IMG/VR virus record: IMGVR_UViG_3300032242_001185
Location: 1-61,916 of that record
Reading direction: 5' to 3' (one strand)
Source: a virus
Length of the DNA: 61,916 nucleotides
The notes beneath the pieces are model-generated. The model had not been told where the DNA came from. It made no database searches and saw only the letters and a list, made by a program, of their open reading frames with translations. A program made the position numbers and the translations under genes. This document shows positions 1-61,916 of the stretch, in pieces. Numbering within the stretch: position 1 is the stretch's first letter; every line of letters starts with the position of its first letter.

Positions 1-402
1 ATCTTCATTGCAGACCAGAATGTTGGTTCTCGTTATGTCGGTACTCGAGAGCAAGACCCTGCCTTGCTTGACCGCTTCAATGTCAAGTTGGAGTACGGCG
101 ATGACCCTGCGATTGAGTCGCAACTCATCCCGTCCCCTGCCCTGTTGGAGATTGCCCAGTCGCTCCGTTACTTGAGCAAGGCTGAACCAGCCAAGCACCG
201 CACTCGAGTCGGACTTCGTATGTTGCTCAACTTCGTCAAGCAAGCGAAGGTGTATAACTTCAAGTGGGCAGTGAACCGCTTCCTTGCCAACGTCCCAGAG
301 CAGGAGCGTGAAGCCGTCATGTTCCAGTTCGAGACTCGTTACCTCAACATCGCTCAAGAACTCAATGTTCCTGTCGGTGACTTCGACCCTGCAAACAACT
401 AA
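1..402 (+). CDS. MoxR/CobS-like AAA+ ATPase, C-terminal part (5' truncated by window)
   Basis: The frame is open from base 1 with no start, so only the last 133 residues are visible. They begin in an AAA+ core: a sensor-1-like ADQN at residues 5-8, then DPALLDRF at about 19-26, the usual end of the AAA_5/MoxR/CobS module where an arginine completes the ATPase site. A helical lid domain follows. Walker A and B lie upstream of the window. The gene ends nine bases before a VWA-domain gene, the classical MoxR-VWA or CobS-CobT arrangement in which the ATPase remodels a substrate recruited by the VWA partner. The family call comes from the short visible motif and the neighbour. The substrate is unknown. 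Confidence 0.75.
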   Translation: MFIADQNVGSRYVGTREQDPALLDRFNVKLEYGDDPAIESQLIPSPALLEIAQSLRYLSKAEPAKHRTRVGLRMLLNFVKQAKVYNFKWAVNRFLANVPEQEREAVMFQFETRYLNIAQELNVPVGDFDPANN

Positions 403-411
403 GGAGAACCC

Positions 412-2460
412 ATGAGTAAAGTATTCCCAAGCATCAACCGCATTACCAAGCAACGGAAGCAAGAAGACCGCCAGCATGAGCGAGTCGTTCGTATGACTCA
501 AGTCATCCAGTCGTTCGCTTCTGGCTTCACCCTTCGCCCTATCAAGGTCAAGTTGGTCAAGAGCGGTAAAGCACCAGCGTTCTCATCCAGCGACCGCATT
601 TGGTTCGATGAGTCGCAGATTGCAGACCTCACCACCAAGGCTGGTGTTGCATCGCTCAAGGGGCTCACCTTGCACGAACTAAGCCACATCCTGCTCACCC
701 CTCGTTCGGGCACTGAGTTCCGCCAGTGGCTCATCGAGGAGGGCTTGTTTCATTCATGGAACGGGCTTGAAGACCAGCGCATCGAGTCGCAACTCATTGC
801 CCTGTATCCAAGCATCAAGGATTGGTTCAACGCCATGATTGCTGAGTACTTGCTCAAGCACCCAGAGCAGTGGCGTGTATCGTTCCCACTAATCCATGGT
901 CGCAAGTACCTTGACTCCAAGGTTCGTAAGGTGGTGAAGCGTGCTTTCAAGCACCAAGAGCGTGTCGCTGAACTTACTCGCATCATTGACACTTACCGCA
1001 CCCTGAACTTCTCAGACGATGCAGATGTTGAGACCGCTAAGGTGTTGGTCGCTGAGTACCACGAACTTACTAAGGACTTGCGCCTTGAAAACCCTAATGG
1101 TCACAACGACCGCTCCGAGACCGAGCACGAGACCAATGTCAAGTCCCGTCCGCTTCCTAAGAGCAAGCAGACCGAGGCTTCGGAGAAGGTTGCTAATGAA
1201 GAGCCTGAGGACGATGACGATGATTTGTACGATGACATCAACTGGGATGACTCAGACGATGAGCCTGAAACCGATGAGCCTGAAACCGATGAGCCTGAAA
1301 CCGATGAGCCCGAAGAAGGTGACAATGGTGCTCGTATTGACGAAGAAGAGTGGGATGGTGCTGACGGCTCGGACTGGGATGGTTCAGACGAGGATTCAGA
1401 TGACGAGTTTGATTCGGACTCTACTGATTCAGATGATGCTGAGTCTGACGATTCAAGCAGTGACGAGTCGGACTCGGATAATACTGAGTCTGGTGATGGA
1501 GACCAGTCGGAGACCGAGCAGGATAGCGAGTCTTCATCCGATGGCGAAGCCTCCAACAGCCCTGCTCAAGAAGAAATGGAACGCATCCTCAACGAGTCAC
1601 TGGCAGAAGTCTTTGAGCGTCTAGATGACAAACTCACCAACGACATTCGCTTGTACAACGGCGATGCACTCATGGAAGGCGAGATTGTGCCTGACCCTCC
1701 ACGCTACAAAAACCAACAGACTATGCCTGTAAGCGCAGAAGCAGTTCAAGGTTCAGAGGCGTTCGAGTACGAACTCAAGCGTCTCCGTGCCGAACACGAC
1801 CCAGCATGGAACAAGCGTGTCTCTTCTGGTCGCATCAACCCTGCCCGTTGGGAGCAGGGCTGTGACCCTGAAGAAGCGTTCGACCGCTTCGAGATGGGAC
1901 GCTCCGATGTGACCGACATCGAAGCAGTGGTGTTGCTCGATGTGTCTTCGTCTATGAGTTCCTTCGAACGGGAGGCTCATGAGTCTATGTGGGCTATCAA
2001 GAACGCTCTTGACTCGGTTGGTTCGAACACCAGCGTAGTTGCTTACAGCGACTACTGGGATGAGTACCAGAACAGTTGCTTCACCCTGTACTCGAGGGAT
2101 GAAAAGGTGAACCAAGAGATGCGGTTCATCCCTAACCTCGGCGGTACTGACCCACTCAAGGCGTTGCAGTACGCTCAAGGTCTGTTGGCTAACTCTACTC
2201 GTGCCATCAAGTTGCTGTTCATTGTGACCGATGGTGAATGGGCAGGAGAGTGCCTAGATGAGACCGAGCGTATCATCAACAACCTGCGAGATGGTGGCGT
2301 GATTACCAGCCTTGCATGGCTGTCCAGTTATGACATCGACCTCAACCGCAAGAACACCCACGGCGCAGAGATTGTTTCTCATGTGACCAAAGCCAGCGAC
2401 CTGTTTCATCTGGGTCGCTCCATCGTGGAAGTTGGCATCGACCGCCAACTCACCCACTAG
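412..2460 (+). CDS. VWA-domain protein with HExxH-type metallopeptidase-like N-terminus (CobT/DUF2201-like)
   Basis: The protein has 682 residues and an AAGGAG ribosome-binding site. Three parts are visible. The N-terminal domain carries LHELSH at about residues 87-92, a zinc-peptidase-like HExxH. Residues about 260-385 are an Asp/Glu/Ser-rich low-complexity linker with a 15-bp DNA repeat. The C-terminal domain (about 500-680) is a von Willebrand A fold with an intact metal site: DVSSSM at 510-515, GGTD at 577-580 and TDGEW at 606-610. This order matches CobT and the DUF2201/VWA-like families, which act with MoxR/CobS ATPases such as the upstream gene. Cobalt chelation is unlikely here because no corrin genes are visible. 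A chaperone or takeover role is inference, and proteolysis is untested. Confidence 0.8.
   Translation: MSKVFPSINRITKQRKQEDRQHERVVRMTQVIQSFASGFTLRPIKVKLVKSGKAPAFSSSDRIWFDESQIADLTTKAGVASLKGLTLHELSHILLTPRSGTEFRQWLIEEGLFHSWNGLEDQRIESQLIALYPSIKDWFNAMIAEYLLKHPEQWRVSFPLIHGRKYLDSKVRKVVKRAFKHQERVAELTRIIDTYRTLNFSDDADVETAKVLVAEYHELTKDLRLENPNGHNDRSETEHETNVKSRPLPKSKQTEASEKVANEEPEDDDDDLYDDINWDDSDDEPETDEPETDEPETDEPEEGDNGARIDEEEWDGADGSDWDGSDEDSDDEFDSDSTDSDDAESDDSSSDESDSDNTESGDGDQSETEQDSESSSDGEASNSPAQEEMERILNESLAEVFERLDDKLTNDIRLYNGDALMEGEIVPDPPRYKNQQTMPVSAEAVQGSEAFEYELKRLRAEHDPAWNKRVSSGRINPARWEQGCDPEEAFDRFEMGRSDVTDIEAVVLLDVSSSMSSFEREAHESMWAIKNALDSVGSNTSVVAYSDYWDEYQNSCFTLYSRDEKVNQEMRFIPNLGGTDPLKALQYAQGLLANSTRAIKLLFIVTDGEWAGECLDETERIINNLRDGGVITSLAWLSSYDIDLNRKNTHGAEIVSHVTKASDLFHLGRSIVEVGIDRQLTH
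1258..1317 (+). repeat. 15-bp tandem repeat in the acidic linker of the VWA gene
   Basis: Three identical copies of GATGAGCCTGAAACC lie head to tail (1258-1302), followed by a degenerate fourth copy to 1317. The unit is five codons (DEPET) and stays in frame, so copy number can change without breaking the protein. It sits in a disordered acidic linker. Confidence 0.9.
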
Positions 2461-2463
2461 CAG

Positions 2464-2509
2464 GGTGGGCGGTGGTGGTATGCCTCCTTCAGCACCCTAC
2501 CGCCCAACC
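2464..2509 (+). other. Inverted repeat after the VWA gene, possible weak terminator or processing hairpin
   Basis: GGGCGGT (2467-2473) pairs perfectly with ACCGCCC (2499-2505), with further G-C pairing outside after a bulge. No T-run follows, so a rho-independent terminator is doubtful. It may separate the AAA-VWA pair from the small-gene relay. Confidence 0.35.
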
Positions 2510-2577
2510 CCAAACTTTAGGGAAACGGAATCTCACCAATCCAACCCACCATGTAACGAAGCCGAAAGGAAACAACA

Positions 2578-3243
2578 ATGCTAACAAGCGAGATACTCAA
2601 AATCAGCCCTCAAGTTGAGATGGCTGTCATTCCAGAGAATGTGCACAAGCGTAAGAAAACTGAGCAACTCAAGGACTTGACTTCGGACAAAGTGCGTTTT
2701 GGTAAGCGTGTAAATAACAACCACTACGCTCCAAGGAACAAGTACAACAACATTACTTCTTTGGAAAAAGATGACTTCTTCGTAACCGAGAGCAAGTCGT
2801 TTGGTTTCTTGTACGAGATTGAGCGTGGCGATGGCACAGTCTTTTACGCCTCCATCAAACCTTCACAGATTGTAGCAACTCGTGCTGAATACGATGCGTA
2901 TTGGATTCCCGAGATTGAACGCCGTAAGGTGGAGGCTGAACTCCGTAAGGCTGAGGAGGTTCGTCAGGCAGAGATTCGTGAACGCCGTTACGCCGTAGAG
3001 AAGGAGCGCAAAGAACAGCACGAAGCGGAGGCTCTCGGTCTTGCAGAATCTGTTCGTGAGAGCATCTTGGCTTTGCTTGGGCAAAGGGCATACGACAAGG
3101 CTCTTGTACGAAACAACATCACTGGCTCATGGGTCAGTGTGGATACCGAGTATGAGACTTACAGGGTCGAGCAGTTGGGCACTGTAACAATAGAGATACG
3201 AGACTTCCAGCGTCTGCTGGAGAAAGCCCTAAAGGAGGGATAG
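2578..3243 (+). CDS. Hypothetical protein with central charged coiled coil
   Basis: This 221-residue protein is not recognised as a family. The ATG follows a GAAAGGAAA ribosome-binding site. Residues about 110-150 are a run of Glu, Arg, Lys and Ala with heptad character, predicted to form a long helix or coiled coil. The N-terminal third is basic and Asn-rich. The C-terminal part looks like a small mixed alpha/beta domain. It opens the small-gene relay and sits three bases before the next start. Confidence 0.7.
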   Translation: MLTSEILKISPQVEMAVIPENVHKRKKTEQLKDLTSDKVRFGKRVNNNHYAPRNKYNNITSLEKDDFFVTESKSFGFLYEIERGDGTVFYASIKPSQIVATRAEYDAYWIPEIERRKVEAELRKAEEVRQAEIRERRYAVEKERKEQHEAEALGLAESVRESILALLGQRAYDKALVRNNITGSWVSVDTEYETYRVEQLGTVTIEIRDFQRLLEKALKEG

Positions 3244-3245
3244 TA

Positions 3246-3425
3246 ATGCCGAAGTACATCGTACCCATAAACTTTTGGGGAACTATCGAAGCGGACTCTG
3301 CGGAGGATGCGTTTCAAAAGGTAATCGAGAACACAGATTGCGAAGCGTTCGAGGACGCACTAGCAAAGGTCGGACTCACCGACATTCAGCACTACCACGA
3401 AGAGGTAGAAGAGGAGGACGAGTAA
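3246..3425 (+). CDS. Small acidic protein
   Basis: A 59-residue ORF starting at MPKYIV and ending in a Glu/Asp-rich tail. It is preceded by AAAGGAGG inside the end of the upstream gene, and its TAA shares one base with the next ATG. The pattern 'I-E-A-D-S-A-E-D-A' resembles short beta-alpha 'phage DpnD/PcfM-like' proteins, but this is only a resemblance. Function is unknown. The strong ribosome-binding site and the overlap in a continuous chain support it as real. Confidence 0.65.
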   Translation: MPKYIVPINFWGTIEADSAEDAFQKVIENTDCEAFEDALAKVGLTDIQHYHEEVEEEDE

Positions 3426-3745
3426 TGACGCAAGACCACAGCGTAGAGTCATGGGAAGAAGAGTTTCAACCTATCGTCAATCACCTAGATGCAAACGCTT
3501 CATGGGATGGAATCATGTTTGAAACTTATGGAGATGAGTTGGAGTTTGTTCGTAGCCAGCCCGAAGAGAATGTCTGGACTTACATGGATGGGGATGGTGC
3601 TGGCACTATCATCTGTGCTGGCTATCACTTCGTGAACCGCATCGGTTACTTTGTAACCAAGGTAGCCCGTGACCCTGAACTCGAGGACATGAGCAACCAC
3701 ATCTGCATCACTGTATCAACCGATGAGGAGTACGAAGATGACTGA
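3425..3745 (+). CDS. Hypothetical acidic protein
   Basis: A 106-residue protein starting with MTQDHS. The start at 3425 is chosen because it overlaps the previous stop as TAATG, as in the following genes; a longer in-frame extension from 3275 would run through the upstream gene. It is rich in Asp, Glu and Trp, with no membrane segment or known motif. It overlaps the next gene by eight bases. Confidence 0.65.
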   Translation: MTQDHSVESWEEEFQPIVNHLDANASWDGIMFETYGDELEFVRSQPEENVWTYMDGDGAGTIICAGYHFVNRIGYFVTKVARDPELEDMSNHICITVSTDEEYEDD

Positions 3746-3893
3746 CCGCATCAGTCCTAACCCATGGCTCACCGAGCACTATGTCTGTGAAGACTGTGGT
3801 GCTACAGCACACGACTTACCAGTAGACTGTTGCGATGCTTGCATCCTCAAGTTTTACTTTGACAACCCTCATGCCAGTAACTACAACGAATAG
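3738..3893 (+). CDS. Small zinc-finger protein
   Basis: The 51-residue product has CEDC at about residues 18-21 and CCDAC at about 32-36, giving two cysteine pairs spaced as in a zinc ribbon. It starts with an ATG in the tail of the previous gene (GAAGATG) and ends just before the AGGAG of the next gene. A nucleic-acid or protein-binding role is possible but not shown. Confidence 0.6.
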   Translation: MTDRISPNPWLTEHYVCEDCGATAHDLPVDCCDACILKFYFDNPHASNYNE

Positions 3894-3899
3894 GAGTTT

Positions 3900-4196
3900 G
3901 TGTTGGAACTATCACCAGTAACAATCGTTCGCTGTCAGGACGAGGCACTAGGTCAAGTACTTACGGCATGGGGCAGGGAGGACGAAACTGACCTTGACTA
4001 CCCTGAAGTGTTGGAACTTCTCCGTGACAAGGACATTACTTCAGATGACTTATACGACCACGGCATCTTGGTTTGGGCAACATTCGATGACCAGACTCCA
4101 GAATGGATTGCAGACCAGATTGAGTCTTTGTACGACTCGTACATTGCCATCGCCAAAGGGGCGATTGGTGCAAACTGTGTTGCGAAAGGACACTAA
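3900..4196 (+). CDS. Hypothetical acidic protein (GTG start)
   Basis: A 98-residue protein starting at GTG, five bases after an AGGAG. It is acidic and mainly helical, with no recognisable motif. Its TAA overlaps the next ATG by one base. It belongs to the translationally coupled chain of small genes. Confidence 0.65.
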   Translation: MLELSPVTIVRCQDEALGQVLTAWGREDETDLDYPEVLELLRDKDITSDDLYDHGILVWATFDDQTPEWIADQIESLYDSYIAIAKGAIGANCVAKGH

Positions 4197-4375
4197 TGGC
4201 AACAGCGAAATACTATGACAACAAGGGCGAAACTGTTTTGACTCTTGACGGAGTAGAATCAGACGCACTAACTGGTTGGCTCGGACAGATTGTGGACGAG
4301 TTGGACATGAGTGCAGACCAAGCCCAGATTTTGTCGGGCATCATTTCAGCAATAGACGAAGCGGAGTTCAACTAA
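4196..4375 (+). CDS. Small hypothetical protein
   Basis: A 59-residue protein beginning MATAKYYD and ending EAEFN. It is acidic and probably helical, without cysteine clusters or membrane segments. It is linked at both ends by TAATG overlaps, which is the main evidence that it is translated. Confidence 0.6.
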   Translation: MATAKYYDNKGETVLTLDGVESDALTGWLGQIVDELDMSADQAQILSGIISAIDEAEFN

Positions 4376-4485
4376 TGGCGAACTACACCATCACCATTGA
4401 GGTCGATGACCCAGATGTAACCCCCGATAAACTGCGTTGGTTATTGGCTGAAGCAGGAAAAGTAACCGAAATAAAGGAGAACTAA
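4375..4485 (+). CDS. Micro-protein, 36 residues
   Basis: It begins MANYTITIEVDD and ends TEIKEN. The alternating N-terminus suggests a beta hairpin followed by one helix. The final codons AAG GAG AAC form the ribosome-binding site of the next gene. The start is fixed by the TAATG overlap; an in-frame upstream extension to 4276 overlaps the preceding gene and is rejected. Confidence 0.6.
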   Translation: MANYTITIEVDDPDVTPDKLRWLLAEAGKVTEIKEN

Positions 4486-4649
4486 TGGACAAGCAAAAAC
4501 TAATCAACTGGCTTGCTAAACAAGCCGAAGAGTTTCAGGATGACATGGACGAGTCAGAAAAAAATGACTTGGAGATTGACTATGCTCATGCTGAAGGCGC
4601 AAAACTTGCTTACGAGTTTGTAATCAAGCACCTTATTGAGGAGGACTAA
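4485..4649 (+). CDS. Small helical acidic protein
   Basis: A 54-residue product beginning MDKQKLINWL, very rich in Glu, Asp and Lys, and probably a helical hairpin. It is preceded by AAGGAGAAC and coupled by TAATG on both sides. No family recognised. Confidence 0.6.
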   Translation: MDKQKLINWLAKQAEEFQDDMDESEKNDLEIDYAHAEGAKLAYEFVIKHLIEED

Positions 4650-4930
4650 TGGAAGACGAAGTAAGAACTAGAATCATCTACGACTATGGTCGTTATGACT
4701 TCGAGCAAGAGTTGGAAGAGTATCTAGGGGTTACTCAAGTACCTACGGATGAAGAGTGGGTTCAGATTCAGGCTGGTATTCAGTTTGCTATCAACGAGTC
4801 CGCATGGAACATCGTTCGTGATGCCATGATTGGCTACAAAAACAAGAGGGAAAACGCTACACCAGTCACAGGGTTCTCTCCTGCTGGTCAGGCGTTTGCT
4901 AACCATTTCAAAAACAATAAGGAGAACTAA
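4649..4930 (+). CDS. Hypothetical acidic protein
   Basis: A 93-residue protein beginning MEDEVRTR and ending NNKEN. It is acidic at the N-terminus and has an Asn/Lys-rich end that doubles as the ribosome-binding site (AAGGAGAAC) of the next gene. No known motif. Confidence 0.65.
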   Translation: MEDEVRTRIIYDYGRYDFEQELEEYLGVTQVPTDEEWVQIQAGIQFAINESAWNIVRDAMIGYKNKRENATPVTGFSPAGQAFANHFKNNKEN

Positions 4931-5130
4931 TGGACATCCAGCAACTAATCACCGACAAGGCATGGGTATCAGCCGATGGCTCATACGGCTCAGGTGGCAT
5001 CATCGTGTTCAACGGGGATTTGCTTACCGAGGCGCAATGGGATACGCTCAATAACTTGGGCGATAACGACAGGTACGATTATGTGCTTGCCATCTTGAAC
5101 AACGAAGATGTATCCGAGTGGGAGGGCTAA
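4930..5130 (+). CDS. Small hypothetical protein
   Basis: A 66-residue protein beginning MDIQQLITDK. A GSYGSGGI stretch in the first third looks like a loop between beta strands, and the rest is acidic and helical. TAATG links it to both neighbours. Function unknown. Confidence 0.6.
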   Translation: MDIQQLITDKAWVSADGSYGSGGIIVFNGDLLTEAQWDTLNNLGDNDRYDYVLAILNNEDVSEWEG

Positions 5131-5330
5131 TGAGGTACAACGGACACACATGGATTGGTCGCTGTGACCAATGCGACACCAGTGCCGAAGTGATTGTTAC
5201 CCAGCCCACCTTGGGCGGTAGCAAGGTGCTATGCCACGAGTGCTACGACAAGTATCTTGATGCTCAAACATCTGACGCTGTGTCGTTGCGCCAAGACCCA
5301 GATGATGAACGCAAATACGGGAAGTACTAA
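5130..5330 (+). CDS. Small zinc-ribbon protein
   Basis: A 66-residue product with CDQC at about residues 12-15 and CHEC at about 35-38, the layout of a zinc ribbon. The ATG at 5130 is preferred over an in-frame GTG at 5118 because of the TAATG overlap. Probably a nucleic-acid or protein adaptor, by analogy only. Confidence 0.65.
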   Translation: MRYNGHTWIGRCDQCDTSAEVIVTQPTLGGSKVLCHECYDKYLDAQTSDAVSLRQDPDDERKYGKY

Positions 5331-5500
5331 TGACTGAGCCTTGGTGCTACTACTGTGGTGAAGACTACGCAAACCACCCAGAAGAACTAAAAGAAGCAGA
5401 CGGAGAAATGCTTTGTGACAGTTGCGCCAAGTTTATGTGCGCCACTTGCAACTATTCGCCGTGTGCTTGCAACGAACTACCAGACCTAAAGGAGAACTAA
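5330..5500 (+). CDS. Small cysteine-rich zinc-finger protein
   Basis: The 56-residue protein has eight cysteines: CYYC near the start, CDSC, CATC and a CAC. This is enough for two zinc sites, as in a double ribbon or B-box-like knuckle. It ends in DLKEN, whose codons contain the next ribosome-binding site. TAATG overlaps at both ends. Confidence 0.65.
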   Translation: MTEPWCYYCGEDYANHPEELKEADGEMLCDSCAKFMCATCNYSPCACNELPDLKEN

Positions 5501-5598
5501 TGTCTGCTGAACCAGAGTACTGCGACACCTGTGGTGTCCAGTTTAGTTACTTCGGCATCAACTGCAACTGCCACCTAACCGAGATAAAGGAAGACTAA
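5500..5598 (+). CDS. Micro-protein with zinc knuckle, 32 residues
   Basis: It starts MSAEPEYCDTC and carries a second cysteine pair CNC before a terminal EIKED. The CxxC plus CxC/His layout suggests a single zinc knuckle. It is flanked on both sides by TAATG overlaps and has AAAGGAGAAC just upstream, so translation is likely despite its size. Confidence 0.55.
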   Translation: MSAEPEYCDTCGVQFSYFGINCNCHLTEIKED

Positions 5599-5894
5599 TG
5601 GAAGAACTAACCCCGATTCAAGCATCAGAGAACATCGCTAACCTGAACATACCCATCACCGAGAAACTACACCTGCACCTATTCAGCAACCTGAACGCTC
5701 AAGTGCCCATGAACATGGTCGCTGTGTGTGAGAAGGTAATCGCTGACGCTAATGCTGGTGTGCCTCGAGACACCCTCATAGACTTGCCTGACGGCGTTTG
5801 GTTTCACGGCGAAGTACAGGCAACCATTCAGCAAATCATTGACGGACACCGCTTAGAGTTCTTCCTGAACGATTACGAGGTTACCAGTGGCTAA
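5598..5894 (+). CDS. Hypothetical protein
   Basis: A 98-residue protein starting MEELTP, mixed helical and mildly acidic, with no recognised domain. It is the last member of the unbroken TAATG chain and overlaps the next gene by eight bases. Confidence 0.65.
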   Translation: MEELTPIQASENIANLNIPITEKLHLHLFSNLNAQVPMNMVAVCEKVIADANAGVPRDTLIDLPDGVWFHGEVQATIQQIIDGHRLEFFLNDYEVTSG

Positions 5895-6108
5895 GATGGC
5901 TGACCTTCATGCTAGAGGCATCCGTGACCTGCATAGTTACGCAGAAGGACGCAAAGACGAGCGAGACCACATTGTGCGACTCATCGAGAACGACAAGACG
6001 CTCGAGACACAGTTGCGATTCATCGAAGGTAACTCATGGGTTGATTCAGTAAAAATCATTTTCATGGCTTATTTGTTGTTACACCCAGAAGAAGGAGTAA
6101 AGGAATGA
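5887..6108 (+). CDS. Small helical protein (GTG start, or ATG at 5896)
   Basis: A 73-residue product with many charged residues in the first two thirds and a hydrophobic stretch (FMAYLLL) near the end. GTG at 5887 and ATG at 5896 are both possible starts; GTG gives the tighter overlap with the preceding gene. It ends four bases into the Xre gene. No family assigned. Confidence 0.6.
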   Translation: MAKMADLHARGIRDLHSYAEGRKDERDHIVRLIENDKTLETQLRFIEGNSWVDSVKIIFMAYLLLHPEEGVKE

Positions 6109-6344
6109 AACTACAGTACGCTATCGGAGATACCCTCCGTAATCTCCGACAGGAACGGCACATGACGCTCCGTAACCTGTCTATCAAGTCAAATGTTGCT
6201 ATCGCACACATCTCAGATGTTGAGCGTGGGCGCAAGCAACTAAGCAACGACCTACTCGAGTCTGTTGCTCATGGCTTGAACCTGAGCACAGTAGAACTGT
6301 TGGGAGAAATCTACGATTACTTGAAGGAGCACAATGAGGTCTAA
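6105..6344 (+). CDS. Xre/Cro-family helix-turn-helix regulator
   Basis: The 79-residue protein has the five-helix HTH_3 pattern from about residue 6 to 65: IGDTLRNLRQ, then MTLRNLSIKSNVAIAHIS as helices 2-3, then ERGRKQ, typical of Xre-type repressors. It has no extra sensor domain. It overlaps the upstream gene by four bases and the downstream HicA-like gene by eleven. That context fits an antitoxin/repressor paired with a toxin-like protein, or a phage regulatory switch. A DNA target is not identified. Confidence 0.85.
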   Translation: MKLQYAIGDTLRNLRQERHMTLRNLSIKSNVAIAHISDVERGRKQLSNDLLESVAHGLNLSTVELLGEIYDYLKEHNEV

Positions 6345-6558
6345 AGACTTACAGCAACTTATCAAAGAAGCAGAGTGCCAAGGGTGGATGGTAGTTCCTA
6401 CCAGTAAAGGACACTACAAGTGGCTATCTCCTTTAGGTGACTTTTTCTTTTCCGCAAGCACACCATCCGACCACAGAGTTATCAAAAACATTCAGCGTGA
6501 CCTAACTCGTCACGGATTTATCAAGATACAAAAGAAGGGCAAAAAGAATCATGGCTAA
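6334..6558 (+). CDS. HicA-like (YcfA-type) small protein, candidate mRNA interferase
   Basis: The 74-residue length, an N-terminal 'K-D-L-x-x-L-I' helix, GWMVV, then KGHYKW around His27 and a C-terminal basic end match the dsRBD-like HicA/YcfA fold. In that fold a histidine in a G-S-H-like loop is catalytic; here Lys replaces the usual first residue before G-H. HicA toxins cleave mRNA and are normally paired with HicB. No HicB is seen, but an Xre gene overlaps its start. It may be an active toxin, a host-takeover RNase or a decayed RNA-binding protein. Confidence 0.6.
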   Translation: MRSKDLQQLIKEAECQGWMVVPTSKGHYKWLSPLGDFFFSASTPSDHRVIKNIQRDLTRHGFIKIQKKGKKNHG

Positions 6559-6898
6559 GAAAGACATCGTCCGTTATAAAGAACCAATGTTCGACACTAC
6601 TGGGGCTAACTGTTTGACCACAGACCCCGATGTGTTCATGCCCGAAGGCAAAGACCACATCAAGATTACTCGCCAAGCCAAAGCCTTGTGCGCTGAGTGC
6701 CCACTGGTGCTTACCTGCCTTGATTACGCCATCAAGAACAAAGAGTGGGGCATCTGGGGAGGAACAACCATGAAGGAGCGCAAGCACCTTGAGCGGTTTC
6801 CAACCCGTAAAGAAGAGTACATTCGCACCTTGATTCGCACCAAGGGCGAGCGTGACTTGGTCACACTAGTAGATGAGAACACTATCTTGGAAGACTAA
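6551..6898 (+). CDS. WhiB-family iron-sulfur transcription factor
   Basis: The 115-residue protein shows the full WhiB signature: Cys21, then Cys47-x2-Cys50-x5-Cys56 for a [4Fe-4S] cluster, and GIWGG at 67-71 before a basic C-terminal tail with KERKHL. WhiB proteins bind the principal sigma factor's region 4 and alter promoter choice in actinobacteria. Phage WhiBs such as mycobacteriophage TM4 WhiB are known to interfere with host regulation. It overlaps the HicA-like gene by eight bases and is followed directly by a terminator. Confidence 0.92.
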   Translation: MAKKDIVRYKEPMFDTTGANCLTTDPDVFMPEGKDHIKITRQAKALCAECPLVLTCLDYAIKNKEWGIWGGTTMKERKHLERFPTRKEEYIRTLIRTKGERDLVTLVDENTILED

Positions 6899-6902
6899 AG
6901 AA

Positions 6903-6932
6903 AAAGCCCCTCACTGTTTAGTGGGGGGCTTT
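6903..6932. terminator. Bidirectional rho-independent terminator between convergent operons
   Basis: AAAGCCCC at 6903-6910 pairs with GGGGCTTT at 6925-6932, extended by four more pairs (one G-T) around a six-base loop TGTTTA. T-rich sequence follows on the plus strand and A-rich sequence precedes it, so it can stop transcription from both sides. It lies between the end of the WhiB gene and the end of the thioredoxin gene. Confidence 0.9.
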
Positions 6933-6945
6933 CTCTTTACCGAGG

Positions 6946-7260
6946 CTAAAGGAGATACATCTCCAACTCCTCCATCAGAAGCATTTTAGGCTTCGCTCCA
7001 GTAGTGCTGTAAACAACTTCTCCGCCTTTGTATAGGCGCATTGTAGGAATCGACACCAAACCCATAGCCAAAGGCTCGTTAGCATCAACATTTACTTTCG
7101 CCACAATCAGGCGGTCAGCCCAATCCTCCGACAGTTGCTCCAACACGGGAAGCATCATCTTGCACGGACTACACCACTCTGCCCAGTAATCAACCAGCAC
7201 AGGCTTATCTGCGGAAGCAATAAAACCTTCAAAGGTTGCCAAGGTTAGGTCTGTAATCAT
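6946..7260 (-). CDS. Thioredoxin
   Basis: The 104-residue product (MITDLT start) has the active site WCSPC at about residues 28-32 in the usual place, and the cis-proline loop SIPTM further on. The start at 7260 is chosen because its ATGA overlaps the reductase stop; an in-frame start ten codons upstream would lie inside that gene. Thioredoxin re-reduces the C-terminal cysteines of class II ribonucleotide reductase, so this pair is functionally coupled. The active-site Gly of standard WCGPC is Ser here. Confidence 0.93.
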   Translation of the reverse strand: MITDLTLATFEGFIASADKPVLVDYWAEWCSPCKMMLPVLEQLSEDWADRLIVAKVNVDANEPLAMGLVSIPTMRLYKGGEVVYSTTGAKPKMLLMEELEMYLL

Positions 7261-9305
7261 TGGTTGTCCTTTACAAGTTTGATTTCGCAAGCATCGGTCG
7301 TGCAGTAAGCCTCACCGATAGCGTCAATAGCAAGCCCAGCGTACACTCCAGCAAAGTCGATAGGGAAGAGTTGCTTTCCATAAGTCAAGTACTCGTCCTC
7401 CGTAATCTGCGTGTAAGGCATCTGAGGGTAAGTGTCGTTACCCATAGGCAAGAACGACACAGTCTTCAACTGACCATCGTACAAATGCAAAGCCGTACCC
7501 ACAGCATCGGCTTCTTTGTTTGTGTCGAAGGTGATTGTTACGGAGACCGAGTTGTCGCTCCAATAGCGTTGAGCAGTAGAAGCCAAAGCCATCTTTTCGT
7601 AAATAGAAACTTCTTTCTCCGAACGAGAAGCCTCGGACTTGATAGGGAAGAAGACCACCGAGGTAGTTTCTGGGGATTCGGAAGCAGGTTCAACACGATA
7701 GTTAGCCATCTTGAAAAGTTCAAGCATTGGGTCGCTGTTGGAGAAACGGATAGCACGATTGAAGAACTTTCCTCCAGCAGTCCAGTGAACCCCTGGCGAC
7801 TCTCCAGCCAAGATGGATACAGTGCCCGAAGGCTTTACAGTGGTGGTTTTGATGGATTCACGAATACCAAGCCACTCGCTGTAAGTCTTGTCGTAAGCCT
7901 GAACAATCTTGTAGCCTTCATCCATCCATTGACGAAGAACATGGTGTCCCTTGTTGTCAGCAAAGTTGGCAACACCGCTAATGGAAGTTCCAATACGGCG
8001 GTTGCGTTGCATGATGGAGTTCGTCTCTTCCCAGTGTGTAGGAAGCAAAGTCACAGTTTTGGCGTAAAGATAAGCGAACTTCAAAGTCCTTTTGAAGTCC
8101 TCAAGCGAGTCGTGGCGGTTGAGGTAAGTTTCCACAAGCGTGCACATCTCAAAGGATTCAAGCGATTGTTCGGCGCAAGGGTTGTAGCCCATTACACGCC
8201 AATCCTTGTTGTTTGGAGCATCCACAAGCCTTCCATAAGCACGGGAAGTATCCATCCAAATAACGCCAGGCTCACCATTGCGAACGATTCCATCAACAAT
8301 AGGTGCAAAGTCTGTTCCGACAGATACTTCAACCGAGTTGTTGCTCATCCAAGCCCAACCTGGGGCTTCAGGGTCATAAGAGTTGCGCTCAGGGAAGACT
8401 TCTGCGTTTTTCAAGTTCAAGAAGTTGTCATCGTCAATGCGACCGATAAGCAGTTCAGCAGAACGGCGGACATTACCAGAGACGACGCAGACACCAATCA
8501 GGTTTCCAATGTCAGCAAGGTCTTTACGAGTAAGAGTTTCGCCTTTGCGACCCAAAAACAAGTTGCGGATGTGATTGTGAAGTTTAATCAAAGGCTCTGG
8601 TCCAGAAGCAGTGCCACCAAAAGTTTTGATGATAGCGCCGTAAGGACGAATTTGGTCATAGTTGAAATCCCAAGAAGGTTGGTCTGGTTTCAAGAAAGAG
8701 TTGATAAGAGCCGTAGTGCTTTCTTGCCAACCTTCACGAGTATCAGGAATGTCATAGTTTTGAGGTGCTCCAGGGGCATAAATCTCAAAGCCTTTGTCTG
8801 CACCCTTATCATCAAAGCCAACTCCGACACCAAGCATCGAAGCCTCCATAAGAAAGGCGAAAGGCTTGGCTGGGTTGTTCTTAGTCATTTCGTTAGTAGA
8901 CACGAAAGCACAGTTTTGCAAAGCCGCCGAGTTCTTTTGAGTGTTTACGATGTCCGTGCCCATAACCCACAAGCCACGACCTGGGGGAGTCCACTTGAGA
9001 TTAAAGAGACGGTCATAAGCCTCTTTTGCTGAAGCCGCCGCCTTTGCGTCTGACCAAGGCAAACGTGAAGACTTTGCCCAATCTTTTTGAAGGGAATACA
9101 TGCCGTTGATAACACGCTCACATACTTCGACCCAAGTTTCCTTAGTGCCGTCTTCCTTTTTACGGGAGTATGTGCGGAGGAATGTAATCTCACCTACGGA
9201 GTTTCCTGCTACATCTGCGTATCCAAACGGTGCTTTCTTTCCTTTGTACCCTGCAACGAAATCGTCCGCTAGTTTGAAGGAGAAGTTAACCATTAAAGCC
9301 ACCAT
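7257..9305 (-). CDS. nrdJ: Class II (adenosylcobalamin-dependent) ribonucleotide reductase, monomeric type
   Basis: The 682-residue enzyme makes deoxyribonucleotides. Visible signatures are the first redox cysteine in NSAALQNC, the NPCAEQ loop with the thiyl cysteine and catalytic Glu, the second redox cysteine ten residues later in FEMC, and KPSGTVSILAGESPG of the phosphate-binding barrel. A Cys pair sits about 10 residues from the C-terminus (CTTDACEI), the swinging-arm thiols reduced by thioredoxin. The length is near that of the Lactobacillus-type monomeric enzyme. No small subunit gene is seen, as expected. It needs host or environmental B12. ATG at 9293 is an alternative start; neither start has a strong ribosome-binding site. 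Confidence 0.95.
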   Translation of the reverse strand: MVALMVNFSFKLADDFVAGYKGKKAPFGYADVAGNSVGEITFLRTYSRKKEDGTKETWVEVCERVINGMYSLQKDWAKSSRLPWSDAKAAASAKEAYDRLFNLKWTPPGRGLWVMGTDIVNTQKNSAALQNCAFVSTNEMTKNNPAKPFAFLMEASMLGVGVGFDDKGADKGFEIYAPGAPQNYDIPDTREGWQESTTALINSFLKPDQPSWDFNYDQIRPYGAIIKTFGGTASGPEPLIKLHNHIRNLFLGRKGETLTRKDLADIGNLIGVCVVSGNVRRSAELLIGRIDDDNFLNLKNAEVFPERNSYDPEAPGWAWMSNNSVEVSVGTDFAPIVDGIVRNGEPGVIWMDTSRAYGRLVDAPNNKDWRVMGYNPCAEQSLESFEMCTLVETYLNRHDSLEDFKRTLKFAYLYAKTVTLLPTHWEETNSIMQRNRRIGTSISGVANFADNKGHHVLRQWMDEGYKIVQAYDKTYSEWLGIRESIKTTTVKPSGTVSILAGESPGVHWTAGGKFFNRAIRFSNSDPMLELFKMANYRVEPASESPETTSVVFFPIKSEASRSEKEVSIYEKMALASTAQRYWSDNSVSVTITFDTNKEADAVGTALHLYDGQLKTVSFLPMGNDTYPQMPYTQITEDEYLTYGKQLFPIDFAGVYAGLAIDAIGEAYCTTDACEIKLVKDNQ

Positions 9306-9450
9306 TTTCTGTTTTGTCTAAATACCCCTCGATTGGGGGACTTCTATTGTCTCTTAGAACAGCCTACATACCTTCTGATAACTTCGCAAGAAAATGATTA
9401 TTTTTGGCTCCCGAACGTATCCAACCATCAAGTATAACTGTTATCAGATA
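9306..9450. promoter_or_regulatory. 145-bp intergenic region upstream of the reductase, with inverted repeat
   Basis: This is the longest gene-free stretch in the window. It contains TCTGATAAC (9374-9382), inverted relative to ACTGTTATCAGATACTA (9437-9453), and a small CCCC/GGGG hairpin near 9325-9340. It presumably holds the promoter or leader of the reductase-thioredoxin unit. I see no clear -35/-10 pair and no cobalamin riboswitch box. Confidence 0.4.
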
Positions 9451-9453
9451 CTA
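9437..9453. repeat. ACTGTTATCAGATACTA direct repeat, copy 1
   Basis: The same 17 bases recur at 10093-10109, and the 12-base core ACTGTTATCAGA is also at 10036-10047. Copy 1 covers the stop codon of the TIM-barrel gene; the other two lie within its coding sequence. The function is unknown. Confidence 0.55.
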
Positions 9454-10953
9454 CTTTTCAAATCCGTCACGAATAATCATGGTAGTTTGCTCTTCAGAAA
9501 TGGCTGGTCGCATCTCTCGTGCGGCGGCAACACGGTCACCAAAAATAGCAGACAAAACACCTTGGCTGGCGTTGCGTTGAGCAGTGATTTGAATGAACTC
9601 TTTGTTCTCGTCCAAGGTCTTCAACTTCTCCAACATCTTGAAGTATCTATCCATCTCTTGAGACAAATTAGGGTCTGCGTAACCACCGTTCATTTCTTCC
9701 GCATACCGCATAAACGCTACTCTTTGGGCTTGCATCTCCAACATGGCGGTGTTCAATGCTTTCAACTGGTCAGGGGTTTTTACTTCCACTGGTAAGTTAA
9801 ATGCACAGGTGTTTGCGGGCTTAAATGCGGGGCAGTTTGCTGCCACAAAACAGGTATCACACTGTCTTAAGGAGGTTGTTTGGGACTGTACGACAGGTAC
9901 TTGTTTGAGGACATCGTGACCGTCTTGGCTTTCTACAACAGTCTTCATTTCGTACCCAAAAACAGGCATGGAGGTCATCTCCATTGGGTCTCTTTGTACT
10001 ACTTCTGTGCGTTCCAGTTTCCGCATTTCGAAACCACTGTTATCAGAAGACCCCAACCCTAATTCCATCAAACCACTGTATAGGGTGTCATCACTGTTAT
10101 CAGATACTATGGGGTCTTTTTTGCCCCCAGGAATAAACTTTAGGTCTGGCTTATCTTTGTCCATGTTTGCCTCTAACTGTAAATACGACCAAACTGCAAC
10201 CTTTGTTGCTTCCTGGTCTTTGTCTTCAATAAAGTTGTCGAAGTTTAAATTAGCCTGAGAAATGACACGCTGGTATCTTTTACGGGCTTGGTCTTTCATA
10301 CTTTTCGGGTATCTAACCAGTTTAGTGCCATCCCAAATGATTGTCTCGCCTCTTCGCATCGGACTTAACCATGACAATGTGCTGGCTGTAGTAAATGGAA
10401 TCTGTCGGAGATTGTCTGGTTTAGCGGTTGCTAATGCGTGAAACTGTGTCCCCGTAGTTGCTTTCAGGGTGCGGGTTAGCCCTGCCAATGATGGTGTTGA
10501 TTCGATACTTTCATGCGGTATCGCAATGTTTTTATACTCTTTTGACCACGACTGTAAGAGGTTAGTGCGGTATTTATCGTGCCAAACAATCCACATTTTT
10601 TCGTCATAATCAAACGCTTCTCGCTGTTGGAGAATCCAATCAAACCCCATAACTTGAGAATCAAACTCTATCCAACCTTCAATGCGGTCGTGATTGGTGG
10701 CTACAAACTCTTGATAATCTGCTGCGTAATTTTCTAGTTCACGCCTGGACAGGTTTGCTTTATCTGCTTGAACTGCGCCAGAATCTACCCACACTTTCAT
10801 GTTTGGCATGAACTGTTCGTTGATTAGATACAGTTTTGTTTTAGGCAATCCCCGCTTACGGAGACCCCAATAGTTCAACATTACGTGGGTTACTCCGTTA
10901 CGCTCCAACAGGGTGCGGTTAGAAGGAATCTCCACTCCACCAAAAATAATCAT
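9451..10953 (-). CDS. TIM-barrel protein resembling tRNA-guanine transglycosylase/DpdA, with C-terminal Cys cluster
   Basis: The product has 500 residues. Its first 250 residues read like a TIM barrel of the TGT/DpdA type. VDSGA sits where those enzymes have DSGG. It is followed by a helix with YAADYQEF, then WIEFDSQ, and later ALATAKPD and PFTTASTLSW, where DpdA-like enzymes have a HGLG-like strand and a SVDS-W motif. The nucleophile Asp of that last motif seems replaced. The C-terminal half has C-x2-C-x5-C-x7-C near residues 370-390, probably zinc, then a helical tail. DpdA-like enzymes insert 7-deazaguanines in phage DNA, but no queuosine-pathway genes are visible here. Assignment is tentative. 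Confidence 0.45.
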   Translation of the reverse strand: MIIFGGVEIPSNRTLLERNGVTHVMLNYWGLRKRGLPKTKLYLINEQFMPNMKVWVDSGAVQADKANLSRRELENYAADYQEFVATNHDRIEGWIEFDSQVMGFDWILQQREAFDYDEKMWIVWHDKYRTNLLQSWSKEYKNIAIPHESIESTPSLAGLTRTLKATTGTQFHALATAKPDNLRQIPFTTASTLSWLSPMRRGETIIWDGTKLVRYPKSMKDQARKRYQRVISQANLNFDNFIEDKDQEATKVAVWSYLQLEANMDKDKPDLKFIPGGKKDPIVSDNSDDTLYSGLMELGLGSSDNSGFEMRKLERTEVVQRDPMEMTSMPVFGYEMKTVVESQDGHDVLKQVPVVQSQTTSLRQCDTCFVAANCPAFKPANTCAFNLPVEVKTPDQLKALNTAMLEMQAQRVAFMRYAEEMNGGYADPNLSQEMDRYFKMLEKLKTLDENKEFIQITAQRNASQGVLSAIFGDRVAAAREMRPAISEEQTTMIIRDGFEK

Positions 10954-11435
10954 TCAAACCTTACGCCTTCGCTGCGTGTTAGGCGGGCATCTTTGGTGCG
11001 AATCTCATTTTGTTTACGGATAGCCTCTTCGATTTCTGTCCATGCTCTAACTTTTTTAGGTGCGTCGGGACGAAACTCTACACGAGTGTAGGAGGGGACG
11101 CCGAACATCATGCATGGGATGCCTTGTTCAAATGCGTACGCCCAAAACTCTGGGTCATGAGTAATGACGAGGTCAATGTTTCCGTTTGCTCTGGCAGCCT
11201 TCAACTGGCGCTGCTTCAATGGCTCATCCACTAGTCTGATGGAGGAATCAATCAGGCGGTCGTAATCAACAACTTTGTTAACATTTATCCACTGTTGGGC
11301 TTCTGCTTCTGACAGTTCAGTCATGAAAATGAGTTGGTTATAGGCGGCTAATTGTGCCACCATGATGATGCCCATGGAGATGGGCTCATCTCTTTGCCCT
11401 CTGAGCACTCCGTCTAGTTCTACAAGTATTTGCAT
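10950..11435 (-). CDS. HAD-like phosphatase/polynucleotide kinase-type protein (tentative)
   Basis: The 161-residue product begins with a strand ending ELDGVL, comparable to the DxDG-type motif I of HAD hydrolases, although the first Asp is Glu. A FMTEL segment then fits motif II, and VITHDPEF with later FRPD could be motif IV. The substituted nucleophile means it may bind rather than hydrolyse phosphate. Its stop overlaps the next start (ATGA), so it is translationally coupled to the TIM-barrel gene. Confidence 0.45.
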   Translation of the reverse strand: MQILVELDGVLRGQRDEPISMGIIMVAQLAAYNQLIFMTELSEAEAQQWINVNKVVDYDRLIDSSIRLVDEPLKQRQLKAARANGNIDLVITHDPEFWAYAFEQGIPCMMFGVPSYTRVEFRPDAPKKVRAWTEIEEAIRKQNEIRTKDARLTRSEGVRFE

Positions 11436-11441
11436 GGTTTC

Positions 11442-11540
11442 CTATTTTGCTTCGTAACAATCACATTTGCATTTATCTTCTGTGCAAACATCTTGGTATA
11501 ACTCATGTCCACACATCCGACATGTATCCGTTAGTGACAC
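11442..11540 (-). CDS. Micro-protein with zinc finger, 32 residues (GTG start)
   Basis: The frame reads MSLTDTCRMCGHEL and continues with three further cysteines and a CDC near the end. CxxCGH at the start and C-x4-C-x-C-x-C at the end suggest a zinc-binding knuckle. The GTG overlaps the TAG of the upstream gene, and it stops six bases before the ATG of the HAD-like gene, whose AGGAAA lies on its stop. It fills a gap in an otherwise continuous operon. Confidence 0.5.
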   Translation of the reverse strand: MSLTDTCRMCGHELYQDVCTEDKCKCDCYEAK

Positions 11541-12445
11541 TATTTGCGTCCTTGCAATGCTGCACGGCGAATCAAAGTATTCACATCAGGTAGTTCTACC
11601 CCATAAGTGGCTGCCTGTGTGCTTTTGGTCATGTTCGAGGTGTATTTGCGAATGTTGCGAAGTTTATCAATCGTCCCCAAACGCTTACCTGCTTGCCAAC
11701 GATAGTTATTAAAATCTCCATAACCTTCGCCTGTTGGAGAAAACGCTTGACTGCGGTTGCCGTGAATCTCGCCATAAAGGGCTTCGCCCTGCTGCGCTGC
11801 AGCGTTCAAACGAACTTCAGCGTTACGGCGGTTAGCACCCGAACGAGACTCCTGCACATCTTGTACAGCCGTGCTGAACCGTGTGTGAATCTGTTGAGTC
11901 TTAGTAAAGTCTTCGCTAACAATTCGGTCCCAATCGGCGTTAGAAGGGGCTGACTGGGTTGGGTCTGGTGTTACCGTCCATTCGCCGTATTTGAGGTCGT
12001 AGGCGGCGTATGGCTTGATTGAGCGTATGTCTGTGGCTGTTGGGTTCACATAGAATGTGAGTTCGTACCCATTCCAGTTCTCTGTCTGAGGTTGGAGATT
12101 TTGGCGAAAATCATCGTTCAACTCTTCCGAAATCTCGTTGTCGGAAAGTCCACGGAAATCTGCGTTTGCTTTACGAAACGCAACAAAATCGATGCCTACA
12201 AGGCAATCGAGGTCCCCAGGCTGGCGGGCGGCACTCCACTGATAGGAGACGCCTGACCCCGCCAACCATGGGTGAGACCACACTTCAGGTTGGCTGTACT
12301 TCTGTTGGAGAAAATCCTGCAACAGTTGAATTATTCCTTTACGAACCCAATCACGAAGTTCTCTACCCTGGAATATGTTAGGGTCTAGGTCCGTTGAGGG
12401 TGCGCTGAAATAAGAGGTTGGGTTTTCAGCACCTGAACTAATCAT
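11540..12445 (-). CDS. Nucleotidyltransferase-like protein
   Basis: Of the 301 residues, about 60-95 contain LAGSGVSYQ followed by GDLDCLVGID. This is the GS...DxD signature of the polymerase-beta nucleotidyltransferase fold, with DLD as the likely metal ligands. A third Asp may be in AAYDLK. The rest is helical and charged. Such enzymes transfer a nucleotide to RNA, protein or small molecules; the target is unknown. Neighbouring TIM-barrel and HAD-like genes suggest a modification pathway, which is inference. Confidence 0.5.
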   Translation of the reverse strand: MISSGAENPTSYFSAPSTDLDPNIFQGRELRDWVRKGIIQLLQDFLQQKYSQPEVWSHPWLAGSGVSYQWSAARQPGDLDCLVGIDFVAFRKANADFRGLSDNEISEELNDDFRQNLQPQTENWNGYELTFYVNPTATDIRSIKPYAAYDLKYGEWTVTPDPTQSAPSNADWDRIVSEDFTKTQQIHTRFSTAVQDVQESRSGANRRNAEVRLNAAAQQGEALYGEIHGNRSQAFSPTGEGYGDFNNYRWQAGKRLGTIDKLRNIRKYTSNMTKSTQAATYGVELPDVNTLIRRAALQGRK

Positions 12446-12454
12446 GGTACTAGT

Positions 12455-12745
12455 TTACTCTGTCGGAGCGATACTCTCTGGGTCAATGCCACGCTCCTTT
12501 AGAGCGTCCTTAACCTTTGCCGAAGGGGTTGGTGTTGGCTGAGTCAACTGTGCAACGACACCTGTAACAACACGGTCGATGAGCAACTGACGGTCAAACT
12601 CCTCAACAATCTGCTTTGCGGTTGCGTAAACATCCCAGTTGGTTGCTACACGCTTGGCTTCGATTGCTTCTGTTGGAAGTTCGGTCTGCGAGGTTAGTGT
12701 TCCGTCATCGTTTACTGTGATGAGGAAGAATGTTTCTACTGCCAT
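12455..12745 (-). CDS. Hypothetical protein
   Basis: A 96-residue protein starting MAVETFFLITV: a beta hairpin-like N-terminus, a central helix and a Pro/Thr-rich linker before a short C-terminal helix. A TAATG overlap couples it to the small basic gene upstream, whose final codons AAG GAG AAC serve as its ribosome-binding site. No family recognised. Confidence 0.65.
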   Translation of the reverse strand: MAVETFFLITVNDDGTLTSQTELPTEAIEAKRVATNWDVYATAKQIVEEFDRQLLIDRVVTGVVAQLTQPTPTPSAKVKDALKERGIDPESIAPTE

Positions 12746-12876
12746 TAGTTCTCCTTGTTTACTAGACGACGCTTAACTGCATCGAATACTTTAGGGCGCT
12801 TTTTAGACGCTTTTTGATTTGGACGGTCTGTGCCCTTTTTTACTGGGACTGGTGGTGCACCTTTTCCTTTTGCCAT
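12745..12876 (-). CDS. Small lysine-rich protein, 43 residues
   Basis: The product starts MAKGKGAPPVPVKK, is strongly basic, and ends VNKEN. It looks like the Lys-rich mini-proteins at 52.8-55.2 kb. The KEN end is encoded by AAGGAGAAC, the ribosome-binding site of the next gene, as in the plus-strand relay. Confidence 0.6.
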   Translation of the reverse strand: MAKGKGAPPVPVKKGTDRPNQKASKKRPKVFDAVKRRLVNKEN

Positions 12877-12885
12877 AACTACCTT

Positions 12886-13449
12886 CTACTTGTTGTACAT
12901 GCCCATAATAGCACGGCGGCGTTGAACAACTTGACCGTGGTAAGGGCAGAAGTGGCAGGTATAAATCTTTGGACCTTCCAAGTGTTCTGGCTTAGGCAGA
13001 CCCAACTCTCCACGCTCTTTAGCGGTGTCAGGTAGCAAACGCTTAGATGGTGACTCGTAATCGTCACAGTTGTCTTTAGGCTGTAGATGTTTCATCCAAC
13101 AGTTCATTGCTTCTTCAGCAAATGTCATTTTGGTTTCGTAGTAAGACTTTTCTGGGTCTAGTTCGTCTAAACCACGTGAGCCACCTTTACGGAGTTGCTC
13201 AAGGATTTCTGCTTTGTCTTTTTCGTTTGCCCACGACTTAACTGGGACTTTAAATAAGCGACCTTTGTGCTCTTCGCCTGAAGGAAACTTGTGTGGTTCG
13301 CAAGCAATCTCTAGAAGGTAATCAAAATTGGTTGGACCTTCGTAGTCTGGTAGTTCTTCAATGGTTTCGCATACCAAACATACGAGTAGACGAATAATCG
13401 GTCCCTCGATAGGTTTTGACCCAATTACTGGTTTAAAATCTTCTGCCAT
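12886..13449 (-). CDS. Hypothetical protein with two cysteine clusters
   Basis: The 187-residue protein has CLVC at about residues 24-27 and CHFC plus His near 165-172, with another Cys near 50. These could pair into one or two zinc sites bringing the termini together. It is otherwise acidic and helical. The ATG follows a good AAGGAG. No family recognised. Confidence 0.7.
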   Translation of the reverse strand: MAEDFKPVIGSKPIEGPIIRLLVCLVCETIEELPDYEGPTNFDYLLEIACEPHKFPSGEEHKGRLFKVPVKSWANEKDKAEILEQLRKGGSRGLDELDPEKSYYETKMTFAEEAMNCWMKHLQPKDNCDDYESPSKRLLPDTAKERGELGLPKPEHLEGPKIYTCHFCPYHGQVVQRRRAIMGMYNK

Positions 13450-13473
13450 TTTGTGCTCCTTATTAATAATGTG

Positions 13474-13845
13474 TTAAAAAAAACGGCGAATCCCACGATG
13501 TCTCAGCGAATAGTTCTGAGCGATGTCAGTAGGTGTTATAAAAGAATGACCTTGAACATTGCTGCCAGATGACGCAAGTACTCTATGTACAAAATCGGCT
13601 TTATCTGCTGCTCTATCCAAGAAAATTGCGGCATCGTCATGTTGCCCAGCATCATGCAATTGTTTTGAAATGTGATTATTTGCAAATGCAGAGTTAAGAT
13701 GCTCATTAATTGCGTCTGCGTTTTCGTCGCTAATTCCAACTTGGTGGGTGTTTGCCAAATTGGTGAGTACTTCATGCATGCGTTCATGGTGGTTACCGCC
13801 CTGCATGCTCAAACGTCGTGCTTTTTCGTATGCTGATTCAGCCAT
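13474..13845 (-). CDS. Helical His/Ala-rich protein, member of a local paralogue group
   Basis: The 123-residue product starts MAESAYEKAR; the start at 13845 is set by the TAATG overlap. Its core reads like a helical hairpin with HDAGQHDDAAIFLDRAADKA, close in pattern to the core of the next gene (HDAGRYKAAHSHLKVAAQHI). It ends in two Phe encoded by a T-run. Function unknown; the Ala/His helical repeat is the only clue. Confidence 0.65.
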   Translation of the reverse strand: MAESAYEKARRLSMQGGNHHERMHEVLTNLANTHQVGISDENADAINEHLNSAFANNHISKQLHDAGQHDDAAIFLDRAADKADFVHRVLASSGSNVQGHSFITPTDIAQNYSLRHRGIRRFF

Positions 13846-14231
13846 TAGAACTCCCAACCATAATCTTCATCTTTGTAGGCTTTTGCTTGCCCATGTACAT
13901 AATCTTCGACAGTTTCTTGATAACCAGAAGAATGTTTAGGACCCATGTAAGTTGCAGACTCCGAAGGTGTTCCTTTAAGCATGCTTGCAACGTTATCAAT
14001 GTGCTGTGCGGCAACTTTCAAATGACTGTGTGCAGCCTTGTAACGACCCGCATCGTGGTTGTCTTGTGACAAGAAAATGCTTCTCATGGAGTTACCAAGA
14101 AGAGTGTTTACTTGCTCCTTAGTTGGGTCATCAAAACCAGCAGAGTTAACTGCGCCCTGCAGTTTGTCTGCCTGAGCCTTTACCTCGTACTGGCGGTCTG
14201 CAAGACCGTCATTTTCATAGTGTTTAGCCAC
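13845..14231 (-). CDS. Helical His/Ala-rich protein, paralogue of 13474-13845 (GTG start)
   Basis: A 128-residue protein starting at GTG. The segment HDAGRYKAAHSHLKVAAQHI, about residues 60-79, mirrors its downstream neighbour and the end of the 440-residue protein. The pattern is 'D-A-x3-x-A-A-x2-H/F-L-x2-A-A-x-H/K'. Predicted as a helical bundle with a disordered, Gly/Tyr-rich end. Coupled by TAATG to the next gene. Confidence 0.65.
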   Translation of the reverse strand: MAKHYENDGLADRQYEVKAQADKLQGAVNSAGFDDPTKEQVNTLLGNSMRSIFLSQDNHDAGRYKAAHSHLKVAAQHIDNVASMLKGTPSESATYMGPKHSSGYQETVEDYVHGQAKAYKDEDYGWEF

Positions 14232-14233
14232 GA

Positions 14234-14440
14234 TTACTTACCTGGGTTAACCTTTGCAGGGTATTCGCTTGTTACAAAACCATAACCATAGAAAGGGTGG
14301 AGTGACTGACGGTTGTCCACAGTCTCTTCGTGACCCTGTGAGTCTCCGACCTGAGTGTCTGGGCGAACCTTACGGTACTTGCCGTCTGTTGCGCCTTCTG
14401 CGAGGCTTTCGTTCATTGAACGTGATGTATTAACTGCCAT
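14234..14440 (-). CDS. Small hypothetical protein
   Basis: A 68-residue polar protein starting MAVNTSRSMNES. It seems mostly disordered, with a short aromatic HPFYGYGF segment. It lies two bases from the next gene. Similar disordered, Asn/Gly-rich proteins recur up to 19.9 kb, suggesting one functional cluster. Confidence 0.6.
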   Translation of the reverse strand: MAVNTSRSMNESLAEGATDGKYRKVRPDTQVGDSQGHEETVDNRQSLHPFYGYGFVTSEYPAKVNPGK

Positions 14441-14452
14441 GATTACTTCTTT

Positions 14453-14689
14453 CTATTCGCCCATTGGGTGGTACATAGTGGTGTGGGTTACTTTACCGTC
14501 AACAACAAAACGCTTACGCCCACCCTTACCAATGTTTAGCGCAGAGTAATCTCGGGCTGCTTTCATACCGTTTCCTTGGTATGAACGGACAGTTTTCCAA
14601 GAACCTTTGTTTGTACGAGTTTGAATTTCGTGTACAGAAGTTTCATGGTTTGGGCTAGAACTTGGTGCTCTGTTAGGTACTGGTTCCAT
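14453..14689 (-). CDS. Small basic protein
   Basis: A 78-residue protein starting MEPVPNRAP. Its second half (WKTVRSYQGNGMKAARDYSAL) looks like a compact beta-alpha unit: repeated strands with an intervening helix, like short DNA-modulating folds. The start shares the 'PVPNRA' motif with the gene at 15158-15352. A TAATG overlap joins it to the gene upstream. Confidence 0.6.
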   Translation of the reverse strand: MEPVPNRAPSSSPNHETSVHEIQTRTNKGSWKTVRSYQGNGMKAARDYSALNIGKGGRKRFVVDGKVTHTTMYHPMGE

Positions 14690-14961
14690 TAGAGTCCCTT
14701 ACTCATCGATGCACGGCGGTTCAAATACTGAAGAGTCTTCTGGGCTTCACCAGCGTCACCATTGTGGGCGGCAAGCAAATCCTGCTGAGTACCCTGCAAA
14801 CGGTTGTATGCGTCAACAACGTCCTCGCCTGGGCGCTCTTCCGAAGATGCGTTACGGGCGTCAATCCAAGCCTTGGTAGCATCCATGTGAGCCTTTGCGG
14901 CTGCGAGTTGGTAACCGTTTCTTACTAATCCACCTTCACGGCGGTCAGTGTATGAGGTCAT
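14689..14961 (-). CDS. Helical Ala/His-rich protein
   Basis: A 90-residue protein starting MTSYTDRREGG at 14961, chosen because its ATGA overlaps the previous stop; a longer in-frame form to 15015 would lie inside the upstream zinc gene. Helices with LAAAKAHMDATKAW and QKTLQYLNRRAS fit the helical-bundle pattern of its neighbours. Confidence 0.62.
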   Translation of the reverse strand: MTSYTDRREGGLVRNGYQLAAAKAHMDATKAWIDARNASSEERPGEDVVDAYNRLQGTQQDLLAAHNGDAGEAQKTLQYLNRRASMSKGL

Positions 14962-15158
14962 GCCATTTTTCCTTTCACACGTCGGTCCATACGACCCTGT
15001 TTGCACGGTGCACACAGACCCTTGTTGTACATGAACTCGACAGGGTTAACAATCACACCACACATTGGGCAAGGTGCTGACCCTTTATACAGTGTAGCAT
15101 TTTGGGCTATTTGGTACGCCTGTAACTCTAAAGTTTCTCCGCCATCGCCATTAAACAT
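14958..15158 (-). CDS. Small zinc-ribbon protein
   Basis: The 66-residue protein has CPMCG at about residues 30-34 and CAPC at about 49-52, an 18-residue spacing typical of a treble-clef or zinc ribbon. A basic tail with RRVKGK follows. TAATG overlap upstream and ATGA overlap downstream. Confidence 0.68.
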   Translation of the reverse strand: MFNGDGGETLELQAYQIAQNATLYKGSAPCPMCGVIVNPVEFMYNKGLCAPCKQGRMDRRVKGKMA

Positions 15159-15352
15159 TAGTTCATGTCCTCTCTAATAGCGTTGCGCTTCTTATCGCTA
15201 CGAGTACTGTTGCGTTTTTCTGCACGGCTTTTGTTTGCACCAGTCTTAAATGCACCTTGCGCTTGGTTTAACGCTTCACGTTCTGCTTTTAAACGAACAG
15301 CGTTAACATCAATTTGCATGCGCTTAGTTGCACGGTTGGGTACTGGTCTCAT
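15158..15352 (-). CDS. Small basic helical protein
   Basis: A 64-residue protein starting MRPVPNRATKR, rich in Arg, Lys and Asn, with a probable long helix across the middle. It shares the 'PVPNRA' start with the 78-residue protein nearby. Its ATGA overlaps the end of the 440-residue gene. A nucleic-acid-binding role is plausible from charge only. Confidence 0.62.
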   Translation of the reverse strand: MRPVPNRATKRMQIDVNAVRLKAEREALNQAQGAFKTGANKSRAEKRNSTRSDKKRNAIREDMN

Positions 15353-16671
15353 CGAACACCTCGCATAGAGTTGCGATAGTTTTCAAAATGAGTTTCAACA
15401 GACTGGTTATTTGCTGCTGGTGCTGCTTGGGTTTGTCCACCAAGTAGTGCAGACAATGATGGGGCATTTGATACTGCTGCACCTGTGGCAGCCTTACGAC
15501 CAGCATACTGTTGAACATACTTTGCATGCTGTGTTGCGTTAGCAAAGTTTTCCATAGCAATGTCACGCATACCCAAACTGTGTGCTTGGGCTGATGCGGT
15601 CAAATACTGCAACGCTTTGTTAGCGTGGTGCTCTGCAGGAGTCGCAATGGAGACGCTAGTGCGTGGCTCATGGAACGACAACTGACCTGACGCTGCAGTG
15701 ATACCTGCACGAGCCATCTCATTGTTTCCGCCCTTAGAATCTGCAACTAGTTTGTTGATGTGAGTTTCAAGGGCACGGTGGTGTTCAAACGAATCAGGGA
15801 ACCCAAAATAACGGGCTGCTGCTGGTGCTTCAAATCTTTCAGGTTCAATGCTTGGACGTGGGTCTTCGCTACCAATTGCGTGACGGCGACCTTTATCTGC
15901 TAGTGTTCCAGGAATTTCGGTTGTCTTGTTTGGGTCATACTTTTCTTCAGGTGCAGCAAATTCAATTCTGCGACCTGATGGAATGACTCCTTGTTCAAGT
16001 AAAGACTTTTTTTGTTTTGCTTCAGGGGTATAAATAGAACCTTGCGCCAGTTCATTCTCGCCTGTCCAAACTTGTTGGCGAACTCGCATACTAGTTTGAT
16101 TTTCTAAGTTATTTTCTAGATGAGCCACACTTTTTTTGTTTTCAGGATTAGCGTCTCGAGCAGCACGTTCAGCCTTAGCCTGTGCGATACCTTCTGCTGT
16201 TGCTTTCTTACCTTCAGGGCTTCTTTGCCAACCAAGTTTTTCGGCATCAGAAAGTTCATTCCATTTACCTGCGTGATGGTTTACTACAGCGTTCCATTGC
16301 GGGTGGTCTGGTGTTCCGCCCATTTCACGGGCTTTTGCTTCACCATAAATGCGTGCGTGACGTTCTGGACCTAATGGCAATTTTGGGCGAAGGTGATTGT
16401 CAGGTTGTGTAAAATTTTGATGAATTGGTGTGTCTGCAGCAATTTTGCTCATCAAATCATCTTCAGCGCCTGTGGCACCAATTGGGGTTACGTTTGGTTC
16501 TGATTTTTGGCGGTGAGTATCTTCTTCATAATCAAGACCTGCTTTAGCGTTCCATTCTTTAATTTCAGATGGAGAAGGCTTGCGAGATTTGGTTGCACCA
16601 AAACCTAGTGACGGTGCTGGAAGGTCTTCATCTCTTAGAGTAAGTTTAATTGCTTCTGGTTTCTTAGCCAT
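15349..16671 (-). CDS. Large hypothetical protein, helical C-terminus (possible minor virion protein)
   Basis: A 440-residue protein without a recognised family. The first 100 residues are disordered. Residues about 125-165 hold HPQWNAVVNHHAGKW-NELSDAEK-LGW, a short helical unit that superficially recalls HMG-like W/K patterns. Residues about 340-405 carry HHANKALQYLTASAQAH and ENFANATQHAKYV, the same Ala/His helical pattern as the smaller neighbours. The end is Ala/Gly/Asn-rich. I infer a scaffold or internal virion protein, with low certainty. Confidence 0.6.
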   Translation of the reverse strand: MAKKPEAIKLTLRDEDLPAPSLGFGATKSRKPSPSEIKEWNAKAGLDYEEDTHRQKSEPNVTPIGATGAEDDLMSKIAADTPIHQNFTQPDNHLRPKLPLGPERHARIYGEAKAREMGGTPDHPQWNAVVNHHAGKWNELSDAEKLGWQRSPEGKKATAEGIAQAKAERAARDANPENKKSVAHLENNLENQTSMRVRQQVWTGENELAQGSIYTPEAKQKKSLLEQGVIPSGRRIEFAAPEEKYDPNKTTEIPGTLADKGRRHAIGSEDPRPSIEPERFEAPAAARYFGFPDSFEHHRALETHINKLVADSKGGNNEMARAGITAASGQLSFHEPRTSVSIATPAEHHANKALQYLTASAQAHSLGMRDIAMENFANATQHAKYVQQYAGRKAATGAAVSNAPSLSALLGGQTQAAPAANNQSVETHFENYRNSMRGVR

Positions 16672-17474
16672 TAGTTTCCTGCCAATCTTGCCGCTCTAGC
16701 AGCAGCACGCTTTGCTTTTTGTCGTGCAGCATTTTTAGCGCTTTTTTCTTTTGCTTGAGCATCAGACCTGTTTTGTTCATACCCGTGAGTTTTAGGGTAG
16801 TTACCTTCAGGTGTTGCCTTCATTTGTTTAGCCCAGTTTTTATCAGCAAGTTTCTGGTCTTCAGCATTGGCTTCTGTTGGGCGAGGGTAATCATAAACGT
16901 GAAGTTTGTAAGGTTGGTCAACAACAACGGACGTACCAGTTTGACCAGAAGTTTGCTTGTTTTTAGCATTAGTGTCAAAAGTTGCTGGTGTGTATTGTTT
17001 CAAATAGTTGTCTGCATGGTTTTGTGCTTGTGCCAACAAGTTTGTTACTCCAGCATCTGGGTGGTGGATACTGCCAAGCATGTGCTTGATAGCGCCAACG
17101 TAGGCTCGAGAACCAGTTCCGTAAGTCAAGGCTCCCTGAGGGGTGCGTTCACCTTCCAGTACATCTCCTACATCGTGAGATTCGTGCAGTTTAATAGTGT
17201 GTTTAAGTACGGCAGGAATTGATTCATCTTTTTTACCTGCTTTAAGTTCTTCTGGTTTTGGTGCAGTAAATAATGGGTGCTTTTTAAGTTCTGGATGCTG
17301 ACTTAGCATGCTCACTGTGTAATGCAAATCTTTTAAATGATTGAACGCTTGGTTGTTGTTCCAAGTGTTGTAGGTAGACTCAGCGTTCACCTGGTCCCTG
17401 TATGTACGGGCTTCTTCAGGTGAAACGTTTCGAGCATTTATTGGGGCACGGTTAGTACCAGCGGTTATCGCCAT
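16671..17474 (-). CDS. Hypothetical protein, helical, basic C-terminus
   Basis: A 267-residue protein starting MAITAGTNRAPINARN. An N-terminal helical part holds NHLKDLHYTVSMLSQHP. The middle reads YVGAIKHMLGSIHHPDAGVTNLLAQAQNHADNYL in two adjacent helices, similar to the Ala/His helical motif of neighbours. The end is a run of Ala, Lys and Arg (KNAARQKAKRAAARAAR), DNA- or RNA-binding in character. Function unknown. Confidence 0.6.
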   Translation of the reverse strand: MAITAGTNRAPINARNVSPEEARTYRDQVNAESTYNTWNNNQAFNHLKDLHYTVSMLSQHPELKKHPLFTAPKPEELKAGKKDESIPAVLKHTIKLHESHDVGDVLEGERTPQGALTYGTGSRAYVGAIKHMLGSIHHPDAGVTNLLAQAQNHADNYLKQYTPATFDTNAKNKQTSGQTGTSVVVDQPYKLHVYDYPRPTEANAEDQKLADKNWAKQMKATPEGNYPKTHGYEQNRSDAQAKEKSAKNAARQKAKRAAARAARLAGN

Positions 17475-17839
17475 TAGACGGCTCCTAAGTCATTTCTACT
17501 GCTACCAGAATACCCTGCTGGGCTTCCGCTGTACCACGAAACTCGTGGCTCTGTGTACACACGGTCCAATGACACGACATCGTTAATGTCTGGTTGAAAT
17601 CTTTCACCAAAACCAAAACGGTCAGGAAACAACCTAATTTGTGGCAAAGTTGGGCGAACATTTTGTTGAAGGTCTGTGCCAGACATGGTGGCTGCCATCA
17701 ACGCTTGCTGTGTTAGCCGCTCCATGTTGGATGCCCAAGGACCGTTGTAACCCCATTTAGGGATTCCTGCGCCATCTGAAGGGTTGTTAGTTACCCAAGG
17801 TTTGGTGTAGTCGTAACGACCATCAAAAGTTTGCGGCAT
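17474..17839 (-). CDS. Hypothetical protein, possibly virion-associated
   Basis: A 121-residue protein starting MPQTFDGRYDYTKPW. It is Gly, Pro, Asn, Tyr and Trp-rich and has few charged helices, a composition common in small virion decoration or connector proteins. It overlaps the next start by one base. No family recognised. Confidence 0.58.
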   Translation of the reverse strand: MPQTFDGRYDYTKPWVTNNPSDGAGIPKWGYNGPWASNMERLTQQALMAATMSGTDLQQNVRPTLPQIRLFPDRFGFGERFQPDINDVVSLDRVYTEPRVSWYSGSPAGYSGSSRNDLGAV

Positions 17840-17840
17840 A

Positions 17841-18368
17841 CTATCTCCATACTGGTTTTAGGTATGCCAACTGTTGTGCACGAATCATGTTCATTGCGTT
17901 AGGTGCGTCAGAAACAGTGTTGGCTTTGCCATCGTTAACAAGGTGTGGGGCTGGAGTTAGTTGGTATTGCGGACCTGTGCGTGGAACACGCCAAACACCC
18001 GCAACAGCATCATACTTGGCTTTAGCCATACGGTTGATACCCATTTGGTCGTTGAACTCTGGTGACCAAAAGTACATGGATGGTTCAATGCGTTCACCCT
18101 TGTGAACACCTCGCTGGTATGCTTTCTGACCAATGCGGCTTTTAACTGAGTCAAGGATACGGTCATCACGGCGTGAACGAATCGTTCCAAGGTAACCGTC
18201 AGGGTACTCGGCGTTAGGTACACGACCTGTACCGATACGAATAGAGTCAAGTTCGCTGCGGGCAACAGGTACGCCTTGACCGCCTTGGTTGTTGTACCCG
18301 TTAAATCCGTTACCGCCAAGTGATTGCCAGTTTTGGTTAGGGCTAAAGTTGTTTACTGGACCTGCCAT
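17841..18368 (-). CDS. Hypothetical protein, Asn/Gly-rich N-terminus
   Basis: A 175-residue protein starting MAGPVNNFSPNQNW. The first 35 residues are Asn/Gly/Gln-rich and disordered. Next comes a mixed domain with RSRRDDRILDSVKSRIG and a beta-like part with FWSPEFN. It overlaps the next gene by one base. No motif known. Confidence 0.6.
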   Translation of the reverse strand: MAGPVNNFSPNQNWQSLGGNGFNGYNNQGGQGVPVARSELDSIRIGTGRVPNAEYPDGYLGTIRSRRDDRILDSVKSRIGQKAYQRGVHKGERIEPSMYFWSPEFNDQMGINRMAKAKYDAVAGVWRVPRTGPQYQLTPAPHLVNDGKANTVSDAPNAMNMIRAQQLAYLKPVWR

Positions 18369-18979
18369 TATTTACCTTCAAACTTTTCGCTTGTAGGGTC
18401 TTTGGCTTCGGAATAGTTAGGGTTTGGAAGATAGCCGTTTTTCTTTTTAGGGTCTTTGGCTTGGTCAATCATTGACCATGCACCTTGTTCGGCTGGTCGG
18501 TTTTTCATTTCAGCAATTGCTTTTTCATTAGAGCCAAAACCACCTGAAGCGTCAACGTAAATACCTTTAAGGTCTGTACGTTTCCATGCACGCTCAGTAC
18601 GGGGTGCAACCCAAAGACCCAAGTTGGCGTTTGGGCGACCATTTGTGGCTTCTCGGATTCTTTGAGCGTGTTGGAGAATGGATAGTGGAGAAATTTTTGG
18701 TTCTTCTGCACCAGCATCTTCAAAACGGGTTTCAATCTTGTTGCCTTTGGAGTCTTCTTCTCCACCAACAAAAACTAATGGGTCACCGATTTTGGCTACT
18801 TTAAAAGTGTTGACGTTCATGGTTCCACCAGCGTGCGGACGACCACGACTAGCCTCATTGGCTAATTCGTTGACCCCAGCCCAACCTTCGTTGGTGTTGG
18901 GTACGGAAACAGAACTGACGCCTTTACCTAAAATTAGGTTAAGGTCTTTTTCGCTGTTTGCGGAATACGGTGATGTCAT
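18368..18979 (-). CDS. Hypothetical protein
   Basis: A 203-residue protein starting MTSPYSANSEK. The frame is open back to a GTG at 19099, but that 40-residue extension would overlap a plus-strand zinc-finger gene, so the ATG at 18979 is preferred. It contains segments such as PLVFVGGEEDSKGN and NLGLWVAPRTERAWKR. It is mostly polar with a possible beta domain. Function unknown. Confidence 0.6.
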   Translation of the reverse strand: MTSPYSANSEKDLNLILGKGVSSVSVPNTNEGWAGVNELANEASRGRPHAGGTMNVNTFKVAKIGDPLVFVGGEEDSKGNKIETRFEDAGAEEPKISPLSILQHAQRIREATNGRPNANLGLWVAPRTERAWKRTDLKGIYVDASGGFGSNEKAIAEMKNRPAEQGAWSMIDQAKDPKKKNGYLPNPNYSEAKDPTSEKFEGK

Positions 18980-19015
18980 GTTTCTATTATGATTCTTTTC
19001 TGGTAACTTATCTGT

Positions 19016-19180
19016 ATGAATCTTTCTAAAGAACCTGTTCTCATTCAAGGCATTATTGGTGACCCGATTACTTGGGTTGCTTATTGCAAAATTTGCCACA
19101 AAAACGTTAGTGACCCTGTTGTTGAAGAAAACTCTTTAGCGGAATTAATTTTGCAACATAGCGAAACTCACGCTGAATAG
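19016..19180 (+). CDS. Isolated plus-strand small zinc-finger protein
   Basis: A 54-residue ORF starts MNLSKEPV and carries YCKICHKNV followed, after 20-odd residues, by LQHSETH: a CxxC...HxxxH zinc finger. It is the only plus-strand gene in the 55-kb minus array. A terminator starts one base after its stop, which supports independent transcription. A minus-strand ORF extension covers it, so one of the two is spurious. The zinc motif and terminator favour this gene. Confidence 0.6.
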   Translation: MNLSKEPVLIQGIIGDPITWVAYCKICHKNVSDPVVEENSLAELILQHSETHAE

Positions 19181-19181
19181 A

Positions 19182-19213
19182 AAAACCCCCTATTTTAACT
19201 AGTAGGGGGTTTT
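19182..19213. terminator. Bidirectional rho-independent terminator
   Basis: AAAACCCCCTA at 19182-19192 pairs perfectly with TAGGGGGTTTT at 19203-19213 around a ten-base loop. A T-rich stretch follows on the plus strand, and the minus strand reads into TTTTTC. It can end both the small plus-strand gene and the minus-strand unit ending at 19217. Confidence 0.92.
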
Positions 19214-19216
19214 CTT

Positions 19217-19501
19217 TTAAGTATTCTGGTTAAAACCAGTTGGACCTGTTGCTCCAGCATCCCAGTTAACAAGTGCTGAACGGTTGACCGCACCCGCACC
19301 TGCTAGACGTCCGCCAAGAAGGTTCTTGGTTGTAAATCCAGTACCGCTTTCATGTTGGAACTGACCAGCACCTTCTTGAGATGTGCGGAAACCTTTTTGG
19401 TATGAAGTACCGCCAATAGGACCACTGTATTCGTCAGTCTGAATACCCGCTTCGGCATGTAGCCTGTGCGGGTCTTGTGCCATTGAGCGGGCAAGGGACA
19501 T
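19217..19501 (-). CDS. Small Gly-rich protein, possibly virion-associated
   Basis: A 94-residue protein starting MSLARSMAQDPHR, with a long Gly/Thr/Ser/Asn-rich stretch and an end like 'W-D-A-G-A-T-G-P-T-G'. This looks disordered and virion-like. It overlaps the next gene by one base and is the last gene before the terminator. Confidence 0.6.
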   Translation of the reverse strand: MSLARSMAQDPHRLHAEAGIQTDEYSGPIGGTSYQKGFRTSQEGAGQFQHESGTGFTTKNLLGGRLAGAGAVNRSALVNWDAGATGPTGFNQNT

Positions 19502-19911
19502 TAGAGTGTCGATGCCTCAATGCCGCCCTGGAAGTTAGGGTTGGCACGACCAGCAACCGAAGGGATAATGCGAGCATTAGCCATGGTTGGTCCAGCCGAT
19601 GGGTCAATTGTTGGAGTGAAAGGCACAGTAATGCGGTACTGAGCACCAATACGCTCAATGTTCTGGCGATTAGCCTTGCCACCTGCAGTTGGGTCAGCAG
19701 CCTGAGTGCTCTTCTTAGGCATTAGTGTGCCCTGAAGTGCTGGTGCTGCGCTGATAGGTAGGCGTGGGCTACCCACCTGTGCTGCTGCATCGTAGGCTTC
19801 GTGGTGGGTGATGTGGCTGCGTGATTTCATGTTTCCTGCTGCTTCCAATGAACTTGCTGGGGTACCGTTGCGACGACGCATTGCGTGTCCTACGCTGAAT
19901 GGAGTTGCCAT
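19501..19911 (-). CDS. Hypothetical protein, disordered N-terminus
   Basis: A 136-residue protein starting MATPFSVGHAMRRRNG. It is rich in Ala, Pro, Gly and Arg; the HITHHEAYDAAAQ segment is one helix. It gives the impression of a small structural protein. No recognised motif. Confidence 0.6.
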   Translation of the reverse strand: MATPFSVGHAMRRRNGTPASSLEAAGNMKSRSHITHHEAYDAAAQVGSPRLPISAAPALQGTLMPKKSTQAADPTAGGKANRQNIERIGAQYRITVPFTPTIDPSAGPTMANARIIPSVAGRANPNFQGGIEASTL

Positions 19912-19948
19912 GATGGCTCCTTTATCTCTCTATAAGAGTAAGTCTTTT

Positions 19949-20242
19949 TTAACTTGCTGTAACTGTAAACACAATGGCGCTGATTTCACCATCACGAGAT
20001 TCGATGGTGGTAAAACCAACTTTGAATGTTAGGTCCATGCCTCGTGGGGCTACATAGCCTCGGGAGATGGCAAGGGCTTTAACGGCTTGGTTTACTGCAC
20101 CTGCACCAACGGCACGCAGTTTAACTGTGCGGTTGTCGTAGATTGCGTGTGCAATGGCTGATGCTAGAGATTGTGGATTTGACCCAGTACTGACCCGTAA
20201 GAACGGCTCTTCTGCTGAGGGTGCGACGATTTCTTCTGACAT
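19949..20242 (-). CDS. SpoVS-like (Alba-superfamily) protein
   Basis: Of 97 residues, about 15-95 match SpoVS closely: FLRVSTGSNPQSLASAIA, then RAVGAGAVNQAVKALAISRG and YVAPRGMDL-FKVGFT. In Bacillus SpoVS the same segments are VGAGALNQAVKA and GFVAPSGVDL. SpoVS is a small Alba-fold protein affecting sporulation and septation and probably binds nucleic acid. In a phage it may act on host chromatin or RNA, or cell division; that is inference. An upstream GTCGAG/CTCGAC inverted repeat lies near 20247-20270. Confidence 0.85.
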   Translation of the reverse strand: MSEEIVAPSAEEPFLRVSTGSNPQSLASAIAHAIYDNRTVKLRAVGAGAVNQAVKALAISRGYVAPRGMDLTFKVGFTTIESRDGEISAIVFTVTAS

Positions 20243-20297
20243 TTGTAGTCCTTTGTGGTCGAGTTATGCGCCATCCTCGACTACTAGAATACGGGTA

Positions 20298-20885
20298 TTA
20301 GTCTAAAGAATCTCGGTATTTGGAATCTTTTATTTGCTCTACAACGGCGGTTTCAATGTCGCTGATTGTTGACCCTGAGGCTAGTCTTGCGAGTGAGTAC
20401 GCATCTGCGGCGTTATCGTCGTTAAACTCTACGCCCCAACGTTTGTAAATCTGTAGGAGCATTTCTTGTTTCTTAGCGTTTCCTTTACCTGTTGCATACT
20501 TTTTGAGTGTCATTGGGGGAATTTGTAAAGGAAATCGTGAAGGAGTTTTGGACTCACGGAAGTATTCAAACAGTTCTAGTTTTACTGTGGCAGCAAGTTC
20601 GCCTAACACTAGGGCGCTGTTGGAGGCAAGCACTGTGCCCTCCATGGCTACATCTTTAATAATGTTGCCTTGGGCTGTAAGCCATTCAAACTTGTCAAAC
20701 ATAAAGGTTTGAATGTCATCAAGTCTTTGCACACCTTTGTATGGGGATTTGTATACCCAAGTGATGTGAGATGAGGGGAGTTCAATGGAGACCGCCGATA
20801 ATGCAAACCCTGTTAAGGACTGGTCTATGCCAATGGTTACTTCCTGGTTGCCGAATAACCCTCCATTGAACTCCTTAACTGCCAT
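20298..20885 (-). CDS. RuvC-like Holliday junction resolvase
   Basis: The 195-residue protein has the RNase-H-fold RuvC acidic set: GIDQSLTG with Asp21, AMEGTV with Glu83, and DDNAADAYSLA near 157-167 supplying the last aspartates. The length is close to bacterial RuvC. It should cut four-way junctions during recombination or before packaging. It overlaps the dNMP kinase gene by eleven bases. Confidence 0.88.
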   Translation of the reverse strand: MAVKEFNGGLFGNQEVTIGIDQSLTGFALSAVSIELPSSHITWVYKSPYKGVQRLDDIQTFMFDKFEWLTAQGNIIKDVAMEGTVLASNSALVLGELAATVKLELFEYFRESKTPSRFPLQIPPMTLKKYATGKGNAKKQEMLLQIYKRWGVEFNDDNAADAYSLARLASGSTISDIETAVVEQIKDSKYRDSLD

Positions 20886-21444
20886 TATGCGCCTGTAGCA
20901 TCTGCATTGTCTTATTCAACTCTTCAAAAAGTTCTTCTTTGGTTGAATCGTTGATAATAATCAAATCAAACGCTGAATCCCTGTAAGAGTCCATTTCAGA
21001 ATCGGATAGGTGGTCATTAATTGGTCCAAGACCTGGACGGGTTACTTTCCATAAACGACCACCAGCGGACAGAATAGCATCTGCTTCGTTGTGGAATCGT
21101 ACATCTGAAAACACTACGTCTGGCTTGTATAGAAGAATTTCTAAGGCTTTCTTAACCCACACGTCTTTGCCAAACATTTGGCGACCAACTTCTGTGCCCA
21201 TGCGCTGTAGGAGATGGCGAACATCTTCGCTGTGCTCTTTTAGGGCATCCCAACCAAGATTTTTTACGGCTTCGGTCAGGGCAACACCTTTCATTTCTCC
21301 CACATTAATGCGAGGGTCAAGGCGTATCAAGGCTTCACGCATTGGGTCAGCGAAGGCTTGACGAGTAAAGTTGTGGTGTTCTACCAAATACTCTGCAACA
21401 GTGTCTTTACCTGAACGGGCGTATCCTACGAGTCCGATAATCAT
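20875..21444 (-). CDS. Deoxynucleoside monophosphate kinase (T4 gp1-like)
   Basis: A 189-residue P-loop kinase: GYARSGKDT at residues 7-15 is a Walker A of the dNMP kinase family, followed by a helix with VAEYLVEHH, FADPMREAL (typical after the first strand) and SDVRFHNEAD, matching the phosphate/Arg motif DVRF-NEA of T4-like dNMP kinases. It phosphorylates dNMPs to supply replication, complementing the reductase at 7-9 kb. Confidence 0.88.
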   Translation of the reverse strand: MIIGLVGYARSGKDTVAEYLVEHHNFTRQAFADPMREALIRLDPRINVGEMKGVALTEAVKNLGWDALKEHSEDVRHLLQRMGTEVGRQMFGKDVWVKKALEILLYKPDVVFSDVRFHNEADAILSAGGRLWKVTRPGLGPINDHLSDSEMDSYRDSAFDLIIINDSTKEELFEELNKTMQMLQAHNGS

Positions 21445-21579
21445 TTACAGTCCTTCGTCATCTGAGTAAAACTCGTAGTCTAAGTATTCGTTCATGCGAC
21501 TTACTGTGTACGAGGTTGCCCAAGATAGCCCAATAACAGTTAAAACACATGCGGCAAAAATAATAATAAACCAAACCAT
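21445..21579 (-). CDS. Small single-pass membrane protein
   Basis: A 44-residue ORF starting MVWFIIIF. The first 25 residues form one transmembrane helix, followed by an acidic tail (YLDYEFYSDDEGL). It is linked by TAATG to the upstream gene and ends just before the kinase ATG. It could be a membrane-acting phage factor; function unknown. Confidence 0.6.
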   Translation of the reverse strand: MVWFIIIFAACVLTVIGLSWATSYTVSRMNEYLDYEFYSDDEGL

Positions 21580-22040
21580 TAGATGCCGTACTCCTTGCGT
21601 GTTGCTCGAGAATCATTGGAGCGCCTAGTAATCTCACGACTAACTAACGCTAGGTCACGTTCATGGTTGTTAAGTAGCATTTCAACAAGTTTGCGGTAAG
21701 CGTACTTCTCTTCGTAATCGTTTTCTAACTCAACTAGTTCTGGGTTGATTGAGATTTCTGCTTTAACAGCAGTAATGCGTTCACCTTTTACTTGAGCACC
21801 CATACGCTTGATGAGCATGGTGTTTTCAGTAAAGTCTTTCTTTTTAAGTGAAGCACGCTCTTCGAGTTCTGCTAACACTTTTTGTGACGCAATGTAATCT
21901 GTCCAAGCAGTCAGCCTAGTGAATAGTTCACCTAATGCATCAGAAGATAAATCTGTGATGTCTGCAGGTAGTTCTACTTGACCATTGGCGGGTTTCTTAA
22001 AGTTCAAACCCCACCCTGAAAACTTTTCTAAGGCGCTCAT
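21579..22040 (-). CDS. Hypothetical helical protein between recombination genes
   Basis: A 153-residue protein starting MSALEKFSG (TAATG with the nuclease gene). The second half is strongly helical and charged (ELVELENDYEEKYAYRKLVEMLL), perhaps a coiled coil. Its position directly after a RecB-like nuclease suggests a recombination accessory, but no domain is recognised. Confidence 0.65.
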   Translation of the reverse strand: MSALEKFSGWGLNFKKPANGQVELPADITDLSSDALGELFTRLTAWTDYIASQKVLAELEERASLKKKDFTENTMLIKRMGAQVKGERITAVKAEISINPELVELENDYEEKYAYRKLVEMLLNNHERDLALVSREITRRSNDSRATRKEYGI

Positions 22041-22903
22041 TACTCCGCATCCTTGTAGGGCTCGCACTGTGGGCAACCTCCACCAAGGTTGTTGTTGCAT
22101 TTTGGTGGAATGTTTGCTTCTACTGCTTTGACAACTTTTTCAGCCTTTTCAAAAATGTGGCGAACCAGTTCAAAGTCTGCTTTGACAGCAAATTCTTTAA
22201 ATGATTGGTCAGCCTTCAATTCGTAAAGGAAAACAATCTCATTCACTTCGTTACCCATACGCTTCATGAGTTCTAGATACATTTGACCTTGTAGAACGTG
22301 GTCTGAGAATGGGCGAGTGATTCGACCCCACGCTTTCATAAGGTCACCTTCAGCCTCAGCCATAATTGCTGGGCTACCATAACGAATGGTTCCTGGACCA
22401 ATAGATTTAATTTCAATAAGAGTGTCTGCACCAATGCCTTTAACCCAACCGTCTGTGTGACCAGCGATGCGTAGTTCCTCATCGATTAGAGTTACTTCAG
22501 CGTATTCAAGACGGTCTCCACGACCACAGTGTTCACAAGTTTCAGGCGAAGTTCCCCAAGTAACCTTGTTACAAACAAGGCACTTAAACTTGCCGTGTAG
22601 CACTCCCATGTCTTGAAACCATGACTGCCATTTAGCGTGAACTTGGTGACCTGTGTCAAAGATGCTTTGCAGTTTTAAACCTGGGTTTGCGGAAATCTTT
22701 GGGTAACCCTTAAGTAGAAAGTACGAACCACGAAGACAGAAGTCCTTCTTAATAATCTCTGAAGGGTGCAACACGGTCGTACTACGGTCTCCCTTGGGAC
22801 GCTTCTGTAAATACCGTTCCACGTCTCCTAGAAGGCGGCTACGGGTCTTTTTGGCGTCTAGAAAACGCTTTAGTTCTGCATCACTTACTGTTGCCATTTT
22901 CAT
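22040..22903 (-). CDS. RecB/Cas4-like PD-(D/E)XK exonuclease
   Basis: A 287-residue nuclease. After a SxxxHPSE start and a FDTGHQVHAKWQ helix (the conserved His of the RecB family), it has a zinc pair CLVC-x(14)-CEHC. The core follows: IAGHTDGW (Asp) and LIEIKS (Glu-x-Lys), then a QGQMYLELM helix (motif Q). A cysteine-rich end (CNNNLGGGCPQC) may hold an iron-sulfur cluster as in Cas4/AddB. It probably resects DNA for RecA-dependent recombination. Alternative start at 22897. Confidence 0.88.
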   Translation of the reverse strand: MKMATVSDAELKRFLDAKKTRSRLLGDVERYLQKRPKGDRSTTVLHPSEIIKKDFCLRGSYFLLKGYPKISANPGLKLQSIFDTGHQVHAKWQSWFQDMGVLHGKFKCLVCNKVTWGTSPETCEHCGRGDRLEYAEVTLIDEELRIAGHTDGWVKGIGADTLIEIKSIGPGTIRYGSPAIMAEAEGDLMKAWGRITRPFSDHVLQGQMYLELMKRMGNEVNEIVFLYELKADQSFKEFAVKADFELVRHIFEKAEKVVKAVEANIPPKCNNNLGGGCPQCEPYKDAE

Positions 22904-23234
22904 TTTCCTTCTGTTGAAACACGAATTCCTTAAGAGTCATTTCGTGTTTGTAGTTTCTTTGCCACTTGCGTACCAAAGCATTTCTTTCTCTGTGAGACAT
23001 GCCGCCCCAGATACCGTGTTGTTCATCAGTGTTGATGGCTTGCCACAAGCATCTTTGTCTAACAGGGCATGCTGGCTTACCTTTACCACCATAGCAGTAA
23101 GTCTTAGCCTCATCCGATAACTGTCGGTATAAGTCTTTATCTCGGGGGGGATAGAAAGGGTCAACAGGAGATGTTGAAGCGTTTCGGCATGCTGCTTCAT
23201 CTAGCCAAGAACGGTCACGGTCATCAGGAAGCAT
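22881..23234 (-). CDS. WhiB-family protein with atypical cysteine spacing
   Basis: A 117-residue product beginning MLPDDRDRSWLDEAAC. Cysteines are at 16, 47, 56 and 62, and GIWGGMSHRER spans 74-84, the WhiB turn and basic tail. In ordinary WhiB proteins the central pair is CxxC; here an eight-residue YGGKGKPA separates them (C47-x8-C56). The gene sits among nuclease genes with overlaps at both ends. It may modulate the host sigma factor during replication; whether it still binds a cluster is uncertain. Confidence 0.88.
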   Translation of the reverse strand: MLPDDRDRSWLDEAACRNASTSPVDPFYPPRDKDLYRQLSDEAKTYCYGGKGKPACPVRQRCLWQAINTDEQHGIWGGMSHRERNALVRKWQRNYKHEMTLKEFVFQQKENENGNSK

Positions 23235-23541
23235 TAGTTTTGTTCCAAACTTCTAAGAAATCAGTTTCTAAAAGAATGACGTAGTCTTCTCCGTCTAAAT
23301 GGATTCCAAATACTGGTAAACGGTTTTCCATTATGGCTTCAAGTACAATTTTTTTTAGTTCCGCAGATTGGATTGTTTTAGATTTCTTCCCAGTCCACTT
23401 GTGTTCAATCAACAGTTTGTCGCTTCGCACATCGCCTTTACCAGACCAGAACGCCCCAGAAGCAGGAGTGGTACGTCCGCCAATGGCTTTGGCAATACGC
23501 TTCTCATGCTTTTGAGACTGTTTCTGCCCCTCAGATTTCAT
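23224..23541 (-). CDS. Small PD-(D/E)XK nuclease, Hjc/endonuclease-like
   Basis: A 105-residue protein with the compact nuclease core: Glu13 in a first helix, TPASGAFWSGKGDV with Asp37, and LLIEHKWT with Glu46 and Lys48, i.e. the D...ExK signature. Size and layout resemble archaeal Hjc and small phage Holliday-junction or repair nucleases. It overlaps the WhiB gene by eleven bases. Substrate is inferred only. Confidence 0.75.
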   Translation of the reverse strand: MKSEGQKQSQKHEKRIAKAIGGRTTPASGAFWSGKGDVRSDKLLIEHKWTGKKSKTIQSAELKKIVLEAIMENRLPVFGIHLDGEDYVILLETDFLEVWNKTNAS

Positions 23542-23792
23542 TACTTCTCGTCAGTCGGTAAAGTAATCTTGCCGTCTTTGTATGCCTTGATAATTTTTGG
23601 CACAAGGAAGAACAACTGTTCACGAATAACACAAGTGCCACAACCACAGAATGGTTCGCCTGAAAGCGTGATGAAATCTTCTGGCTCTTCGCCATCAACT
23701 GCAGACTCGCAGTTCCACATGTACTCTTCGTACTTTTCCTGCAAATCTTGAGCCCAAGATTCGTCTTCTAGATAAAACTCTGGGTTACTCAT
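23541..23792 (-). CDS. Small acidic protein with Cys cluster
   Basis: An 83-residue acidic protein starting MSNPEFYLEDE. CGCGTC near residues 49-54 with a Cys at 28 suggests a metal site. It lies between the RecA-like gene (8-bp overlap) and a nuclease gene (1-bp overlap). No family recognised. Confidence 0.65.
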   Translation of the reverse strand: MSNPEFYLEDESWAQDLQEKYEEYMWNCESAVDGEEPEDFITLSGEPFCGCGTCVIREQLFFLVPKIIKAYKDGKITLPTDEK

Positions 23793-24837
23793 CTTCTGTT
23801 CCTCCTACGAAACTGTCTGGAGTTGACAAAACTTTTTCACGCAACTCTTCAAACAAGTCTACTTCCTCACGAACAGAGTTAGCAAACGCCTCCACGCCGT
23901 TCCATTTACGGTCAGCATAGTAAATCCATCCGCCCTTACGTTCTACAAGGTTTTTAACAATAGCCATAGCGGCAACTTCTTTAGCAGTATCAAAATCACC
24001 TGCAGAAAAAATTGAGTGGTCCATAAAATAAAAATCAACAAATGCCACCTGTGATGGTGGGGCAGTCTTATTCTTCAAGTTACGGATAGCAATGGTTTGT
24101 CCAATGCGGGTTTTATTCCCTGAAGGTCCAGTTTCAAGGTATTCTTTACGGCGAATTTCTGAACGAGTAAAGTATGCGTAATCTTTACCTTGACCGCCAG
24201 GGGTTGTGCGAGGGTCACCATGCATGACGCCAATCTTCATGCGGTACTGGTTAATGATTAGCCCAAGGATAGGTCGTTCGTTTTCAATTAGGCTACGCTT
24301 CATAGCGGCTCCAGCCTTACGGAAGAACTTGTTAGTAATAAGAGCGCCTCGACCCACGGTCATTTCATCCATGGTTTTTTCGTCTTCAGGACCTGGGACT
24401 AGGGCAGGAAGAGAGTCAATAACGATAGCGTCAACAGATTTCGATTCAGCAAAAGCAATAACCGCATCATACGCTTCCTCCATAATGTTGGTTTCAATAA
24501 CAATAACACGGTCAAGGTCTACACCACACATTACTGCATAGTCTGGCACCCATTGTTCTGCGGCAACCCAGACGGCTGTGTACTCTGGGTCTTTTGACAT
24601 GTTGGCTGCAATGGTTTTGAGGGCGATAGCAGTTTTGCCGTGAGAAGGCTCACCAACGAGTTCGTTCCACTGGTTTGTAGGGAAACCGCCGCCGAGGATG
24701 TAATCAAAAGTTGTAGAGCCTGTCGTTGCTCGTTGGATAAGGTCATCCCGAATGTCTCCTCCCATTACTACAGTGTTTTCTCCAAAGCGCTTATTAATTT
24801 GCGCCATAACCTTTTTTGCTTCGGCATTAATTGCCAT
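23785..24837 (-). CDS. RecA/UvsX-like recombinase
   Basis: A 350-residue ATPase. Walker A is GEPSHGKT at residues 62-69, preceded by STTFDYILGGGFP as in RecA cores. Walker B is DAIVIDSLPAL, followed by loop-1 and INQYRMKIG, TPGG. The latter is the RecA/UvsX 'G-K/GG' region before loop L2. It forms filaments on ssDNA for strand exchange. It is flanked by nucleases and close to SSB and helicase genes. More similar in layout to phage UvsX than to bacterial RecA, by eye. Confidence 0.92.
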   Translation of the reverse strand: MAINAEAKKVMAQINKRFGENTVVMGGDIRDDLIQRATTGSTTFDYILGGGFPTNQWNELVGEPSHGKTAIALKTIAANMSKDPEYTAVWVAAEQWVPDYAVMCGVDLDRVIVIETNIMEEAYDAVIAFAESKSVDAIVIDSLPALVPGPEDEKTMDEMTVGRGALITNKFFRKAGAAMKRSLIENERPILGLIINQYRMKIGVMHGDPRTTPGGQGKDYAYFTRSEIRRKEYLETGPSGNKTRIGQTIAIRNLKNKTAPPSQVAFVDFYFMDHSIFSAGDFDTAKEVAAMAIVKNLVERKGGWIYYADRKWNGVEAFANSVREEVDLFEELREKVLSTPDSFVGGTEDE

Positions 24838-24964
24838 TTAGTTCCTCCAAAATGTCGTAAAACGAAATGAACTCGTCACCACGCCAAAAGCCAGTGATTC
24901 CGTTATAAGTTTGTAGAACGTTTTCACGTACTAACAAAGTTGCTAGTGCTTCACGGTCAAACAT
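24827..24964 (-). CDS. Small hypothetical protein, 45 residues
   Basis: A short ORF starting MFDREALATLL and ending ELNGN. It overlaps the upstream gene by eight bases and runs eleven bases into the RecA-like gene. Its final GAGGAACTA region supplies the ribosome-binding site for RecA. It is probably real because of this tight coupling. No domain recognised. Confidence 0.55.
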   Translation of the reverse strand: MFDREALATLLVRENVLQTYNGITGFWRGDEFISFYDILEELNGN

Positions 24965-25481
24965 GGGTTTCCTCCATTAAAGATTGAATGTTTGTCAAGT
25001 TATTAAAGTCTAATACCAAACGTTCTCCATAACCAAAGTCATGGGTGTAATGATTTGCCATAAACTCTTTGCGGCTTATCCAACCCCAAACAAGAAACCT
25101 TGGGTCTTTCCAAGACTCTGTCTTATCCTTACCGATGAACTGCACAAGGATTGCAATGTCTGATTTAAAAAGATGTGCGGCATTGAAAATAAGCGACTTT
25201 AGTGTGCTGGTTTTAACTTGCACAGTTTTGCCTTGATGAGTTAGGTCGTTGCCATCATCTCCGCCTGTGCGAACTTCCATGTCTACAGCAGTGTTAAGGA
25301 GACGTCCTACAGCCATTTCTCCAAGGTGACCAATAATGTTGATTCCTTCGGAGGTGTTGTTGCGGTCAAACATTTTGTCTGTGACATTGTGTTTAACTTT
25401 GTCTTCACGCATACGTTTGATGAAGTCTAGGCTTTGCTCTACTTCTTCAGGGGTTAGCGTAACAAGTACTGGGTTAATCAT
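24957..25481 (-). CDS. PD-(D/E)XK-like endonuclease
   Basis: A 174-residue protein with GHLGEMAVGRLL (Glu55), DDGNDL (Asp79) and VQVKTS (Gln88-x-Lys90). This is the E...D...(E/Q)xK layout of restriction-endonuclease folds in many phage and bacterial nucleases. A hydrophobic strand and a FVWGW-like end follow. It may be a restriction-like or repair nuclease. The Glu-to-Gln change at the usual ExK site is tolerated in known members. Confidence 0.62.
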   Translation of the reverse strand: MINPVLVTLTPEEVEQSLDFIKRMREDKVKHNVTDKMFDRNNTSEGINIIGHLGEMAVGRLLNTAVDMEVRTGGDDGNDLTHQGKTVQVKTSTLKSLIFNAAHLFKSDIAILVQFIGKDKTESWKDPRFLVWGWISRKEFMANHYTHDFGYGERLVLDFNNLTNIQSLMEETHV

Positions 25482-25867
25482 TAGTTAATCCTTCCGATGA
25501 TTCCTTGCGGGTTCCAGTTGTTTTGTACATCGTTGCCTGAGGCTTGTTTAGTCGAGCCTTCAACGTGTGCGCCAGCAAGCGAACCATAACGACTACCTTG
25601 TTGTTCGATTGGATACCCGCAGTCAAAGCAGCGTGGTGCAGCGTTTTGAATAGCCATGTAGTTATTCGACCCGCAGTCAGGACACGAAGCAGTTTGGCGA
25701 GCAGATTGCGCTTTTTCTGCGGCGGTTTGTGACGGTTGAAAGGTTGGCATCGCCGCCATCGGTTGCTGACTTGGCGGCATAGGCACAAGGTTGGCTGGTC
25801 GAGTTTGCGGAGCGGATTGAGGTTGCTGTGGGGTTAATTTGCTTGCCCACCAATCTTGATTACTCAT
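25481..25867 (-). CDS. Zinc-ribbon protein with Pro/Gln-rich linker
   Basis: A 128-residue protein. An N-terminal Trp motif (DWWASKL) and a Pro/Gln/Met-rich disordered 45-residue stretch precede CPDCG and CFDCG near residues 62-84, a zinc ribbon. The end is disordered and Gly/Asn-rich. It may bind partners of the recombination machinery. TAATG links on both sides. Confidence 0.65.
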   Translation of the reverse strand: MSNQDWWASKLTPQQPQSAPQTRPANLVPMPPSQQPMAAMPTFQPSQTAAEKAQSARQTASCPDCGSNNYMAIQNAAPRCFDCGYPIEQQGSRYGSLAGAHVEGSTKQASGNDVQNNWNPQGIIGRIN

Positions 25868-26298
25868 TATTTCCTTTTTTCTACTTGAATTAATCCAAGG
25901 TCATTCATTTGGCTTACGGAACCAATAAGGAGATGTGCCATAACATCTTCTAACTGATGTTTAGTTGAAATTATCATGTCATGAAGAAACTGGTCTGTTT
26001 CAGGTGATGGGTTTTTAACCACAGGGACAGGCATTGTTGATACAAAGGCTTCAGAAAACAACGAAGCGTAACCGTACAGTAAAGGCATCAAATGACTAAT
26101 TACTTCTACCCTGCGGTCGCTTTCTTCCTCTTCTTTTTCTAACAGTTCGTCACTTAAAGGAACGCAACCCAACTCAAGACTTAACTCGTCAGCATCAGGA
26201 ACTTGTGAATCAAAAAGAAATTCTCGAAGATGTGCTTTGATTTGTTTGATGTTAGTAATTTGTTTGTACTTAGGTTTTTTCTTTTTAAACATCTTCAT
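25867..26298 (-). CDS. Hypothetical acidic helical protein with basic N-terminus
   Basis: A 143-residue protein starting MKMFKKKKPKYK (or at the second Met). It is highly basic for 12 residues, then acidic and helical with LLEKEEEESDRRVE. No known domain. It overlaps the zinc-ribbon gene upstream by 14 bases. Confidence 0.63.
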   Translation of the reverse strand: MKMFKKKKPKYKQITNIKQIKAHLREFLFDSQVPDADELSLELGCVPLSDELLEKEEEESDRRVEVISHLMPLLYGYASLFSEAFVSTMPVPVVKNPSPETDQFLHDMIISTKHQLEDVMAHLLIGSVSQMNDLGLIQVEKRK

Positions 26299-26410
26299 TT
26301 TCTTCTACCCAAGCAAAATACTTAGACGAACCACACCTGTGGCAATAATCATTACCATCGTCTTGCCCTTCTGTTGAAGAACAACTTGTGCAAATGTATA
26401 CTTCAGCCAT
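26285..26410 (-). CDS. Small zinc-ribbon protein, 41 residues
   Basis: The ORF starts MAEVYICTSC and has a second pair CHRC about 16 residues later, a canonical short zinc ribbon, with an acidic tail. Its ATG overlaps the polymerase TAA (TAATG). It extends 14 bases into the next gene. Probably real, because it fills the gap and has a clear fold. Confidence 0.65.
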   Translation of the reverse strand: MAEVYICTSCSSTEGQDDGNDYCHRCGSSKYFAWVEENEDV

Positions 26411-28476
26411 TACTTAGCCTCTCCCCATTTATCTACAATTTTTACATCAGCAATTAGTGGCACTGTAATTTCCTTAATGCGAATACCTTCCATAGAAATG
26501 CGGATAGCCCTTGCAGTTTCTTTTGCACGGTCTTCTGGAGTAATAGTGACAAGTTCGTCATGTACTGTAAGAATAACATTAATGTCTGGTTCGTCCAAGA
26601 AGCATGAGTGTGCACGGATGAGCGCAAGTTTCATAACATCAGCAGCACTACCTTGGATTACGGTGTTGAACGCTTGACGTTCGGCTCGAGCAACAGCGCC
26701 TCGCAATACTTTATCTTCGTCAGTCAACTGGCTGTAAGGTTTGTCTGGGGCTTTAAGGTTTAGTTCTGGAATGTAACGGCGACGACCAAAGATGGTTTCT
26801 ACGAATGGGGTGCGACCGCTAGATTTGGCGGCACGTACAACTTTGTCTTTGTATTTTGTAATGGATGCAAATTCGTTTTCAAAACGTTTAAGAAGTTCTT
26901 TTGCTTCTTGTAGGCTACACCCGATGGATGACGCAATTTTGTCTGGTCCTACACCGTAAGAAATAGCAAGAACAAGAACCTTACCAGCCTTACGGTCCAC
27001 ACCCATGGTGTCACCGATAGCGGTGTAAATGTCTCCGCCTTCACGATAATTTGTTACCAAACGAGGGTCGCCTGAGAATGATGCAATGATTCGGGGTTCA
27101 ATTTGCGAGTAGTCTGCAACAACTAACTTGTGCCCTGGCGGTGCAGTAAACAAGTTACGAACCAACTTGCCGTAATCTCCTGATGATGGAATGTTTTGCA
27201 GGTTAGGCTCGGAAGAACTAAATCGACCTGTCTCTGCGCCATGGGATTTAAAGTTAGTGTGAACACGACCGTTTATAAGAAGGGACTTCTTTTCTACAAC
27301 AGTTTTTTTGCCTTTAGTTTCACGCTCAATCATTCCACCTTTATAAGGGGTCACATACGTGGTCATGAGTTTGTTTAAATCTGCGTATTCAAGTAGTGCA
27401 TCTACTAAGTCGTCTTTGCCACGGAAGTACTCTAAGGCTTCTGCACCTGTTGAATAGTGGGTTGAAAGAGTTTCTTCTCCACGCTTTGCGGCTTCAACAC
27501 CTTTTTCTGTCAATACGGTTTTGTTGATGTTGCCGTTGATGCGAGCGGGCGGAACAAGTCGTGCAGGTTTTCCGTTAACACTGGTAAACAATAGCCTTTG
27601 TTTTTCGGCAACTGAGTTGATAGCAAATGCTTCACCAGTAACTTTAAACGCTTTGGCTTTGGCGGCTTCTTTGTCTTCACCAATTTGTTCGGCAAGACTG
27701 TCCAACATTTTAGTGTCGATGTATGCGCCTGTAAGTTCCATGTCACAAAGAACAGCAAGAACATCCATTTCTAACTTCCAAACTTTTTGAAGGTTGTCAG
27801 TAATTTGTTCTTGCAAAACTTCGTATAGTTTCCAAGTTAACTCTGCATCAATGCCAGAGTAATTTGCAACAACACTAAAGGAGTGCAGAGCAACATTTTC
27901 TCCAACACCTTTTTCCATTTCAACATCAAGTTCACGTTTGACACATTCTTTGAGGCTTAACCCACCAAGTCTGGTAGCCAAGTTGTTGATAATAAACGAG
28001 GCGGTCATAGTGTCAAAGTATGGTTTAGATGGGACTACGCCACGATAATACTTAGCGACAGACTTCAAATCAAATTTTGCGTTGTGAGCAATCTTTAATT
28101 GGTCACTAAACATTAGCGGTTTAATTGCGTCAAAAACTTGACGTGGAGTTAGTTGTTCTGGGGCTTCACTAAAACGGGCAACCCATTTGCGCTGGTCGTT
28201 GCTGTAATGTGCTTCGGTAATTTCTTTACCCGCCACAAGGCGGCGTTGACCTTCAATAAGTAATGGCTTGTCGTAGCCATCAAGTTCACCGTTTGGGTGA
28301 CCCATAGGTATGACATCTGTGCGACCATTTGTCGCAAAAGAAATCCAGCACACGTCATTAATGACTGGGTATAGGCGATTTTCGCCAATGGTTTCTACGT
28401 CAAACGCAAAAGCGTCAACGGTCAAATAGTGGTCAACAAACTCTTGGAGTTGTTCTTTGGTGGTAATGATGTTCAT
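26410..28476 (-). CDS. polA: Family A DNA polymerase (PolA) with 3'-5' exonuclease domain, no 5' nuclease
   Basis: A 688-residue replicative polymerase. Exonuclease motifs: FDVETIG (Asp/Glu), HNAKFDLK and a later Y-x3-D in YSGIDAELT. Polymerase motifs: VADYSQIEPRI (A), RKAGKVLVLAISYG (B/O-helix) and LTVHDELV (C). The O-helix residue equivalent to E. coli Phe762 is Leu (about residue 503; codon 26968-26970). This substitution is reported in environmental phage PolA and linked to lower processivity. The gene begins 20 bases after a terminator and lacks a clear ribosome-binding site. Confidence 0.97.
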   Translation of the reverse strand: MNIITTKEQLQEFVDHYLTVDAFAFDVETIGENRLYPVINDVCWISFATNGRTDVIPMGHPNGELDGYDKPLLIEGQRRLVAGKEITEAHYSNDQRKWVARFSEAPEQLTPRQVFDAIKPLMFSDQLKIAHNAKFDLKSVAKYYRGVVPSKPYFDTMTASFIINNLATRLGGLSLKECVKRELDVEMEKGVGENVALHSFSVVANYSGIDAELTWKLYEVLQEQITDNLQKVWKLEMDVLAVLCDMELTGAYIDTKMLDSLAEQIGEDKEAAKAKAFKVTGEAFAINSVAEKQRLLFTSVNGKPARLVPPARINGNINKTVLTEKGVEAAKRGEETLSTHYSTGAEALEYFRGKDDLVDALLEYADLNKLMTTYVTPYKGGMIERETKGKKTVVEKKSLLINGRVHTNFKSHGAETGRFSSSEPNLQNIPSSGDYGKLVRNLFTAPPGHKLVVADYSQIEPRIIASFSGDPRLVTNYREGGDIYTAIGDTMGVDRKAGKVLVLAISYGVGPDKIASSIGCSLQEAKELLKRFENEFASITKYKDKVVRAAKSSGRTPFVETIFGRRRYIPELNLKAPDKPYSQLTDEDKVLRGAVARAERQAFNTVIQGSAADVMKLALIRAHSCFLDEPDINVILTVHDELVTITPEDRAKETARAIRISMEGIRIKEITVPLIADVKIVDKWGEAK

Positions 28477-28496
28477 TATGCCCCGAGGTGTTAAAA

Positions 28497-28531
28497 GGGG
28501 GTAAGTCGGAGAAGGAAACCGACTTACCCCC
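28497..28531 (-). terminator. Strong rho-independent terminator after the SSB-like gene
   Basis: GGGGGTAAGTCGG at 28497-28509 and CCGACTTACCCCC at 28519-28531 form a perfect 13-bp stem with a nine-base loop. On the minus strand it is followed by TTTT. It lies 14 bases after the SSB-like stop and about 20 bases before the PolA start, so PolA needs read-through or another start site. Confidence 0.92.
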
Positions 28532-28544
28532 TAGAGTGAGATGA

Positions 28545-29198
28545 TTAGGAGTTAATCTGGCGTGCGAGTTTCAGCAGTTCCTCACGGGGGCTGACAAACA
28601 CTGCCGAATCATCGTACCTAACTGCGCTTTCCATTGCAGTTTCAATTTCCTCAACATCAAGTTCCCACTCTTCGGCAAGGTCCATCGCCTTAACACGCTC
28701 AACAATGTATTGCGTGGTAGTAGCGGTGCCCTGACGGGAGATTGCCCAGTAGTACTTAGACAGGGGACCTGTCTTAGCATCCTCGTTCTTGGAACGAAGA
28801 ATCTTAAACAGGGTTGGGGTTGCACTTAGCAACTGAACGTTTGGCTCTTCGTCTGTAACTACCAGAACGTTGAACACGAAACGTGGGCGGGGCTGGTCTC
28901 CAGCAATGGTGCACAGTGGGCAGTCCTCGCCAAGGCAGACGAACGAACGCTTACCTTCGGTGCGGTTAATCCAGTGCTGCTCGTAGACCATGAAAGGACC
29001 ATCGCCAAGGAAACGAACCAATTGTGGCTGTTCCTTAATTTTAAGGTCCACAGCAAATGATGATGCGTCCTTCTTAGGCTTTAGGTACTTGTCTGCAGCA
29101 TCCCAACCTGACTGCACAGTGGTGCCGTGCTTGGCTGGAATGTTTTCATCTTCGTCAACGAAATAGCCGTTGGCGTTTACACTTGGGTCATTGACCAT
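28545..29198 (-). CDS. Candidate single-stranded DNA-binding protein
   Basis: A 217-residue protein. Residues about 55-110 read VRFLGDGPFMVYEQHWI then FVCLGEDCPLC and FNVLVV. This pattern of strands with a CxxxxxCPLC zinc pair and an FNV strand recurs in phage ssDNA-binding proteins between helicase and polymerase genes. An acidic C-terminal region contains VEEIETAME. An AAGGAG ribosome-binding site and a terminator directly after it indicate high expression. Exact family not confirmed. Confidence 0.6.
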   Translation of the reverse strand: MVNDPSVNANGYFVDEDENIPAKHGTTVQSGWDAADKYLKPKKDASSFAVDLKIKEQPQLVRFLGDGPFMVYEQHWINRTEGKRSFVCLGEDCPLCTIAGDQPRPRFVFNVLVVTDEEPNVQLLSATPTLFKILRSKNEDAKTGPLSKYYWAISRQGTATTTQYIVERVKAMDLAEEWELDVEEIETAMESAVRYDDSAVFVSPREELLKLARQINS

Positions 29199-29218
29199 GG
29201 TGTGGTGTCTCCTTGTTA

Positions 29219-29240
29219 GGTATTAATCGGTATTAATTGG
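29219..29240 (-). repeat. Tandem 10-bp repeat between MerR-like and SSB-like genes
   Basis: GGTATTAATC (29219-29228) is followed by GGTATTAATTGG (29229-29240). It overlaps the stop of the MerR-like gene and lies 20-40 bases before the SSB start. It could be an operator or promoter element; the position next to a MerR-like gene suggests autoregulation. Confidence 0.45.
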
Positions 29241-29715
29241 TTTGATTTAATTGCTGTTTCCAACGGCGGACAATGTCATCCGTCAGACTTTGGTACTGTT
29301 TCCACTCTACACGAGCAGAACCAATAAGTCCACGTTTTGAGAATTCATCAATAGCAATCTCAATAAGTGGTCGTGTATAAACACGATTTCCACTTACCTT
29401 TTTACCATTCAAACTCTTTGAACGCAAACGGTAGGGAGCGCCAGGGATGTACCCTTTTTTCTCCCATAGACGAATGGTGACAATTTCTTTCTCTAATGCC
29501 TGTGCAAGTGCACCGATAGTAAAGAGTTCTGTCTCCACTCCTTTGACAAGTTTAAGGATAGGATTTTCATCCCAACCATTTGACTCGCCTAAGATTTTCT
29601 TTTTACGCTTTGTCGCAACCTCAGTTACTTCACGGCGTGGTTTCTTTGAGCCAGGTACACGGTCAAGACCCTCAAATGACTTGAGGATGTCTGCTTCCGA
29701 ACGTATAGGCTTCAA
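29233..29715 (-). CDS. MerR-type winged-helix DNA-binding protein
   Basis: A 160-residue protein. After a Lys/Arg-rich first 45 residues comes LFTIGALAQALEKEIVTIRLWEKKGYIPGAPYR, a MerR helix-turn-helix and wing, split here as FTIGALAQAL - VTIRLWEKKGYIP. The RLWE-KGYIP segment is typical of MerR/excisionase-type domains. A C-terminal helix with KQYQSL follows. It may regulate replication genes or bind DNA as a recombination accessory. Confidence 0.75.
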   Translation of the reverse strand: MKPIRSEADILKSFEGLDRVPGSKKPRREVTEVATKRKKKILGESNGWDENPILKLVKGVETELFTIGALAQALEKEIVTIRLWEKKGYIPGAPYRLRSKSLNGKKVSGNRVYTRPLIEIAIDEFSKRGLIGSARVEWKQYQSLTDDIVRRWKQQLNQTN

Positions 29716-29717
29716 AA

Positions 29718-30161
29718 CTACTTCTTAAGAATGTCTAGTGCCCAAATTACAGTAGTTGGGAACATCTCGTCAAGTTGGTCTTCTGTAATTTTCTCTTCGT
29801 AGTATGCAGACATAAGTGCACCTTCGTTGATGACACGTTTCATTTCGTAAACGTCATCTGCGATACCAGCGGTTTCGATGATAGTTTCAGCAAGTTCTTC
29901 GTTAAGAGTGCGTTTTGCACGGCGAGTCTTTTGTACTCGTTGCACTTCACCAATTGGGTGGTCGAGGTAAAGGCTAACACTGCCAGCAGTGTCTTCAGTT
30001 CCTTCATTTTCGATGTGTGCAAAAATCTTTGCTTTAAGTTCTTTTTGACGTGCTTCCATTACTGACATGGATGCTTTAAGTTTTACGTATTCGTTTACCT
30101 GTGACTGTAGGTCTTCAGGGTCTGAAAAACGTACGCCTTTTTCTTCGACTCGATTAGCCAT
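29718..30161 (-). CDS. Hypothetical coiled-coil acidic protein
   Basis: A 147-residue protein. The first 60 residues form a coiled coil (VNEYVKLKASMSVMEARQKELKAKI, in part), then a beta-like segment and an acidic helical domain with an RRAKRT link. Similar coiled-coil proteins lie beside phage helicases, but I cannot name a family. It is located between SNF2 helicase and MerR-like genes. Confidence 0.63.
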   Translation of the reverse strand: MANRVEEKGVRFSDPEDLQSQVNEYVKLKASMSVMEARQKELKAKIFAHIENEGTEDTAGSVSLYLDHPIGEVQRVQKTRRAKRTLNEELAETIIETAGIADDVYEMKRVINEGALMSAYYEEKITEDQLDEMFPTTVIWALDILKK

Positions 30162-30173
30162 TTTTCCTCCGTG

Positions 30174-31736
30174 CTATTTGCCAGATAAGAAGTTAATCAG
30201 ACTTCCTACCGTCATGTCAACACCCCCAGCAGAATTAATTCCTTTGCCATCCAAAACTGCGTTGGCTATGGACTTCTTTTGCTGAAGCATGTCGTACTGT
30301 CTTTGTTCAATTGATTCTTTAATAAGAATGTCTTGAATAGTAATACTAGTCCATTCCGAGGACGTTCTATTAATTCGACCATTTCTTTGAACGGATAAGC
30401 CCGCAGACCATGGTTGGTCATAGTTTAACAACAAGTTTGCTTGAGGCAAATCTACACCATAACCACCAGCATCGCTAGACACCAAAACTCTAATGTGGCT
30501 TCTTGTTTGAAATTTTACTTTAGCGTCTTCTTTTTTGACAGCGTTCATTTCGCCAGTGTATGCGACTGCGCCAAAACCTTTGGCGTTTAGTTTTTCTACA
30601 AGTTCGTCAACTGAGCGTAAATACGATGTAAACACTACCGCTTTGTAACTTTCGTCAATGTTTAGATGGTCAGATAAATAAACCATGGCAGCATCAAGTT
30701 TTGGTGTTTTTGTAATTCCGTGCAACATGTCACCTAGAGAGTGAATGTATGCGCTTCCTTTACCTGTGTGGGCTTGAAAGTTTTCGTAACTGTCTAACAA
30801 CACATGTGGGCTAGAACATAACATTCTCAGTGCTCCAATACGGGACATAATTTCTCCACGCATTTGGTTTGCAGGGTCGCCTGGGTCAAAGGTTTGTCCG
30901 TAGTGTGCGGCAAGATTAAAGTTTTTACCAAATAGTTCTTTGGCATCGTAAAGTATTTGCAAAAGGTCGTTGGCAATGTGTCTATACAAATGTATAGACG
31001 CTTTATCTAGTTGGACAAGTATTGGTTCTCTGTAGAACGCTTCGGGTAGGTATGGTGCTACGTCTTCATCTTTTTGTGATTTTCTAACAGAATGTTTGAC
31101 AAGCACTTGATGCAAAGTTGGTAAGTTTCGGTATTTGTCTACTCCACCAAAATGATTTCTGACAATAAATGTTTTATCAAAAATGTCAAACCTGCCAAGT
31201 ACGGTGGAATCTACAAATTGCATGATGGAAAAGATTTCTTCAGGTTTTCCGTTTTCAATTGGGGTTCCTGTTAAAGCAAATTTGATTTCGACTTTTTTGG
31301 CGAGGTCTTTGACTCGCTTGGCTCTTTTTGCTTTAAAGCCTTTGATGGCTGTGGCTTCATCACACACGATGGCATCAAAATGAAAGTTTTTGATTAACTC
31401 CCAGTCATTGACTACTTGTTCGTAGTTCATGATGACGTAGTCGTGGTCTAGTATTTGTTCAAATTGTTTTTTTCGTACTGTGGCTGTGCCGTCTATTACT
31501 AGCGATGTGCTGTCAGAAAATTTAGCAATTTCTTTTTGCCACTGAAACTTTAAACTAGCAAGGCAAAGAACAAGAGTAAGTTTTGGTTTAAGTTCTTCAA
31601 TTGCCGCAATGGTCATTGGGGTTTTTCCCAAACCCATTTCGTAAGCCACAAGGATGCGACGCTGTGCAACCATCTTATCGACTGCTTCAACCTGATACGG
31701 TTTTAGCGTCCCCTTGAACATAGGCTTGTTCTCCAA
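30174..31736 (-). CDS. SNF2-family superfamily II helicase
   Basis: A 520-residue ATPase. Motif I is YEMGLGKT (34-39), motif II DEAT at 126-129 (a variation on DEAH/DEAD), motif III LTGTPIEN, and the C-terminal lobe has VFTSY, DAGGYGVDLPQA and QRNGRINR (motif VI with arginine fingers). This domain order is typical of phage SNF2-like proteins, proposed to remodel replication forks or recombination intermediates like T4 UvsW. It overlaps the primase gene by 50 bases. Confidence 0.92.
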   Translation of the reverse strand: MENKPMFKGTLKPYQVEAVDKMVAQRRILVAYEMGLGKTPMTIAAIEELKPKLTLVLCLASLKFQWQKEIAKFSDSTSLVIDGTATVRKKQFEQILDHDYVIMNYEQVVNDWELIKNFHFDAIVCDEATAIKGFKAKRAKRVKDLAKKVEIKFALTGTPIENGKPEEIFSIMQFVDSTVLGRFDIFDKTFIVRNHFGGVDKYRNLPTLHQVLVKHSVRKSQKDEDVAPYLPEAFYREPILVQLDKASIHLYRHIANDLLQILYDAKELFGKNFNLAAHYGQTFDPGDPANQMRGEIMSRIGALRMLCSSPHVLLDSYENFQAHTGKGSAYIHSLGDMLHGITKTPKLDAAMVYLSDHLNIDESYKAVVFTSYLRSVDELVEKLNAKGFGAVAYTGEMNAVKKEDAKVKFQTRSHIRVLVSSDAGGYGVDLPQANLLLNYDQPWSAGLSVQRNGRINRTSSEWTSITIQDILIKESIEQRQYDMLQQKKSIANAVLDGKGINSAGGVDMTVGSLINFLSGK

Positions 31737-32694
31737 AAAGTGATGACACGGCGTTATTTACTCCCCAACGAATTTCTTCGTCAGTCATGTCGCCAGGGTC
31801 TTTCTTATTTGTATCACCATAATTAAAGAAAAACAGGTTCAACCCGTACTTCCTAGCCCACTCCAGCATCTCCTTGCTGGCTTTGCGACCAGCGGAATCA
31901 ATGTTGGGATTATCAAAAGCAGCAATAATTTTGTCTGAGTAACGTAAAAGTTTTACTTGGTCTTCTGATAAAGATGACCCACAGATTGCTACAGCGCCAG
32001 TGATACCAGCACTGTCAATACGCACGCAATCGAGAGGAGACTCAACGACAATAGCCAAGGATTCATTTTGGTTCTCAATTCCGAATAATGTTTTTGATTT
32101 AGGTAGCCCTGTTGGACGGTTAAAGAATGTGCGGTCAACTGTGCCTTTTTCTTGCCAGCCAATTAACTTGTTAAAGTGAGGTTCTCGTAATGGAAGAACC
32201 CATGCTTGTTTGTTTTTGTTCCACATAACATTGTATTTTGTTATGGAAGTTTCCTTTAAGTTACGTGCTTTTAGTTGTTCTGTCGGAGGTTCAACAAACA
32301 CCGCAAGGCGTGCTTCCGACATCTCCAAAGGCTTTGGTACACCCTTAAAATAGTTTGGTAAGGCGTTTAGTTGTTCCAATAATGTTTCTACGGAAACATC
32401 TGCACTAAGTTTTAACCACTCTTTTGCGGCTTCGTAGTCGTATGCTTCAACATTGTTCCATGTGATGTGGAAGTCTTTGACATCGCAAACCAACTGCAAC
32501 AAGTTGCCTTTGTATCCGCAGGAAAAACAAAGATGCATACCTGTGGACAAATTAATCCACCATGATGGGGAGTTGTCTGCTTTACCTGTTCGGGCAAAGT
32601 GCATTGGGCATAGGGCATTAGCCTCGTAGGCTCGAGTGTCGTAATCTACGCCCAGTGAATCTAAGGCTGAAACAACATCAAATGTAATGTGCAT
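31687..32694 (-). CDS. DnaG-type primase with CHC2 zinc finger and TOPRIM
   Basis: A 335-residue protein from the ATG at 32694, fixed by the TAATG overlap with the helicase. Zinc ligands are Cys29, His32, Cys56 and Cys59 (CHC2). TOPRIM is seen as VVESPLDCVRI (Glu) and AAFDNPNID (Asp-x-Asp-like). It is shorter than bacterial DnaG and lacks a helicase-interaction domain that I can recognise. It makes RNA primers for lagging-strand synthesis beside the DnaB-like helicase. Confidence 0.92.
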   Translation of the reverse strand: MHITFDVVSALDSLGVDYDTRAYEANALCPMHFARTGKADNSPSWWINLSTGMHLCFSCGYKGNLLQLVCDVKDFHITWNNVEAYDYEAAKEWLKLSADVSVETLLEQLNALPNYFKGVPKPLEMSEARLAVFVEPPTEQLKARNLKETSITKYNVMWNKNKQAWVLPLREPHFNKLIGWQEKGTVDRTFFNRPTGLPKSKTLFGIENQNESLAIVVESPLDCVRIDSAGITGAVAICGSSLSEDQVKLLRYSDKIIAAFDNPNIDSAGRKASKEMLEWARKYGLNLFFFNYGDTNKKDPGDMTDEEIRWGVNNAVSSLFGEQAYVQGDAKTVSG

Positions 32695-33944
32695 TAGATT
32701 GACCACGCAGTGCAGAACTTACAGCCAGCCTTTTTAGAATCATCGTGGAAACAACCTGTGTCCCAATCCCAAGTGATGCTGCCCGTGCTAGGTGGGCAGT
32801 TACGTGATTGAACAATACCCAAAATGCGTTCGGTGTCGTTCTCTTCGTCAATGCGTTCCAATCCAAGGATTACATCTGAGTCTTGGAAGAACGATGACGA
32901 GTAACCGATTGAGTCAGCGGAAACTTTGCCGCCTTTCATTTTCCAAAGAAGAGTCTGGGTGGTAATGACCACTGGAATGTTCATTTTCTGGGCTACACGC
33001 TTTAGACCACGAGTAATGTTGGTCAACGCTTGTGGAGTGTTAGCATCGCCTGTGACTTGGTCAAGCATCAGATACACACCGTCAATAAACAAAATGTCGG
33101 GGTTTAGTTGTTCTGCTTTGGCAACAATAGAGTCAATGGTCAAACCGTTCACAGCGTCAACAAGGTGGAACGGAATCTGTTTCGGCATTTCAGCCAACAA
33201 CTCTTTGTAGCGTTCTTCCTCTTTCTTGTTTAGTTTTCCGTTACGCAAACGGGTAGAAGAAATGTTTGCACGCATCGAGTCGTGGCGCTGAGTCTGTTCG
33301 TGGTTGTTCATTTCAAACGATTGGAACATTGGAATCTTGCCAGCCTTGTGAACGTTAATTGCCATAGCCAGAGCAATCTGTGACTTACCAGTTTTTGGTG
33401 GGGCAATAATTGTAATCAACTGTCCACCCTGCAATCCAGCGGTGGCTTCGTCAATCTTTTCAAAGCCTGTGGGGATGCCCAAAAACTTGTGGTTCTGCAG
33501 GTTTTCATACTCTTCAAAACGCTGGTCTGAGTTAACAGTCAAGTCCACGTGGGTTGTGCCAATAACGCCCTGAGAGTTTACCTCTGTGACAGTTTTAGAC
33601 ATTTCGGACAATGCGGCTTCATGGTCGTTCTGCGACATTTTCAACATAACATCTTGCAGACCGTTACGGGTCATCATGTTGCGCCGAAAGTTAACCATCG
33701 TATCAATCAAATAGTCCATGGACTCTTCGATGTTGTACATGGTGAAGTTAGGGAAGTTGTCCTTAACTGTTTCAGGTGTTGGAACTACACGATAGTTAGC
33801 GTAGTGTTCACGAATAAACTTCCATACACGGCGCAAATCGTCATCCAAAAACCAGTCATCTTTAATACCCTGCTCAATTACAGGAATGATTACACGGTCA
33901 CGAATAACTTTGCTTACAAGCCGTTGTTCGTTATCTAAAGCCAT
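32694..33944 (-). CDS. DnaB-like replicative helicase
   Basis: A 416-residue RecA-fold helicase. N-terminal helical domain to about 120, then GIPTGFEKIDEATAGLQGG-type entry and Walker A APPKTGKS at 181-188; Walker B is ILFIDGVYLM. The QRHDSMRANIS segment fits the DnaB linker region and RLRNGKL the helicase motif. The C-terminus ends with a Cys cluster (GCKFC with an earlier Cys pair), not standard in DnaB. It should be a hexamer loaded by the nearby DnaC-like ATPase. Confidence 0.9.
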   Translation of the reverse strand: MALDNEQRLVSKVIRDRVIIPVIEQGIKDDWFLDDDLRRVWKFIREHYANYRVVPTPETVKDNFPNFTMYNIEESMDYLIDTMVNFRRNMMTRNGLQDVMLKMSQNDHEAALSEMSKTVTEVNSQGVIGTTHVDLTVNSDQRFEEYENLQNHKFLGIPTGFEKIDEATAGLQGGQLITIIAPPKTGKSQIALAMAINVHKAGKIPMFQSFEMNNHEQTQRHDSMRANISSTRLRNGKLNKKEEERYKELLAEMPKQIPFHLVDAVNGLTIDSIVAKAEQLNPDILFIDGVYLMLDQVTGDANTPQALTNITRGLKRVAQKMNIPVVITTQTLLWKMKGGKVSADSIGYSSSFFQDSDVILGLERIDEENDTERILGIVQSRNCPPSTGSITWDWDTGCFHDDSKKAGCKFCTAWSI

Positions 33945-33964
33945 GATGCCCTTCTTCTTTTGTA

Positions 33965-34384
33965 TTACAAGTTCTGCAGTTCGAGTCCCCGTGACCCGTA
34001 CCTTGCGACCCTTTCAGGTAAATCAATTACACCTTTTAGATTATTGCGGTAAGGCAACTCTCCAATAAAATCTTCAATGTCGTTATACAACTCTGCATAG
34101 TTAAACGGGTTGCCTCCACGAGCATCAAGTCGAGCCATAAGACTATCAAGGTCTTTCTGAGTCCACAACTCGGACTGAAATCCAGCCAGTTCAACCGACA
34201 AACCATACTTGCTTGACTTGTTCCACAAATGAGACAAAGCCAAGTTATTTAAACTAACAAATTTACGTTCAGTAGTGTTTGGCATAATGATGCGTTTGTT
34301 TTCTACAACATCAGAGTTAACAACAACATCCACAGTCACAATAATGCGTGGTGGGCTTTCGTTAGAAATGTCTCCGTTAATCAC
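33965..34384 (-). CDS. Hypothetical protein in the replisome operon
   Basis: A 139-residue protein with a beta-rich start (RIIVTVDVVVNSDVV) and helical middle (LDSLMARLDARGG). It has no recognised motif. It lies between SWIM and DnaB genes and overlaps the SWIM gene by four bases. A helicase or loader accessory is possible by position only. Confidence 0.63.
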   Translation of the reverse strand: MINGDISNESPPRIIVTVDVVVNSDVVENKRIIMPNTTERKFVSLNNLALSHLWNKSSKYGLSVELAGFQSELWTQKDLDSLMARLDARGGNPFNYAELYNDIEDFIGELPYRNNLKGVIDLPERVARYGSRGLELQNL

Positions 34385-34689
34385 AGTACTTCAATCTTTC
34401 CATACTTGATAACAAGTTCACGAAACGAATCAGTGTCCCGCAAAGAAGCCTGAGCCTCTTCATCATCAATTTCTGCTGGCAAAACCAAATTAAAAACACC
34501 ACCAGTAGCCTTCATTTTTTCTTTAACAAACTTGGTGTGTTTACAACCTGCAATGCTTTGAAACTTTGGACAAGTGCAACGCAACTTGCTTGAGTTCATA
34601 GCGTCAATAGAAACTTCAGAAATAGCCATCTCCTCGTCAATGAACATTTGAATAGTACGCCACTCGATTTCCATAAATTTCCTTTTCAC
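34381..34689 (-). CDS. SWIM-like zinc-finger protein
   Basis: A 102-residue protein with CTCPKFQSIAGCKH: Cys38, Cys40, Cys49 and His51, exactly the CxCx(n)CxH SWIM signature. SWIM fingers bind DNA or partner proteins such as recombination mediators. Start may be the second Met at 34674. Adjacent to the helicase loader, which suggests a replication or recombination accessory. Confidence 0.72.
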   Translation of the reverse strand: MKRKFMEIEWRTIQMFIDEEMAISEVSIDAMNSSKLRCTCPKFQSIAGCKHTKFVKEKMKATGGVFNLVLPAEIDDEEAQASLRDTDSFRELVIKYGKIEVL

Positions 34690-35393
34690 TTCTGACGCAA
34701 GTCTTTGCCAACGATAACAACACGGCGGAACGCTTCGTGTACAAAACTTCCCATAGCCTCACCATACTGGGCAGCCCAATTGTCACGATTTACATTTGTC
34801 GTAATAATTGTAGGCAACCCTTTGTCGTAACGGGCTCGCAAAATCTCATCAAAAGAAGTGTCATCGTACTTTGAGCCATACTCTTTGCCCAAATCATCCA
34901 AAACCAAAACACGAACATTCAACCAGTCTTCTTTGGCACGCCCATGAAACCCTTCCATCTCACGATACAAGTCACCACGAACATCATCGTCAGCGTTAAT
35001 CAACGCTTTCTTACGAGACAAAAACTCTGGGAAAGTCATGTAATAGATTGGGCGCATAGCATGCTCCGCTTTACCCCCAAGGATACGACTAGCATCCTCT
35101 TCAGGCATACGGCGAATAAACTCCATCAACGCACAAACGGCGTGAGTAGTTTTACCCAAACCAGGTCCACCATCGAAGAGTAGCCCAACACCAGTAGTGC
35201 CAAGACCACCAATGTTTTTAATGACGTCGCCCTCCAACGCCATAGCAAGCCACTCTTCGATGATGGCTGGAAACTTACCCATGTCCTTCACAATGTCTTC
35301 AAAACCAAACCCCATAAAACGGCGAGGAATGTTTGAGTTACGAAACAGCCACTGCCGTTTCAAAGATGACAACTCAGAGATGTCATAAGTCAT
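34686..35393 (-). CDS. DnaC-like AAA+ helicase loader
   Basis: A 235-residue ATPase with Walker A GGPGLGKT (75-82), Walker B VLVLDDLGKE, sensor-1 TTNVNRD and an arginine-finger region FRRVV near the end. These match DnaC/DnaI loaders. It sits between the initiator and the helicase genes, in an order of initiator, loader and helicase found in many phages. Confidence 0.87.
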   Translation of the reverse strand: MTYDISELSSLKRQWLFRNSNIPRRFMGFGFEDIVKDMGKFPAIIEEWLAMALEGDVIKNIGGLGTTGVGLLFDGGPGLGKTTHAVCALMEFIRRMPEEDASRILGGKAEHAMRPIYYMTFPEFLSRKKALINADDDVRGDLYREMEGFHGRAKEDWLNVRVLVLDDLGKEYGSKYDDTSFDEILRARYDKGLPTIITTNVNRDNWAAQYGEAMGSFVHEAFRRVVIVGKDLRQK

Positions 35394-35395
35394 GT

Positions 35396-36298
35396 TTAGC
35401 CCTTCAATTTTTCTTCATAACGCTCAAGCGCCTTACGCCCAGGCATCGAGTTATCAAACTCTTTACCATCAGAAGCATAAACATACACATCAGACTGGAC
35501 AGAGTCAACAGCCCCAGTCGCCGCAACATGTTTAGTAATGGCGTTCAAAAAAGTTCCGTGAGCGCCCTTAGGAAATTTACGAATCGTAGCCAGATTACGT
35601 TCATCAGCAAAAAACTTCTCCAACGCCGCATACTCTTGAGCCGCAGTAATCCCAAACTTCTTACGATTAACATTCAACGCAATCGTCAACCGTTGAGTAT
35701 TAACCAACCCAGGGATACCCCTCACCTTAGCGTAAACCCTAGAAGCAAACTCACTAGCCATCATGGACGCAGTCCATGCGTCCGTAGGACGCTCACTCCG
35801 ATGCTGTTTCTGTTTCTGAACAGGAGTCTGATTCAAAGGAACTTTACCCTCCAAAGAACCAAACCCACCAATCTCAGAATCCTCATCAGACCAACGATTA
35901 ACCACAGAACCCTCCCGAGAAGAATTATTTAACTTACTAGTAGATTTAGTAGACTTAATAGACTTAGTAGTAATTACTACACTTGTTGGTGTGTCACCCA
36001 TGACACTTCCCTCAGCCAACATTTTAGCCCTCGATGTGTCATGGGGGCTACATCGCAAAATTTTATAAGTATTCTCCGACAACAACCCATAATTGCGTTT
36101 TGTACGAGTAACCCGAACCCAACCATCCTCAGCCAACGACTCCACCGCACGATGCACAGAAGAACGAGAATACCCCGTCAACTCACCCAACATCTCCATC
36201 GAAGCACGAACAACACCCTGCCTAGACTCCAAATGGCACAAAGCCAAAAACACCCGCAACTGCGCTGGTTTCAACTCCAACAACGCCAACGAATCCAT
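35396..36298 (-). CDS. Winged-helix replication initiator-like protein
   Basis: A 300-residue protein. Residues about 8-75 form a winged helix: LKPAQLRVFLALCHL, then MLGELTGYSRSSVHRAVESL and DGWVRVTR, typical of phage replication initiators. A Thr/Ser/Lys-rich linker follows (about 105-125). C-terminally there is a helical domain (ALEKFFADERNL) likely to bind the loader/helicase. The gene contains repeats resembling iterons in its linker. Lambda O has the same layout: DNA-binding domain, linker over ori, then partner-binding domain. Confidence 0.72.
   Translation of the reverse strand: MDSLALLELKPAQLRVFLALCHLESRQGVVRASMEMLGELTGYSRSSVHRAVESLAEDGWVRVTRTKRNYGLLSENTYKILRCSPHDTSRAKMLAEGSVMGDTPTSVVITTKSIKSTKSTSKLNNSSREGSVVNRWSDEDSEIGGFGSLEGKVPLNQTPVQKQKQHRSERPTDAWTASMMASEFASRVYAKVRGIPGLVNTQRLTIALNVNRKKFGITAAQEYAALEKFFADERNLATIRKFPKGAHGTFLNAITKHVAATGAVDSVQSDVYVYASDGKEFDNSMPGRKALERYEEKLKG
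35935..35980. repeat. Iteron-like 9-bp repeats flanked by palindromes inside the initiator gene
   Basis: On the plus strand the 8-bp palindrome TACTAGTA (35935-35942) is followed by AGATTTAGT, AGACTTAAT and AGACTTAGT (35942-35968), then the perfect 14-bp palindrome GTAGTAATTACTAC (35967-35980). The segment is AT-rich. It encodes the low-complexity Thr/Ser/Lys linker. Origin iterons within an initiator gene are known from lambda O. Confidence 0.5.
35991..36045. repeat. Inverted repeats TGTCA-type near the iterons
   Basis: GTGTCA-CCCA-TGACAC (35991-36006) is a palindrome with a four-base centre. CCCATGACAC (35997-36006) also pairs at 10 bp with GTGTCATGGG (36036-36045). The sites could be initiator boxes or coincidental coding repeats. 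Confidence 0.4.
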
Positions 36299-36301
36299 AC
36301 C

Positions 36302-36565
36302 CTACCTCCTACGAATAGTCTGAACCTCAACAGGCTTTGAAACCGCCGCCATAATAACCAACGAAACAAAACCAGAAGCACAAGCATAAACAAAAATTTT
36401 GCCGCCACTTACGCCAAGCAACAACAAAGCCGCAAAACTGAAAGGTAACGTAAAAATTAGTTTGATAAGACGGGGAGAAACCCAACCATCAATAAGGGAA
36501 GTAATAAACTCAAGGCTATAACCCGAGGCAAAACCAGCAATAAGTACTGAAATTAAAATGTCCAT
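36302..36565 (-). CDS. Small integral membrane protein
   Basis: An 87-residue protein with two to three hydrophobic spans: SVLIAGFASGYSLEFI, LPFSFAALLLLGVSGG and KIFVYACASGFVSLVIMA. The C-terminus ends basic (RRR). It lies between the tail and replication modules. Holins have this size and topology, but no lysin neighbour is seen, so holin is only one option. Confidence 0.62.
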   Translation of the reverse strand: MDILISVLIAGFASGYSLEFITSLIDGWVSPRLIKLIFTLPFSFAALLLLGVSGGKIFVYACASGFVSLVIMAAVSKPVEVQTIRRR

Positions 36566-36574
36566 ACAGACATC

Positions 36575-39403
36575 TTACGATGACCAACCCGAACTTTCCA
36601 AAGTTCTTGTGCCATTAATTCCTGAAGTAATAACAAATGAAGAATTTATTGGCAACATGTTTGGCAGTTCTTTCGCCAAAGTCGTTGCTTTGTTGGTCTT
36701 GTCACGATACATAACTGATACGGAATTGTTTGTTGTGCCTATCCAACTTCCGCCCCTACCCGTGTAAGAGCCATCAAAGTAATCTGTGGCGGTGTAACCC
36801 ACTTCAAGTTGTGCGGCATCAAAATAAATAGTGTTTCCATTACCAGCAATAGTTGCTGTACCTGCAACAGTAATGTTTCCTGTTGTTGCGTTTGTAAAAC
36901 TAAACGTAAAATCACTGACAGCACTGATAGTGTAAGTGCCGTTGTATCCGCTTGGTGTCAACCCAGCAATTGTTACGTTTTGTCCAACTTTAAACCCGTG
37001 AATGGTGGCTGTGGTGAGCGTTACTACCCCTGAAGTGATTGCTGGGGTTTGAATTGGAACTACTGCTGTTGGAGAAAATGCTGTTGCTTTTAAGTACACA
37101 CCTGATGCAAGATACGGAATAAACAACGGGATGTTAAATCGTAAAAATGTTGTTCCGATTGATTGGTTTAAAAGAGTACGGTTTGCCGTACCAATAATTG
37201 AAGCGTTCAATAAGTTGTCGTTTGAATCGTAGGCTTCAACTTTGAATGAAAGGTTTTCTGTACCTGACACAGTGGCAGCGTAAATGGAAAAGTTGTAATA
37301 CTGTCCATAAGGAACTGTGCTAGAACTTTTTGCATACAAAGAAAATGCTGTATTAGCCGTAGTTGTTAAAGCGGTCATGTTAGAACCGTCAAGTTTGATA
37401 CCCGCCAAAGTGCTAAGAATAAAACCTTTGCCTGTGGCAGTTCCTGTACCCGAAGATGTTCCTGTAGTGGTATTAGTAACAGTAAATCCTGTGTATGTTG
37501 GTCCTGCACCAATAACCGATGCCACTGTTATGTTTGCCAAGTTTAACGAAGTTCCTGAAGCAGTTCCCAAACCCGTCACAGTGACCACAGCGCCAACTTT
37601 AAAAGTATTTGAAGCAGTATACGTAACTGTAGTGCCATCGCCTGTAGCGGCGGTAATAGTTGCAGTGTTTACGCCAGAAGAAACCCAGTCAGTATCAGAG
37701 TTATCTACAAGTGAAGGATTTTCAAAGTAGTTAATTTTTTGTGGCAACAAGTTGACTTCTACACCTGCGGGTTCGTAATAAGAAGAACCTCGAGTTTCAT
37801 TAAGATTAGAAAATTGAATCATGTCAAGGTAATAAGTTCCCGCAGCCGCAAATGTAAAATTTAGTGCAGCAAACCAAGCACCAGTAGATGTAGATGTGAC
37901 ACCTGCACTTCCAACATTTCCAGCCACTGTAATGTTGCCTGTGGTGGCATTAGTAAAACTAAATGAGTTGGTTGCTGGAACACCTGTAATTACATACGTT
38001 CCGTTGTAACCCGACGGAGTTAAACCAAAAATAGTTACGCTTTGACCAACAGAAAACCCATGGTTTGTAGAAGTTGTTAGCGTCACAGTTCCACTAGAAA
38101 TAGTTGGTGTTTGAGTTGGGATAACAACTGAGGGAATAGGCGCTGTTGCAGTAAATGAAAGACGTGTCCAAGTGCTACTAGCCGCAGTGGCTGTACCTGA
38201 AACAGTTGCAATTACAGAGTTATTTACGTCATACCAAGTAATGCTTGGAGTTACGGTATTTGTAGAACCTTTAATGTAATAACTAAATTGATAAATTCTG
38301 TTTTGAGTAACAGGAATAGCAGTTAGTTTAGTATTTGTAGTTCCCAAACTCATAACTACGTTTGTTGAAGAAGTAACAACTTTTCCTGTGTATGAGTTAT
38401 CTATTGAGTACAACTCATTTTGATAAGGTAAGTCCGTTGACCCCGTAGTTGCGTTTGAAGTCAATACTCCGTTTGCCCCAATAGTCCAGTTACCAACATT
38501 TTTGTAAAAAGTACTATCTTGAGGTGTAAGCAACATGTTAGGTGTAGACAAAACATTTACGCCAAAACCAGTTAAACTTTGTGAAAAAAGTTGAACTCCA
38601 TCAGAAGTTCCTTTACGCCTATAAATACTTGAAGCATTTTTAATCAAAGATTTTTTTCTTTGAGTACTTAATTGTGCGGGGTTTGGTAAAGCGTATTCTT
38701 TTAACATTAAATCAACAGTTTCAGGATTAATGTTATTTTTTGTTACATCAGGCATTAAAAGGTCAGCGTAAGTTAAAGTTTCGTCTAACGTGTATGCCAT
38801 TCCGCTAAAAAATGTGTAAAAATCACTGGTAATGTCTACTTCATCAAGGTAAGACTGGGCAGCAGTAGAATACACTTTTGGAAACAATTCCATAAACTTT
38901 AAATCAGATGTTTTAAGAACTGTATTATCCAAGTTAATGATTGGGTGAGTTTTTGGAATCAAACAATAGTTGTAGGCTGCCATTGACCATGTTCCGTCAG
39001 CCAATAAAATCCACACAGTGTAATACGCAAACTTACCTGGGGTTAAAGGAGTTCCAGTTAATTCATCATAAATTTCAGAAACAGCAGGTGTTGCTGGAAC
39101 ATAAGTTTCAAGAACAATAACGCCATCTTCTTCATTTTCAGAATAACCTTCTTGATTTCTTACAATACGGAAACCATAAAGAACACCTGTTGGATTTGTC
39201 CAATGAAGGTAAACTTTTGGTCGGGTAACAGTTTGAGTTCCATAAGTAAGGGTTCCGCTAGAGGCTCTAGAAGTTACGATAGAGGAAGTGTAATCACTGC
39301 TTCCAATAGCGGTAACGGTAAGTGGTTCTGCAGAGTAAGCAATTTTTGACGAATCACCGTATCTGGTGCCGTCATTGTATTTAAACTTATTGTAAATACC
39401 CAA
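36575..39403 (-). CDS. Large baseplate/tail-fibre protein with P2-gpI-like N-terminal region
   Basis: A 942-residue protein. Residues about 165-280 (LKFMELFPKVY...FFSGMAYTLDE...SIYRRKGTSDGV) resemble the tail protein I family that joins fibres to the baseplate. After this come beta-rich adhesin-like domains, with two copies of a module reading HGFxVGQxVTI then GYNGTY and NATTGNITVAG. It closes the tail operon at the fibre end. Tropism role is inferred from the composition. Confidence 0.72.
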   Translation of the reverse strand: MGIYNKFKYNDGTRYGDSSKIAYSAEPLTVTAIGSSDYTSSIVTSRASSGTLTYGTQTVTRPKVYLHWTNPTGVLYGFRIVRNQEGYSENEEDGVIVLETYVPATPAVSEIYDELTGTPLTPGKFAYYTVWILLADGTWSMAAYNYCLIPKTHPIINLDNTVLKTSDLKFMELFPKVYSTAAQSYLDEVDITSDFYTFFSGMAYTLDETLTYADLLMPDVTKNNINPETVDLMLKEYALPNPAQLSTQRKKSLIKNASSIYRRKGTSDGVQLFSQSLTGFGVNVLSTPNMLLTPQDSTFYKNVGNWTIGANGVLTSNATTGSTDLPYQNELYSIDNSYTGKVVTSSTNVVMSLGTTNTKLTAIPVTQNRIYQFSYYIKGSTNTVTPSITWYDVNNSVIATVSGTATAASSTWTRLSFTATAPIPSVVIPTQTPTISSGTVTLTTSTNHGFSVGQSVTIFGLTPSGYNGTYVITGVPATNSFSFTNATTGNITVAGNVGSAGVTSTSTGAWFAALNFTFAAAGTYYLDMIQFSNLNETRGSSYYEPAGVEVNLLPQKINYFENPSLVDNSDTDWVSSGVNTATITAATGDGTTVTYTASNTFKVGAVVTVTGLGTASGTSLNLANITVASVIGAGPTYTGFTVTNTTTGTSSGTGTATGKGFILSTLAGIKLDGSNMTALTTTANTAFSLYAKSSSTVPYGQYYNFSIYAATVSGTENLSFKVEAYDSNDNLLNASIIGTANRTLLNQSIGTTFLRFNIPLFIPYLASGVYLKATAFSPTAVVPIQTPAITSGVVTLTTATIHGFKVGQNVTIAGLTPSGYNGTYTISAVSDFTFSFTNATTGNITVAGTATIAGNGNTIYFDAAQLEVGYTATDYFDGSYTGRGGSWIGTTNNSVSVMYRDKTNKATTLAKELPNMLPINSSFVITSGINGTRTLESSGWSS
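36857..37065 (-). repeat. HGF/NGTY beta-module, copy 2 of the 942-residue protein
   Basis: It encodes a segment with HGFKVGQ, NGTYTI and NATTGN, about 70 residues. It closely matches the copy at 37919-38130 in the same protein. Similar modules are in the 1250-residue protein and at the right edge. Possible E1_FCCH-like module in HMM libraries; this label is from memory. Confidence 0.7.
37919..38130 (-). repeat. HGF/NGTY beta-module, copy 1 of the 942-residue protein
   Basis: It encodes HGFSVGQ, NGTYVI and NATTGN. At DNA level the copy has many synonymous changes compared with 36857-37065, indicating an old duplication rather than a recent one. Confidence 0.7.
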
Positions 39404-39412
39404 TGGTTACTC

Positions 39413-39832
39413 CTATGAAGCCGAACCACCGTCAATGGCAGAAATCCAACCATCTTTAGTTATAGATGTAATAGTGGTTCCGCTTGTGTTGTTGTAATTA
39501 ACAAGATTGCCTGTGCCTGAAGTTTGATAAGTCATACCCACAGTTGTGCTAGTTGAGGCAATAGTAGACCCACCAGTTGTTTTTACACGAGCATTAAATG
39601 CTGTGTTTAAACCGTATTCAACGTTTTGAAGTCGGGCAGCAACAGTTGTAAAGTTGGTGGTTGCTTGGTCAAAAGTTCCAGACCAACCAAGAGTGGTGGC
39701 TGGAGTAATTCCCACAGTTGTTTCAATTTGGGTAACTTCATCGTATAGCAAGTTAACGTCAGATGCAATGACGGTATCAGTGTTGTCTACTTTATTGGTA
39801 AATGACCTGATGGCGGCTGGGTATGTAGCCAT
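39413..39832 (-). CDS. Small tail-fibre/virion protein
   Basis: A 139-residue protein starting MATYPAAIRSFTNK. The first 60 residues match a phage pattern: 'S-F-T-x-K-x-D-x3-T-V-x-A-x-D-V-N-x-L-Y-D-E-V-x2-I-E', a helical stem that commonly begins fibre-associated proteins. The rest is Thr/Ser/Gly-rich beta. It sits between the gpI-like and spike genes. Confidence 0.65.
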   Translation of the reverse strand: MATYPAAIRSFTNKVDNTDTVIASDVNLLYDEVTQIETTVGITPATTLGWSGTFDQATTNFTTVAARLQNVEYGLNTAFNARVKTTGGSTIASTSTTVGMTYQTSGTGNLVNYNNTSGTTITSITKDGWISAIDGGSAS

Positions 39833-39891
39833 GTTAACTCCTAAATCTTTCTTCTAGTTTGCCTTATTACAGGCGGTTTTACAGGGTGTAG

Positions 39892-40146
39892 TTAAAACTG
39901 CCCTAACCAAACAGGGTATGAAGGGTCTCCACCTTCAAACATAACAAACATTCCAGTACCAATGACTGGGATGTTTCTGCTTAAACCTACTGGGTAGACC
40001 CCCCAAGACCAACCAGTTTCTTCGTCAAGAAGAACTTGAGGTACTTTAAGTTTTAACCGACCTTTGTTTAAAGGGTCTTTGTTGTTAGTGACAACCCCCC
40101 GATAAACTCCATAAAAACGACGGTTACCCGATTCATCTTTAATCAT
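39892..40146 (-). CDS. Baseplate spike OB-fold protein (gp5/gpV-like)
   Basis: An 84-residue protein, RFYGVYRGVVTNNKDP then KGRLKLKVPQV and VMFEGGDPSYPVW. This is the phage baseplate OB fold of gp5/gpV and VgrG-type central spikes. It lacks a lysozyme domain or long needle, so a separate tip protein is likely. It overlaps the gpJ gene by one base. Confidence 0.82.
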   Translation of the reverse strand: MIKDESGNRRFYGVYRGVVTNNKDPLNKGRLKLKVPQVLLDEETGWSWGVYPVGLSRNIPVIGTGMFVMFEGGDPSYPVWLGQF

Positions 40147-42053
40147 TACTTAGTGACCTTGATGTAATACGTGTTTGTGTTGACACTATCTGCTGAAGTA
40201 ACAGTTACTGCAATAGTGTTTACACCTGTAGTCAAAGTAAGCGAAGCACTGGCTGCACCACTAGTAATAGCAGTAGAAGACCCTACAGTTCCAGAACCAT
40301 TAGTAAACACATACGCAACTGTTGCAACGCTATTAACAGTAGTTGGGGTAAACGTCATTGAGGTGCTGGTTGATGTAAACGCATAAGTTTTAGTCAAAGC
40401 ATAAAACGTAGGCATTGTCCCATTACCAATAGTCACCGAAAGGTTAGACAAACTAGCAATTGGATAAACGGATGTGTTGCCATCTGTAAAAACAAAGTAT
40501 TCGCCATTTGCTGGAACCAAAGTTGAACGAGCCGAACTTCCACCATGGCGGAACAGTTTAACAATACGAACAGAATCAATACCGTTAACAGTGCTCAAGT
40601 TTTGTTCCAACTTTTCAGGGCGAATAGTGGTGTCAAAATCTAGATAGTTAAACCCGTTACCAAACAAAACTGCGGTTTTAAAATCCGCAATAACCTGAGC
40701 ATCTGTATAACCATTAAGTTTTACGTATTCCAAAACCAAATCTACGGGAATGTAAGTTGGCGGCAAAATACTAATTGTTGTACCAATTTGAGTTTTTCCA
40801 GAAAAGTATGTTGCAACATCATTTTTTAAAATGTACCAAGCAGGAGAAATAGTGGAATTGTTGCTTAAATACCCAGGGTAATAATCTGCAGATGAATCAG
40901 AAACAGTTGGCGCAATGTACAAGTTTACTAAAGCAGCATTAGAAGCATACGCCGTAGCCTTACCTACGCCAGGCACAACTAAAGCAAGGTTTTTAAAATC
41001 TTGCAAACTTACAGCCCGTTCAACAGTTCTAAAAGCCAATGGTGCATTGCGGCGAATACTTGAATTTGATTCTGGGTCTTCACCACCATAACCAGAAGTT
41101 GAATAAACAATAGTTAAGTATGGTGTCAAATCTGTTTTAAGAACACCGCTTGCATTTGGAACACTAATAATAGAAAATGTTTTTGTTGATTGGTTGTTGA
41201 TGTTAATGTTGCCTTCAAGACCGCCACCATACACGTAATCAACTTTAATTTCGTCACCATACACTGGAATAGCGCCAGAAATGCCATCACCAAAAATAAT
41301 AGACACATAGTTGTTAGCATCAATTGATAAAGCGTAAACAAAATCCCCTGAAGAGTACTCATTAATGTTGTCTACTTGATTCCAAATAGTAAACGTGTCA
41401 CCATTTCTAACATACACGTTTACAGAATCATCTACTACTTGATTGTATTTAAGAGTAAATGTTTGGTTGCCGTAACCATTTGAATACCCAAGCAGTTCAC
41501 CTGCAATGTCAAAAGCATCGTTAGTATCCGCCAAATTTTCTGGCAATGAAGAAATCTGTCTTCCATGGCGTAATGTTGTTGCCGTAGAACCTGTTCCAGC
41601 AATTACAACATCATCCTCAACCGTAAAATAAGACACAATAGTTGTAGAGTTTCCCGAAGTAACCAAAACAACGCTAGTAGACAAAACAGTGCCACTAGGA
41701 AGAGTTAAATCTGTGGCTTTTGAATTAGCCACTTGAACATCTAAATAGGCTCGTTTATAGCCTGAAGGTTTATACCCGTACTCAGCAGCCAAATTAATAA
41801 TGCTTGAACGTTGAACTGCAGTACTTAAAAATTGTTCATTAGCCACACGGTCAATGTAATAGTTAGTAATGTCACCAACGTGAGCAAATGCTTCAACAAT
41901 AGCAATACCAAAATCTGCAGGGTCGTTAGCGTTCCACACTTTACCTTGAGTGTTTACTCTGTTTTGTACTCGAGTAATCAAATCATCCCGCAAAGAATAA
42001 AAATCTCTACTGGTGTAGTTAATAGATGTAGAAAGGGCATTTGTATTTGCCAT
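40146..42053 (-). CDS. Baseplate J-like wedge protein with C-terminal cadherin-like domain
   Basis: A 635-residue protein. N-terminal and central segments follow the P2 gpJ/T4 gp6 layout: NYTSRDFYSLRDDL, NDPADFGIAIVEAFAHVGD, YGYKPSG, FGDGISGAIP and APLAFRTVERAVSLQDFKNLA. Residues about 545-635 add an extra Thr/Ser-rich domain with TYAFTS and TGVNTIAVTVTS, like a cadherin-like beta sandwich. The wedge part connects hub and tail fibres. Confidence 0.9.
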   Translation of the reverse strand: MANTNALSTSINYTSRDFYSLRDDLITRVQNRVNTQGKVWNANDPADFGIAIVEAFAHVGDITNYYIDRVANEQFLSTAVQRSSIINLAAEYGYKPSGYKRAYLDVQVANSKATDLTLPSGTVLSTSVVLVTSGNSTTIVSYFTVEDDVVIAGTGSTATTLRHGRQISSLPENLADTNDAFDIAGELLGYSNGYGNQTFTLKYNQVVDDSVNVYVRNGDTFTIWNQVDNINEYSSGDFVYALSIDANNYVSIIFGDGISGAIPVYGDEIKVDYVYGGGLEGNININNQSTKTFSIISVPNASGVLKTDLTPYLTIVYSTSGYGGEDPESNSSIRRNAPLAFRTVERAVSLQDFKNLALVVPGVGKATAYASNAALVNLYIAPTVSDSSADYYPGYLSNNSTISPAWYILKNDVATYFSGKTQIGTTISILPPTYIPVDLVLEYVKLNGYTDAQVIADFKTAVLFGNGFNYLDFDTTIRPEKLEQNLSTVNGIDSVRIVKLFRHGGSSARSTLVPANGEYFVFTDGNTSVYPIASLSNLSVTIGNGTMPTFYALTKTYAFTSTSTSMTFTPTTVNSVATVAYVFTNGSGTVGSSTAITSGAASASLTLTTGVNTIAVTVTSADSVNTNTYYIKVTK

Positions 42054-42454
42054 TAGACCTCCTGTGGGGGTGAATTGCCGTTAAGGGAAACTGACCCAAT
42101 TTGGGTGGTTTGTAAGTCATTATTAGGGAGACGATAGTTAACTCGAACATTTAAAGTTGCGTTACTAATGTCAAAGTCAGTATCAACACTAATAAGCGTT
42201 AACAAAGGCAAAAAATTAGCAAACGCTTTACCTATTTCGTCAACAACTCCAATAGCCGCTTCACCTTCAGTCATAAAAACTTCTTGATGCACTCGACTAC
42301 CAAAATAGTATCTGTGCACTCTTTCACTAATTGCAGTTCCAATTACAGTCAAAACTCTGTCTGACCAAATTTGAGTTTGGTCAACAGTACTTTCCACTGC
42401 CCCAGAAATACCTAATCTAAAAGGTAAAGCAACAGCATACTCAACAGTAGACAT
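42053..42454 (-). CDS. Baseplate wedge protein gp25/gpW-like
   Basis: A 133-residue protein. LPFRLGISGAVEST, then RVLTVIGTAISERVHRYYFGSRVH and a final beta part with LNVRVNYRLP match the gp25/gpW lysozyme-like baseplate fold, which initiates sheath polymerisation. It overlaps its neighbours by one base. Confidence 0.85.
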   Translation of the reverse strand: MSTVEYAVALPFRLGISGAVESTVDQTQIWSDRVLTVIGTAISERVHRYYFGSRVHQEVFMTEGEAAIGVVDEIGKAFANFLPLLTLISVDTDFDISNATLNVRVNYRLPNNDLQTTQIGSVSLNGNSPPQEV

Positions 42455-43731
42455 TAGTTACCTTCCTTAGATAAATACCGCCATAATGCGGGTGTGCGAT
42501 TAAACCCTTGTTTTGTTTCTTTAACAAAAAAATTTTTAGTTGTAAGCGAATAATTTGCTTCCGAACTTAAATGAGTTTGGTTTGCTTGTGCTTCAACCAA
42601 GTTTACCATTCCAACTGGGCTTGTAGTGCCTGGTCGGGTAGTGGTTATCTTATTTAACCCTGTCCCATCAATGTTGGCTTTCATTTCAATTTGATAATCT
42701 CCAACACGTGCAAATTTGTGGTGTACTTCTCTAGCAATCCAAAAACCGTCAGTAACAGACCCAGTATTTTCTACAACAACAGGTGCAAACGGTTTAATAC
42801 GAGGGTCACCTTGACATTTAATGTAAGCGGGCATGTTTAATCTTCCAAGATGAGCAGCCCCTTTGGACAAGGCTATAGCCGTATCGTGCGTGTTAGTTAC
42901 TTGGTCAGAAACAATTTCAGAAAACAAAACATCGTTAACAGTTTCTTTAAGATTTTCTCCAATTTCTGAAGGAGAACTTACGGAAGTAAGTTGGTTGCTA
43001 GTTAAAGGGTCAATTCCGCTAATTGTTTTAACAGTCCTCATTGCGCCCAAATTTTCAACATGTTCACCATTAATCACTTTAAACATGTCCAAAGTTCGGT
43101 CCATAAAATGAGAGTTAATACCTGTTTCTTTTGTAAGCATGCTTAATACAGGGACATTAGTAATGTTTTGATTAATAAGTTTGTCTAAAGGTCTAAAGTA
43201 AAACGTCATTTGGTCCACAAGAACTCCGTAACCAATACGTTTTGCTTGTTCTTGAATCCATTCCCAATACGAATGACCAGCAATTGTTAATTGGTCAAAA
43301 ACAACACCGTTATCTTCCCCAACAAATTTAAATCCAAAATCCATAACAATTGATTCCACAGCCTTGGAAATTGTGCTATTTTCAAATACTTTTGTAGTTC
43401 TTTCTTTTAACGGAAATGTTGAACCAATACAGTGAACTTCCATTGGTTCTTGAATTTGTCCTGCAACTTTTTTATTAACAAAAGAAACGTAACCAATCCA
43501 TGAAGTTTTATACTGACCTTGTTTCCAACTAAACTGAATAGGAACACCAGTTTTAACAATTTCAAACCATGTAGAACTTGTTTGAAAAAATTCTAAAATT
43601 AAAACATCATGATGGTATGGTTTTTGAATTAATTCAACTCGACTTGGAGTCAAATTTAAAGATGGCAAAGTAGGAAGCGACACAGCGTATTCTGTGCCTC
43701 TACGAAATTTAACTGAACTTAAACTAGCCAT
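42454..43731 (-). CDS. Baseplate hub protein (gpD/gp27-like)
   Basis: A 425-residue protein. ILEFFQTSS-type beta strands, the LKERTTKVFENSTISKAVESIV segment and YWEWIQEQAKRIGY are as in hub proteins gpD and gp27, where the tail tube meets the spike. Its position between LysM-like and gp25 genes supports this. The last 70 residues look flexible. Confidence 0.75.
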   Translation of the reverse strand: MASLSSVKFRRGTEYAVSLPTLPSLNLTPSRVELIQKPYHHDVLILEFFQTSSTWFEIVKTGVPIQFSWKQGQYKTSWIGYVSFVNKKVAGQIQEPMEVHCIGSTFPLKERTTKVFENSTISKAVESIVMDFGFKFVGEDNGVVFDQLTIAGHSYWEWIQEQAKRIGYGVLVDQMTFYFRPLDKLINQNITNVPVLSMLTKETGINSHFMDRTLDMFKVINGEHVENLGAMRTVKTISGIDPLTSNQLTSVSSPSEIGENLKETVNDVLFSEIVSDQVTNTHDTAIALSKGAAHLGRLNMPAYIKCQGDPRIKPFAPVVVENTGSVTDGFWIAREVHHKFARVGDYQIEMKANIDGTGLNKITTTRPGTTSPVGMVNLVEAQANQTHLSSEANYSLTTKNFFVKETKQGFNRTPALWRYLSKEGN

Positions 43732-43999
43732 TAGGTATTCTTACTGATGTTCCTGGAGGAATGTTAAAACCATCTAAAATTTCTGGATTGTAATCCATAA
43801 TTAAATGCCAAGAATTGCTATTACCAAAAATTCTTTGAGCAATAATGTCAATTCGGTCTCCTGCTGTCCAAACGTACGTGTAATACATTGCTTCCGTATT
43901 AGGAAATGTTCGAGTAACGGTAAGTTGCATTTTAGTTGTTCTAGCATCATTTGCTTTAAAAATAATCCCGTTAGCGTAACGGCTGTCACCATAAATCAA
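43724..43999 (-). CDS. LysM-like tail protein (gpX/gp53-type)
   Basis: A 91-residue protein ending in DRIDIIAQRIFGNSNSWHLIMDYNPEIL then FNIPPGTSVRIP. This is the LysM-like fold found in gpX and gp53 proteins that stabilise the baseplate hub. It overlaps the hub gene by eight bases and the following gene by four. Confidence 0.82.
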   Translation of the reverse strand: MIYGDSRYANGIIFKANDARTTKMQLTVTRTFPNTEAMYYTYVWTAGDRIDIIAQRIFGNSNSWHLIMDYNPEILDGFNIPPGTSVRIPNG

Positions 44000-45858
44000 T
44001 TGTTACCCTTATCGTTAGCATTTGTGGTTGTTGCTCTGGTAGTAATTTCATTCAAATTTTTGTTGTATTCTGGCAAACGGTTACAAGTTATTTGCAAGTT
44101 AGTAAATACTGGAATCATGTCTTTAGTAAAAATTGTGTGAGTAATGTCAAAAGAATCAATTGTTACAAGATAACGCATGTCTTTACCAAGGTGAAGTTCC
44201 ACAGGGTATGCGCCTAAATAACCAATGTCGGAAGTTAAAGAACCGCCACGAAGTTGACTTGGAAGTTGATACCCAATAAGAGTTCTTAATAAGTATTCAA
44301 TGTCATACATTGTGCCTTTTTGTTGAATTGCTTTAACTTCATCCAAAACTCCAGGAATGTCAATTTCAGATTGTTTAGTGCTAATTTCAGGGTGATTAGC
44401 CCCGTGAGAATAAATGTCTTTCCAAAACATTCTTCCATTAATAACATCATCAACAAATCTCATGTCGTTCATACGGTTCAACAAAAGAGTAAAACTAACG
44501 GTGCTACTTGTAACCCCTGACCCAATCAAAGCAACTTTATCCGCACCAGACATTTCCAAACCAATGTCAACTTGTGGGGCACCAGCATAATGCATGCTAA
44601 TAGTTGAAGGGTTATACAAAAATTGAAAGCCATAACGGCGTTTATTTATACTTTTTAATCCACCTTTAAACCCAATTTTAGGGTCTTTATCGTTTGGGTT
44701 CCAAAACTTGCTTTGCCCATCAAAATTTCCTGGAACAACATAACTTTGAATCATGCCTTTATGACCGCCAGCATAAATTCCGTTATAACGTTCAATGTGT
44801 TTCTTTTTGTTTATGGTAACTTGAGAACCATTCCACAAGCCCGCACCAGCGTGAACTAATGTTGGGGCGTCAGCACTAGCGTTAATTCTATCGGAAACAA
44901 TAAACTCACTAGCAAAATCTCCAGCCCTAAAATAAGCAATTTTTGGTCCAGGCAAATTATAAATAACTGGTTTTGTGTCATCACCAACACCTTGAGAACC
45001 TAAAGAACTTGTAACTGAAGGTGTGCTTGTAGTTTTATTTTTATTAATTGTATAAATTGGTTTTGAAGAACCAAGATTAGCGGCTTCTTGATTAATTGCT
45101 TTTTTAAGAAGAGTAATTTTGTTACCTAAATTGGCTCTATAAACTTTGCAAATTTTAAAATAAATGTACAACTGATTTGCCCAATAAACTTCATCTGCGT
45201 TGTAGTAATTAGCATCAGTAGAGTTAAAACTTACAGGTGCTGTAACAGTTTCCGTATTTGGCGCTAAAACTCCGTTTGAAGTTGGCATGTTTTGGTAAGT
45301 TAATTTAGTTTTAGAATCAATAGCCTTAAGATAATTATTCCAAGTTTCACTAGTTACATCTTTTCTTGAAAAACCTGTTTTTACTGACCAAATAGTTCCA
45401 GTAACGTTGACTGAAGAAAAATTGTTTCTTGTTTGGTTAATTGCAAGAGTGTCTCGTAAATCACCACTTGTATAAGTAATTGGGTTAGAAAAAACACCAT
45501 TTAAATAAACACCAGTTTTTTGGTCACTAAGACCATCAACCCAATGATTTTTATTTAAATTAGCATTAACAAAAGCAAGATAAGGAATTTTTGGATAATC
45601 TTTATCCGTTGGCTTTAATCCAGGAATTGGAGCATACCCTGTAGGTGTTCCCGCAGTTGTGTAATAAGTAACAACATTGCTTTGACATTTAATTACAACA
45701 ATAGGTGAAGCAGTTAATAGCCTCATTTGAGTTGAGTACGCTAATTTTGCAGCGCCTTCACTTATTTTTGCATTAGCGTATTGGCGTTCTGTGCGAGTTA
45801 ATTGGTCAGTTAGTTTATTTATGTCGCCAGTTGGTAAAGTCGTAGTTTTAGTAGTCAT
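43996..45858 (-). CDS. Large baseplate/tail protein
   Basis: A 620-residue protein. The first 300 residues are Thr/Asn-rich. The last 230 have RYGFQFLYNPSTISMHYAGAP, FTLLLNRMNDM, and LHLGKDMRYLVTIDSFDITH. This last domain resembles tail-tube-initiator or LysM-associated proteins of contractile tails, where 'F-x-F-x-Y-N-P' occurs. Probably part of the hub or tube cap between tape measure and gpD. Confidence 0.6.
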   Translation of the reverse strand: MTTKTTTLPTGDINKLTDQLTRTERQYANAKISEGAAKLAYSTQMRLLTASPIVVIKCQSNVVTYYTTAGTPTGYAPIPGLKPTDKDYPKIPYLAFVNANLNKNHWVDGLSDQKTGVYLNGVFSNPITYTSGDLRDTLAINQTRNNFSSVNVTGTIWSVKTGFSRKDVTSETWNNYLKAIDSKTKLTYQNMPTSNGVLAPNTETVTAPVSFNSTDANYYNADEVYWANQLYIYFKICKVYRANLGNKITLLKKAINQEAANLGSSKPIYTINKNKTTSTPSVTSSLGSQGVGDDTKPVIYNLPGPKIAYFRAGDFASEFIVSDRINASADAPTLVHAGAGLWNGSQVTINKKKHIERYNGIYAGGHKGMIQSYVVPGNFDGQSKFWNPNDKDPKIGFKGGLKSINKRRYGFQFLYNPSTISMHYAGAPQVDIGLEMSGADKVALIGSGVTSSTVSFTLLLNRMNDMRFVDDVINGRMFWKDIYSHGANHPEISTKQSEIDIPGVLDEVKAIQQKGTMYDIEYLLRTLIGYQLPSQLRGGSLTSDIGYLGAYPVELHLGKDMRYLVTIDSFDITHTIFTKDMIPVFTNLQITCNRLPEYNKNLNEITTRATTTNANDKGNN

Positions 45859-48242
45859 TACATGCTTCCCATGTTTGCGGTCAAACGGTCATCGTCAATG
45901 TATTGTTTAATCATGTTGGCAAAACGTTTTGCTTCAGCCTCAGAGGCTTGAGCAACAGAAACGTTAATGACCACATTGTTATTTGACGCAGGTGTTCCAC
46001 CACCACTAGGGCTACCAACAGACGCTCCACCTGTGGTTGTGCTGCTGGCACCGTGACCAATCATGCCTCCACCAGATTTACTTGACTGAGTAGATGCGGA
46101 AATTCCAGAACCTGAACCTGACCATGATGGCGGGATGCTAATACCTGCGGCACTCATTGCACCAGAACTAAACCCTGTGGTGTCACCTGAACCACCCAAT
46201 GAACCGCTAGAACTTGCTGACCCAGAACTGCTGCTTGCGTCTGTGTATGTTCCACTAGCGGCAGCATAGTTTGCACCCAAAGCACTTGAAGGGTCAATTG
46301 GGTTTCCGTCTTTGCGTAGTTCAAAGTGAAGGTGAGGACCGCTTGAATAACCTGTGTTACCGCTTTTAGCAATAACTTGACTAGAACTAACCGTGTCACC
46401 AATGCTTACTCCGTAAGAAGACAAGTGACCATAAACAGTGCTGTAACCATTGGCGTGTTTAATTTCTAGTTGGATACCTAAAGAAAAATCGTTAGTACCC
46501 ATAGTGTTTGCAGACGACCCACCAGCATACACAACAGTTCCATCAGCGGCTGCTTGCACGCTAGTTCCTTCGGCTACACCAAAGTCAACACCATGGTGAC
46601 CTGAACTGTGCAAACTGTCTTTTTGTCCATAACGACAAGTAACTTTTGCACGACCAACAGGGTGAATAAGTTTGATTCCGCCAGTGGTGTCAGTCATTGG
46701 GCTCATGCCGTTTTTTGAATTGTCACCACCAGAAAACATTCCGTAAAGACCGCCAGCAAGTCCACCAATAATTGCACCAGCAGCAGTACCTTCAGGTCCA
46801 AGGAATGAACCAAGCATGGCTCCATTAGTTCCCCAACTGATTGCGCTACCAAGTTTGCTTTGAAAACTTCCTTGTTTTGAACCTGAAGAAATGGCTTCAC
46901 CAGCCAAGTTTCCTACAGCAGCCAAACCAACTTTTTTACCAAGACCCATTCTGGACCTTGGTGCAGCGCCACCTTCAACACCTGCTTTGCGGAGAGTTCG
47001 GCTTAACATGGCGTTCTGTAACATCATGCCGCCAACACCGCCCAAACCTCCACCAATACCTCCAATAGCAGTTAGCGCACCACCAGTGACATTGTCTCCA
47101 GCAAGCATGTTTGCACCACTATTAAGTTGGGCTAATCCACGACCTGGACCTTTAAGAAAAGCGTTCATTACGCCATGGAATTGTTTCAAAACTCCAACAG
47201 CATCTTGCATACCCTTAATGTATGCGTCAGATGCGGCGTTCATTGTTCCCGCTTGTAGGCTGTTAGCGGTAAGTTGTGAAGCGCCAGGGTTTACACCTGC
47301 AGCATGACCAAAGGCTGCCATAGATGCTTTACTAGCAAGGTTCATTCCTGCTTTAGTTTTAGAGTCACTAGCATTAGCCAAAAGAGTTTGGTAAACCATG
47401 TCTTGAGTGGTTTGGTCACCAATCTGTGCCAAGTCAACACCAAGTGCACCACCTTGCATGGAAGTCATAAGGTCTTGGGTGCTAAGTTTTTGTCCACCAG
47501 TAATACGGTTGGCTACAGCGCCGTAAATTTCTGAAGGGGACAAACGACGACCCGTACGTGGGTCTGTGGTGTAAATGCCAAAGTTTCTCATCAAGTTTGA
47601 TGACATGCCGCCTTGAGTTAGAGCAGCCATAGATTGTGCGGCTTGACCGTTATCTACGTTTAAGTATTTGGCAGCGTTGGCTACAGATGTTGCAAGGCTA
47701 CCAAACTGTCCAGCGTTAACCCCTCTAACGTTTGGTCCAATACCTGCACGAGCAAAAGCGTTAGCGGTTTGGACATCTCCAATAGCAACACCGCCTTGGG
47801 ATGTAATGCCGCCATTCATGAACCCCATTGTGGCGCTCATCATTTGAGTGCGGTTACTGCCCCCCATAAGACCTGCACCATAGAAGCCCATGCTTCTAGC
47901 AGTAGTGGAAGCAACATCAGGCATTGCAGCAAAACCACCAGCAACCACACCTGTAAGGGCACTAATACCGCCACGCATCATTGCGGCGTTCATGTTCATG
48001 GTGCGGTTCATAGACAACATCGCTGGCATGTTGCCAAACGAGTTACCCATTACATTGTTGCCAGAACTACCTATACCTGTTTGACCAATACCGCCATTGT
48101 TAGAAAGACCCGTGTTTTTAAGACCGCCAGAAAGGGTGGAAGAAAATTTGGTGGCAGTAGTAATCAACTGCTGGAGGATGCGCTCCATTTTAGACAATGA
48201 ATTTGTAGCATTGTCTATGTCTTTATTTAGTTCATCACTCAC
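45858..48242 (-). CDS. Tape measure protein with M23 peptidase domain
   Basis: A 794-residue protein starting with GTG (MSDELNKD). The first 500 residues are Ala/Gly/Met-rich with helical and hydrophobic spans, including AGTAAGAIIGGLAGGLYG-like segments. Residues about 525-650 form a LytM/M23 zinc peptidase: HHGVDFG (about 547-553) and PHLHFEL (about 634-640). A Ser/Gly-rich tail follows. It fixes tail length and may cut host peptidoglycan during entry. It overlaps the gp51-like gene by eight bases. Confidence 0.82.
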   Translation of the reverse strand: MSDELNKDIDNATNSLSKMERILQQLITTATKFSSTLSGGLKNTGLSNNGGIGQTGIGSSGNNVMGNSFGNMPAMLSMNRTMNMNAAMMRGGISALTGVVAGGFAAMPDVASTTARSMGFYGAGLMGGSNRTQMMSATMGFMNGGITSQGGVAIGDVQTANAFARAGIGPNVRGVNAGQFGSLATSVANAAKYLNVDNGQAAQSMAALTQGGMSSNLMRNFGIYTTDPRTGRRLSPSEIYGAVANRITGGQKLSTQDLMTSMQGGALGVDLAQIGDQTTQDMVYQTLLANASDSKTKAGMNLASKASMAAFGHAAGVNPGASQLTANSLQAGTMNAASDAYIKGMQDAVGVLKQFHGVMNAFLKGPGRGLAQLNSGANMLAGDNVTGGALTAIGGIGGGLGGVGGMMLQNAMLSRTLRKAGVEGGAAPRSRMGLGKKVGLAAVGNLAGEAISSGSKQGSFQSKLGSAISWGTNGAMLGSFLGPEGTAAGAIIGGLAGGLYGMFSGGDNSKNGMSPMTDTTGGIKLIHPVGRAKVTCRYGQKDSLHSSGHHGVDFGVAEGTSVQAAADGTVVYAGGSSANTMGTNDFSLGIQLEIKHANGYSTVYGHLSSYGVSIGDTVSSSQVIAKSGNTGYSSGPHLHFELRKDGNPIDPSSALGANYAAASGTYTDASSSSGSASSSGSLGGSGDTTGFSSGAMSAAGISIPPSWSGSGSGISASTQSSKSGGGMIGHGASSTTTGGASVGSPSGGGTPASNNNVVINVSVAQASEAEAKRFANMIKQYIDDDRLTANMGSM

Positions 48243-48447
48243 GAGACTTCACCACCTTACCGTATTCTCTGGCTACTTCTAACCAGTTCTTGCGTTCCCT
48301 ATACGACAACTCTCTGATGTCGGATAAAGTCCACCCTTTAAATAACTGAGTTAATGTCATCCATGTTGCCATTAACTCTTCATAACTTGAAAGACTAGAA
48401 CCGAAACAGGGTCCCGAGACTAATCGGAACCTGTACCTCACTTTCAC
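48235..48447 (-). CDS. gp51-like tail assembly chaperone extension, probably made by frameshifting
   Basis: The frame has 70 codons if started at GTG 48447. It overlaps the end of the gp26-like gene by 53 bases in another frame and ends eight bases into the tape measure gene. This is the position of second chaperone frames in contractile phages, such as gpE' or gpGT. It contains TLTQLFKGWTLSDIREL and an acid/basic helix. An independent ATG at 48372 is possible. Confidence 0.6.
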   Translation of the reverse strand: MKVRYRFRLVSGPCFGSSLSSYEELMATWMTLTQLFKGWTLSDIRELSYRERKNWLEVAREYGKVVKSRE

Positions 48448-49204
48448 AGTCAGGACAGGTAATAGTCAAGTCATCAAATTGTGGTCCAGGGTTTCGGTCT
48501 GCGATGGCGTCAGCAATGGTTTTGCGGTCAACAATACCCAATGCTTTTACTTGTTCCTTACTGATGACCATTTTGCCATCAATTTCAAGAACAGTTTGTT
48601 CCAACAGAATCGACATAGATTCCGCCAGATTTGCCCCAGGGTTAGCCAGAAGTTTTTTCTGGGTTAGACCTGAAGGTAGTGCAACCAAAAATTCTTTAAT
48701 CCTACCTTTAATCAGAAACTTAGAGTCCCCAACTGGGTCTGGAAGAATTTTGGTTTTAATGTCTTTTACAACATCGACTGCAACGATTTTTTGTTCGTTA
48801 CAACCACCGCAGTAAGCACCAATTTCTGCGGTGTCACCGAATGTTGCACGGTAAATTCCCAACAACAAAGCATCTCGGTCACCGATAAGCATCCTGTCCA
48901 ACATGTCTTCTGTGGCTTTGTAATCACCCAGAGTAACTGTTGCACGGTTGATAATGACCGAGAACACCTTTGAAGTTGAGTCTGCTCTAACAATTGCTTC
49001 TTCATCTCGACCGTTAAGTTCACGAACTTCGGCGGTTTTGATAACTTCACCATTGTGGTACAGCCCTGCGGGTAGATTCACAATGATGTTGCTTGGTGGA
49101 ACGATTTTTGCTGGTTCAACAACTTGCTCTTCGGTTAGTGCTTTTGCTACTAGGTCGTTTGCAAGTGCTGCGTTTGTTGTTGCGTTTACGGTTTGTTCTG
49201 CCAT
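48395..49204 (-). CDS. T4 gp26-like baseplate/tail assembly chaperone
   Basis: A 269-residue protein. ELNGRDEEAIVRA, MLDRMLIGDRDALLLGIYRATFGD and a zinc-type pair YCGGC...CPDC follow the gp26 T4_baseplate family, with its conserved GDR and RxxTxG pattern. It lies between the tube and tape measure genes, the usual place for assembly chaperones. It should coat the tape measure before tube polymerisation. Confidence 0.72.
   Translation of the reverse strand: MAEQTVNATTNAALANDLVAKALTEEQVVEPAKIVPPSNIIVNLPAGLYHNGEVIKTAEVRELNGRDEEAIVRADSTSKVFSVIINRATVTLGDYKATEDMLDRMLIGDRDALLLGIYRATFGDTAEIGAYCGGCNEQKIVAVDVVKDIKTKILPDPVGDSKFLIKGRIKEFLVALPSGLTQKKLLANPGANLAESMSILLEQTVLEIDGKMVISKEQVKALGIVDRKTIADAIADRNPGPQFDDLTITCPDCESEVQVPISLGTLFRF
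48403..48406 (-). other. Candidate programmed +1 frameshift site (TTT-C)
   Basis: The end of the gp26-like frame reads CTG TTT CGG TTC TAG. A tRNA-Phe on TTT can slip +1 to TTC and continue in the gp51-like frame, giving a fused product. The alternative is a -2 shift earlier in the overlap. No canonical -1 slippery heptamer is seen. Confidence 0.35.
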
Positions 49205-49228
49205 TTGTTTGCCCTTAGTTAGTTGTTA

Positions 49229-49900
49229 TTAGTATTGCTGCTGCTGTGCGATTGCCCGTGCACTTCCTGCGTCGCTGAGGTCTGAACCCCAAACAACATC
49301 GAAACCTTCGTGAACAAGAGTCATCTGTTCTACGAGGATAGCGTTGTCACCTGCGTTTAGGTCCGAGTAAGCAAGCGAAGTAATCCATGCGTTGTACACG
49401 TTGAAAGTCATCGAAACGTGGTCTGATAGAGCCGTTCCGCTTGCGGTGTCACCAGTAAACGTTGAAGCCAATGGGTGGCTTAGAACGTCAATCTTTAGGT
49501 CGCAACGGAAATTGTCTGCAGCACTACGCTTGATTGTTCCCTGAACGGTTAGGAATAGTTCACGCATCCACTGCCAGTTCTGGTCAGTACCAAGGATTAC
49601 ACCACGCTGTAGAGTGATTGGTGCAAACGAAGTCTGTCCAGGAATCTGGTGAACGGTAGTGTTGTAGCCACCTTCACGGTAAGGGATGCTGTCAGTCGAA
49701 ACTGCCATACCCGATACGGACGTAAACCCAAACGGAACCTTCTGCAAGTTGTCCGCCCAAGGGTCAACAGACTTATTTGGGTTAGCATTAGCAACAGGGT
49801 TAGCGGTGGTGTTACCCTGCGGGATAAACGTCACCAAGAAACGGAAGTTTCTGATTGGGTCAGTCGCAATGTTAGAGCGATTGTTTACAATTGATGCCAT
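49229..49900 (-). CDS. Tail tube protein (gp19-like)
   Basis: A 223-residue protein starting MASIVNNRS with DPIRNFRFLVTF, ITLQRGVILG and a central TFNVYNAW segment: the T4 gp19/PF06841 tail tube pattern. It is placed directly after the sheath gene. Clear AGGAG ribosome-binding site. Confidence 0.92.
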   Translation of the reverse strand: MASIVNNRSNIATDPIRNFRFLVTFIPQGNTTANPVANANPNKSVDPWADNLQKVPFGFTSVSGMAVSTDSIPYREGGYNTTVHQIPGQTSFAPITLQRGVILGTDQNWQWMRELFLTVQGTIKRSAADNFRCDLKIDVLSHPLASTFTGDTASGTALSDHVSMTFNVYNAWITSLAYSDLNAGDNAILVEQMTLVHEGFDVVWGSDLSDAGSARAIAQQQQY

Positions 49901-49920
49901 GGGTGCATGTCTCCTTTAGA

Positions 49921-51513
49921 CTAGTTTCCAGTAATTTGGCTGAGGTTGATAACGACAAACTCGGCTGGGTACTGAAGTGCCACACCAACCTGAATGTTAA
50001 CAACACCTGTAGCAATAGACGCTGCAGTATTGTTGCTTGAATTTACCTTGATGTAGTAAGCATCAGCAGGACTTGCGCCCTTTAGACCACCCTGTAGACG
50101 GTACTCGTTCAAGAAGAAACCAATACGTCCCTGCAACTGGTCCCAAAGTCTTTGGTCGTTGTTTTGGAACATAGCAAACTGGGTGATGTTTTGAAGTTGC
50201 TTCTTAACGTAAAGGAGCGAACGACGAGTGCTTACGTAACGGTTGGCAGTACCATCCTGTAGGAGAGTACGTGCACCCATTACAACAATTCCTGAACCTG
50301 GCAACTGACGAATAGCATTAACGCTAGTTCCGTAAGTCAAGGTTGAAGTAACGTAATAGACACCAGTGTTTAGTGAATCAAGGTCTGCAGGAGTAAACCC
50401 ACGCTCCAACGAAACAGCACTACGAATGTTAGTGTTTGTTCCTGCTGGAGACTTGTAAGGACCGTCACTCTTGTCTGTTGCAAGGTAAAGACCAGCAATA
50501 GCAGACGCTGGAGCAGTTTTACGAACAGCGGCAGAACTACGGGCTGTAGGGTCTACAGTGTAGTAGTGAGGGAAGTAAGCAGCAGCCTGTGATGATGGGG
50601 TTCGTGCGCTAACATAAGCAATAGCACCCGATGAAGTACCCACAGCAAGACCTGGGGCAGTGTCAATAACAGCAAAACCTGTTCCCGTATTAGCCCAAGC
50701 AATAAGTGCATCGTGCACTGTGGCAAGGCTTGTTGCTGGAGTACCAACAGCATCTGCAACAAACTTAGCGTAAATCTCTGGAGCAAAAATAACCAAAGGA
50801 CGGTCAACCGTGTCAAAGTCTGAAGTGCCATCAGTTGCAACCACTGCAGCGTACTGTGCGGCTGTAGGGGCGGAACCATCCGAACCACTGATTAGCGGAA
50901 GAACAGTAGTAATAGTTTGCACTGCAGGTGTTCCCGTTGTAGACAACGCAAGTACAATGTACTGCGATGTTGCGTTAACAACAGTTTGAGCATAATCAGC
51001 AGAAGTTGCGCTATTAAACACTACGTTAGTGAACTGTTCAACAATAATGTCGTTAGAACCATCAGTACTAGCAGTGCCCAAATAAGCAGTGTTAATTTCC
51101 TGCAACACGGTGATGTTGTAGTAGTTGGTGGTTTTAGTTCCAGTAATCTGAATACGAAGGTTGTTACCATCGGCACCCTTGTTGACTGCAGTTGCAGTAC
51201 CTAGACTACCCGAAGCGTTGTCTGGGATGCTAACAGCAGCGGCTGCAGCACCTGTACCAAGCACACGCTTAACATACAGTTCCGAACCACCATTAACAAA
51301 GAACTGATTTACACCAAAAGTGGCTGGCTTAGTGTTGTCAAAAGAACCAAACTTGCTGGCAAAATCTGACCACGAAGTGACCAAAGTTAGAGTGGTTGGA
51401 CCCTTAGGGAACGCACCAATAGCAGCACCAGCAGCGTAAGCGGAACCCGAAACAGGAACAGGTGCAGGGGTTAGAGTCTCTGAAATGTAGACTCCTGGAC
51501 GGTTATACGTCAT
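49921..51513 (-). CDS. Tail sheath protein
   Basis: A 530-residue protein starting MTYNRPGVYISE, the typical sheath N-terminus 'PGVYxxE', with GAFPKGP, FVNGGSELYVKRV and a C-terminal LWDQLQGRIGFFLNEYRLQGG region. Sheath subunits contract during injection. It defines the phage as a myovirus. The nearby tube, gp25 and gpJ genes confirm it. Confidence 0.95.
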   Translation of the reverse strand: MTYNRPGVYISETLTPAPVPVSGSAYAAGAAIGAFPKGPTTLTLVTSWSDFASKFGSFDNTKPATFGVNQFFVNGGSELYVKRVLGTGAAAAAVSIPDNASGSLGTATAVNKGADGNNLRIQITGTKTTNYYNITVLQEINTAYLGTASTDGSNDIIVEQFTNVVFNSATSADYAQTVVNATSQYIVLALSTTGTPAVQTITTVLPLISGSDGSAPTAAQYAAVVATDGTSDFDTVDRPLVIFAPEIYAKFVADAVGTPATSLATVHDALIAWANTGTGFAVIDTAPGLAVGTSSGAIAYVSARTPSSQAAAYFPHYYTVDPTARSSAAVRKTAPASAIAGLYLATDKSDGPYKSPAGTNTNIRSAVSLERGFTPADLDSLNTGVYYVTSTLTYGTSVNAIRQLPGSGIVVMGARTLLQDGTANRYVSTRRSLLYVKKQLQNITQFAMFQNNDQRLWDQLQGRIGFFLNEYRLQGGLKGASPADAYYIKVNSSNNTAASIATGVVNIQVGVALQYPAEFVVINLSQITGN

Positions 51514-51549
51514 GTTATCTCCTTAAGATAGTTTTCTGGGGGTTCCGAC

Positions 51550-52158
51550 TTAATAGTTTCTGATAACTGTAGGGTCTGGCAGACTTACAGTTTGTACCGT
51601 GTAGAGTTGGTTGTAGGCTACCTGAGCAACTTCACTAGTTACTCGGACAGTTACAGCGTTGATGAACAAACGTTTTGCTTGCTCAGTCATGTCCCTCTTC
51701 GTAACGTCCAAAACTTCAATACGACGAACAGTGTTGTCGTCCAAAGTTAACTGACCAAAACGAAGTGGAAGTTTAGTGTAAAGCAACTGGCTAATCAGTT
51801 CACGGTCATGCCTAGGGTGGCGGGCATAAGTTGTAACCTGATAGTCAATGTTTACGGGGATTGGGAGTTCAACTTCCCAACCATTAACAGTGTAATCAAT
51901 GTTGGTGGGTCCCAAGTACCCAAACTGTTTTTCATTGCCCGTAATCTTGCCACGCATTTCACGGTCAGAATCACGAGAAACGTTAATCATGTCAATGGTT
52001 ACATACGGGTAAGCCTGTGCACGCAACTCTTGGTCAGGCTGACCGAAGAACACAGCGACCTGACGGGGTACACCTGTACCATCAGATTTCTGGTCATTAA
52101 CGGTCATACCTTGCAGTTGCTTACGGAGAGCACTATCTTCAGACAAAAGGAAAGTCAT
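51550..52158 (-). CDS. Tail terminator/neck-like protein
   Basis: A 202-residue protein with ALRKQLQG, FFGQPDQELRAQAYPYVTIDM and IPVNIDYQVTTYARHPRHDRELISQLLY, a mixed alpha/beta pattern common in tail-terminator proteins (gp15 or gpU-like). It lies upstream of the sheath gene in transcription order. Exact family uncertain. Confidence 0.62.
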   Translation of the reverse strand: MTFLLSEDSALRKQLQGMTVNDQKSDGTGVPRQVAVFFGQPDQELRAQAYPYVTIDMINVSRDSDREMRGKITGNEKQFGYLGPTNIDYTVNGWEVELPIPVNIDYQVTTYARHPRHDRELISQLLYTKLPLRFGQLTLDDNTVRRIEVLDVTKRDMTEQAKRLFINAVTVRVTSEVAQVAYNQLYTVQTVSLPDPTVIRNY

Positions 52159-52466
52159 TACATCTCCTTATAGTGGTGTTTAATAGAGTGCCACAAAGCA
52201 TCTTTAGCAATCTTGGAGTTGTTGGAGTACTTACGGATAACTGCAGTAGGTCTAACAGTTTCGGTACCATACTCGTGAACCCAAGCACGTTCAGCGTACT
52301 CTGGGTCAACATGGGTTTTAAACGAGCCATTCTCGTGGATAACATGCATGTGGTTAACCACATCGCTGTCCCATCCGTGCTGCATTGCACTATGGCGCAA
52401 TTGTTGCGTCATAAACTGTGCAGTAGTATGTGCCGCTTTTTGCGTTGCCTGAAGTAACTTCTTCAC
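52158..52466 (-). CDS. Tail completion/head-tail joining protein (HK97 gp10-like pattern)
   Basis: A 102-residue protein with an N-terminal helix (ATQKAAHTTAQFMTQQL), a VHEYGTETVRPTAVIRKY stretch as in HK97 gp10-like tail completion proteins ('E-x-G-T-x3-x-P-x4-R'), and a helical end. It overlaps the next gene by one base. Assignment moderate. Confidence 0.6.
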   Translation of the reverse strand: MKKLLQATQKAAHTTAQFMTQQLRHSAMQHGWDSDVVNHMHVIHENGSFKTHVDPEYAERAWVHEYGTETVRPTAVIRKYSNNSKIAKDALWHSIKHHYKEM

Positions 52467-52645
52467 TTTTTATTGCCCGTACGTTTAGCGACAGTGCCAC
52501 CAACGTAACCAGCAATGATTGAAAGCAAAATAGTTTCGCCCATAGTGTTTGGTTTAGCGCCGCCAACACCACGAATGAATTCTTTTGCTTCACTCGGTGA
52601 CAACTCGCTAACCTTCTCCCACCAGGGTTTCCAGTTTGATGACAT
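52463..52645 (-). CDS. Small membrane-associated hypothetical protein
   Basis: A 60-residue protein starting MSSNWKPWW at 52645, where AAAGGA lies nine bases upstream; an in-frame ATG six codons earlier lacks a good site. TMGETILLSIIAGYVGGTVA is one probable transmembrane helix near the C-terminus. Function unknown. It overlaps the previous gene by four bases. Confidence 0.58.
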   Translation of the reverse strand: MSSNWKPWWEKVSELSPSEAKEFIRGVGGAKPNTMGETILLSIIAGYVGGTVAKRTGNKK

Positions 52646-52726
52646 CGCAAAATCCTTTTTCAAGGCGCAGGGCTACATTAGTAGGTAAGGTCCGCACGGA
52701 TTCTTACATCTCTAGGGTAAAGAAAA

Positions 52727-52745
52727 AGGCAGACAATGTCTGCCT
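52727..52745 (-). terminator. Rho-independent terminator after the basic mini-gene cluster
   Basis: AGGCAGAC (52727-52734) and GTCTGCCT (52738-52745) form an eight-bp stem around AAT. Read on the minus strand it continues into TTTTTCTTT. It lies 24 bases after the stop at 52770 and separates the mini-gene cluster from the tail completion genes. Confidence 0.85.
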
Positions 52746-52769
52746 AAATCTTGTTTGTTTGTGTTGAGA

Positions 52770-53063
52770 CTAACGGGTTTTTTTACCGATAGATTTGCCA
52801 AAAGTGCGGCGAGCATTATTGCTTTCTTTAAACCCAGATGAATTTATAGGTCGTTCACCACGAGCAATAAGAGACTGGTTCATTCTTTTACCCGTCTGCT
52901 TTGATTCATTTGAAGATGACAAACCTTCATTTTTTGCGCCACCAATTGCAGATAACTTTTTTGCACCTTTTGTAAGAGCCTTAAGGTTGCCAGTAGAAAT
53001 ACCTTTGGAGATTAACTTACTTGCTTTTTTAGCGGCAGGACGCTTCATGTTTGCACTAGCCAT
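52770..53063 (-). CDS. Lysine-rich small protein of the mini-gene cluster
   Basis: A 97-residue, strongly basic protein starting MASANMKRPAAKKASK and ending GKSIGKKTR. It is Lys, Ala, Gly and Ser-rich and likely disordered with helix-forming segments. It is the last gene of the cluster before the terminator. Function unknown; charge suggests binding nucleic acid. Confidence 0.65.
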   Translation of the reverse strand: MASANMKRPAAKKASKLISKGISTGNLKALTKGAKKLSAIGGAKNEGLSSSNESKQTGKRMNQSLIARGERPINSSGFKESNNARRTFGKSIGKKTR

Positions 53064-53065
53064 GA

Positions 53066-53236
53066 TTACTTCTTTTTGCCCTTACATGAAGCACACTTGC
53101 CACACTTGCCATTAGAACACTTCTTAGCAGAGTTCATCTTAGCGGCAGTAATAACATCGCCACGGGTAATCTTCTTCTTGTCTCCAGACATAGCAGCAAG
53201 TTTCATCTGCTTAGGAGTCATTTTCTTGTCAGCCAT
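53066..53236 (-). CDS. Lysine-rich protein with Cys cluster
   Basis: A 56-residue ORF starting MADKKMTPKQMK and ending in CSNGKCGKCASCKGKKK. The C-x4-C-x2-C-x2-C cluster could bind a zinc or a metal cluster; the Lys tail is basic. It lies two bases from its neighbours. Function unknown. Confidence 0.62.
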   Translation of the reverse strand: MADKKMTPKQMKLAAMSGDKKKITRGDVITAAKMNSAKKCSNGKCGKCASCKGKKK

Positions 53237-53238
53237 GA

Positions 53239-53439
53239 TTACTTCTTCTTTCCTGGAACAGTCTTTTTAACCTTAGCGGCTAGAGCCTTGTCCATCTTCA
53301 TGTCAGACTTCTTAGAAGGATTCTTCTTGTCCATCTTCTTGTCGCCCTTTTCAAAGGCAGCCTTCTGTGCAGGGGTCATGCCCTTCATAGTTTTCTTGTC
53401 AGCCTTTTCATCGGCTTTTGAACCACTCCATTTAGCCAT
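53239..53439 (-). CDS. Lysine-rich small protein
   Basis: A 66-residue protein starting MAKWSGSKADEK and ending TVPGKKK, with repeated KKMDKK and KSDMKMDK groups. It is highly charged and likely disordered. A TAATG-type overlap links it to the upstream gene. Confidence 0.62.
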   Translation of the reverse strand: MAKWSGSKADEKADKKTMKGMTPAQKAAFEKGDKKMDKKNPSKKSDMKMDKALAAKVKKTVPGKKK

Positions 53440-53609
53440 TACTTTTTCTTCTTCTTTCCAGCCGCAGCCATCTTTTCCATTTTCTTGACGCCGTACTTCT
53501 TGTCGCCAGCGGCGGCTGCTACGGCTGCTGGGTTTTTAGCCCCAGACTTTTTGGCGTTCTCTTCGATAGCCTTGAAGCGTGAACCGCTTCCAAGTTTTGC
53601 TTTAGCCAT
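53439..53609 (-). CDS. Lysine-rich small protein
   Basis: A 56-residue ORF starting MAKAKLGSGSRF and ending in a Lys-rich AGKKKKK. An Ala-rich stretch AAVAAAAGDKK lies in the middle, histone-tail-like in composition. Linked by TAATG to both neighbours. Confidence 0.62.
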   Translation of the reverse strand: MAKAKLGSGSRFKAIEENAKKSGAKNPAAVAAAAGDKKYGVKKMEKMAAAGKKKKK

Positions 53610-53661
53610 TAGTTGGCTCCTTTGGATTGTCTTTACCGCAAGTGCAGTTTCCGTTACACAT
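53602..53661 (-). CDS. Putative 19-residue Cys-containing peptide
   Basis: A very short ORF reading MCNGNCTCGKD and ending TNG. It fills the space between two overlapping genes (TAATG with the upstream stop; its own stop is in the next gene's start). It may only be a translational-coupling leader. Two CxC-like pairs are notable, but translation is uncertain. Confidence 0.35.
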   Translation of the reverse strand: MCNGNCTCGKDNPKEPTNG

Positions 53662-53792
53662 TACTTTTTGCCTCCACGCATTTTCCCTAGGGAGTTCTTT
53701 TTACGGTCCGCAAGGTTTTGCGGGCGTTTCATGTTTGGGTTTTTTCTTGATTTACAGGCTGGGCAAGTACCACAGTTACATGTCTTTGGCAT
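53661..53792 (-). CDS. Lysine-rich protein with Cys motif
   Basis: A 43-residue ORF starting MPKTCNCGTCPACK. C-x-C-x2-C-x2-C is followed by a basic part ending KMRGGKK. The cysteine cluster resembles the one in 53066-53236. The ATG directly follows the upstream gene. Confidence 0.6.
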   Translation of the reverse strand: MPKTCNCGTCPACKSRKNPNMKRPQNLADRKKNSLGKMRGGKK

Positions 53793-54083
53793 TTATTTCT
53801 TCTTTCCTGCTCGACGCTTATTTTCTTTAGCGACGTTGTCTTTGTGTTTCATTGCTTTCAGGTTAGACATGCGGTCATCACCTGCACGACCCTTGTTGTT
53901 TTTGTGGTCAACATCGGTATCTTTACTTAGTTTACCATTTTTGGCTTCATAGTCAGCCCTAGCCTTATTTTTACTTGTAGTTTTCCAAGTGCCATCGGCT
54001 TGCTTAGTTTTGTAAACATAGATAGGTCTGCCACCGTTAGCAGCAGAACCTTTGTAAGGTCCAAACTTTTTAGTTTCAGCCAT
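53793..54083 (-). CDS. HNH-type small protein
   Basis: A 96-residue, basic protein starting MAETKKFGPYKG. The second half, DVDHKNNKGRAGDDRMSNLK and N-rich HKDN, matches the HNH fold (D-H, then N, then N/H) of phage endonucleases. Lack of the usual Cys knuckles suggests an AP2/HNH-like or degenerate form. It may nick or bind DNA. Confidence 0.62.
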   Translation of the reverse strand: MAETKKFGPYKGSAANGGRPIYVYKTKQADGTWKTTSKNKARADYEAKNGKLSKDTDVDHKNNKGRAGDDRMSNLKAMKHKDNVAKENKRRAGKKK

Positions 54084-54325
54084 TAACGGTGCCTCGCAGT
54101 TTTCTTAGCAATCTTTTTAGGTTGAGCAACAAACTGCTTACCAGCCTTGCCACCATCACCCTTAGCCTTTGCAGCATTAGTGGCTTTCTTTTCAGCAGGA
54201 GTAAGGTCAGCCCATGCTTTCTTAGGAAGATAACGTTTCTTACCATTAGATGGTTTACCGTCTGAAGTTCCCCAATCTTCTTTGGTCCATTTGTCTAAAG
54301 ACTGTTGTGACTTTGCTTTAGCCAT
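54083..54325 (-). CDS. Lysine-rich protein, widespread phage type
   Basis: An 80-residue basic protein starting MAKAKSQQSLDKWTKEDWGTSDGKPS. The W-rich start and KKRYLPKKAW segment recall small proteins shared with other phages and large viruses (DUF5872-like; from memory and unverified). Function unknown. TAATG on both sides. Confidence 0.62.
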   Translation of the reverse strand: MAKAKSQQSLDKWTKEDWGTSDGKPSNGKKRYLPKKAWADLTPAEKKATNAAKAKGDGGKAGKQFVAQPKKIAKKTARHR

Positions 54326-54513
54326 TAGTTCTTGTAGCCTCCGCCAGCCTTTTTATACTCAGCCGCCAATAGTTGCGCCTTACGGGCAGACCATTCACCT
54401 GGGTCTCCACCCTTAGAGCCAGCCTTAATTCTGTTAAAAATAGTTTTACGCAAACCAGGCTTAGTGTAGTTACCAGCCTCATTAACTTTAGACTTTGATT
54501 TCTTTTCAGCCAT
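54325..54513 (-). CDS. Small basic protein common in marine/freshwater phages
   Basis: A 62-residue protein. KPGLRKTIFNRIKAGSKGG and SARKAQLLAAEYKKAGGGY resemble a small family that I recall in cyanophages and pelagiphages. Helical and positively charged. Function unknown. TAATG on both sides. Confidence 0.62.
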   Translation of the reverse strand: MAEKKSKSKVNEAGNYTKPGLRKTIFNRIKAGSKGGDPGEWSARKAQLLAAEYKKAGGGYKN

Positions 54514-54827
54514 TACTTCTTGCCCTTTTTAGAATCAAGACGCTTAGACATTGCCGCAGCCTTAGACTTAGCGTCAGCCTTAGAAGATGCGCCCCATGCC
54601 TGAAGGCTAAGGAGAAGACGAGTAGGCTCTCCATTAGGTTTCCTTTCAGGACCAGGCATGCCACCCATACGTGCAAGGAACGATGCACGACGAGGGTTAT
54701 CGCCAGACTTTACTGGAGCCTTCAAGTTTGAGCCAGGGTTTGCTCTTTCGTAAGACTTACGACCCTTTTCATTAAGACCGCCTTTAGCGTTCTTGCCAGA
54801 CTTTTTCTGCCACGCTTCGCTTGCCAT
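54513..54827 (-). CDS. Basic protein with conserved phage 'KEGKN-KGGLN' motif
   Basis: A 104-residue protein starting MASEAWQKKSGKNAKGGLN. The KNAKGGLNEKGRKSYE and PRRASFLARMGGMPGPE segments are a recurring small phage family (possibly DUF6321-like, from memory). Lysine-rich end. Function unknown; ubiquitous in phages of aquatic bacteria. Confidence 0.63.
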   Translation of the reverse strand: MASEAWQKKSGKNAKGGLNEKGRKSYERANPGSNLKAPVKSGDNPRRASFLARMGGMPGPERKPNGEPTRLLLSLQAWGASSKADAKSKAAAMSKRLDSKKGKK

Positions 54828-54829
54828 GA

Positions 54830-55036
54830 TTAGTCCTTCTTAAACTTAGGGGTCTTCTTAGGACCAGTACCTGTGGTGTTGTAACGGCTGTGCACATTCT
54901 TGGTAGCAGTGTCATGCTTGTTTTTAGACAAGTTGCCTTTGTGCTGTGCTTTAACAGGCTTTTCAGCCTTACCGTTAGAGTCCTTAGTGTTAGACACGTT
55001 AGTTTTCTTTTGCATTTTTGGTCTAGGAAGTGCCAT
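54830..55036 (-). CDS. Lysine-rich small protein
   Basis: A 68-residue protein starting MALPRPKMQKKTN and ending KKTPKFKKD. Lys, Asn and Thr-rich, almost certainly disordered. It has the composition of the whole cluster. Confidence 0.62.
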   Translation of the reverse strand: MALPRPKMQKKTNVSNTKDSNGKAEKPVKAQHKGNLSKNKHDTATKNVHSRYNTTGTGPKKTPKFKKD

Positions 55037-55173
55037 TATTTGGTCCTCTTTTTCTTCTTAGTAACTTTCTTAGGAAGGTCAGCACCTTTAGGGGTGTGGG
55101 CTTCCCATTCTGCCGCCATTTTAGGGTTAGTGGCGTACATCCATTTTCTTTGCTGCTCAGACTTAAAAGGCAT
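55036..55173 (-). CDS. Small basic protein of common phage type
   Basis: A 45-residue ORF starting MPFKSEQQRKWMYATNP and ending KKKKRTK. The start 'M-P-F-K-S-E-x-Q-R-x-W/F' is a recurring phage mini-protein motif. It is the first member of the basic cluster in transcription order. Function unknown. Confidence 0.65.
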   Translation of the reverse strand: MPFKSEQQRKWMYATNPKMAAEWEAHTPKGADLPKKVTKKKKRTK

Positions 55174-55175
55174 AA

Positions 55176-55391
55176 TTACCAACTAGTCAAAGCAGTGCGA
55201 CGCCAAGTATTGGCGGCTACACACACATAAAAGTATCCAGCAGCATAAGCAACCTGACCTGCTGTACCCGAAGAAGTAGCAGTTGCAGGTGCGGCAACCC
55301 AAGGACCCACTTTGGTGTCAAGGTAGTCTAGGGCGGTGTTTAGGGTTGTACCCCAATCAGTTTGACCAACTGTAGGTTTAACAAGTGCCAT
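55176..55391 (-). CDS. Small virion/fibre-type protein
   Basis: A 71-residue protein starting MALVKPTVGQTDWGTTLN. This N-terminus, a helix with DYLDTK, and then GQVAYAAGYFYVCVAA match short phage fibre or carbohydrate-binding-like proteins. It is two bases after the neck gene's end. Assignment from pattern only. Confidence 0.58.
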   Translation of the reverse strand: MALVKPTVGQTDWGTTLNTALDYLDTKVGPWVAAPATATSSGTAGQVAYAAGYFYVCVAANTWRRTALTSW

Positions 55392-55393
55392 AG

Positions 55394-55999
55394 TTACTCT
55401 CCGTAAGCATCCGAGCCATAGTAACCGTTACCATAGCCAATCGTTCTAAGTTCCACAACAGACTTTTGTGCGTATGTTTGAAACTGTGGGTCGTTAACAA
55501 GTTCCTCAGGATTAACCTGATTGCAGTCGATAGTTACAACAGCGTAACGGAAACCGAAAGCACCACGAGGGATAACTCGTGTAGGAACAAACACTTCCCC
55601 ACGATACACAATTCTATCCTTTATGTGTCCGTTAGGGTTAGCAAGCAAATCTGGAAGTAGACGTTGCACATCGCCAACGTTTAGCACAATTCGTAGCGTA
55701 TCGGAAACGTAGTAACCACGTTCGTTCATTACGTTAGTTGAGCGCAAAAGTTGTGCCATAACAACAGGCATAACCATTTTTGGGTGCCAGTGGCGTCCTT
55801 GACCTGCTACAGAACTTGAAACATCATAAATGTCATCAACAATAGTTGTGTAGTGTGTTGTAAAATAGTCTTCTTGCCATTTCCACCAGTCAATAGTGGT
55901 TCCCACGGTTGCGCCAAGTTCTTCGCCAATACCCTCATACATTGAGAGGGCTTCATAAGCGATACTAAAGCGACCGTTATCGGCACCACCACCACGCAT
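55394..55999 (-). CDS. Neck/head-tail connector-like protein
   Basis: A 201-residue protein starting MRGGGADNGRFS. ALSMYEGIGEELG and later VLNVGDVQRLLPDLLANPNG, GAFGFRYAVVTIDCNQV resemble neck proteins of T4-like phages (gp13/14-type) in composition, but the match is weak. Its place upstream of tail completion genes fits. Confidence 0.5.
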   Translation of the reverse strand: MRGGGADNGRFSIAYEALSMYEGIGEELGATVGTTIDWWKWQEDYFTTHYTTIVDDIYDVSSSVAGQGRHWHPKMVMPVVMAQLLRSTNVMNERGYYVSDTLRIVLNVGDVQRLLPDLLANPNGHIKDRIVYRGEVFVPTRVIPRGAFGFRYAVVTIDCNQVNPEELVNDPQFQTYAQKSVVELRTIGYGNGYYGSDAYGE

Positions 56000-56023
56000 A
56001 AACTGCTCGTTTCTATAGAGTTA

Positions 56024-57637
56024 TTATGCCCAGTTTCCAGCAAATAGGTTTACTGGACCTACGCTAGTACCAAGTTTTTCAATTTCAAACCAAGAACCAG
56101 TATTAATAGTTGCAGTTGATGAAGTGGGAGTAACTCCTTGGAACTGTGGGGTTAAACTTCCTGTGAGCGTTGCGTGCGTTTGAATGTACCCGTCAATTTC
56201 AACAACAAAAGAACCACTCGAACTGACTGATGAAAGAACCGTTGTCGCCGTGTTTGCTGTAGCAGTACCCGAATAAACTAGTCCCGAAGCGCTGGCAATT
56301 TGTGAAAACGATTTAAAGTTATACTTGAACGCTGCAGGAGTAGCGCTATTTCCAAAAGCCCAAAGTACGGTCATTCCAATAGAGTTAGAAGTATAAACCA
56401 GTGACACATAGTATTTAGCACGGAAACGATAAATTTTTGCGGGCTCTAGAACGGAAAGCACGTCAGTAGAAGAATCAAAAACAGAAGTTGTTGTGCTGCT
56501 TGTGGATGATGCCGAACTAATTCCAGCAAAAACAAAATGTGTTGCAGGGATAAGCCCACGACCAGCACCTGTGCTTGTTGAACCAGGGTTATTAGTTGCA
56601 TACAAAGCGTCTGTAGCAGCCTCTACAGCGCCGTATACAGGCACTGTAAGGTTAGTTCCTGCAGCCATGTAAAGCGGAGCAGTACCTGCTGTGGCAGTTC
56701 CTGCACGAAGCGTTAGCGTACCTGTTAGAGTTGCTGAACCAGTCAAAGAACCAGTCATTGTAGAGTCAGTAAACGCAATAGTTTTAGTTGTGCTTGAGGT
56801 GTAATACTTCAATGCACCAGTATTGACCCATAGGTCACCAGATGTTGGGGCAGAAGGGTCCACTGTTGTACCAGTCAAGTTAAGCGGAGCCACTGAAGTG
56901 GTGGTTGTTACACCAATAATTTTTCCTGTAAACGTTCCACCAGCCAAAGTAACAACAGTTCCGCTTGTCGAAGGGAATGTCATAGTGGTGGCATCTGTAC
57001 CCGCCAAAGTTAACGAGTTGCTTACAGTAAGAGTCTTACCTGAAGTACCTGTAAATGTAACACCGTTTACAGTACCAGTCATAGCAGAATCGGTGAACGC
57101 CAAAAATCTAGTGGCAGAACCGTTGTAATACTTGATGCCGCCAGAGTTAACCCATAGGTCACCGCTTACTAATGATGCAGGGTCTGCAACACCTGAAAGG
57201 TTAAGTGATGCCGCAATACCTGTACCAGTGATGTTGTTACCAACAATTTTGCCTGTCATGGTTCCACCAGTTTTTGGCAAAGCACCATTGGCTAGGTCGT
57301 ATGCAGTTTTAACAGAGTTTGGTACAGCAGCCAAAGTTGTGCTGGTGCTTGAAGTGCTATCCAACAACTGAACAGCGCCTTTTTGAGAGGTTGTACCATC
57401 CTGTACAGAAATGTTTGGCGCTGTTGCAGTACCCGAGTTAGTTGCTGGAGAAGTTACCGCAACGTTACCTTGCAAACTAAGAGAATTCCAAGCGGTAGAA
57501 CCATCACCAATTTTGAAAGAACCTGCGTTAGTTCCACTGGTAATGTACCCAATCTCACCTGCAAGCAGGGTAGGGTTAGCACTGTTCCAGTTAGCGTAAG
57601 TGTCTCTACGAAATTGGATTCGGGTTTGAACCGCCAT
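56024..57637 (-). CDS. Tail fibre protein with Mtd-like N-terminal domain
   Basis: A 537-residue protein. The first 60 residues (RIQFRRDTYANW, NPTLLAGEIGY, FKIGDGSTAWNSL) form the N-terminal attachment domain seen in many fibres and the Mtd family. Two to three copies of DLWVN-GxxKYY follow, about 85 residues apart, with TGTLTL-type beta strands between. It should recognise host surface sugars. It is Thr/Ser/Gly-rich throughout. Confidence 0.78.
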   Translation of the reverse strand: MAVQTRIQFRRDTYANWNSANPTLLAGEIGYITSGTNAGSFKIGDGSTAWNSLSLQGNVAVTSPATNSGTATAPNISVQDGTTSQKGAVQLLDSTSSTSTTLAAVPNSVKTAYDLANGALPKTGGTMTGKIVGNNITGTGIAASLNLSGVADPASLVSGDLWVNSGGIKYYNGSATRFLAFTDSAMTGTVNGVTFTGTSGKTLTVSNSLTLAGTDATTMTFPSTSGTVVTLAGGTFTGKIIGVTTTTSVAPLNLTGTTVDPSAPTSGDLWVNTGALKYYTSSTTKTIAFTDSTMTGSLTGSATLTGTLTLRAGTATAGTAPLYMAAGTNLTVPVYGAVEAATDALYATNNPGSTSTGAGRGLIPATHFVFAGISSASSTSSTTTSVFDSSTDVLSVLEPAKIYRFRAKYYVSLVYTSNSIGMTVLWAFGNSATPAAFKYNFKSFSQIASASGLVYSGTATANTATTVLSSVSSSGSFVVEIDGYIQTHATLTGSLTPQFQGVTPTSSTATINTGSWFEIEKLGTSVGPVNLFAGNWA

Positions 57638-57658
57638 TGGAATCTCCTAAAAGTTGGA

Positions 57659-60600
57659 TTAAGCCTGGGCTTCAGTCCAAGACAGACGACCTACAACGCT
57701 TGCGGCAGATTGAGTAGACAAGTTTTGAACCACAATAGTAAGCACGTCAGGACCATCAGGATAGACACCGCTTGCTGCCGTAGTTCCACCACCACCAAGA
57801 ACTGAGTTACCAAGGTCACGAACCAACGACAAGTCAACGCTGTTAGTAGAACTAACAAAGAATCCACCAGTGATTTCACCGCCATTAACTGTTGCGTTAG
57901 CGCCAGAATAATCAGCAATTTGTGCAAGACTCGATGTTGGTGCGGTTAGTGAAGACCAAGTTGCTGAAGTCTGCGGAGTACCATTAAGTACAGCAGTAAC
58001 TAGCAAGTTACCAATGGTAGAACCCTGAAGAGCAATGTCCAAAGCACGAAGAACCAACTGCATGCGGTTAACCAAATCACGAGCACCAAAAGCAGCAGCC
58101 CTACCGTTATCCACCGAAGGAGCAATGCGGATTGAGAACAATGCTTTTGTAGACGCACCTGCGACAGTTACGGTCGCTGCAGACAAAGCAGTTGACGGTG
58201 CTGGATTAACAGTAAACGTTGTATTACCCGTAACTGCGGTAACCACGGTTTGTCCAATAACTGCACCAGCAGCACCAGTAGTAGGTCCAGGGTTACCACC
58301 AATAGGAATAACCAAGGTTGTTCCCGTAGTACCTGACTGTGCAATCCATGTACCGTTATAGGCTGTTGGAGTAACACCGCTAATTAGCACCTGTTGACCA
58401 ACAACAATGTTGTGAGTTGCACCAGTAGTAATGCTGATGTTGGTTGTACCAGTAGGTGTTTGGTTTGCAATTGTCTGAGACGTGCTGCCCTGTAGAACAC
58501 CAGTTCCAGCAGTAACAGCCAAAGTCTGACCAACAACAACGTTTGTAGTTCCGCTAGGAGCAGTAACAGTCGTAGTGCTAGAGGTAACGTTTGTAGTTCC
58601 AATAGAAACGGCTGCAGTAGCACCCAAACCAGTAGTTGCAGTTTGACCATAAGTAAATAGCAGGGACTTGTCATCGTCAAAACGACCGTCCATGATTACC
58701 GAGGTACCCCAGTGGCTAATGGTGGGAGCAAATGTTGGGAACGCAAGTTCTACAGCAATAGGAGCGGTTGCACTGTAAGTAAATGACTGACCTGTTGCTC
58801 CAGTAATACCTCCAGTACCCATACCCAAAGTTGTTATATATGGGTTATTAGTGCTGCCAGCAAGAGCCTGGCTAAATGTTACAGGGTATAGACCAGCGTT
58901 AGGTCCACTAGCAATAGAACCGCCAAGGCTAGTAACATAAGTGCTTTCAGGGAACTGACCATCAGTTTGACCAACTACTCGCTGACCTACCTGAATACCT
59001 GTTGGGTCACTCCAATAACTTATGTTAGAACCAACAGTCATAGTAACTGCACTACCGCTGTATACACCATTTTGCATACGGGTTACACCAGTAAACGATG
59101 TTGAAGTAAGACCTGTGTAGTTAAAGTACTCGTAGGCTGAGGGACCCTTAATAACGGCAGTTCCAGAACTTGGGAATCCAACAGTTGAAGCAACAGGAAT
59201 AGTTGTCACTGATGCGTTGATGCTGGCACCAAGAGTTGTTCTTGGAGGAAGAGTAGACGACTCATAACGTCCTGGCAAGTTGCCAGAACGCATGTAAGCC
59301 TCAGTATTAACATTGTTGTTTTGCATCTTGTGGACGTAAGTAACGTCACCAGTAGCACCACGAAGCCCCCAGCGAATAAACCCTGCACCATACCAAGAAT
59401 AGTCAATGTAGAACATTTGCATACGTGACAGGTCTAGGTTGTATCCTGAAGGACCAGTTCCATCCATCTTGTCAATGTTCCACTGTGACTGTGGAATTCT
59501 GGTATCAATTGTCTTAGAAACAATAGCACCTGTGATGTTTGATGCACCACGGTAGGCAGGTGAAATAGTCAAACTTGTGTTTGAGGTAATTGAGTCAACA
59601 CGGTAAGAAGCGCCACGAATAACAATAAAATCACCTGGAGCCAACTGATTTGAAAAAATAGTTGGGAATAGTGAGTTGCTAGTTACAGTAGACGAACCAG
59701 CGTTTACGTTTACACGACCCGAAATTTGGTATGTAGAGTTACGGCGAACAGCATAAATTTGCTGACCGTCAAACTCAAAGAACAAACCATTTTGCTGGTC
59801 AAAAATACCGAGACGGTTTACAGCACCATACCAATTTGTTATAGATGCCGAGTAAGTTCCCGAACCATTTACTAGTAAGGTGCTAGTGGTTGTTGGTGTA
59901 TAGGTAAATGTGTTGTATCCAGTAACTGCATAAACAGCAAATGAGCCATTAAACAGTGTTTCATTTGCACCAGAAACAACAATAGTTGAACCTGGCTGAA
60001 CGTTGTGCTGGTCTTTAGTTTTTACTGAAACAAAGTTTCCAGTCAACAAAATAGTTGCTGAAGACAATGCAACATCAGGAGTAACATTTAGGACAAACTG
60101 CGTACCATTAGTTACTGACATTACGACTGCATACGCAGAGATAGTTCCCGTACCAGAAACTGCTGTAACTATTTGACCTGGAAAAACGTTTGAAGTACTT
60201 GCAACAGTAACGGTTGTGCCTGACGAAGATGCTCCAGTAAGAGTTACTGTTGGGACATACGTTAGTGTATCAATCTGAAAGTTAGGTTTAAGAATGGTAC
60301 CAGAAGACATCTGGATACCCTTACCTGACTGATAACGGAAATAACGGCGAGTCTGACGTACCTGTGACTCATAGTTTGAACCACCATTAGATGAGAAAAT
60401 TACACCCCCATCAAATGGGCGGTGAAGAACTGCACCTTGTGGTCGTGCATAAACTGAGCCACCAGAAATTGCTCCAACAGCAGTTACTTTAGAAATAAAC
60501 TGAAACGTAGTTGGGCTAGAGATGTTGGCTACAACCCAAGTCCCATTAGGAGCACCCGAGGTTGCCGCTGTAGTTCCTGCAATTTGAATTTCATTACCAA

Positions 60601-61411
60601 TAGAAAGACCATGTGGAATTGTTGTAGTAACTGTAACGTAAGTAGAACTGGTTGTAATAGTAGGAGTTCCACCAATAGCGGCACCAGTGTAGAACGAAGC
60701 CTGAGTAATTTGAGTTTTGTTAGTATCAAAAATTGAACCGCTCACGGTTGCAGCAGCACGGGCAAGGTAAGTGAACGAAGTTGCAGAAGGTGTAGAGCCT
60801 GTATCAATAGCAAAAGTTCCATTAGCAATAGGGTTTAGAGTGTCTTGAACAATAAGTGGTTGACCATAAGAAGTTCCGCTAAAAGGAAATCCCGAACCAG
60901 AAACAGTGACAACACGTGAACCAGCAGTCATTTGAATGTCAGTAATGCCTGTAACTACTAAAGAGTTGCTGTAAGCGTATGGACGAAGATTAGTGGTTGC
61001 TAGGTTTTCCCATTTAGACACCTGAGTACCATACTCAAAGTCGGTGTCAATCAGTGCCTGTGGGCTTGATGTGCGGAACTTGTTAGTTGGGTCAAGTTGC
61101 GTTTCTGCAGGAGTAAACTTTTCCGAATACTCATCAACAGTAATCTGAAGTTTGTCGGTAGAAGACATTCCAGCACTTGCAGTGTTAAATCTAAACACCA
61201 AAGTTGTTGTATCAGAGGTTGTAGAAGATGCAGTGGTAGCCGTGTAAGAAGTAAAGTTTAGTTCTGGCTGTGCAAAGTCATAAAGAGTGTGGTGAGTTGT
61301 TGTATTAACAATAGAGATAATACGCTCACGAGCAATGTACTTGCTGATTGCAAGTGTCTTGGTAGCGGGGGTAAACGTGTACCCAGTCTCCAAAAGAATT
61401 TTTCTAGCCAA
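57659..61411 (-). CDS. Large virion structural protein with repeated beta-modules (TTG start)
   Basis: A 1250-residue protein starting at TTG after AGGAG; no ATG fits. It begins MARKILLETGYTFTP. Four HGF/NGTW-type modules are seen, such as IPHGLSIGNEIQIAG, HNVQPGSTIVVSGAN and HNIVVGQQVLISG. Between them lies a conserved FRYQSGKGIQMSSG and QMFYIDYSWYGAGFIRWGLRG, shared with cyanophage-like large virion proteins by memory. It probably connects fibres or forms a baseplate whisker or adhesin. Exact role unknown. Confidence 0.7.
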   Translation of the reverse strand: MARKILLETGYTFTPATKTLAISKYIARERIISIVNTTTHHTLYDFAQPELNFTSYTATTASSTTSDTTTLVFRFNTASAGMSSTDKLQITVDEYSEKFTPAETQLDPTNKFRTSSPQALIDTDFEYGTQVSKWENLATTNLRPYAYSNSLVVTGITDIQMTAGSRVVTVSGSGFPFSGTSYGQPLIVQDTLNPIANGTFAIDTGSTPSATSFTYLARAAATVSGSIFDTNKTQITQASFYTGAAIGGTPTITTSSTYVTVTTTIPHGLSIGNEIQIAGTTAATSGAPNGTWVVANISSPTTFQFISKVTAVGAISGGSVYARPQGAVLHRPFDGGVIFSSNGGSNYESQVRQTRRYFRYQSGKGIQMSSGTILKPNFQIDTLTYVPTVTLTGASSSGTTVTVASTSNVFPGQIVTAVSGTGTISAYAVVMSVTNGTQFVLNVTPDVALSSATILLTGNFVSVKTKDQHNVQPGSTIVVSGANETLFNGSFAVYAVTGYNTFTYTPTTTSTLLVNGSGTYSASITNWYGAVNRLGIFDQQNGLFFEFDGQQIYAVRRNSTYQISGRVNVNAGSSTVTSNSLFPTIFSNQLAPGDFIVIRGASYRVDSITSNTSLTISPAYRGASNITGAIVSKTIDTRIPQSQWNIDKMDGTGPSGYNLDLSRMQMFYIDYSWYGAGFIRWGLRGATGDVTYVHKMQNNNVNTEAYMRSGNLPGRYESSTLPPRTTLGASINASVTTIPVASTVGFPSSGTAVIKGPSAYEYFNYTGLTSTSFTGVTRMQNGVYSGSAVTMTVGSNISYWSDPTGIQVGQRVVGQTDGQFPESTYVTSLGGSIASGPNAGLYPVTFSQALAGSTNNPYITTLGMGTGGITGATGQSFTYSATAPIAVELAFPTFAPTISHWGTSVIMDGRFDDDKSLLFTYGQTATTGLGATAAVSIGTTNVTSSTTTVTAPSGTTNVVVGQTLAVTAGTGVLQGSTSQTIANQTPTGTTNISITTGATHNIVVGQQVLISGVTPTAYNGTWIAQSGTTGTTLVIPIGGNPGPTTGAAGAVIGQTVVTAVTGNTTFTVNPAPSTALSAATVTVAGASTKALFSIRIAPSVDNGRAAAFGARDLVNRMQLVLRALDIALQGSTIGNLLVTAVLNGTPQTSATWSSLTAPTSSLAQIADYSGANATVNGGEITGGFFVSSTNSVDLSLVRDLGNSVLGGGGTTAASGVYPDGPDVLTIVVQNLSTQSAASVVGRLSWTEAQA

Positions 61412-61502
61412 TTACGCTCCTAGCGGTGGTTGCGGTTTCACGCACTTGACCCAAGTTTACCATTTTTAGTAAAATCTTTTGGTGAAACCATAGTTTTTTT
61501 AG
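61412..61502 (-). other. Intergenic leader of the 1250-residue gene
   Basis: This AT-rich 91-base gap holds a clear AGGAG before the TTG start. I see no convincing hairpin or promoter, although TTTTACTAAAAATGG could contain a -10-like box. Confidence 0.3.
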
Positions 61503-61916
61503 TTACAGGATTACTTCACTAAGACGTTCAGTAAAGAAGTTTCCACCCTTAACTTCTGTTTCCACCAAAGTAGTGGAGTCAATGACTTTGAGGGACCAAT
61601 AAGTGCGGTCTGCCAAAGTAAGTGTTTGAGTAGATGTTAATGAAATTGTTGCAGTGTAAGACTTGTTTCCTTGGATAGAAACAAACCCAGTTAGTCCCGT
61701 AAGGGCAACCGCAGTATTTGCGGTTGTTGTGACCGTAAATGAGTTGGTGCTCACAGTAGCAATCGTCCAAGTGGTATTAAACTCGGTGTTTACACCGCCA
61801 ATAATAATCTTGGCTCCAGCAGCAAAGCCGTGATTAGCGGCAGTAATAGTTGCCGTAGTGCTTCCGTTTGAACGGCTAACAGCAGTAATGTTGCGACTGT
61901 TATTGTCAACTACTGA
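61503..61916 (-). CDS. Partial virion protein, C-terminal 137 residues (5' cut by window)
   Basis: The frame is open from base 61916 with no stop, so the gene continues outside. It holds another HGF-type module: ITAANHGFAAGAKIIIGG, then NTTWTIATV. A beta-rich end follows with a TATISLTSTQTLTLADRTYW strand pair. It is related to the downstream 1250- and 942-residue proteins. An internal GTG at 61754 is not needed as start. Confidence 0.7.
   Translation of the reverse strand, partial: SVVDNNSRNITAVSRSNGSTTATITAANHGFAAGAKIIIGGVNTEFNTTWTIATVSTNSFTVTTTANTAVALTGLTGFVSIQGNKSYTATISLTSTQTLTLADRTYWSLKVIDSTTLVETEVKGGNFFTERLSEVIL

Follow-up and report, generated by a model that had tools for sequence, protein, structure and literature searches.

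A probable replication origin inside the O-like initiator gene of an uncultured phage

Introduction

The initiator gene of an uncultured phage very probably carries the origin of replication within its own coding sequence. The DNA analysed here (the window) is the complete 61,916-base virus record of that phage. We infer origin function, and with it the start of replication in this gene, from the position of a short segment beside the replication genes, from its anatomy and from selection that acts on it at the DNA level. An origin within the initiator gene is a known arrangement in lambda and in some plasmids; here it occurs in an undescribed phage lineage. The case is quantitative, is made from sequence only, and concerns a phage family without close cultured relatives. 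It includes a natural control, a clade in which the segment became non-coding and its elements were kept.

Results

The initiator gene and its neighbours

The product of the initiator gene matches three PHROG profiles: PHROG 678, 'replication initiation O-like' (E 8.8e-9), PHROG 270 (E 4.3e-8) and PHROG 391 (E 7.1e-7). PHROG 678 is also matched by 41 of 47 relatives. AlphaFold, supplied with 47 sequences, modelled a winged helix (residues 1-88), a disordered stretch (88-150, pLDDT < 50) and a helical C-terminal domain. Residues 1-88 of the model align to solved winged helices, including the initiator N-domains 4pql and 4pt7 (Z 9.7 and 9.2). Downstream on the same strand come genes for a DnaC-like loader, for a protein whose SWIM zinc-finger match is below threshold and for a protein of 139 aa, then those for a DnaB helicase, a CHC2/Toprim primase and an SNF2-type helicase (Table 1). 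A first-pass annotation of this DNA had described a winged-helix initiator ahead of loader, helicase and primase genes, with the elements of interest in its linker. The Pfam and PHROG matches (E 9e-9 for the O-like profile) and the AlphaFold model, with its pLDDT below 50 at residues 88-150, bear this out.

Membership of the lambda O family is not established, as the O-like PHROG profiles match, but Pfam and the C-terminal domain do not. Among the Pfam families matched by the 47 members (E 0.01), the lambda replication protein O model was absent and only general winged-helix models were found; RepA_N was absent from the same matches, the resemblance to it being one of winged-helix fold only. 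The C-terminal domain of the window matched no PHROG profile. Its best Foldseek E was 2.1 and its best VIA Z was 7.0, to an unrelated protein, which is not evidence of a new fold.

Table 1. Coordinates of the initiator gene, the elements of its linker-coding segment and the neighbouring replication genes in the window
Feature	Position	Strand	Basis or remark
O-like replication initiator gene, 300 aa (winged helix, disordered linker, helical C-terminal domain)	35396-36298	-	PHROG, AlphaFold
Winged-helix DNA-binding domain, residues 1-80	36059-36298	-	MarR_2 31.4 bits, above cut-off
Candidate iteron 1, imperfect dyad GATGTGTCATGGGGGCTACATC (+ strand)	36033-36054	.	TGA(C/A)ACATC block; synonymous identity of region 0.75
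Candidate iteron 2, perfect dyad GTGTCA-CCCA-TGACAC (GTGTCACCCATGACAC)	35991-36006	.	synonymous identity of region 0.97
AT-rich tract, probable unwinding element	35919-35980	.	contains the 9-bp repeats and both palindromes
Three 9-bp near-repeats, TAGTAGAYT type, spacing 9	35938-35970	.	TRF 3.7 copies, score 52
8-bp palindrome TACTAGTA	35935-35942		
14-bp palindrome GTAGTAATTACTAC	35967-35980		
Internal RBS GGAGG (35911-35915) and in-frame start GTG (35903-35905)	35903-35915	-	conserved block, six relatives; synonymous identity 0.85
Predicted short product, C-terminal domain alone, 169 aa, residues 132-300	35399-35905	-	
DnaC-like helicase loader	34686-35393	-	PHROG 50 E 1.4e-29
DnaB-like replicative helicase	32694-33944	-	PF03796 E 1.6e-31; PHROG 19 E 8.5e-64
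Primase, CHC2 zinc finger and Toprim	31687-32706	-	PF13155, PF01807; PHROG 47 E 5.9e-33

Elements of the linker-coding segment

The three near-identical 9-bp repeats and the 8-bp and 14-bp palindromes are all present as first described, as are TGTCA-type inverted repeats beside them, at 35991-36006 and 36035-36045. All of these lie within the disordered stretch of the initiator. The interval originally proposed, 35935-36045, does hold these elements, but the functional segment is wider, from about 35900 to 36058, its end being formed by an internal ribosome-binding site and start codon of which the first-pass annotation made no mention. The sequence at 36035-36045, CCCATGACACA, has the orientation opposite to that of the inverted repeat in candidate iteron 2, which holds the sole perfect TGTCA-N4-TGACA in 61.9 kb. 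The 6-4-6 geometry of this dyad recurs in several other groups of relatives. The AT tract reaches ~76% AT over 35918-35983.

Measured against chance by shuffling synonymous codons with the protein kept, the window alone is only moderately unusual, in its 9-nt periodicity (p ~0.0016), its AT content above expectation (p 0.015) and its two inverted repeats with arms of at least 6 (p 0.04); the strong evidence comes from relatives. The 9-nt unit corresponds to three codons (T-K-S), and protein repetition therefore explains part of the periodicity. Elsewhere in the window, a tandem 15-nt unit, CGATGAGCCTGAAAC, is repeated 3.9 times with 97% matches at 1257-1314, inside a 682-aa ORF (412-2460).

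Synonymous sites are nearly frozen in the linker

Loci were collected with a loader query (80), a DNA pattern (15) and an initiator alignment (80). Removal of copies left 95 loci with the C-terminal domain, most of them also with the winged helix. No relatives were found in bacterial genomes, and GenBank phages yielded one weak winged-helix match only. The nearest six (the window, L003, L004, L007, L099 and L103) were compared by synonymous identity, the identical codons as a share of identical residues. The linker scored 0.865, the winged helix 0.455 and the C-terminal half 0.589, while amino-acid identity in the same six was lowest in the linker (0.617, versus 0.762 and 0.704). Core elements of the linker stood at 0.97-1.00, and the two halves of the AT tract at 0.85 and 1.00; constraint on the elements was significant by column permutation (p 5e-5). 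L103 and the window have only 24 of the 51 residues at 83-133 in common, yet all 24 comparable codons are identical. The pattern is repeated in eight further groups of relatives, and a distant clade of 14 members shows 0.880 in the linker versus 0.571 and 0.541 in the flanking domains.

Since synonymous sites are near-frozen exactly where amino acids are least conserved, selection acts on the nucleic acid and not on the protein. The constraint shows a nucleic-acid function without in itself specifying its kind. The first-pass annotation had named free variation at synonymous sites as the outcome that would speak against an origin inside the O-like gene; the sites are not free, and its proposal is well supported on this point, the start of replication following by inference.

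Dyads, repeats and the recognition helix

The blocks conserved in the window clade are TGA(C/A)ACATC, GTGTCA with its matching right arm, (C)AACA, the AT tract, and (A/G)GGAGG-N5-GTG. The first has a single variable position and is otherwise invariant across the six relatives, and the right arm of the GTGTCA dyad is GACAC in 5 of 6 members. Regular 9-bp repeats are seen in the window, L004 and L007; in L003, L099 and L103 they are disrupted, yet AT content is kept at 72-78% across the clade. Because regularity is lost while AT content stays, the 9-bp repeats are better seen as part of the AT tract than as binding sites, and their earlier reading as iterons is rejected.

Other relatives have, in the same place, up to three copies of a dyad of other sequence and like geometry, often with TCAACAGCTG at the end; GTTTCACCACTGAAAC, CCCACAAAAATGTGGG and GTAACACTAATGTTAC are examples. 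Across 50 loci, and with C-terminal distance controlled for, the dyad half-site is associated with the recognition helix (partial Mantel r 0.50, p 2e-4), although kinship effects are only partly removed by this test. The helix SRSSVHRA occurs with TGACACA, SRTTLWR with TGAAACAT, GRTSxSKA with GAACAT, SRExxR with TTGGCAT, and SxESxRR with TGTGGGGT. The two dyads of the window are thus likely binding sites of the initiator, and the many pairings of dyad type and recognition helix could be used directly to work out a recognition code for winged helices. In the distant clade, L026 and related loci have another type of linker repeat, in several copies resembling GAAAATTACCGCAC, and a small hairpin, in L026-like members GAAACACC-GAA-GGTGTTTC, with the GNA loop on the other strand.

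The two parts of the protein have different histories. L018 shares 65% identity with the window in the C-terminal domain and 34% in the winged helix; with L010 it shares 61% in the winged helix and 39% in the C-terminal domain. The winged helix and the origin part have accordingly been exchanged as a unit.

A split clade and an internal start

In five loci (L017, L036, L086, L096 and L152) the winged-helix gene is cut short by a TGA stop at the motif ACATCAACAGC, and beyond the segment a separate gene with its own start codon encodes the C-terminal domain. The segment no longer encodes a linker, yet ACATCAACAGC, the AT-rich stretch and the hairpins described below persist. The five loci group as a single clade (support 100/95) that is nested within the fused genes, so the split state is most simply derived.

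Where the C-terminal domain begins, 75 of 95 loci have an in-frame start together with an SD-like match of 5 nt or more, versus 22 of 874 control windows of the same size taken elsewhere in the same genes. This holds for ~66 of the 83 loci with an intact fused gene; 11 matches, in the distant clade, are of the weaker AGGTG type. Judged from this signal, the internal start of the window probably yields a C-terminal protein of 169 aa. L011-L016 and L029 have only the C-terminal domain beside the loader, which makes it probable that this domain works on its own; perhaps the short protein is an adaptor to the helicase loader or a regulator of the full-length form. At the place of the initiator in L011, L012, L013, L014, L016 and L029, no winged helix or origin hairpin was found. 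A search of five records of C-terminal-only phages, run without a positive control, detected no winged helix elsewhere, and these five records showed no origin hairpin either.

Hairpins in relatives

Outside the distant clade, a perfect hairpin stands between the AT tract and the internal start in 54 of 71 loci, in 28 distinct versions. All 28 have the loop TNC and a C-G closing pair. The inner eight pairs are Watson-Crick in 224 of 224 cells, with zero G-U, and seven of the eight show paired change. On the non-coding strand this first hairpin is always a C-GNA-G triloop, and it persists in the non-coding split clade. Related loci totalling 787 kb contain 56 hairpins with three-base loops and stems of at least 9, of which 54 are of the C-TNC-G or C-GNA-G type. 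The C-GNA-G hairpin is absent from the window, L003, L004, L007, L099, L103 and L001.

C-GNA-G is a class of stable DNA triloops (PMC5815330), and the hairpins extruded at the early promoters of N4 follow the same rule (PMC4496689). The hairpin of the relatives might act as a single-strand initiation site, like ssi of RSF1010 (PMC4434180). The DNA parameters of ViennaRNA give equal energy to all 64 triloops, and loop stability computed in this way therefore decides nothing.

Most relatives, L018 and L036 among them, have a second, GC-rich hairpin (GGGGC-NNNN-GCCCC or equivalents) directly before the internal ribosome site. Its sequence varies and its pairing is kept; it is absent in the window and in the L121 group. 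The sole perfect hairpin of the window with at least 8 bp and a 3-base loop, AGGCAGAC-AAT-GTCTGCCT, lies between listed ORFs at 52727-52745 and is possibly a terminator.

Composition and DnaA-type signals

Neither GC skew along the genome nor GC3 skew of the genes left and right of the site gave an interpretable switch. The coding (minus) strand is G+T-rich and C-poor at 34000-36550, with a peak at 36100-36400, and the third-position GC skew is +0.71 in the initiator gene versus about -0.1 to -0.3 in most genes. This asymmetry is also strong in L001, L004, L007 and L103, and is not seen in the close relative L003; C deamination on a strand exposed at an origin could produce it. The 61.9 kb contain four DnaA boxes (TTWTNCACA), the nearest more than 2 kb from the segment, and a DnaA-dependent origin was rejected on that account. 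DnaA-trio-like runs of CTA/TTA (8-11 triplets per 60 nt in the window clade) were rejected as well; they are missing in the non-coding split versions, which makes codon composition the simpler source.

Discussion

The explanation that accounts best for the whole, and to which we give high though not full credence, is that the segment at ~35900-36058 is an origin with dyads, an opening AT tract and loader recruitment, which also provides for a short form of the initiator. The winged helix would bind the two dyads of its own gene, probably as dimers, and so strain and open the AT-rich tract, of which the 9-bp repeats would be a part. The C-terminal domain, tethered by the disordered linker, would then bring the DnaC-like loader and the DnaB helicase, and the primase from the neighbouring gene would follow. 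The segment would end on the ribosome-binding site and start codon that are the probable source of the 169-aa protein. Some observations count against the origin reading: lambda has four iterons, but the segment has just two dyads, of which one is imperfect; GC skew shows no usable switch at the site; and the hairpin common in relatives is absent from the window clade.

It is improbable that the dyads are operators only, through which the winged-helix protein controls transcription of the replication operon, with the origin elsewhere. The winged helix does resemble transcription regulators of the MarR and Crp types, and the dyads alone would fit an operator, but the strongest constraint lies in the AT tract (1.00 at 35924-35950), which an operator does not need. 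The site is also ~240-300 nt inside the gene, not at a promoter, and architecture and gene order match those of origin-bearing initiators. Somewhat less probable again is a region for RNA-level control of the internal start, an mRNA structure or processing signal unrelated to replication. The segment does end in a conserved ribosome site and start, and in most relatives a GC-rich hairpin stands just before the ribosome site, as such control might lead one to expect. However, mRNA folding of the window is not unusual (z -1.3), neither RNA nor DNA folding of its segment was significant, and there was no Rfam match. Hairpins are absent from the window clade, where constraint is equally strong. 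In the relatives, the first hairpin contains no G-U in its inner pairs, and its loop agrees with a DNA triloop on the non-coding strand; both point away from RNA. The dyads, moreover, follow the recognition helix.

The linker might also contain no DNA element at all, its low-complexity Thr/Lys/Ser codons repeating by chance. The exact three-codon length of the 9-nt unit and the modest statistics of the window taken alone would agree with this, but synonymous sites hardly vary where the amino acids do, and the elements persist where the segment is non-coding. Chance repetition is already contradicted by these results and is very unlikely indeed.

Returning to the origin, a more far-reaching proposal is tentative and, in our view, rather doubtful. 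An element of ~150 nt would pack together the origin, the ribosome site for the C-terminal protein and, in most members, an extrudable C-GNA-G hairpin of the N4 class, on the non-coding strand, that might serve as a single-strand priming site or RNA polymerase start once the AT tract opens. The winged helix and origin would be swapped between phages as a cassette, and the window clade would have dropped the hairpin and kept the rest.

Comparison with known systems

The lambda origin lies within the O gene, where inverted-repeat iterons are bound by dimers of O and the adjoining AT tract is opened (PMC5043065, PMC7466680). The first-pass annotation had likened the window to lambda O for its iterons within the initiator gene, and the layout does match that of ori-lambda (PMC5043065). 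As in lambda and Stx phages, the putative origin segment lies mid-gene, the dyads are followed by an AT-rich tract, and a helicase-loading gene comes next (PMC5043065, PMC7466680); the initiator itself matches the 'O-like' PHROG profiles. In contrast to the four to six iterons of lambda and Stx phages, the window has two dyads of unrelated sequence. It also differs from lambda in its DnaC-like loader, in having its own DnaB and primase, in the lack of a lambda-O Pfam match, in the conserved internal start for the C-terminal half and, in most relatives, in the C-GNA-G hairpin.

For the RepA_N system of plasmid pSK41, the available part of the published account (PMC5703833) places the Rep boxes centrally in rep, with the linker encoded by the origin, and reports a different N-domain (HTH_36) in the related plasmid pPR9. 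There, as here, an N-terminal winged helix binds boxes central in its own gene, the C-terminal domain meets the replisome, and the N-domain with the origin part is exchangeable between replicons, if our reading of the window is right; the N-domains 4pql and 4pt7 are among its fold matches. The present case differs in being a phage, in a C-terminal domain that is unrelated as far as tested, and in an internal start and gene fission, which that part of the account does not describe for pSK41. Plasmid pIGRK likewise has an in-frame internal start in its initiator gene that yields an N-terminally shortened protein, RepR' beside RepR (PMC6854812). It is a plasmid of another family, and the short form predicted here would lack the whole DNA-binding domain and start at the edge of the origin.

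The hairpin of the relatives shares with phage N4 early promoters a C-GNA-G triloop on the template strand, which in N4 is the rule for extrusion and stability (PMC4496689); it has longer stems, lies beside the AT tract of a putative origin, and is absent in the window. Relative to lambda-type origins (PMC5043065, PMC7466680) and to pSK41 as described in the available part of its account (PMC5703833), what is new is the conserved internal start and, in relatives, the hairpin. The internal start and the hairpin beside the AT tract, which the papers cited here on lambda-type origins do not describe, are open to direct test.
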